Assembly (NCBI GenBank): GCA_029938215.1
Contig: JAOZVJ010000003.1
Location: forward strand, 1 to 34,158
Reading direction: 5' to 3'
DNA length: 34,158 nucleotides
Source: Arcobacteraceae bacterium
GTDB lineage: Bacteria; Campylobacterota; Campylobacteria; Campylobacterales; Arcobacteraceae
Shown one piece after another: positions 1 to 34,158 of the stretch. Below the pieces are notes generated by a model, which saw only the letters and a list, made by a program, of their open reading frames with translations, had not been told where the DNA came from and did not search any database. Both the position numbers and the translations under genes were made by a program. Positions within the stretch are counted from its first letter, which is position 1. Each line of letters begins with the position of its first letter.

Positions 1-48
1 TTTGATAGTATATTATAGCATAAATTTCTTAAGTTTGGTTTTATATAG

Positions 49-351
49 CTATATTTCGCCAGACCCATAGTAACTTCTTCCATTTACTGGCTTGCCGTTT
101 TTATACATTATTTCGGACTCTAGCTTACCAGACATATAATAACTTTTTCCTTTTTTAAACTTGCCATCTTTATACATTATTTCGGATTTCAATTTACCAG
201 AACGGTCACATTCTCTAAATAATCCATTTGCAGGTTTTTGTGTTTTAATTTCTAAAAAAATATCATTTTTAAGAACTAAATCTTTGTCACTATAAACTAC
301 GCTCCCTAGCAAGCTTACGCATAAAAGTATATTAATAATAATTATTTTCAC
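49..351 (-). CDS. Small secreted MORN/YwqK-type repeat protein
   Basis: ORF track; N-terminal signal-like segment; repeats SGKLKSEIMYKDGKFKKGKSYYM / SGKLESEIMYKNGKPVNGRSYYG. Confidence 0.6.
   Translation of the reverse strand: MKIIIINILLCVSLLGSVVYSDKDLVLKNDIFLEIKTQKPANGLFRECDRSGKLKSEIMYKDGKFKKGKSYYMSGKLESEIMYKNGKPVNGRSYYGSGEI
101..186. repeat. Tandem 69-bp (23-aa) coding repeat; 17-bp identical core TTATACATTATTTCGGA at 101-117 and 170-186
   Basis: Direct reading of sequence; spacing exactly 69 nt. Confidence 0.8.
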
Positions 352-467
352 AGCTTACCTTTATTATTTTGCCAATTCAAAAATTAAAATTTTGATTAAA
401 AGATGTTAGCACTATTTCGTTAATAAAGTGTTAAAATTAGATATACTATCGCAATAGGAGTTTTCTT

Positions 468-1355
468 ATGTCTGCAAAATACGGTATAAATATTAATCAA
501 ACTACAGAAGAGGCATTTAAAACAATTCTCAATGCTGATTATATTTTATTAAAACATTGGGGAATACTAGCATTAAATGAGAAAGACAATGAAGTAGTAC
601 ACCAAATGCGGGTATGTCTTCGAAAAATGCGTTCTTTATTATCTATTTTTCAGCCAATACTTCCCGAAAAACTATTTAAAAATTTCTTTAATGAGATGCA
701 TTATTTTTCTTCACAACTTGATAAAGCGCGTGATTTTGATGTTTATTTAGAAAATAATTTTTTTCTTGAAAAAAATACAAAAGCACAAAAGTTAATATAT
801 AAACTTATAAAAGCACAACAAAAAAAAGAATACAAAAAAATTAAAATTATAATCAAAAGTACAAGATTGCAAAATTTTTATAATTCACTAGATAAATTAC
901 TTGCAACAAATAGATGGCAAAAATATTTTTCAAGTAAACAAAAAAATGAATTTAATAAAAATATTGTACCGCTTGCTGCAAAAATAATTGAACTATATAA
1001 AAATAACTTAATTTACATGGGAATTAACATTGATAAACTAGATGATAAATCTTTACATAAATTACGAATACAATGTAAAAAACTTCGCTATTCAACAGAA
1101 TTTTTTAAAACACTATTTAATAATGAAATAATTTCACTTACAAATTGTCTTAAAGAGATTCAAGATATTTTGGGGATACTTCATGATGAAACTATAATGA
1201 AAAAAATTCACAAAACCTTATTAAAAAAACATAAAAATAGAAAAATAGAAAAATTTACTCAAAAATTAGAAAAAAAGACAAAAAATAAAAATAAAAAACT
1301 CAAGAAACAACTTGAGTTTTATTGGGGAAATTTTCTTCAAATAAAAAAGTTTTAA
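468..1355 (+). CDS. CHAD domain-containing protein
   Basis: VHQMRVCLRKMRSLLSIFQP and LHKLRIQCKKLRYSTEFF motifs typical of CHAD; Lys-rich C-terminus. Confidence 0.85.
   Translation: MSAKYGININQTTEEAFKTILNADYILLKHWGILALNEKDNEVVHQMRVCLRKMRSLLSIFQPILPEKLFKNFFNEMHYFSSQLDKARDFDVYLENNFFLEKNTKAQKLIYKLIKAQQKKEYKKIKIIIKSTRLQNFYNSLDKLLATNRWQKYFSSKQKNEFNKNIVPLAAKIIELYKNNLIYMGINIDKLDDKSLHKLRIQCKKLRYSTEFFKTLFNNEIISLTNCLKEIQDILGILHDETIMKKIHKTLLKKHKNRKIEKFTQKLEKKTKNKNKKLKKQLEFYWGNFLQIKKF
1281..1320 (-). terminator. Intrinsic terminator for leftward operon, inside the 3' end of the CHAD ORF
   Basis: 10-bp stem AAAACTCAAG/CTTGAGTTTT (1295-1304, 1311-1320), 6-nt loop; minus-strand read continues as TTTTTTATTTTTATTTTT. 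Confidence 0.65.
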
Positions 1356-1717
1356 TCCAGCTTATTTTCTTCACTTTTTGTAGTTTTAGAAATATCTATT
1401 TTTTTACCATTTTCTATAGTTCTATTTCTAACTATTTTTGTTATTCTCTCACTCAATGTACTACTTTTTGCATAAAGTACAGCCACAAGCAAAAGCAAGA
1501 TAGCATTTGAAAGATACAAAATCAAATCTGTACCTTTTCCTATGCCAAAATATTGAGCTATTTCATCTGTTTGAGCAGGAAAGATAATAAAATAAATACC
1601 AATAGAAAATAAAACCAATAAAACAAATTTATTTGTATCTCTGAATTTTTGAGAATGAGCCAAAAATAAAAATGTAAAACCTACTAAAAAAACTAATAAA
1701 AATTTTATAAATATCAT
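1352..1717 (-). CDS. DUF2304 family membrane protein
   Basis: Short multi-TM protein, next to a GT2 as is typical of DUF2304. Confidence 0.7.
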   Translation of the reverse strand: MIFIKFLLVFLVGFTFLFLAHSQKFRDTNKFVLLVLFSIGIYFIIFPAQTDEIAQYFGIGKGTDLILYLSNAILLLLVAVLYAKSSTLSERITKIVRNRTIENGKKIDISKTTKSEENKLD

Positions 1718-2406
1718 ACTCTCAACCTTTTAAATAAAATTTCTAAAATAATATTTAAACTATTTAATAATTTTTGACCTTTTTGTTTGGTGTATTCATT
1801 GTATAAAATCGCACAAGGAATTTCTTTATATTTTAAATTATTATTTTTTATAACATCTATTACCTCAGACGCATGTGCCATTCTATTTTGTGTAATATTA
1901 AACTTTTTATTTGATATTTTTATCATTCTAAAACCGTTGTGCGTGTCTGTTAATTTAATTCCAGAAATTATCCAAGTAAATATAATCGCCATTTTTAAAA
2001 CGATTTTTTTTATAAAAGATATATTTTGTGCATTTCCTAAAAATCTAGAACCAAGAACTATATCATATTTGCCTTTTTTCATAGTTTCTTCAAAAAGTTT
2101 TATATCTTTTGGATTATGCTGACCATCACTATCTATGGTTACCGCATATCTCAATCCAAGTTTTCTAGCAAACTCAATACCAGTTTGAAGTGCCGCACCC
2201 TGCCCCATATTTATCTCATGAGTTAATAAATAAATACCATCGATTTGCTCCAAAATTTCACCGCTATTGTCTGTTGAACAATCATTAACTATTATTATTG
2301 TGTCTTTTGGTCTTTCTTTTTTTAAGCTATGCAAAAAATCTTTAATTACTTTTTTCTCATTAAACACTGGCACTACAATAGCTATATCATTAGTCACTTT
2401 GCACAT
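1714..2406 (-). CDS. Glycosyltransferase family 2 (dolichyl/undecaprenyl-phosphate sugar synthase-like)
   Basis: IAIVVPVFNEKKVI...VNDCSTDNSGEIL...TIDSDGQHNPKDI. Confidence 0.9.
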   Translation of the reverse strand: MCKVTNDIAIVVPVFNEKKVIKDFLHSLKKERPKDTIIIVNDCSTDNSGEILEQIDGIYLLTHEINMGQGAALQTGIEFARKLGLRYAVTIDSDGQHNPKDIKLFEETMKKGKYDIVLGSRFLGNAQNISFIKKIVLKMAIIFTWIISGIKLTDTHNGFRMIKISNKKFNITQNRMAHASEVIDVIKNNNLKYKEIPCAILYNEYTKQKGQKLLNSLNIILEILFKRLRV

Positions 2407-3220
2407 CCTTAATATTCTGCAATATTTTATCTATTTTATTATATGATTTTGATGTTGCAACAGTTGCCAAGAAATAATCTCTATTTATTTTAATTTTATC
2501 CAAAAAATATTTTGCTAAATTTGTATCAAGTAATTCATAAGGATGTATATAAAATACAGGCTTTATATTATTTTCTATCGCTTTTCTAAAAAAATAATTT
2601 AAAACAGTAAGTGGCAACACTCTTAAATAAAAACCGCCACTAAAGGGTAAAGTCATCTTTGGTATTGGTATCTCCGCTACAATGCCTTTTTTGGTTTCCA
2701 TTGAAAATGGATTTTTTTTATCGGTACTATGTCCATACATATATGTTTTAAATGGAAAATATGAAGATGAATATTCATAACCCGTTTTGGCAATTTGCTC
2801 ATAATATTTTTCATCATGCGGTATAGACCAGCTAGGACTTCTATAGCCTTTAACCTCATCTGATATCGTATCTTCTAATATTTTTTTTGATAATGTAATT
2901 GATTCGGTCCATTGTTCAAATGTTTGATTATATACAAGATGATGCTCATAACCATGAGAAGCTATTTCATGACCTGCTTGATATATTCTTTTTACGATGT
3001 TAGGATATTTTTGGGCAAAAGAACCAAGTACAAAAATTGTAGATTTTATATTATATTTATCACAAAGCAAAAGCCAATTATCTATGATTTCATTATAATC
3101 AATTTTAAAATTTGCTATTTTTATTAAATTAAAATTTGCATCTTCAAATTCTTCCAAATCAAGTGTTAGCCATACTTTATTGTCTTTATAATTATTTGGG
3201 ATTTTATCTTTGATTGGCAT
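2390..3220 (-). CDS. Polysaccharide deacetylase (NodB homology, DUF3473-like/XrtA-associated type)
   Basis: LTLDLEEFED, STIFVLGSFAQKYP, HEIASHGYEHH, GYRSPSWSI, FYIHPYEL. Confidence 0.88.
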   Translation of the reverse strand: MPIKDKIPNNYKDNKVWLTLDLEEFEDANFNLIKIANFKIDYNEIIDNWLLLCDKYNIKSTIFVLGSFAQKYPNIVKRIYQAGHEIASHGYEHHLVYNQTFEQWTESITLSKKILEDTISDEVKGYRSPSWSIPHDEKYYEQIAKTGYEYSSSYFPFKTYMYGHSTDKKNPFSMETKKGIVAEIPIPKMTLPFSGGFYLRVLPLTVLNYFFRKAIENNIKPVFYIHPYELLDTNLAKYFLDKIKINRDYFLATVATSKSYNKIDKILQNIKDVQSD

Positions 3221-4139
3221 TTTGCAATTCCTTAAAGCTTATTTTTTTATTTGAAATTACTATAACACCACCTATTATTGATGGTAATATTTGCATAATA
3301 TGCAATAATACAGATGCTGCTATTGCACTTTCTTTATCTATACCATACATAGTCAAAATATAAATCACACCCATATGAAAAGTTCCTATCCCTGCTGGTG
3401 TTATAGGTATCGCTTTACCAATAGCAGAAGCTAAATACACTACAAAACATTGCGTCAATGTCAAATCAAAATTAGCAACATATTTTAAAAAAGCAATAAA
3501 AAATGTCGCATTTACAACCCATACTAACAAAGTATAAATTGTCGCATCTATTAAAATTTTTATTTTCAAAATTGAATGTATATTTTTAACTATTTTTTTT
3601 AGATAAATTCTAATAAACTTATGAGGTAAAAATGTCAAAATTCTCATCAATTTTTGTCTTTTATATTTTACCATATAAAAAAACAATAATGATAAAAATA
3701 TAATAGCAATTGGTATAGACAATGATAATTGAGATGTAAAAAATAATTCTACTCCCAAGATTGTGGCTATTGCCAAAATTATTATATCTAAGCCTCTATC
3801 AAGCGTAAATACTGCTATATTAAAATTATATGAGATGTTGAAAAATTTCTTTAAATAAAAAAATCTTGATAATTCTCCGATTCTCCCTGGTAAAATCACA
3901 TTTAATAATGATACCAAAAAATATGATTCCAAAGATGGTATAAACTTGCATTTATTTTGTGAAAGCAATGTCCATCTAAGTGCCATAAATATATCACTTA
4001 ATAATGAATAAATTATTATAAAAAAGGTAACCACATAATCAATATTTTTGAACGCATCAAAAACTAATTGCATTTGTATATTATAAAATATATACACAGC
4101 TATAATAACAATAATAAAAAATTTTATAAAAAAGTTTAT
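3204..4139 (-). CDS. UPF0104 / lysylphosphatidylglycerol synthase TM-domain flippase-like protein; track start 4097 (GTG), likely real start at ATA 4139
   Basis: Multi-TM, ALRWTLL, LPGRIGELSRFFYL, TPAGIGTFHMG motifs; reading frame stays open upstream to 4139 with SD GGA 6 nt before. Confidence 0.75.
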   Translation of the reverse strand: MNFFIKFFIIVIIAVYIFYNIQMQLVFDAFKNIDYVVTFFIIIYSLLSDIFMALRWTLLSQNKCKFIPSLESYFLVSLLNVILPGRIGELSRFFYLKKFFNISYNFNIAVFTLDRGLDIIILAIATILGVELFFTSQLSLSIPIAIIFLSLLFFYMVKYKRQKLMRILTFLPHKFIRIYLKKIVKNIHSILKIKILIDATIYTLLVWVVNATFFIAFLKYVANFDLTLTQCFVVYLASAIGKAIPITPAGIGTFHMGVIYILTMYGIDKESAIAASVLLHIMQILPSIIGGVIVISNKKISFKELQNANQR

Positions 4140-4153
4140 TTTGTATCCTTTAT

Positions 4154-5056
4154 TTAATAATCAGGCAAATATCTTATTAAAAAATTACCTAATTTATTTG
4201 CTATTTTAAATGGAATAAATTTCCATAAAAAAGAAGCTAATTTATATTTTGAATAAATATTATTTTGTTTTTGATTTGATAAAATATCTATTTTTAAAGG
4301 TTTTGCTCCAAATTGTGCCTTAAATTTATGATTGCTAGAATCATACGCAGATCTTCCAAAATCAAAAACTTTTTTCTTTCTCTTCTCTGATGCTTCTTTA
4401 ATAGCCTCGACAAATACCACATATCCTGCATTTAAAGTTGAATAATTTTTATCTCTTCCTCCCCATCCATACCAAGCAATTTCATCATCATACAATACAC
4501 ATATCGCATAAATAGGTTTTTGTTCTTTATAGTAAATTATATATTCTATATCTTTTTTCATATGTTTAGGTAAGTATTGAAAAAATCTAATAGAATGTGC
4601 TGGGCTTCCGTGTTCGTGCATTGTTTTAGAATATAGTTGATAAAAATCAATCATTAAATTATGTCTATTACCTTTTTCTATTACAAAATCTTCTTTATAT
4701 GCTTTTTTAATCTTATTTCTACATCTTGAAGTAATTTGATTTTGTAAAATTTCTTCATAATTATTTGAAGAAATATCTGTTCTCAAAGTTACTGTATCAT
4801 TTTTTTTAAAATCTTTATAATTTGGATTTAAAACTTTTATTAAATAATCAAAATCTTTAGCTTTTTTTATTAATTCATCTTTATTTTCATATTTGACATC
4901 TGTATAACTAAGAACTGGTATATAAGAGATCATAGAAGTAAATTTTGAAATAGCCGATACTATATAAAATTCTTCGTACATATCATAATATAAATATTCT
5001 CTAATTACTCCATTAAAAATTTCCATAAAGTCTTTGCTAAATGGTTTTTGAAGCAT
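4154..5056 (-). CDS. FemAB-like GNAT acyl/aminoacyltransferase (XrtA/PEP-CTERM-associated type)
   Basis: WYGWGGRDKNYSTLNAGYVVFVEAIKEA...VFDFGRSAYDSSNHKFKAQFGAKPL signature. Confidence 0.82.
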   Translation of the reverse strand: MLQKPFSKDFMEIFNGVIREYLYYDMYEEFYIVSAISKFTSMISYIPVLSYTDVKYENKDELIKKAKDFDYLIKVLNPNYKDFKKNDTVTLRTDISSNNYEEILQNQITSRCRNKIKKAYKEDFVIEKGNRHNLMIDFYQLYSKTMHEHGSPAHSIRFFQYLPKHMKKDIEYIIYYKEQKPIYAICVLYDDEIAWYGWGGRDKNYSTLNAGYVVFVEAIKEASEKRKKKVFDFGRSAYDSSNHKFKAQFGAKPLKIDILSNQKQNNIYSKYKLASFLWKFIPFKIANKLGNFLIRYLPDY

Positions 5057-6077
5057 ATCTTTTTTCCCACTCGTAAGAACTTTTACATATTAAATCCAAA
5101 TCATTATACTTTGGTGTCCAGCCCATTTTATTTTTTATTTTTGTATTATTAGAAACTACATTTACAGGATCGCCTGCTCTTCTTGATGAAATATTAACTT
5201 TAAAATCTTCTTTTGTAACTTTTTTCATACTACTTATAGCTTCTTTTACACTAAAGCCATTTGAATATCCAACATTAAAAATATCACTTGAATTGTTATT
5301 TAAATAATCAATAGCTTTTATATGAGCATCTGCTAAATCATCTACATGTATATAATCCCTTATTTGGGTTCCATCAAAAGTATCATAATCATCTCCAAAA
5401 ATATCCATTTTTTCTATTTTTTTAGTAGCACATAAAGAAGCAATTTTTATTAAATTTGTAGCATTTGGAAAAGACTGTCCAATTCTTGGTGTCAAATTAT
5501 TACCTACATAATTTATATCAGCACCTGCAACATTAAAATATCTAAATATCACATATTTAAAATCATCATTTACAGTTGCCACATCTTTTATAATATTTTC
5601 GCTCATAAGTTTACTCATACCATAAGGATTTATTGGATTTGTTTGAAAATTTTCATCTATTCCATCTTCTGGTATTTTATCTGGTTCTCCATATACAGCA
5701 GCCGATGAACTAAAAATAATTTTTTTTACTTTCATATCTACAGCAATTTTAATAAGATTGATTGTGTTTACAGTATTATTTATATAATAATCTATTGGAT
5801 TTTTTATAGATTCTGGCACTATAATTTTAGCTGCAAAATGCATAATAGTATCTATATTGTTATCTTTTAAAATAGATTTTACTTTATCTAATTCTTTTAA
5901 ATCCAATTTTATAAATTTAAAATCTCTTATTAATTTTAAAGTTTTTATTGTTTTTAGATTACCAGTACTTAGATTATCAACTATTATAATATTATGTTTT
6001 GTTGTTTCTAATAACTGTTTTACTGCATGACTTCCAATATAACCAGCACCTCCAGTAACTAATATATTATTTTTCAT
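5037..6077 (-). CDS. galE: UDP-glucose 4-epimerase
   Basis: VTGGAGYIGSHAVKQL, DNLSTGN, SSSAAVYGEP, NPYGMSKLMSE, RYFNVAGAD, RDYIHVDDLADAH. Confidence 0.95.
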   Translation of the reverse strand: MKNNILVTGGAGYIGSHAVKQLLETTKHNIIIVDNLSTGNLKTIKTLKLIRDFKFIKLDLKELDKVKSILKDNNIDTIMHFAAKIIVPESIKNPIDYYINNTVNTINLIKIAVDMKVKKIIFSSSAAVYGEPDKIPEDGIDENFQTNPINPYGMSKLMSENIIKDVATVNDDFKYVIFRYFNVAGADINYVGNNLTPRIGQSFPNATNLIKIASLCATKKIEKMDIFGDDYDTFDGTQIRDYIHVDDLADAHIKAIDYLNNNSSDIFNVGYSNGFSVKEAISSMKKVTKEDFKVNISSRRAGDPVNVVSNNTKIKNKMGWTPKYNDLDLICKSSYEWEKRYASKTI

Positions 6078-6106
6078 AAAACAATTATCCTTTTTTATAT
6101 ATTATT

Positions 6107-7090
6107 TTAATTATCTGATTTTATCTTAATTTTTTTATCTTTTATCTCAAAATCTTTTTTAATAGAATTTTGTTCTTTTTTTGTTATAGATATACTTACC
6201 AATGCTTTTATATCTGGTTGCAATTTAAAATCTTTATTATCAAGTTCTATTTCTATAATCATTCTTCCAAATTGTGGATCAACTACTGGTATAATTCTGC
6301 TAATTTGTGATTTAATATCAATTCTAGGAGTAGTAAGAAATTTTATATTTACATCTTGACCAATTTTAACATAAGATAAAAGTCCTGATGCCAAACCAGC
6401 TTTTACTATGACTTTATTTATATTTATAATTTTTCCAACTTTTTCATTTTCACCTATAACTTGACCTTTATGTGCTATAAGTTTTGTAACAAAACCTTCA
6501 GTTCCAGCTTTTATAACAGCTTTTTTATAAATATTTTTTGCTTCTTCTAAATCAAATTCTAATAATTTTAATTCTGAATTTATAAATGATATTTGCGTAT
6601 GCTTATTTCCATATTGTTCCATACTTGAAGCATAATTATTTTGTGCTTCAAGTAATTCTGATAAAGAAGCTGCTCCAACATTATATAAATATGTAATATT
6701 TTTTAAAATCTCTTTATTGTTATTTAAAATAGTATTATTTTGAGATACTTTTATACCTTTTGATTCTATTTTCTTTTGTGATATTTGTGCTTTTATTTTA
6801 TTAATTTTTATTTGTAAAGGATTTCTATTATATTTTATGATTTCAGAATCTTTTTTTACTAACATTCCATTCTTTATAAGTATATTACTTAATTCTCCAG
6901 CTACAGGAGCAATTATATTTGCTTCAACTTTTGGAAAAACCATTCCTTCTAATTCAATTTTTATTTCATCTGCACCCTCTTTTAATTGTTCATCCTCTAA
7001 AGGTCGTGCGCAAGAAGTTAAAAAAAGAATTACAAAAAACAAAATAAAAGAATAATCTACAAATTTTTTCATTTTTTTTACCAAATCCAT
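6107..7090 (-). CDS. HlyD-family periplasmic adaptor-like lipoprotein
   Basis: Lipobox FLTSC; biotinyl-lipoyl-like IIAPVAGELSNILIKNGMLVKKDSEI; coiled-coil hairpin; start may be internal Met (MKKFVD). Confidence 0.78.
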   Translation of the reverse strand: MDLVKKMKKFVDYSFILFFVILFLTSCARPLEDEQLKEGADEIKIELEGMVFPKVEANIIAPVAGELSNILIKNGMLVKKDSEIIKYNRNPLQIKINKIKAQISQKKIESKGIKVSQNNTILNNNKEILKNITYLYNVGAASLSELLEAQNNYASSMEQYGNKHTQISFINSELKLLEFDLEEAKNIYKKAVIKAGTEGFVTKLIAHKGQVIGENEKVGKIININKVIVKAGLASGLLSYVKIGQDVNIKFLTTPRIDIKSQISRIIPVVDPQFGRMIIEIELDNKDFKLQPDIKALVSISITKKEQNSIKKDFEIKDKKIKIKSDN

Positions 7091-7171
7091 TAATTTTTTA
7101 TAAAATATTATACTACTTTAAAATTAACTTGTTATTATACTATTTCAATAAATTATTTATAAGGTTGGTTT

Positions 7172-7843
7172 ATGCAAATAACTTTAATGCAACATACATC
7201 ATTAGAAATCTGTGCTCATGCTATTAGAACTTGTTGGCAAAGTTTTGAAAATAGTGATAATGGTGATATAAAAGATAAAGAATTAATCAATAGAGTTGGA
7301 AATAAATTTAAACATAGCTCAACTTTAGAACATCTAACTTATACTTTTTATATATCTGGAATTAGTCGTGCTTTACTACAAGAATTGGCAAGACATAGAA
7401 TGGCAAGTCCAAGTGTTAAATCTACAAGATATACTTTAAAAGAATTAAAAGATGAAGATTCTTTCACAGATGGCTTAAGTGCTGCAGAATTAATAAATAA
7501 ATATAAAAATCCAACAGAAGTTTATGCTGATAAACATATGATAAGAGCAAATAAATATCTTGTATTTACAGATGTTTTAAGTGTTGATTTTTCATCTGTT
7601 ATTGCTTTGGAAAATTTAAGATTAATACTACTTGATGGTATAGGAAATGATAAAGCAAAATATTGTCTTCCAGAGAGTTATAAAACAGAACTTACATGGA
7701 CAATCAACGCTAGAAGTTTACAAAATTTTATAAATTTAAGAAGTTCAAAATCTGCACTTTGGGAAATAAGAAATTTATCAAAAGAATTATTTAATAATTT
7801 ACCAAAAGAACATCAATATCTTTTTGACCAATTTATTAATTAA
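7172..7843 (+). CDS. thyX: FAD-dependent thymidylate synthase
   Basis: ThyX motif RHRMASPSVKSTRY. Confidence 0.95.
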   Translation: MQITLMQHTSLEICAHAIRTCWQSFENSDNGDIKDKELINRVGNKFKHSSTLEHLTYTFYISGISRALLQELARHRMASPSVKSTRYTLKELKDEDSFTDGLSAAELINKYKNPTEVYADKHMIRANKYLVFTDVLSVDFSSVIALENLRLILLDGIGNDKAKYCLPESYKTELTWTINARSLQNFINLRSSKSALWEIRNLSKELFNNLPKEHQYLFDQFIN

Positions 7844-8045
7844 TTTCTATTTTTATATTATAATCTTTATCTACAGAATATTCTATATCGTTATCGTTAA
7901 GTTTTTCTGTAATTTCTAACAATTCACCTATAGCATAAGTAGAATCATGAGAATTATAAAAAATACCATCATCATTTAAATCATAATAAAATAAATTTCC
8001 AAAATAAATTTTTTTTAAATCTTCAAGATTTATCGTATTTTTCAA
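7836..8045 (-). CDS. Hypothetical small acidic protein overlapping the response regulator (track ORF 7836..8093; TTG start at 8045 plausible)
   Basis: Open frame LKNTINLEDLKKIYFGNLFYYDLNDDG...; overlaps RR 3' end. Confidence 0.5.
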   Translation of the reverse strand: MKNTINLEDLKKIYFGNLFYYDLNDDGIFYNSHDSTYAIGELLEITEKLNDNDIEYSVDKDYNIKIEIN

Positions 8046-8673
8046 TCCTATAACCTTTCGATACATGATTTCTAATAATATCACAAGGAACACTTTTTCT
8101 AAGTTTAGAAATAAGTTGCCTTACATATCCATTTCCTACTGTTTCTCCCCAAACATAATCTTCAATATGTTCAGTATATACAGTTTTACCAATATTATTT
8201 ATAAGTATATATAAAAGTAAAGTTTCTTTTTTTGTTAGCATTACCATTTTATCTTTATGAAATAATAACTTTTTTACTGGATTATAAATGCATTCTTTAC
8301 TTAAATGTATTATTTGTGATGATTGCAATAATTCACGATTTATTTTTAAAAGAACTTCTCTTACATCAAACGGTTTTTTTATATAATCATCGCAACCTAA
8401 ATCATATGCTTTAATTATTGTATCAATATCTATACAACCACTTATAACAAAAATTTTATTATTACTATCAATTAATTTAATTTGTTTTATTAATTCCAAA
8501 CCACCCATATTTGGTAAACCAATATCAATTAAAAAAATATCAAAATCAGCAGATATATTTTCAAAAGCTTTTATTCCATCTGTGAAAGAAAAAACTTTAT
8601 AACCTGTAAGTTCTAATGTTTTTGTAACAATTTTATTTAATTCTTTATCATCTTCAACTAAAAATATTTTCAT
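8023..8673 (-). CDS. OmpR/PhoB-type response regulator
   Basis: Receiver FDIFLIDIGLPNMGG...; winged helix GNGYVRQLISKLRKSV...VSKGYRIEK. Confidence 0.92.
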   Translation of the reverse strand: MKIFLVEDDKELNKIVTKTLELTGYKVFSFTDGIKAFENISADFDIFLIDIGLPNMGGLELIKQIKLIDSNNKIFVISGCIDIDTIIKAYDLGCDDYIKKPFDVREVLLKINRELLQSSQIIHLSKECIYNPVKKLLFHKDKMVMLTKKETLLLYILINNIGKTVYTEHIEDYVWGETVGNGYVRQLISKLRKSVPCDIIRNHVSKGYRIEKYDKS

Positions 8674-8721
8674 AATCTAATTATATTAAAATTTCTGTAT
8701 AAAAAATGTAACTTTTTATAT

Positions 8722-9192
8722 TTAATAATTTTTTTGTTGACTATGTATAAAAGCTACGGCAATAGCATCAGTTATATCTAGAGGTTTTATTTCTTTTTTT
8801 ATATTTAAAAGTCTTTTTACCATAAAAGCCACTTGTTCTTTTTTTGCTTTTCCATTTCCAGTAACCGCTTTTTTAACTTGCAATGGTGTATATTCACTAA
8901 AATTTCCTATCTCTTGAAGTATCTTAAGACTTAATGCTCCTCTAAATTGAGCTAATTTAATTACAGTTTTTGGATTATGAGCAAAAAACATATCTTCAAT
9001 GGCTACTTCATTTATAATATGGTTACCTAATATTAAATCAATTCCTTCTACTAATTCTAAAATTTGTTCTTGTAATATTCTACTTTTTATTTTAATTAAA
9101 CCAGCTTCAATTAATTTTGGTTTTTTATTAACTATTTCTAAAATTGCATATCCACAATTTATAGTTCCAGGGTCAATTCCTAATATTTTCAC
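8722..9192 (-). CDS. ruvC: Holliday junction resolvase RuvC
   Basis: [53 protein letters not shown]. Confidence 0.96.
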
Positions 9193-9226
9193 TTTTTCAC
9201 ATCTTTCACATTAAAATTTTTCACTT
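9184..9226. promoter_or_regulatory. Candidate oriC1: cluster of TTTCAC-core DnaA-box-like motifs upstream of dnaA
   Basis: TATTTTCAC 9184-9192, CTTTTTCAC 9192-9200, CTTTCAC 9203-9209, TTTTTCAC 9217-9224. Confidence 0.5.
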
Positions 9227-9255
9227 AATTTATATTATACAATTTTTTTATTTCA

Positions 9256-9284
9256 TTACTTGTTTATTAAAAATTAGATATAAT
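9256..9284 (+). promoter_or_regulatory. Probable dnaA promoter
   Basis: TATAAT at 9279-9284, preceded by TTACTTGTTT. Confidence 0.45.
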
Positions 9285-9322
9285 AATAGTAAATTAAAAA
9301 AAATAATTAGGAAATAAAACAC

Positions 9323-10639
9323 TTGACTACTAAAGAGATTTTATTATTACTTAAAAAAGAAGTAACCAATAGCGATTATGAAAAATTTATTAAACAAATA
9401 GTTTATAAAAAAATTAGTTCAAGTGATGATTTGGCAGTATTTGAAGTGCCAAATAAGTTTTTAGCATCTTTTATAAAAACAAAATTTTCAAAAATTATAA
9501 AAGAAATATTTAAAACAGTTAAAGGGACAAAACCAACTATTGAAATAAAAGTTACTGGTGAAAAAAGAAGAACTAAAAAAGAAATTTTAAAAGATTCATC
9601 TTTATCACAAACTGATAATACGACTTTATTAAATCCTTCATTTACTTTTGAATCATTTATAGTAGGTAGTTCAAATCAAATGGCATATACTGCATCTAAA
9701 GCAGTTGCCCAAAAAAGTGGAATTTTATACAATCCATTATTTATATATGGTGGTACTGGATTAGGTAAAACACATCTACTACAAGCTATTGGAAATAATG
9801 CTATAGAAAATAACAAAACAGTTATTTATGTAACTAGCGAACAATTTATGAATGCTTTTACTTTTTCTTTAAAAAATAAAAATATGGAACATTTTAGAAA
9901 TACTTATAGAAAATGTGATATATTACTTATAGATGATATTCAATTTTTAAGTGGAAAAGAAGGAACACAAGAAGAATTTTTTCATACTTTTAATGAACTT
10001 CATACAGCTAAAAAACAAATTGTTATGACTGCTGATAAACTTCCTTCACAAATAGCAGGACTTGAAGAAAGATTGCAAAGTAGATTTGAATGGGGACTTA
10101 TGGCTGATATAAAAATCCCTGAACTTGAAACAAAAATAGCTATTATTGAGAAAAAAAGTGAAGTAAATGGTATTATATTAAATAAAGATGTAATTAATTT
10201 TATAGCTACTAATTTTGATAATTCTATTAGAGCAATTGAAGGTGTTTTAATACAAATAAGAGCAACAGCAGACCTTTTAGGACAAGAAATAAATCTTGAA
10301 TTAGTACAAAATTTATTAAAAGAACAAATAAAAGAAATAAAAGATAATATAAAATTATCAGATATTATAAATGTAGTATCAAGAGAACTTAATATTAAAC
10401 CAAGTGATTTAAAAATAAAAAGAACAGCAAGTGCAGTAACTGCAAGAAGAATCGTTATATATCTTTCAAGAGAACTAACACATAATTCTATGCCAGATAT
10501 TGCTAAAAATCTTGGAATGAAAGATCATAGTGCAGTTTCTAAAAATATTTCTAAAGCAAATGAATTGATAGAAAAAGATGAAAATTTTAAATTATTACTT
10601 GAAAATTTAAAAAATAAATTTATAAATAAGGATTATTAA
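9323..10639 (+). CDS. dnaA: Chromosomal replication initiator DnaA (TTG start)
   Basis: NPLFIYGGTGLGKTHLLQAIGN; ILLIDDIQFLSGKEGTQEEFFHTFNEL; domain IV GMKDHSAVSKNI. Confidence 0.98.
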   Translation: MTTKEILLLLKKEVTNSDYEKFIKQIVYKKISSSDDLAVFEVPNKFLASFIKTKFSKIIKEIFKTVKGTKPTIEIKVTGEKRRTKKEILKDSSLSQTDNTTLLNPSFTFESFIVGSSNQMAYTASKAVAQKSGILYNPLFIYGGTGLGKTHLLQAIGNNAIENNKTVIYVTSEQFMNAFTFSLKNKNMEHFRNTYRKCDILLIDDIQFLSGKEGTQEEFFHTFNELHTAKKQIVMTADKLPSQIAGLEERLQSRFEWGLMADIKIPELETKIAIIEKKSEVNGIILNKDVINFIATNFDNSIRAIEGVLIQIRATADLLGQEINLELVQNLLKEQIKEIKDNIKLSDIINVVSRELNIKPSDLKIKRTASAVTARRIVIYLSRELTHNSMPDIAKNLGMKDHSAVSKNISKANELIEKDENFKLLLENLKNKFINKDY

Positions 10640-10785
10640 AAATAAATTATAGTGAATATATGTGAATAAAATTATGTATTTATTCACTATTTCAAACTGT
10701 GTATTTTAGGTACTTTGAATATAGTTTTCATCTATTCACGCTACCTACTATTTACTACTAAATTTTAATATAAAGAGGGTTTAAA
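10640..10785 (+). promoter_or_regulatory. oriC: Chromosomal replication origin (oriC2): DnaA boxes + DnaA-trio tract + AT-rich unwinding region
   Basis: AGTGAATATA 10651-10660, TGTGAATAAA 10661-10670, TTTATTCACT 10679-10688, TCTATTCACG 10731-10740, then CTACCTACTATTTACTACTAAATTTTAATATAAA from 10741; dnaA-dnaN position. Confidence 0.85.
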
Positions 10786-11859
10786 ATGAAATTTACAATA
10801 ACTAAAAATATAATAGAAAACATAATAATATCTATGCAACCATTTTTAGAAAAAAAAGATGCTAGTGCTATTACATCTCATATTTATTTTGAAGTTAACA
10901 ATAATTGTTTAACATTAAGATCTACTGATTATGAAATGGGATTAGAAGCAACAATAAATGATATTACAAATTTTGAAGAAGGTAAATCAACTGTAAATGG
11001 TAATAATTTATTAAATATTATTAGAAGATTAAAAGATGATAATGATATTATTTTTGAAGTAATTAATAATAATTTAAATATAAAACAAAATAGATCTAAT
11101 TTTAAATTACCAATGTATAATGCTAATGAATATCCTAAATTTCCAATATTAGATAATTTAAAAGATATTGATATTAGTATTATGAATTTAATAAATTCTA
11201 TTAAAAAAATTACTCCTGCAATTGATAATACAAATCCTAAATTTGAATTAAATGGTGCTTTAATAGATATAAAATTAAATAAAATAAATTTTGTAGCTAC
11301 AGATACTAGAAGACTAGCAATTTCAAATTTAGAAAATTCAACAAATAAAGAAATGCAAATTATTATTCCTAAAAAAGCAATTATAGAAATACAAAAACTA
11401 TTTTTTGATAATGCTCTAATTAAATATGATGAAACTAATTTAGTATTATTAAATAAAAATTTAAAATTCTTTACAAAGTTAATAAATGGAAATTTTCCAG
11501 ATTATGAAAGAATTATTCCAAATAATTTAAATTATAATTTTTCATTACCTAAATCAGTTTTAATAGAATCTATAAAATTAATTACCTCTTTAAAACCAAA
11601 TATTAAAATTACATTTTCTTCTGATAATATTTTATTTGAAAGTGTTGATGAAGAAAGTGAAGCACAAACACAAATAGATATAAAATTAAATTTAGAAAAT
11701 ACATTTTATATAGCAGTAAACAGTAAATATTTATTAGATTTTTTAAGTACATCAATAAATGAAAATATAAATATAGGATTTAATGAATCAAATTTACCAT
11801 TTTGTTTAGAAGATGAAAAATTTATAACAATTATAATGCCTATAATTTTAGAAAAATAA
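10786..11859 (+). CDS. dnaN: DNA polymerase III sliding clamp (beta)
   Basis: Position after dnaA/oriC; FVATDTRRLAIS; C-terminal TIIMPIIL. Confidence 0.95.
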   Translation: MKFTITKNIIENIIISMQPFLEKKDASAITSHIYFEVNNNCLTLRSTDYEMGLEATINDITNFEEGKSTVNGNNLLNIIRRLKDDNDIIFEVINNNLNIKQNRSNFKLPMYNANEYPKFPILDNLKDIDISIMNLINSIKKITPAIDNTNPKFELNGALIDIKLNKINFVATDTRRLAISNLENSTNKEMQIIIPKKAIIEIQKLFFDNALIKYDETNLVLLNKNLKFFTKLINGNFPDYERIIPNNLNYNFSLPKSVLIESIKLITSLKPNIKITFSSDNILFESVDEESEAQTQIDIKLNLENTFYIAVNSKYLLDFLSTSINENINIGFNESNLPFCLEDEKFITIIMPIILEK

Positions 11860-11873
11860 AAATATATAACTAA

Positions 11874-14198
<2,325 letters not shown>

Positions 14199-14215
14199 AA
14201 TAAAAGGCTAAAAAA

Positions 14216-15457
14216 ATGAATAATGTTATTAGAAATACATTATTAGAATTAAAAAATAAAAATTTAGAAATAACACCAGATAATTATTGTGAAGAATTTT
14301 TTATTCAATCAAAAGTTCATAATAAATTATCTTCAAAATTTGGAAATTTTAAAGATGAAATAAGTAAATTATCATTAGAAGAACAAACAAAAATAGAAGA
14401 ACAAAATATTAATACATTTTTTGATTTAATACATTTTTTTTTAAAGCGTATTGATAATTTTAAAGTATTTGCATATATATTAAATGAAATATTAGAACCA
14501 TCTATTCATAATGATATTAAAAAAGATATAGAAGATTTATATTCAAAAATATTAAAAAATCCAGAAAAATTATTACATAGAGATAATATAAATGAAATAA
14601 AAAATATAACTAAAAAAAGAATTAAAAATGATAAAAAAATTGTAAGAGATAAAACAGAAGATTTTATTAAAGTAACTTCTTTAATGAGTAAATATTTTGA
14701 TCAAACTATTTTAGAAAGTGGAAATTCTTCAGATAAAATTTCTAATATAAAAAAAGAATTAGAGGTTTTAAATATTTCAGATTCTTCTTATAGAGAATTA
14801 AGTGTAATGCAAACAAAACTTGTAAATACAATTTATGATATTGAAAACACTATGGAAAAAAATAAAGTTTCTTTACTCAAAAGTAAAACACAATTTAATG
14901 ATTTACAAGAAACAGTTTTAAAATTACAAAAAGAATTAAAAAATGCAAAAAATGAAAAAAATTTAGATTATTTGACAAATATATTTAATAGAAGAGGTTT
15001 TAATATAGAAATCGAAAAAATCGAAAAAAAATATAAAATATTTGGTACAAAATTTGCTGTAGTTTTTTATGATATAGACTATTTTAAAAAGATTAATGAT
15101 ACATATGGTCATGATTGTGGTGATGCTGTTTTAAGAACATTTTCTGCAGTTTTAAAAGATTTAACAAGACAAGAAGATATATTAGCTAGATATGGTGGAG
15201 AAGAGTTTATAGTATTATTAAATTATATTGAAGAAAATGAAATAATAAAATATTTAAAAAGAGTAAAAAATATTGTAGAAAATAGAGATTTTATCTACAA
15301 AAAGCATACTATAAAAGTAGAATTTAGTGCTGGACTTAGTTTTAGAAATAAATATGATACTTATGAAGATGCTATAAAAAAAGCTGATGATCTTTTATAT
15401 ATAGCAAAAAATGAAGGTAGAAATAGAATTATATTAGATAATGGATCACAAATATAA
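14216..15457 (+). CDS. GGDEF-domain diguanylate cyclase
   Basis: RYGGEEFIVLL active site, I-site RQED five residues upstream of GGEEF, FYDIDYFKKINDTYGHDCGDAVL. Confidence 0.93.
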   Translation: MNNVIRNTLLELKNKNLEITPDNYCEEFFIQSKVHNKLSSKFGNFKDEISKLSLEEQTKIEEQNINTFFDLIHFFLKRIDNFKVFAYILNEILEPSIHNDIKKDIEDLYSKILKNPEKLLHRDNINEIKNITKKRIKNDKKIVRDKTEDFIKVTSLMSKYFDQTILESGNSSDKISNIKKELEVLNISDSSYRELSVMQTKLVNTIYDIENTMEKNKVSLLKSKTQFNDLQETVLKLQKELKNAKNEKNLDYLTNIFNRRGFNIEIEKIEKKYKIFGTKFAVVFYDIDYFKKINDTYGHDCGDAVLRTFSAVLKDLTRQEDILARYGGEEFIVLLNYIEENEIIKYLKRVKNIVENRDFIYKKHTIKVEFSAGLSFRNKYDTYEDAIKKADDLLYIAKNEGRNRIILDNGSQI

Positions 15458-15478
15458 TTTGTATTTTTTAATATAAAA

Positions 15479-15484
15479 TATAAT
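15479..15484 (+). promoter_or_regulatory. Possible -10 element for queF
   Basis: TATAAT upstream of queF. Confidence 0.3.
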
Positions 15485-15493
15485 GATATAGGA

Positions 15494-15880
15494 ATGTATA
15501 TGCAAAAATATGGTGAAAAAGAGATAAAAGAATTTAATATTAAAAGAAAAGAAAATTTTTGGTCAAATAATCATAAAAAAAATTATGTGATAAAAATTGA
15601 GTTACCAGAATTTATGTGTAAATGTCCACGAAGTGGTTACCCAGATTTTGCAAATATTAAATTAAAATATATCCCAAATAAAAAAGTTATAGAATTAAAA
15701 GCTTTAAAACTTTATATAAATTCTTTTATAAATAGACATATTTCACATGAAGATAGTGCAAATGAGATTTTTGATGCTTTATATGATGGATTAAATCCAA
15801 AATGGTTAAAAATAATTGTAGATTTTAATCCTCGTGGTAATGTTCATACTATAATAAAGATAGATAGTAAAAAAAAGTAA
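15494..15880 (+). CDS. queF: NADPH-dependent 7-cyano-7-deazaguanine reductase (preQ1 synthase)
   Basis: ELPEFMCKCPRSGYPDFANIKLKYIPNKKVIELKALKLYINSFINRHISHEDSANEIFDAL. Confidence 0.95.
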   Translation: MYMQKYGEKEIKEFNIKRKENFWSNNHKKNYVIKIELPEFMCKCPRSGYPDFANIKLKYIPNKKVIELKALKLYINSFINRHISHEDSANEIFDALYDGLNPKWLKIIVDFNPRGNVHTIIKIDSKKK

Positions 15881-15891
15881 AGGATTAAATT

Positions 15892-16494
15892 TTGCAAAGA
15901 TTAGTGTCAAGTAGCGAAGCAGCTCAAATACTAGGACTTTCTTTACAAGGTATCCATTATAGAATAAAAAAAGGTAAACTAAAATCTGAGAAAAAAGATG
16001 GAAAAACTTTTGTTTATCTTGATGAGGTAGTATCGCAAACAAAACCAGCTAAAAAAAATGAAGAGAGTATTGATAATCTTATAATAGTTAAGGATGAACA
16101 AATTTTATTTTTGAAAAAAACTCTTAAATGGATGAGAAATCAATATAAAGATGAAATAAGAAGACTCGAGCAAAATCAAGATAAAATAGTTAAAGTATTT
16201 CAAAGTGAAATAAAATTACTTCAAAGTGCTTTTAATGAAATGAGAAATATATATAAAATAGAACATAAAAATGATTATAAAACTCAAAGAAATAAAGAAA
16301 AAAAGAATAAAATTAAATTTGGAATGATGGATATTAAAGATTTTTTTGTTTATATGAAACAGAATAATAAAAGTGATATTGAAATTAAATCAATTATACT
16401 TGATAGAGTTAAGCAAGGAGATAAAAGATTTATTTTTAATAAAAAAACAAAAGAAGTGATAATCTATAAAAGTGATTTTATAGACTTAATATAA
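15892..16494 (+). CDS. MerR-like helix-turn-helix plus coiled-coil DNA-binding protein (possibly DUF3972-like), TTG start
   Basis: N-terminal LVSSSEAAQILGLSLQGIHYRIKKGKLKSEKKDGKTFVYLDEV (excisionase/MerR-like), then predicted coiled coil; SD AGGA before TTG. Confidence 0.7.
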   Translation: MQRLVSSSEAAQILGLSLQGIHYRIKKGKLKSEKKDGKTFVYLDEVVSQTKPAKKNEESIDNLIIVKDEQILFLKKTLKWMRNQYKDEIRRLEQNQDKIVKVFQSEIKLLQSAFNEMRNIYKIEHKNDYKTQRNKEKKNKIKFGMMDIKDFFVYMKQNNKSDIEIKSIILDRVKQGDKRFIFNKKTKEVIIYKSDFIDLI

Positions 16495-16555
16495 ATCATT
16501 TTAAAAAATACGACTTCTTTTTTGTCAAGTTATTTGTACTGTAGTTTGTTTTTAT

Positions 16556-17068
16556 TTACACATTTCTTTTTTTGGGCTTCATGATCATAAACATAATAAA
16601 TGCAAAAAATAATGTAATTCCTATTGAAAATATTATTGGTATTGATTTTAGTATTACAAATGTTACTATTAAAATAGCAAATACTGTAGGCACTTCATTG
16701 TAAGCTCTAAAAAATTTACCACTTTTAGTGCAAGTATCATTTTCTAATTGTTTTCTAAAATTTTCTAAACTAAAAGAATAAGCTATTAATAAAGCAATAA
16801 CAATTAATTTTGCTATCATCCAAGAACTTTGAAAAAGATAACTATTTAGATACAACATAGTTGAACCACTTAAAATAGTAGTGTACATTGCTGGAGCACC
16901 AATATATTTATAAAGTTTATATTCTTGTATTTTTACAATTTCTAAAAATTCTTTTTTATCGCTGTGTTCTTGGTGATATACATAAAGTCGTGGCAGATAA
17001 AATAACATTGCCATCCAAGACATTACGCTTACGACATGAAATGCTAGTATATAAGTATAATATTCCAT
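16556..17068 (-). CDS. hemJ: HemJ/CopD-family membrane protein (protoporphyrinogen oxidase HemJ-like)
   Basis: AFHVVSVMSWMAMLFYLPRLYVYH; RAYNEVPTVFAILIV. Confidence 0.85.
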   Translation of the reverse strand: MEYYTYILAFHVVSVMSWMAMLFYLPRLYVYHQEHSDKKEFLEIVKIQEYKLYKYIGAPAMYTTILSGSTMLYLNSYLFQSSWMIAKLIVIALLIAYSFSLENFRKQLENDTCTKSGKFFRAYNEVPTVFAILIVTFVILKSIPIIFSIGITLFFAFIMFMIMKPKKRNV

Positions 17069-17069
17069 T

Positions 17070-18257
17070 TTATTTCCTTTTTTGTTTTATTTTATTTATC
17101 CACTCATCAAGTGTTTTTTCAAATGCCACACCTTTTGAATTATATAAATCTAAATTTTCTTGTAAATAATTTTGCTCATACCATCCACCAAAATTATGTG
17201 GATTTTTATATCCTATAGCATTATCTTTTATATTATTTGGTATATCTATTATTTTACCATTTTTTATCATAGATAATGTTTTATTTATTGCATTGTAACT
17301 TGTATTTGATTTTGGACAAGAAGCTAAATAAACAACACATTGCGATAAAATTATTCTACCCTCAGGAAAACCTATTTTATTTACTGCTGTCATTGTGCTT
17401 ACTGCTAGATTTAAAGCATTTGGATTTGCATTTCCTATGTCTTCGCTTGCAAATATAACCAAGCGTCTTGAAATAAAATCAATACTTTCTCCACCATTTA
17501 TTAATCTTCCAAGATAATAAAGCGAAGCATCCACATCACTTCCACGAAGAGATTTAATCATAGCACTTGTGATATCATAGTGACTATCTTTTGAACTGAC
17601 GCCATCACCCATACTGCTATTTCTTAAATCTTTTAAAATATCAATAGAAATATTTTTATCGATTTTACTGGCAAAGTCAAGTAGATTTAAAAGTGCTCTA
17701 CCGTCACCGCAAGAGCTATCTATAAGATAATTATGAGCTTCTGTATCAATTGAAGTATTTATTGTTTTACAGGCTCTTAAAAGAAGTTTTTCAAGGTCAT
17801 TATTTGTTAAAGCTTTAAACTCATACAAAAAACTTCTAGAGCGAATACCAGCTGTTAGTGTAAAAAACGGATTTTCTGTACTTGCACCTATGATTATAGC
17901 TTCATAATCTTCCATAATAGGCAATAATACTTCTTGTTGAGTTTTGCTAAGTCTATGAACTTCATCTATGAAAATCATAGGTTTTATCAATGCACCTTTG
18001 TATCTTTTAAATACTTCGCGAAATTGTTCTACTTTTACACTTGTGGCATTAAAACTATAAAAATCAAGTTCACTTTGTTTAGCAATAATTTTTGCTAATG
18101 TTGTTTTACCAGTACCTGGTTTTCCATAAAAAAATAAATGTGGTATATCTTTTTTTTCAATTAATTTATATAAGGCTTTGTCTTTACCTATTATATGAGA
18201 TTGACCTATAAACTCATTTAAAGTTTTAGGTCGCAAAAGATTAGTTAAATTCTGCAT
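17070..18257 (-). CDS. rarA: Replication-associated recombination protein A (MgsA/RarA AAA+ ATPase)
   Basis: LLRPKTLNEFIGQSHIIG; FFYGKPGTGKTTLAKIIA; GASTENPFF; FASEDIGNANPNAL. Confidence 0.93.
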   Translation of the reverse strand: MQNLTNLLRPKTLNEFIGQSHIIGKDKALYKLIEKKDIPHLFFYGKPGTGKTTLAKIIAKQSELDFYSFNATSVKVEQFREVFKRYKGALIKPMIFIDEVHRLSKTQQEVLLPIMEDYEAIIIGASTENPFFTLTAGIRSRSFLYEFKALTNNDLEKLLLRACKTINTSIDTEAHNYLIDSSCGDGRALLNLLDFASKIDKNISIDILKDLRNSSMGDGVSSKDSHYDITSAMIKSLRGSDVDASLYYLGRLINGGESIDFISRRLVIFASEDIGNANPNALNLAVSTMTAVNKIGFPEGRIILSQCVVYLASCPKSNTSYNAINKTLSMIKNGKIIDIPNNIKDNAIGYKNPHNFGGWYEQNYLQENLDLYNSKGVAFEKTLDEWINKIKQKRK

Positions 18258-19038
18258 TCTCTTTATTTATCGATTTTAAGTAATTTCTCAAATCTTGGTA
18301 TTCTCTTCTTTCTAAATATCTTGTTTTCCCTGATGGTAAGTTATTTAATTCAATGCCACCAAAGTTTACTCTCTTAAGATCAACAACTGGCGAATCAAAA
18401 TGTGCAAAAAATCTTCTTAATTCTCTATTTTTACCTTCACTTATTGCGACTTTTAATATTGAGAAATTATTAGTATTTTTTTGAATTTGGTAGCCATTAA
18501 ATGGTTTAAATTCCATATTTGTAATTTCACTTTTCTCATGAGCACCTGCTGTTGCATCATCAAGCATAAGTCCTCTTTCCATTGCTGTTTTCATAGCATC
18601 AGTTATCGAACCTGCAATTTTTATTTTATAAACTCTTTCTAAATTTGAATGCATTAAAGCATTTGCTATTTTTACATCATCTGTAAGTAGCAAAACACCT
18701 TCGCTAGCATAATCTAATCGCCCTACTGATAAAAAGTGTTCAAACTTTTTTGAAATAGTATCAAATATCGTTTTTCGACCTTGCGGATCTTTTTTTGATA
18801 CTATTTCGCCTTTTTGTTTATTATAGACTATTACTGTAGGTGCCCTACTTTTATCTATTTTAACCGTTCTATCATTTACTTTTACAATAGTTTTTTCATC
18901 TACTTTTGTAGCTAAATCTGTAACCACTTTTCCCTCAATGGATACTTTTCCATCTTCAATAAGTTTATCAGCTTCTCTACGACTAAATCTACTATTATGC
19001 GAAATAAATTTATTTAATCTTATTAAATTATCTTCCAT
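18241..19038 (-). CDS. rluB: RluB/RsuA-type pseudouridine synthase
   Basis: S4 domain RLNKFISHNSRFSRREADKLIEDGKV; VGRLDYASEGVLLLTDD; EGKNRELRRFF. Confidence 0.88.
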   Translation of the reverse strand: MEDNLIRLNKFISHNSRFSRREADKLIEDGKVSIEGKVVTDLATKVDEKTIVKVNDRTVKIDKSRAPTVIVYNKQKGEIVSKKDPQGRKTIFDTISKKFEHFLSVGRLDYASEGVLLLTDDVKIANALMHSNLERVYKIKIAGSITDAMKTAMERGLMLDDATAGAHEKSEITNMEFKPFNGYQIQKNTNNFSILKVAISEGKNRELRRFFAHFDSPVVDLKRVNFGGIELNNLPSGKTRYLERREYQDLRNYLKSINKENAEFN

Positions 19039-19052
19039 TTAAAACTCCATTG

Positions 19053-20021
19053 TTATTTTATTCCAGCTTCTATTAAACTGTGAATATGTAATACACCAAC
19101 TAATTCTTCATTTTCATTCAACACTAGAAGCAATTGTATTTTATTGTCTTCTATTATTTTTAAAGCGTCACTAGCTAATATATTTTTATTTTTTATTGAT
19201 TTTGGATTTTTGGTCGCTATTTCATTTATCTTACAATTAAGAGAAAAATCATCTTTTAGCATAGCTCTTCTTAAATCCCCATCACTTAAAAGTCCTACGA
19301 CCTTATTATTTTCTATAACTATTGCATTTCCTAAGCGACCTTCACTCATCGTAACAATCGCATCTTTTAAAATTGTTCCACGTGAAACAATAGGAAGATT
19401 CTCTTTTTTTAATAAATCATCAACCTTAATAAACAATTGTTTTCCAAGGCTACCACCAGGATGAAAAGATGCAAAGTCTTCTTTTTGAAAATTTTTATTT
19501 TTCATTAAACAAACTGCCAACGCATCACCCAAAGCCATTGTTAATGTTGTTGATGATGTTGGAGCAGTATTTAAAGGACAAGCTTCTTTTGTAATGCTAA
19601 TATCTAAAAACACATCAGAATAGTTAGCTAAAGTAGAGTTTTTATCTCTTGCCATAGCAATAAGAGGAATATTAAATCTTTTAAGATGTGGTAATATTTG
19701 GATTAATTCTTCACTCTCTCCACTATAACTAATTGCAAGTACTATATCATTTTTATCTATCATTCCAAGATCACCATGCATAGCTTCTGTCGGATGCAAG
19801 AAGAAACTACTTGTTCCCGTGCTTGCCATTGTTGCGGCTATTTTGCCGCCAACAAGTCCAGATTTACCAACGCCTGTGATAATAAGTTTGCCATTAGCGG
19901 AAGATATTAATTCTACTGCTTTTCTAATCTCTTCAGATATTTTAGAAGCAGCAATTTCTAATTCTTTCGCCTCAAGCAATAATACATCTTTAGCTATTTG
20001 TTTAAAATCCAAATCTTTCAA
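19053..20021 (-). CDS. kdsD: Arabinose-5-phosphate isomerase (SIS + CBS domains)
   Basis: ITGVGKSGLVGGKIAATMASTGTSSFFLHPTEAMHGDLGMI; FHPGGSLGKQL; CBS pair. Confidence 0.92.
   Translation of the reverse strand: MKDLDFKQIAKDVLLLEAKELEIAASKISEEIRKAVELISSANGKLIITGVGKSGLVGGKIAATMASTGTSSFFLHPTEAMHGDLGMIDKNDIVLAISYSGESEELIQILPHLKRFNIPLIAMARDKNSTLANYSDVFLDISITKEACPLNTAPTSSTTLTMALGDALAVCLMKNKNFQKEDFASFHPGGSLGKQLFIKVDDLLKKENLPIVSRGTILKDAIVTMSEGRLGNAIVIENNKVVGLLSDGDLRRAMLKDDFSLNCKINEIATKNPKSIKNKNILASDALKIIEDNKIQLLLVLNENEELVGVLHIHSLIEAGIK
19374..19389. promoter_or_regulatory. parS: parS-like site 1, TGTTCCACGTGAAACA, inside kdsD
   Basis: 15/16 match to TGTTTCACGTGAAACA with intact CACGTG core. Confidence 0.8.
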
Positions 20022-20056
20022 CTTTTAACTCCTAACTTTTAATTTAATTTAATTTA

Positions 20057-21931
20057 TTATTGTACTATCAAAGTAGGAACTATCATAGGATATTTTCTAT
20101 ATTTTCTTATACAATGCTTTCTTACAACTTTTCTTAACTCTTCTTCAAGTGCTCTATTATTTTGCAATAATCCTTCTTTAATATGTTCTAGAAAATGATG
20201 TAGTAAATCTTCAATTTCTTTTGCCAAATAACTCTCTTGTTTAGAATCAACTAAACCAAATGAAGCAACCTTAATAGGTCCATCAATCTTTTGCTCATTT
20301 TGACAAATTTGTGCAACAATCATTACAATACCCTCATTTGCCATTGTTTGTCTATCCATAACTATAGCATTAGATATTTTTCTATTTTTTTGATTATCAA
20401 TATATGTCTTACCAGTTTTCACTGATTTTAGTTTTTTAATAGATTTTGGACTAATTTCAACTTGTTCACCATCACTTAAAATATAAACATTTCTTTCTAA
20501 TACTCCACAAGATATACCTGTTTGCGAGTGTTTTCTTACATGATTGTATTCGCCATGCACTGGTAAAAAGAATTTAGGTTTTGCAAGTCTTAAAAGAAGT
20601 TTTTGCTCTTCTTGAGCAGCATGTCCAGAAACATGAATATTATCATAATTTTGGTATGCCACTTCAGCTCCAGCTTTTTGAAGATTGTTAATAATTGCAG
20701 AAACACTAGCTTCATTTCCTGGAATTGCTTTAGCAGATAAAACAACCGTATCTTCTGGTTTAATTTTTATATGTCTATGCTCATGAATTGACATTCTAAA
20801 TAATGCACTCATAGGCTCACCTTGAGAACCTGTTGTTACTATTAAAACTTGGTTATCAGGAAATTTATTTACTTCATGAGCATCAATAAATTGATCTTTT
20901 GGATATTTTAAATAGCCTAAACTCATAGCAATATCTAAATTCTTTTCCATGCTTCTACCAATAACACAAATTTTTCTTTTAAATTCGATTGCTCTATTAA
21001 TTGCTTGAGCAACCCTGTGAAGGTTTGATGAAAATGTTGACATTAGAATTCTACCTTTTGCTTTTGCAAAAATAGCATCAAATGTAGGTCCAACAGTAAG
21101 TTCAGATTTTGTAAATCCAGCAGAATGTGAATTTGTGCTATCGCTTAAAAATGCCAATACACCTTTTTCCCCATAATGTGCAAATCTGTGTAAATCTGTA
21201 GGATAACCATCTACTGGAGTATGATCTATTTTAAAATCTCCAGTATGTAAAATAGTACCAGCTTCACAAGTAATAGCAAGAGCAGAACTGTCAATAATTG
21301 AATGCGTAATATGCATCCATTCAACATCGAACTCTCCTATTTTAATAGATTTTCTTTTTTGAACAGCTCTAAAGTAACTTCTATGCTGTTTCATTTTATG
21401 CTCATCAAACTTAGCGCCAATTGATTCTAAAGCTAAAGATGTACCATATACAGGCACTTGAATCTCTTTAAAAAAGTAAGGCATAGCACCAACATGATCT
21501 TCATGCGAATGTGTTATAACAATACCAGCAATTTTACTTCTGATTTGTCTTAGATATGTAAAATCAGGTATTAAAATATCAACACCATGCATAGAACCAT
21601 CAGGGAAACTCATACCAACATCTACGATAATGGCACATTTTTCAGTTTCTATTACCATCATATTTCCGCCAATTTCACTTAAACCACCAAGTGGAGTAAT
21701 TTTTACTTTAGCGTCTGTTTTTAAATTTAATTTATTATGAGGATTTAATCTATCTTTTTGAATTTTCTCATTTATTTCAAATGCTTTTTTTAAATCATTT
21801 GTCCAGCCATTTCCAGAAATAGGTGGCTTTCTTTTTTGTTTTACTGTTTTGCCAGCAGATTCAATTTTATTTTTTTGTTCTTCTTCTGGCTCTTTAGCAC
21901 TTGTCTGTACTTGCTGTGTGTTCTCTTCCAT
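20057..21931 (-). CDS. rnj: Ribonuclease J
   Basis: TPLGGLSEIGGNMMVIE; VITHSHEDHVGAMPYF; LHTGDFKIDHTP; HVSGHAAQEEQKLLLRLAKPKFFLPVHGEYNH; ~75-aa low-complexity N-terminal extension. Confidence 0.95.
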   Translation of the reverse strand: MEENTQQVQTSAKEPEEEQKNKIESAGKTVKQKRKPPISGNGWTNDLKKAFEINEKIQKDRLNPHNKLNLKTDAKVKITPLGGLSEIGGNMMVIETEKCAIIVDVGMSFPDGSMHGVDILIPDFTYLRQIRSKIAGIVITHSHEDHVGAMPYFFKEIQVPVYGTSLALESIGAKFDEHKMKQHRSYFRAVQKRKSIKIGEFDVEWMHITHSIIDSSALAITCEAGTILHTGDFKIDHTPVDGYPTDLHRFAHYGEKGVLAFLSDSTNSHSAGFTKSELTVGPTFDAIFAKAKGRILMSTFSSNLHRVAQAINRAIEFKRKICVIGRSMEKNLDIAMSLGYLKYPKDQFIDAHEVNKFPDNQVLIVTTGSQGEPMSALFRMSIHEHRHIKIKPEDTVVLSAKAIPGNEASVSAIINNLQKAGAEVAYQNYDNIHVSGHAAQEEQKLLLRLAKPKFFLPVHGEYNHVRKHSQTGISCGVLERNVYILSDGEQVEISPKSIKKLKSVKTGKTYIDNQKNRKISNAIVMDRQTMANEGIVMIVAQICQNEQKIDGPIKVASFGLVDSKQESYLAKEIEDLLHHFLEHIKEGLLQNNRALEEELRKVVRKHCIRKYRKYPMIVPTLIVQ

Positions 21932-22712
21932 TATTTATTCCTTTATATAGAAGGCTATACAAAGATGGTTCTAGTTCATGAGGTCTTATAGTATCGACAA
22001 GTTCAAGTTTATTAAATATTTTTTCTAGTAAAGTTTTATCAAAATTACTTGATAAGTTCTTTATTAGTTTTTTTCTTGGTTGAGAAAAACAAATTTTCAA
22101 AAATTTTTTAAAGTTTTCATCTATACTTTTATTTAAATCTTTTTTGATATAAATAATCGCAGATTCCACTTTTGGTGGAGGACTAAAACTTTCAGGCGGA
22201 ACTTTTAAAACAATTTCTGCCTTTTTTGAAACCAATTTCGTAATAACTCCTAGCGATGAAAAATCTTTATCACCACTTGATGCTACAAATTTATTTGCCA
22301 CTTCTCTTTGAACCATAACAATGATATTCTCACAATTTTCATCATCTAAGGCTTTTAATATAATATTTGTTGCTATATAGTATGGCAAGTTTGCTATTAA
22401 ATCATACTTGTCACTATATAATGATGAGACATTACTCCATCGTTCTAAAACATCCACAAGGATAATTTTTAAACGACCGTTATCAATATCTCGTATAAAC
22501 TCGGCTTGCAATATTGCATATAAATCTCTATCTACCTCATATGCTGTTACATCTTTGCACTTGACTAATTTTTTTGTCAAATCACCTAATCCAGGCCCAA
22601 TTTCAACCAAATGGTTATCATTGTTGGGCATCGATTCGATGATCTTAAATAAAACTGATTCATCTTTTAAAAAGTTTTGTCCAAACTTTTTCTTAGCTTT
22701 AATTTTAATCAT
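21894..22712 (-). CDS. rsmA: 16S rRNA dimethyladenosine transferase (track start 22757; start at 22712, MIKIKAKKKFGQNFLKD, more likely)
   Basis: KKFGQNFLKDESV; LVEIGPGLGDLTKKL; NLPYYIATNI. Confidence 0.93.
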   Translation of the reverse strand: MIKIKAKKKFGQNFLKDESVLFKIIESMPNNDNHLVEIGPGLGDLTKKLVKCKDVTAYEVDRDLYAILQAEFIRDIDNGRLKIILVDVLERWSNVSSLYSDKYDLIANLPYYIATNIILKALDDENCENIIVMVQREVANKFVASSGDKDFSSLGVITKLVSKKAEIVLKVPPESFSPPPKVESAIIYIKKDLNKSIDENFKKFLKICFSQPRKKLIKNLSSNFDKTLLEKIFNKLELVDTIRPHELEPSLYSLLYKGINNGREHTASTDKC

Positions 22713-22868
22713 ATTACTAAAGAGTCTATCGAAATTTAACTTATAATTAGGTAACATAAGAAAAATTAAAAGTGAAAAATTAAAAGTGAAAGCTATATAG
22801 CTATTTTATATAAAGTTTTTAGCGATAATTACGAGACTTTACGATAAATTTTTACTTGCTTAAGGGAT

Positions 22869-23678
22869 ATGAATATAATGAATTATTTTCAAGAAAAAAT
22901 TGCAAAGCAACCAACACAGTCTTTTTTTGCAAAAAGAATTATACCATGCCTAGATGTCGATAATGGCAGAGTTGTAAAAGGTATTAATTTTGTTGAACTT
23001 CGTGATGCAGGTGATCCTGTGGAAATTGCGAAAAGATACAACCAAGAAGGTGCCGATGAAATAACTTTTTTGGATATAGGTGCAAGTCATGAAGGTCGCG
23101 ACACTATTGTCGATGTTGTTAAAAAAGTAGCTTCTGAAGTTTTTATTCCACTTACTGTTGGCGGTGGAATACGAAAACTTGATGATATTTATAATTTACT
23201 AAATGTAGGTTGTGATAAAGTTAGTATAAATAGTAGTGCTGTAGTTCGTCCAGAATTTATAAATGAAGCTGCAAAAAGATTTGGAAGCCAGTGTATAGTC
23301 GTGGCTATTGATGTTAAAAGAGTATCAGATGGAAGCTATCATGTTTTTGTAAAAGGTGGTCGTGAAGATACAGGTTTTGACGCATTACAATGGGCAAAAG
23401 AAGTTTATGATAGAGGAGCTGGAGAAATACTTCTTACTTCTATGGACGCAGATGGCACAAAAGCAGGATTTGAGACAAATATCACAGGACAAATAAGCAA
23501 AGCTATTGATATTCCTGTAATAGCATCAGGAGGTGCAGGAACTATGGAACATATAAAAGATGCATTTCTTTGTGGTGCAGAAGCTGCGTTGGCTGCTTCT
23601 ATTTTTCATTTTAAGGAGATAGATATTATGGATTTAAAACGATATTTAGCAAAGAATAAAATTCCGGTAAGGTTATAA
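22869..23678 (+). CDS. hisF: Imidazole glycerol phosphate synthase cyclase subunit
   Basis: [55 protein letters not shown]-terminal ~19-aa extension. Confidence 0.97.
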
Positions 23679-23679
23679 A

Positions 23680-24351
23680 ATGATTAAAAAAAGCATATTA
23701 TTGATTTTGTATTTTGTACTGCCAGTTAGTTTGTTTTCGTATGAATTAAATTTCAATAAAAAATTTTCAAAAAAAGTTTCTGCTGATGTGATATCATCAT
23801 TTATAAATATAACTGTTGAAGATAAAGAAGAAGACAATATAAATGAAAAAATAGAAGTTTTTAATACATTTATAGAAGAAAATACAAATATAATTAAAAA
23901 AAATGGTAATTTTAGTTTAACACCTAAATACAAATATTATAATAAAAAACAAGAATTTGTCGGATATATTGGGAGTTTGAGATATGGTTTGGAATCTAAA
24001 GATGCTATAAGTATAAATGGATTTATAAATGAATTAATAAGTATGAAAAATAAATTTAATTCAACAAAAATTAAAGTAAATATATCAAGTGTATCTTGGA
24101 ATATTAGCCAAAAACTTTATGATGATAGCTTGGATGATTTAAGGCTTGATGCTATAACTTGGATTAAGTTTTATGCAACAAATTTATCAAAACAATGTGT
24201 TGTAAAAAAAATTGATGTTAATTATATTGGCAATAATATAATGCGTAAATCAATGGGCAGAACGCTAATGACAAATTATGCAGAGGTTGCTCCGATACAA
24301 GGAGAAAAGCAAATCTCAATAAATCCTAGATATACTTTGGAGTGCAAATAG
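23680..24351 (+). CDS. Secreted SIMPL (DUF541)-like protein
   Basis: Signal peptide; DVISSFINITVEDKEEDNINEKIEVFNTFIEEN; GYIGSLRYGLESKDAISINGFI. Confidence 0.55.
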   Translation: MIKKSILLILYFVLPVSLFSYELNFNKKFSKKVSADVISSFINITVEDKEEDNINEKIEVFNTFIEENTNIIKKNGNFSLTPKYKYYNKKQEFVGYIGSLRYGLESKDAISINGFINELISMKNKFNSTKIKVNISSVSWNISQKLYDDSLDDLRLDAITWIKFYATNLSKQCVVKKIDVNYIGNNIMRKSMGRTLMTNYAEVAPIQGEKQISINPRYTLECK

Positions 24352-24912
24352 ATGATAATTTGTGCAGGAAAAAATGAGACCTTTCCATTCGCTACACCTA
24401 TGGGAGTCGGATTGTGCGAAAGTGCTATAAACCTTACTAGGTTATGCTTATTTGATAAGCCAGATTTCTTACTTTTTATTGGAAGTGCCGGTAGCTACGG
24501 TGGATATAAAGTTTTTGATATAGTCGAAAGTTCAAGTGCGTCAAATATAGAACTATCTTTTTTAAGAGATGATAGCTATACGCCGCTTGATAATATGTTG
24601 AAATCACAAAATAAGCTAGTTGATAATGAAACAATTGTAAATAGTTCAAACTACATAACAACAAATAAAGAATTGTCTAAAGAGTTTAAACAATATGGCA
24701 TAGGAATTGAGAATATGGAGTTTTATTCTTTACTTAAAGTAGCTAAAGAATTTGATGTTGATATAGCTGGAATTTTTGTAATCACCAACTATACCGATAG
24801 AAATGCACATCAAGACTTTATGAAAAATCATAAAGAGGCAATGGACAAGTTGATTTCTTATCTTGAGGATAAAAATATAATTGTTCCTCTGCCTTCAAAG
24901 GTTCATAAATGA
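24352..24912 (+). CDS. PNP/UDP/MTAN-type nucleoside phosphorylase-like protein
   Basis: ATPMGVGLCESAINLTRL; LLFIGSAGSYGGYKVFDIVES; IGIENMEFYSLLKVA. Confidence 0.72.
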   Translation: MIICAGKNETFPFATPMGVGLCESAINLTRLCLFDKPDFLLFIGSAGSYGGYKVFDIVESSSASNIELSFLRDDSYTPLDNMLKSQNKLVDNETIVNSSNYITTNKELSKEFKQYGIGIENMEFYSLLKVAKEFDVDIAGIFVITNYTDRNAHQDFMKNHKEAMDKLISYLEDKNIIVPLPSKVHK

Positions 24913-24920
24913 ACACATCT

Positions 24921-24947
24921 AAAAAAGCAAAACAGTTTGCTTTTTTT
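24921..24947 (+). terminator. Rho-independent terminator after the nucleoside phosphorylase-like gene
   Basis: AAAAAAGCAAA-ACAG-TTTGCTTTTTT + T. Confidence 0.75.
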
Positions 24948-24949
24948 AA

Positions 24950-24973
24950 ACAATGTTCCACGTGGAACATTGT
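24950..24973. promoter_or_regulatory. parS: parS-like site 2: 24-bp perfect palindrome ACAATGTTCCACGTGGAACATTGT (core 24954-24969)
   Basis: Perfect dyad; core TGTTCCACGTGGAACA is a known proteobacterial parS form. Confidence 0.88.
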
Positions 24974-25000
24974 AAAATTAGAAAAGATAAAGGATAAGAA

Positions 25001-26083
25001 ATTAAAACAGTTTACGATTACTCATTAAAAGAGTTGCAAGATAATTTAAAACCATCTTTTAGAGCAAAACAAGTTTATAATTGGCTTTATAAAAAATATG
25101 CGACCTCTTATGAAGATATGAAAAATTTACCAAAAGATTTAAAAGAAAGTCTACAAAAAGATTTCCCTATTGAGATTTTAAAAATCATTAAGATAGAAAA
25201 AAGCGAAGATGGTAGTATAAAATATTTATTTCAATTAAACGATGGTCCTACCGTTGAAGCCGTGCTTCTTTTGATGAAAGATAAGAAAAAAGATGAAAAT
25301 GGTAATATTATAAAAAGTGAAAAATATACTTTTTGTATCTCTACACAAGTAGGGTGCAAAGTAGGGTGCAGTTTTTGTCTTACTGCAAAAGGTGGTTTTA
25401 CAAGAGATTTAACAGCTGGTGAAATTGTCGCTCAAATAGTTTATCTCAAGAAAGAAAATATGATATCTGAAAACAAAAGTGTAAATATTGTTTATATGGG
25501 TATGGGAGAACCGCTTGATAATTATGACAATATGATACAAGCTATTAAAATTATCTCACAATCTGATGGACTAGATATAAATACAAGGCGACAAACGATA
25601 TCAACAAGTGGAATAAGTAGTAAGATAGAAAAATTAGGACAAGAAAATTTAGGTGTTCAACTTGCAATTTCTTTACATGCTGTTGATGATAAGTTGAGAA
25701 GCGAATTGATACCTATGAATAAAGCTTATAATATTGAGTCAATCATTCAAGCAGTTAAAAATTTTCCAATAGATGCAAGAAAAAAAGTAATGTTTGAATA
25801 TTTGGTGATAAAAGATAAAAATGATGATATTGAATCAGCGAATAAGTTAATCAAACTTTTAAGCGGAATAAATGCGAAAGTAAATCTAATATACTTTAAT
25901 CCTTATGATGGAAGTCCTTATCAAACCCCTTCAAGAAATAATATGATAAAATTTCAAAAGCAATTAGTAGATAAAGGCTTACTTTGTACAATCAGAGAAT
26001 CAAAAGGCTTAGATATAAGTGCAGCGTGTGGGCAACTAAAAGAAAAAGAGTCTTTACAAAATAAAACAAATAAAGGAAAATAG
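25001..26083 (+). CDS. rlmN: 23S rRNA (adenine2503-C2)/tRNA methyltransferase RlmN; probable ATT start at 25001 (track start TTG 25034)
   Basis: [48 protein letters not shown]; upstream frame [16 protein letters not shown] with SD 6 nt before ATT. Confidence 0.93.
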
Positions 26084-26086
26084 AAA

Positions 26087-27490
26087 ATGGCAATAACAAG
26101 ATTTGCACCAAGTCCTACTGGATATTTACATATAGGCGGGTTGAGAACGGCTTTATATAGTTATCTTTGGGCAAAAAAAACAAATGGCGAATTCAAATTA
26201 AGAATCGAAGATACAGATCTGCAACGGAATAGTGAAGATGCGGTAAAGGCAATAATTGAGGCCTTTGATTGGGTTGGTATGGATAGCGATTGTGAAGTTG
26301 AATACCAATCAAAGAGAACTGATATTTATGCAAAATATATTGACCAACTTTTGGAAGAGGGCAAAGCTTATAAATGTTATATGAGTCGTGAAGAACTTGA
26401 TGCATTGAGAGCCGAACAAGAAGCAAATAAGCAAAATCCAAGATATGATGGAAGATATAGGGATTTTGATGGAACTCCACCTGATGGAATTGAGCCAGTT
26501 ATTAGAATAAAAGCACCATTAGATGGAACTATAAAATTTGAAGATGGTGTTAAGGGTTCGATGAGTTTTGAAGCTAATCAAGTTGATGATTTTGTAATAG
26601 CAAGAAGTAATGGTATGCCAACTTATAATTTTGTAGTTGCCATTGATGATGCTTTGATGGATATGACAGATGTATTAAGAGGAGATGATCATCTTACAAA
26701 TACGCCAAAACAAATAGTTGTTTATGAAGCTTTAGGATTTAAAGTTCCAAAGTTTTTTCATATTCCTATGATAAATAATCCTCAAGGTAAAAAGCTATCA
26801 AAAAGAGATGGTGCAATGGATGTTATGGAATACAAGAGATTAGGATATTTACCTGAAGCATTATTAAATTTTTTGGTTAGACTTGGATGGAGTAATGGCG
26901 ATCAAGAAATATTTAGTATGGATGAGATGTTAGAACTTTTTAATCCATCAAATATAAATAAATCTGCATCAGCTTATAATGAAGAAAAATTAAAGTGGCT
27001 AAATGGTCATTACATAAAGAATGTATCAAATGAGAGATTGTGCGAAGAATTGAAATTTTTTGGCTGTGAAATTCATGGGCATGATAAAAAAGAAATGGTT
27101 TTGGATTTATGTAAAGAGAGGGCAACAACTTTAGTAGAACTAGATGACGCCATATCAAATATTATTGACACTCCTAAGTCTTACAATCAAAAAGGTGTAA
27201 AGAAATTTATCAAAGAAGATACAATAAATATGCTTGAAAATTATACTCAAATTTTAAAAGACAATATTGATACTCTACATTTACCTATAGATGTAGAGCT
27301 TGTAACAAAACCATTTATTGAAGAAAATGGACTTAAATTTCCACAACTTTTTCAACCAATCAGAATAAGTCTAACAGGTGGAATTCAAGCACCTTCAGTT
27401 TTTGATATTGTTGCTGTTTTAGGTGCAAAAGAAAGCATTAGAAGAATTACAGTCGCTATTGATAAAAATTTTGATAAAGAGGAAGTTTAG
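26087..27490 (+). CDS. gltX: Glutamyl-tRNA synthetase
   Basis: RFAPSPTGYLHIGGLRTALYSYLWAK; LRIEDTDLQRN; KLSKRDGAM. Confidence 0.97.
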   Translation: MAITRFAPSPTGYLHIGGLRTALYSYLWAKKTNGEFKLRIEDTDLQRNSEDAVKAIIEAFDWVGMDSDCEVEYQSKRTDIYAKYIDQLLEEGKAYKCYMSREELDALRAEQEANKQNPRYDGRYRDFDGTPPDGIEPVIRIKAPLDGTIKFEDGVKGSMSFEANQVDDFVIARSNGMPTYNFVVAIDDALMDMTDVLRGDDHLTNTPKQIVVYEALGFKVPKFFHIPMINNPQGKKLSKRDGAMDVMEYKRLGYLPEALLNFLVRLGWSNGDQEIFSMDEMLELFNPSNINKSASAYNEEKLKWLNGHYIKNVSNERLCEELKFFGCEIHGHDKKEMVLDLCKERATTLVELDDAISNIIDTPKSYNQKGVKKFIKEDTINMLENYTQILKDNIDTLHLPIDVELVTKPFIEENGLKFPQLFQPIRISLTGGIQAPSVFDIVAVLGAKESIRRITVAIDKNFDKEEV

Positions 27491-27500
27491 AAGAATAGAT

Positions 27501-27526
27501 TTGAAGAGTAAAATTTTACTCTTCAA
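27501..27526. terminator. 26-bp perfect palindrome TTGAAGAGTAAAATTTTACTCTTCAA at gltX/hom convergent ends, possible bidirectional terminator
   Basis: Perfect inverted repeat; overlaps the last hom codons. Confidence 0.5.
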
Positions 27527-28778
27527 TCCTAATCATTGCAGGCATACTTAAAACCACACCAGAACTTTTAAGCTCATTTAGTGCTTCTTTTATATCCTTT
27601 TCTTTACAAGTATGTGTAGATAAAAGTAAGTTGGCTTTTGTTTCATCATAAGATTTTTGAAGCATTGTTTTTATAGAAATATCTCTTTTCCCTAAAATTG
27701 AAGCTATTTTTGCTAATACTCCGCTTTTGTCTTCAACTTGCATTCTCAAATAGTATTTAGTTTCAATATCATCTTTTGAGGCAAGTGTTAATCCATCTTC
27801 TAGTGGCATATTAAAGCCTAACATAGGTGAACCTTTGCCTTTTCTTGCAATATCAATGATATTTGCTATTACGGCACTAGCAGTTGCATCTCCGCCTGCT
27901 CCTGCTCCATAAAATAAAGTTTCTCCAACTTTATCACCAACCACACTAACGCCATTCATCACACCATCTACTTTCGCAATCATCTCTTTGTTCGGAATAA
28001 GTACACTATGAACTCTAAGCTCAACCTTGTCATTTTTCTTTTTTGCAATTCCTAATAATTTTAAAGAGTAGTTAAATTCTTTAGCAAATGCAATATCTTC
28101 ACTTGTTATATTTTCAATACCTTCTATTAAAATGTCTTCAGGTTTTGCATCAATCCCATAAGCAATACTTGCTAAAATCAAAAGTTTATGAGCTGCATCA
28201 AATCCACCAACATCAAAAGTTGGATCAGCTTCTGCATATCCTAATTCTTGTGCTTCTTTTAAAATTACATCGTAAGGGATATTTTCATTTATCATTTTAT
28301 CAAGCATATAATTACAAGTACCGTTTATAATACCTCTTATTGATTTGATATGATTTGCACTAAGACCATCTCTCAAAGCATTGATAATAGGAATACCACC
28401 AGCAACAGCTGCTTCATATTCAAATGCAGTATCACCAGCTATTTCTTGAAGTTCATATCTATGATAAGCCAAAAGTGCTTTATTTGCTGTTACAACTGGC
28501 TTGCCTTTTTCTAAAGCTTTTTTAACAACTTCATAAGCTTTTTCAACTCCACCCATAAGCTCAACAATTATATCAATGTTGTCATCATTTAGAAGTTCAT
28601 CAACATTATTGGTTAGTTTGATTTTTACATCTCTCTTTTTTGATAAATCATTTACAACTCCAGCAACTGGAACGATTTCAACTCCCGCTCGTGCCGTGAT
28701 TATGTCTTTGTTGTCTTCTAATATTTTGCACACACTTTGTCCTACAGTTCCAACTCCAACTACACCTATTCTTAACAT
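27516..28778 (-). CDS. hom: Homoserine dehydrogenase (with ACT domain)
   Basis: IGVVGVGTVGQSVCKIL; VELMGGVEKAYEVVKKALEKGKPVVTANKALLA; GIINGTCNYMLDKM. Confidence 0.96.
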   Translation of the reverse strand: MLRIGVVGVGTVGQSVCKILEDNKDIITARAGVEIVPVAGVVNDLSKKRDVKIKLTNNVDELLNDDNIDIIVELMGGVEKAYEVVKKALEKGKPVVTANKALLAYHRYELQEIAGDTAFEYEAAVAGGIPIINALRDGLSANHIKSIRGIINGTCNYMLDKMINENIPYDVILKEAQELGYAEADPTFDVGGFDAAHKLLILASIAYGIDAKPEDILIEGIENITSEDIAFAKEFNYSLKLLGIAKKKNDKVELRVHSVLIPNKEMIAKVDGVMNGVSVVGDKVGETLFYGAGAGGDATASAVIANIIDIARKGKGSPMLGFNMPLEDGLTLASKDDIETKYYLRMQVEDKSGVLAKIASILGKRDISIKTMLQKSYDETKANLLLSTHTCKEKDIKEALNELKSSGVVLSMPAMIRIEE

Positions 28779-29999
28779 TTATTTATCTCCATCTTTATAT
28801 TGTTGCAAAAACTTTTTAATATTTCTAGCGGCTTGTCTAATTCTATTGTCATTTTCAATTAATGCAATTCTTACATAATTATCACCATGCTCACCAAATC
28901 CAATACCAGGAGCGACAGCAACTTCTGCTTCTGTAAGCAATTTTTTTGAAAACTCTAACGATCCTAAATGCTGAACACATTCTGGTAATTTTGCCCATAC
29001 AAACATACTTGCTTTATTTCTTTTTATATTCCATCCAGCTCTATCAAAAGCTTCTATTAATATATCTTGCCTATGGTCATATTTATCTGTGATATCTTGA
29101 ACGCATTGTTGGTCACCATTAAGTGCAACGGTAGCCGCCACTTGAATTGGAGTAAACATACCATAATCTAGCCAAGATTTTATTTTTTGTAAAGCACCGA
29201 TTAGTTTAGTATTTCCTACAAAAAATCCAACTCTCCAGCCAGCCATATTGTATGATTTGCTTAAAGTAAAGCTTTCAACTGCAACATCTAATGCACCTTC
29301 AACTTCTAAAATAGATGGAGTTTTGTAGCCATCGAAAGTTATATCTCCATAAGCTATATCACTAATTACATAAAATCTTTCCCTCTTTGCCATAGCAACA
29401 AGTCTTACATAAAATTCAGGAGTAACTGTAGCAGTAGTTGGGTTGTGTGGAAAATTTACTACAACATATTTTGGTTTTGGTGAGCTGTTTTTAAAGACAT
29501 TTTCTAAATCTTCAAAAAATTTATCTTCATCAATATTATAATTTTCATCAAATTTTAATCCAAATTTTACAACATTTCCACCTGCAAGAATAAAAGCATA
29601 AGAATGAATCGGATAAGTTGGATCAGGAACAACAGCCACATCACCAGGATTTGTAATAGCATAAGCTAGATGCGCATACCCTTCTTTACTTCCCATGGTT
29701 GCTACACATTGAGTTTGTGGATCTAAAACAACATCATATCTTCTTTTGTACCAATCAGCGATTGCTTTTAGTAGTTTTGGTATTCCCTTTGATGTTGAAT
29801 ATCCGTGAGTTTTTGTTTTTTTAGCTGATTCTACTAATTTTTCTCTTATGTGTTCAGGCGTATCTCCATCGGGATTTCCCATAGAAAAATCAATAACATC
29901 TTTGCCGGCTCTTCTTTGCTCCATTTTTAAATCATTTACTTCTGCAAATACATATTTTGGCAATCTTTTTATTCTATCAAATTCTATTTCATCAAACAT
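28779..29999 (-). CDS. PLP-dependent class I/II aminotransferase (AlaC-like)
   Basis: DFSMGNPDGDTPEHI; VVNFPHNPTTATVTPEFY; SFTLSKSYNMAGWRVGFFVGN. Confidence 0.92.
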   Translation of the reverse strand: MFDEIEFDRIKRLPKYVFAEVNDLKMEQRRAGKDVIDFSMGNPDGDTPEHIREKLVESAKKTKTHGYSTSKGIPKLLKAIADWYKRRYDVVLDPQTQCVATMGSKEGYAHLAYAITNPGDVAVVPDPTYPIHSYAFILAGGNVVKFGLKFDENYNIDEDKFFEDLENVFKNSSPKPKYVVVNFPHNPTTATVTPEFYVRLVAMAKRERFYVISDIAYGDITFDGYKTPSILEVEGALDVAVESFTLSKSYNMAGWRVGFFVGNTKLIGALQKIKSWLDYGMFTPIQVAATVALNGDQQCVQDITDKYDHRQDILIEAFDRAGWNIKRNKASMFVWAKLPECVQHLGSLEFSKKLLTEAEVAVAPGIGFGEHGDNYVRIALIENDNRIRQAARNIKKFLQQYKDGDK

Positions 30000-30012
30000 T
30001 TTATCTCCTATT

Positions 30013-30843
30013 TTATTTAATAATAATACTAAGTCCTCTTTTAATATTTATCAAAGTATATAAATCTGTTATTTTTATATATTTTGTTTCACGAGGAACA
30101 TTTGTTTTGTATCCTTTGTAAATTCTATCTTTTTTTATAACTTTTAGTACATTTAGATGGCTATCGAAAAAAACAATATGAGGAAACCAATGATTTAAAG
30201 TTCTACTTATTATTTGTATTTTAGAGGCATCTTTTACTTCTAAAAAATATGGTCTTAATGGTTTTTGCAAAATTACTTTTTCATTTTTATCTACTTTGAT
30301 AGCTTCGCTTATCTTTGCAAAATCAACATTGATTTTATATTTCCAATAATAGTTATTTTCTTTATTTATATTTAATATTATGCAAGATTTTAATTTAAGT
30401 TCTTTTATTAAAGATAATGGATCAAGTGCATATTCTGTTTTAAAAGATATTTTCCATTTCATAGCTCCACCTGATTTGAATTCAGTTGATTTTGTAAAAT
30501 AGTAATAATATCCCATACCTTTTAAAGTTTCATTTAAAATTTTTAATGTCTTTATAGCATCTGTATTTGTTGAAAATTCTAAATAAAATTGCGATGGTTT
30601 TTTGAATTTTAAATGCAATAGACCATTCTCTCTTAGAGTTTTTAATATTTTTTCATAATTAAGAAGTCTTTCATTTATATAAAAATCATTCCTGCTTTTA
30701 AATAAAAGATTTACAAGATTGTTATGAATTTTAAATTGTTTTTCGCCTACTAAATTTTTTATCTTATCAAATAAATCATCGGCATTTAAAGTGCACAAAA
30801 GAAAAAGAAATAAAAAAACAATTCTTCGCATTTTATTTAACAC
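30013..30843 (-). CDS. Conserved hypothetical periplasmic protein
   Basis: Signal peptide MRRIVFLFLFLLCTLNA; long intact ORF in operon context. Confidence 0.6.
   Translation of the reverse strand: MLNKMRRIVFLFLFLLCTLNADDLFDKIKNLVGEKQFKIHNNLVNLLFKSRNDFYINERLLNYEKILKTLRENGLLHLKFKKPSQFYLEFSTNTDAIKTLKILNETLKGMGYYYYFTKSTEFKSGGAMKWKISFKTEYALDPLSLIKELKLKSCIILNINKENNYYWKYKINVDFAKISEAIKVDKNEKVILQKPLRPYFLEVKDASKIQIISRTLNHWFPHIVFFDSHLNVLKVIKKDRIYKGYKTNVPRETKYIKITDLYTLINIKRGLSIIIK
30085..30100. promoter_or_regulatory. parS: Degenerate parS-like site 3, TGTTTCACGAGGAACA, inside the 30013..30843 CDS
   Basis: 14/16 match to TGTTTCACGTGAAACA; core CACGAG deviates. Confidence 0.5.
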
Positions 30844-31534
30844 ATTGCTTTAAAGAGTGGATTAAAATACCAGCAGCTACTGATACATTTAGGCTATCAA
30901 AATTATTACTCATAGCTATTGATACTTTATGATCAAGTTTTCTAGTTATTTTATTTGAAAGACCTTGACCTTCGCTTCCTAAAAATAAAGCTACTTTTTG
31001 TTTTTCATTTTGTTTTTCTTGGAATTGATTTAATTCAACTCCATCCATACATGCACCTACTAATGAGAACCCAATTTGTTTAAGTTCGTTTGCAACATCG
31101 GCACTGCTGTGTATCAAAGCAATAGGCATATCCAACATAGCACCACTACTTGTCCTTGTAATTGCTGCAGAGTTTAGATTTTTTAAACCACACACAACAA
31201 TCGCATCGACACCAAGTGCATAAGAAGTTCGCACAATCGCACCAATATTTCCTATATCTGTAAGACCATCTAGGATTAAAATAAAATTTTTATTTTTTAT
31301 ATCTTGCAAAGTTGAATAATTAAACTCTTTTATATCTAGCAAAAATCCTTGATGATTTCCACCACGAGCCAAACTTTGTGCTTTCATATTATCTGGACGC
31401 ACAATCTTTTTATCTAACTTTGAAAATTTATTAAAAAGTTTTTTATCTATCTCTTTTGTTAAAAATATTTCATTGATTATTTCAGGATGTTTATCCAAAA
31501 TATGAAATACTATTTGTTTACCGTATACTATCAT
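30833..31534 (-). CDS. rlmB: 23S rRNA (guanosine2251-2'-O)-methyltransferase RlmB (SpoU family)
   Basis: LILDGLTDIGNIGAIVRTSYALGVDAIVV; LFLGSEGQGLSNKI; DSLNVSVAAGILIH. Confidence 0.93.
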   Translation of the reverse strand: MIVYGKQIVFHILDKHPEIINEIFLTKEIDKKLFNKFSKLDKKIVRPDNMKAQSLARGGNHQGFLLDIKEFNYSTLQDIKNKNFILILDGLTDIGNIGAIVRTSYALGVDAIVVCGLKNLNSAAITRTSSGAMLDMPIALIHSSADVANELKQIGFSLVGACMDGVELNQFQEKQNEKQKVALFLGSEGQGLSNKITRKLDHKVSIAMSNNFDSLNVSVAAGILIHSLKQCVK

Positions 31535-31575
31535 ATCGGCAGTGTATCTAAAACTTAGTTATAAAGTGTTTAGTT

Positions 31576-31669
31576 CAGTAATTCTAACTGAAAAATAATT
31601 CAATAAAAACACACTAAAATAGTATTAATTAAATTGATTTAATATAGAATATTTCAGTTAGAATTGCTG
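31576..31669. repeat. Long inverted repeat in the tsaD-rlmB intergenic region
   Basis: CAGTAATTCTAACTGAAA (31576-31593) vs TTTCAGTTAGAATTGCTG (31652-31669): 17/18 complementary; inner ATTAAAT-TG-ATTTAAT (31628-31643). Confidence 0.7.
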
Positions 31670-31766
31670 TTTTCTTCATAAACTTCAACTATAACAGTTA
31701 AAATATCTAATTCATAAATTCTATTAATTGTAATATTGTTTTGTTTTTATTGATTTAATCTTCATT

Positions 31767-32759
31767 TTACAACTTCTTAACCCTGGGAATAATATCTATT
31801 TCATCTATACCAACAAAATCATTTATTTTGTATTGTTCAACAGCGATTCTTCCTATCATGGCAGCATTGTCACTACAATATTTTAAATCAGCTACCAAAA
31901 TTTCTATACTGTACGGTTTGCAAAGCTTATTTATTTCATCTCGCAAATATAGATTTGCACTTGCTCCACCTACTATTGCCATTTTTGTTGGTATTGTTTG
32001 TTTAAAGTATTTTTTCAATTTCATTATCAAATGTGCAACTGCTGTTTTTTGAAAACTAGCACAAATATCATATTTATCTTGAATTGTTAAATCGCCCAAT
32101 TCTAGTATCTGAACTCTTACGGCATTTTTTAATCCACTATAGCTAAATTCTATTTTTGGCGATTGTCTTAATGGTATTGGGAAATCAAATCTTTCTTTAT
32201 CACCTTTTTGACTATATTCTTGTACTACAGGTCCTCCGGGATAGCCAAGTCCTAGCATTTTTGCTACTTTGTCAAAACTTTCTCCGAAACTGTCATCACT
32301 ACTACTGCCTATTATTTTCATATCATTTAAACTTTGAACTTCTATGATTTGAGTGTGACCACCAGATACAAGCAAAACGGTTACTGGTAACCATTCTTCT
32401 TTTTCTATAAATAAAGAATAAATATGACCTTTTAAATGATTGACAGCAATTAATGGAATATTTAAGCTAAGACTTAAGGCTTTTGCCATCGTAACGCCCT
32501 CCATTAGTGTCACGGATAACCCAGGTGCATTTGTAACTGCTATTGCCTTTAGGTCTTTAAAATATTTTTTGCATTCTTCTAAAATTTTTGGCAATGCTTC
32601 TATGTGGAGTCTTGCTGCTAATTCTGGAACAACGCCTCCATAAACATTATGTTCTAGTTCTTGCGATATTTTTTTATGATAAATTAGTTTATTTGTTTTT
32701 ATATCTGTAATAGCAATACTACTGTCATCACAACTACTTTCTATGCTTAAAATCATCAA
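31767..32759 (-). CDS. tsaD: tRNA N6-threonylcarbamoyladenosine transferase TsaD
   Basis: [45 protein letters not shown]. Confidence 0.96.
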
Positions 32760-33298
32760 TCTATCTCTCTTTCAATCCATTCAAGCGCACAATCAAATTT
32801 ACCATACCCACTATCTGTATTTATATGTCCAGCATCTTCTAATATTCTTAATCCAACATTTAATTCTTTTTGAAGATCCATAGCCTCACTTTTGCTCATA
32901 TACGGATCATTTGTGCTACTTACCATAATAATTTCTTTTGCTTTTAAGTTTTCATTTATAGGATATGGAAAAAATGTCTTCAACTCTTCTATTTTACAGT
33001 TTTGTCGCACAGGAGCTACAAGCATTAATTTTTCAATTGTTTTAATTTTAAATTTCTCAATAAAATGAAACCATAAGATATTGGCAACAGAATGACATAC
33101 TACAATATCAGGCTGAAAATGATTAAATTCTTTCTCAAGAAAATCTAGCCAAATATTCAAAGTAGGTAAATCCTTATTTGGAAACTCAGGAAACGAAACA
33201 GTATAATTTTTTTTAACTAAATCACTTGCTAAGTTTGCCTGCCAATGTGGATAATCGCTTCCGCCCCAGCCATGTAAAATTAAAACTTTTTTATTCAT
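32756..33298 (-). CDS. RBBP9/YdeN-type alpha/beta serine hydrolase
   Basis: [45 protein letters not shown]. Confidence 0.85.
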
Positions 33299-33722
33299 CT
33301 ATGCTCCTAACGCATCTTATATATTTTGGATAAGTTCTATTTTGATAATATATTGCACCGCTTTTAAAAAATACATAATAGCCATATTTTCCAAGTGTTC
33401 TCCAAGTACGATTTTTTGCCCAATAACCATCTGCTAAAATATGACGAAAAGCTTTATTTATCATAGGCTTGTTTCCTCTACTTTTATCTATTATGTACTT
33501 ATATTCCTTGATGCTTGGTATTCTCCAATTTGCAAATCCACCTAATTTTAATTCATCACAATATGTCGAAGCTTTTATGTGACTTATCAGAATTTTTGTA
33601 TTTTCTCTATGATCTTGCCACATCAAATTATGTTTTTTATCTACAACAAAATTACTATTTTTATACATTTGTTTACTAAATAAAAAAACAAAGCTAATTA
33701 GAGCAAGAATTATAATTTTCAT
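33291..33722 (-). CDS. Secreted DUF1566/Lcl C-terminal domain protein
   Basis: VVDKKHNLMWQDH...GFANWRIPSIKEYKYIID...YIRCVR. Confidence 0.8.
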   Translation of the reverse strand: MKIIILALISFVFLFSKQMYKNSNFVVDKKHNLMWQDHRENTKILISHIKASTYCDELKLGGFANWRIPSIKEYKYIIDKSRGNKPMINKAFRHILADGYWAKNRTWRTLGKYGYYVFFKSGAIYYQNRTYPKYIRCVRSIDE

Positions 33723-33723
33723 A

Positions 33724-33993
33724 TTATTTTATATTGAATTTTTTTCTTTCAAGCCTATCTTGCACTTTTGGATTAAGAAGTTCTATATTTAGCTTGTTAT
33801 CTTCTGAAAATACTAATCCAACCAATTCTTTGCATTTTGTTTCTTGTGTATTTTTTGATGTGTGTGTTTTCCAGTTTTCAAACTTATCTTCATAAATTCC
33901 TATGATTTTATCTTCATGATATTTTCGCTCCAAGATTAAAGCAATAGTGACAAATAGTAGCATTATAAAAGGTATCATCATATCAGGCATCAC
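33724..33993 (-). CDS. Small hypothetical membrane-anchored protein
   Basis: N-terminal TM segment MIPFIMLLFVTIALIL; GTG/ATG start overlapping dxr stop. Confidence 0.55.
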   Translation of the reverse strand: MMPDMMIPFIMLLFVTIALILERKYHEDKIIGIYEDKFENWKTHTSKNTQETKCKELVGLVFSEDNKLNIELLNPKVQDRLERKKFNIK

Positions 33994-34158
33994 AAAAACT
34001 CCTCACTTCTTTATCTACTAAAAATATATCTTCTATTGTATTTAGTTTTGTATTGTGAAATTTATTTACTGCTTTTAGTGATATTTTTGCAATATCTAAA
34101 AACCCTATTTTGCCATTTAAAAATTTTTCAACGCCAACTTCATTTGCGGCATTTAAAA
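33983..34158 (-). CDS. dxr: 1-deoxy-D-xylulose 5-phosphate reductoisomerase, C-terminal fragment (runs off window)
   Basis: Translated minus strand: FNAANEVGVEKFLNGKIGFLDIAKISLKAVNKFHNTKLNTIEDIFLVDKEVRSFCDA*. Confidence 0.85.
   Translation of the reverse strand, partial: LNAANEVGVEKFLNGKIGFLDIAKISLKAVNKFHNTKLNTIEDIFLVDKEVRSFCDA

Follow-up and report, generated by a model that had tools for sequence, protein, structure and literature searches.

The 146-bp gap between dnaA and dnaN (positions 10640–10785, plus strand) of an Arcobacteraceae genome was assigned, with a probability of roughly 0.94, as oriC2, the predicted unwinding half of an ordinary Campylobacterota chromosome origin with a DnaA-trio. 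The assignment is supported by the gene order at the locus, by conservation across both the family and the phylum, by the switch of GC skew around dnaA in a complete relative, and by a DnaA helix 5 of the Epsilon type. The anatomy, position and conservation of the gap were observed here, in a stretch of 34,158 nucleotides (hereafter the window) from contig C30 of a draft genome of 1.73 Mb in 145 contigs, and we infer all function in this organism from published relatives.

Open reading frames and protein family matches placed the genes at the locus in the order ruvC–dnaA–dnaN–gyrB. These are ruvC on the minus strand (8722–9192; TIGR00228), a conserved neighbour of oriC, followed on the plus strand by the initiator gene dnaA (9323–10639; TIGR00362), the sliding clamp gene dnaN (10786–11859; TIGR00663; ATG at 10786) and gyrB (11883–14198; NF011501/TIGR01059), such that the gap is flanked by the TIGR00362 and TIGR00663 matches. 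Its location within ruvC–dnaA–dnaN is that of oriC2 in the Campylobacterota (Epsilonproteobacteria), and this origin layout was proposed for the class as a whole (PMC5043019). A gene for an OmpR-type response regulator (8023–8673) lies beside ruvC and the origin; its identity as the origin regulator HP1021/Cj1509 was not established, as it matched only OmpR-type regulators in general.

Four predicted DnaA boxes with a TTCAC core were located in the gap, three of which fit HTWTTCACW, the consensus footprinted in Arcobacter butzleri. The first two, ATATTCACT (10651–10659) and TTATTCACA (10661–10669), are on the minus strand, both fit the consensus, and read on the plus strand as GTGAATA at about 10652 and 10662; in the alignment of relatives the inverted GTGAA pair is conserved and TGTGAA of the second box is nearly invariant. 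The third, TTATTCACT (10680–10688, plus strand), also fits the consensus and its TCAC is conserved in most relatives. The fourth, the DUE-proximal box CTATTCACG (10732–10740, plus strand), is R1-type and ts2-like, and departs from HTWTTCACW at the final base only. Immediately upstream of it is GTTTTCATC (10724–10732, plus strand), in which the eighth position is changed from C to T and which is best read, from its sequence, as a weak twin and thus a fifth box. Since the cores of GTTTTCATC and CTATTCACG are 8 nt apart, the two 9-mers overlap by 1 bp, giving the overlapping boxes on the DUE side that are looked for in a DnaA-trio origin, with the upstream member of the pair being the weak one.

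The DUE-proximal box is followed by a 4-bp spacer, CTAC (10741–10744, plus strand), and then by the DnaA-trio tract CTACTATTTACTACTA (10745–10760, plus strand), the two together making up CTACCTACTATTTACTACTA (10741–10760). The bottom strand of the tract reads 3'-GAT-GAT-A-AAT-GAT-GAT-5', with a slip of register by one nucleotide after the second triplet. A survey of basal unwinding systems (BUS) set as its minimum three or more NAN trios, all on the same strand and no further than 16 bp from a DnaA box (PMC8287927), and the window has these in CTA CTA TTT, in frame and 4 bp past the box. Beyond the tract, the AT-only sequence AAATTTTAATATAAA (about 10761–10775, plus strand) is the start of the predicted DNA unwinding element; the run is short and passes into the ribosome-binding site of dnaN, with the Shine–Dalgarno sequence GAGGG and then the start codon. 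The preliminary description had listed the GTGAATA pair, the box, the triplet tract and the AT-only stretch as the elements of an oriC of the DnaA-trio type with TTCAC boxes, and all of them are present in the gap. The layout that it drew also stands, once the weak fifth box that overlaps the fourth is added and the break in triplet phase is taken into account.

To judge conservation, the dnaA–dnaN gaps of 98 loci from about 100 Arcobacteraceae genomes were aligned, and 79 loci from other Campylobacterota families formed a second sample; diverged loci in which the automatic anchor misplaced the tract (e.g., L192, L228 and L258) were left out of the evidence. The homologous gap is 111–200 bp long in the 98 relatives, and much of its central part shows no conservation. 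Recurring nearly everywhere in the 98 loci are the inverted GTGAA pair, the later TCAC, and the unit TTTTCATCTWTTCAC followed after 5 or 6 nt by CTACT. Box, spacer and CTACT tract were found in all 98; TTCAC and CTACT are separated by 5 nt in 90 of them and by 6 nt in the other eight. The DUE-side 9-mer is CTTTTCACA in 68 of the 98 relatives and CTATTCACA in 20. In most of the 79 loci from other families the same elements (paired boxes, short spacer, CTACT-type triplets and AT run) occur in the same order. Together with the gene order, these counts bear out the earlier proposal of an oriC between dnaA and dnaN. In family f3 the tract is often degenerate or missing; the trio of Campylobacter jejuni was also reported as degenerate (PMC6052347), and we do not equate the two. 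One f3 locus, L201 (G144:C1:1280–2000), has GCTACCTACTA right after the box region, with letters identical to those of the window.

By DnaA, the relatives of the window belong to the Arcobacteraceae. A scan of genome contigs with the DNA pattern identified the same motif in Arcobacter, Aliarcobacter, Halarcobacter, Malaciobacter and Poseidonibacter, as well as in the sister genome JAGLOP010000019.1, an Arcobacteraceae MAG; matches in unrelated phyla were scattered and their number was estimated to be about that expected by chance for the size of the collection. The closest congener with dnaA was G001. No match to dnaA and no oriC pattern was identified in a third congener, G002, and the informative members of the genus are therefore two only. 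The DnaN protein as query against the genome contigs found no relative. Locus L094 (G045:C314) is a second, diverged dnaA–dnaN pair, with a DnaA that is 56% identical, in a MAG with 7% contamination, and probably comes from another Campylobacterota species.

The position of the tract, 26–41 nt before the start of dnaN, and the merging of the AT run into the Shine–Dalgarno sequence raise the question of whether it is mainly a promoter and leader of dnaN (a region of autoregulation by DnaA plus a ribosome-binding site), with unwinding occurring elsewhere, for instance at the cluster of four TTCAC sites in the gap upstream of dnaA. We consider this improbable: mapping with P1 nuclease placed unwinding in the dnaA–dnaN gap of A. 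butzleri, S. denitrificans and W. succinogenes (PMC5043019), and a promoter leaves unexplained why, in an otherwise variable gap, the 5–6 nt distance from box to tract and the triplet spacing stay fixed across the 98 loci.

The sequence pattern was also compared with chance expectation. There are 60 occurrences of TTCAC/GTGAA in the window, so that about 0.26 would be expected in 146 bp versus the four seen, a Poisson probability of about 1e-4 for this pre-specified gap; a 150-bp stretch with at least four TTCAC/GTGAA occurred somewhere in 29 of 300 random (Markov-1) windows, or about one in ten. For TTCAC-N3-7-CTACTA, 0.1 occurrences were expected per window. This short motif was found four times in the whole genome versus 13 times for the reversed control pattern and, being rarer than its control, is not significant by itself. 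With up to two mismatches allowed, the longer pattern TTCATCTWTTCAC-N5-CTACTA had a single match in the genome and its control none, and it is conserved in relatives. In this AT-rich genome the short pattern by itself hardly differs from chance expectation, and the origin call rests on position and conservation. That the TAC/CTA triplets are themselves a chance product of AT-rich DNA, in a DUE that works by low duplex stability alone as in trio-less origins, would agree with the poor showing of the short motif against its control and with the lack of a clean tract in part of the phylum (family f3), but is the least probable reading, given that CTACT and a distal CTA at +12 or +13 are each present in 98 of 98 loci, against a per-position frequency of 0.011 for CTD in the sequence immediately downstream, and that trio mutants of Helicobacter pylori fail to unwind with the AT-rich submodule left in place (PMC8235120).

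Assignment of the gap as a trio-containing oriC2 correlates well with what has been published for the class. Jaworski et al. (2016) mapped DnaA boxes and unwinding in A. butzleri, and reported the trio motif in all three Epsilonproteobacterial origins that were mapped, A. butzleri included, with TTCAC as a hallmark of the class (PMC5043019). A. butzleri is of the same family as the window and shares with it the ruvC–dnaA–dnaN order, the TTCAC boxes, a trio DUE between dnaA and dnaN and an upstream cluster; its tandem head-to-tail boxes were predicted and their binding was not confirmed (PMC5043019). Mutations in H. pylori showed that unwinding requires the trio, and a GC-rich spacer, the trio and an AT-rich part were described there as modules (PMC8235120). 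The oriC2 of H. pylori resembles the window in having adjoining weak distal and strong proximal boxes, a spacer of 4–5 bp, about five triplets and an AT run (PMC8235120), and differs from it in that dnaA lies outside the ruvC–dnaA–dnaN order (PMC6052347). In C. jejuni the twin DUE-side boxes (boxes 1 and 2) likewise overlap by 1 bp and lie about 5 bp from the DUE, and one of them is degenerate at its eighth position; its trio is degenerate and the origin was described as monopartite, whereas the trio of the window is clear (PMC6052347). Boxes 6 and 7 and the trio of Bacillus subtilis are also comparable, with overlapping boxes, 3'-GAT-5' trios on one strand and then AT-rich sequence (PMC6669920, PMC8287927), the box core being of the TTATCCACA type there and TTCAC in the window. 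A pairing of the trio with the TTCAC box, which the preliminary description had implied to be new, is thus not novel, since it was reported by Jaworski et al. and in the H. pylori study; published cases include A. butzleri, S. denitrificans, W. succinogenes, H. pylori and, in degenerate form, C. jejuni.

The twin boxes differ among families in which member is strong. The weak upstream and strong DUE-side boxes of the Arcobacteraceae resemble the weak ts1 and strong ts2 of H. pylori, where ts1 is a TTCC-type box and its counterpart in the window is TTCAT (PMC8235120). The unit TTTTCATCTWTTCAC is common to most of the family, and TTCAC stands in place of the weak twin in a few loci (L025, L080 and L095). 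Families f4, f8 and f10 have the reverse arrangement: TTCAC is the core of the upstream box of the pair, and its DUE-side partner is frequently degenerate (e.g., TTTTCACAATTTCATC). In much of family f7 both twins have TTCAC. The exchange can be followed at 10724–10740 of the window, at L025, L080 and L095, and at L184–L197. The window also departs in this respect from the BUS survey, in which the upstream box was usually closer to consensus (PMC8287927).

Counting against the DnaA-trio assignment is a one-nucleotide break in triplet phase in the genus of the window; the tract of the window reads CTA CTA T TTA CTA CTA. Across the Arcobacteraceae the distal CTA is 12 nt from the first, and so in phase, in 94 of 98 loci (loci binned at 15 or 16 also have a CTA at 12 by inspection), and 13 nt from it in four: the window (CTACTATTTACTACTA), its sister L002 (CTACTATCTACTACTA), L094 and L095. 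Conservation of the triplet phasing in close relatives, which had been put forward earlier as a check on the origin, consequently holds for the family and fails for the window and its only available congener. In the comparison with A. butzleri, this sets the window (+13) apart from the in-register (+12) phase of the family. In the sister only two triplets are in phase before the slip, and in the window the first three are CTA CTA TTT. The +13 form is common outside the family: among others, each of the six f4g64 loci has it, as do 12 of the 16 loci of f7g27 (L191 and L210 are examples from f4g64 and f7). It is also present in genus g68 of family f4 and in most of the f7 members sampled; the slip is therefore recurrent and not an error of a single assembly. 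Five trio repeats were described as typical (PMC8235120), and an uninterrupted register of about five is interrupted by the +1 slip in the window and its sister, as it is in f4 and f7. Such a break does not exclude the tract from the DnaA-trios, because an unbroken register is a reading of the model and not a strict requirement stated for it. It is conceivable, and we suggest it only tentatively from the sequences, that trios in the Campylobacterota can work without forming a single continuous register of triplets, the DnaA filament accommodating one nucleotide, unpaired or skipped, past the second or third triplet. No 1-nt slip is described for H. pylori in the main account of its trio, the supplementary trio alignment aside (PMC8235120); with the same reservation, we found no discussion in the literature of the slip or of the swap between the strong and the weak member of the twin pair, and make no firm claim to priority.

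A bipartite origin requires a second cluster of boxes, and one is present upstream of dnaA, where four tandem TTCAC sites (9185–9193, 9193–9201, 9202–9210 and 9217–9225) form an oriC1-like cluster at 9185–9225 (plus strand) that covers the start of ruvC and the ruvC–dnaA gap. This cluster was missed in the preliminary description, whose origin was confined to the dnaA–dnaN part. The 250 bp upstream of dnaA contain a mean of 5.0 TTCAC/GTGAA in 69 relatives. In A. butzleri, the origin is a bipartite oriC1–dnaA–oriC2 whose halves are brought together in a loop by DnaA, which opens oriC2 (PMC5043019). The upstream cluster matches this layout and is probably the oriC1 partner of the gap studied here. 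GC skew was sampled in the complete relative G102, given that the genome of the window is a draft; in twenty 20-kb pieces one flank of dnaA had mostly negative values and the opposite flank mostly positive ones. The GC skew of the window itself changes sign near dnaA, confounded with gene strand; it and the third-position skew were set aside as origin evidence because both follow gene strand, the minus-strand genes at 16.5–23 kb being negative again.

The DnaA protein is of the expected type. Alignment to solved DnaA structures and tabulation across the family showed that its helix 5, KDHSAVSK, has the Epsilon-type residues K, S, S and K at E. coli positions 432, 435, 438 and 439, which fits recognition of TTCAC. 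Residue 180 of the dnaA product, which aligns with Ile190 of B. subtilis DnaA (a single-strand-binding residue), is Thr in 92 of 98 Arcobacteraceae, and the Lys222 equivalent is invariant in the family.

Taken as oriC2, the gap would function as follows. DnaA would bind the TTCAC boxes as duplex DNA, and the pair at the tract (weak GTTTTCATC and strong CTATTCACG) would determine where a DnaA filament forms and which way it runs. The filament would then cross the 4-bp spacer and take the bottom strand triplet by triplet through its 3'-GAT-type trios, and this capture would melt the tract together with the AT run that follows, leading to helicase loading. The upstream cluster (oriC1) would probably loop to oriC2 through DnaA, as in A. 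butzleri.

These results place the likely origin of an uncharacterised Arcobacteraceae lineage and show the published layout to be shared throughout the family. The locus matters little otherwise, except for the 1-nt slip, a natural variant that lends itself directly to asking whether DnaA has to engage the trios in an uninterrupted three-nucleotide register.
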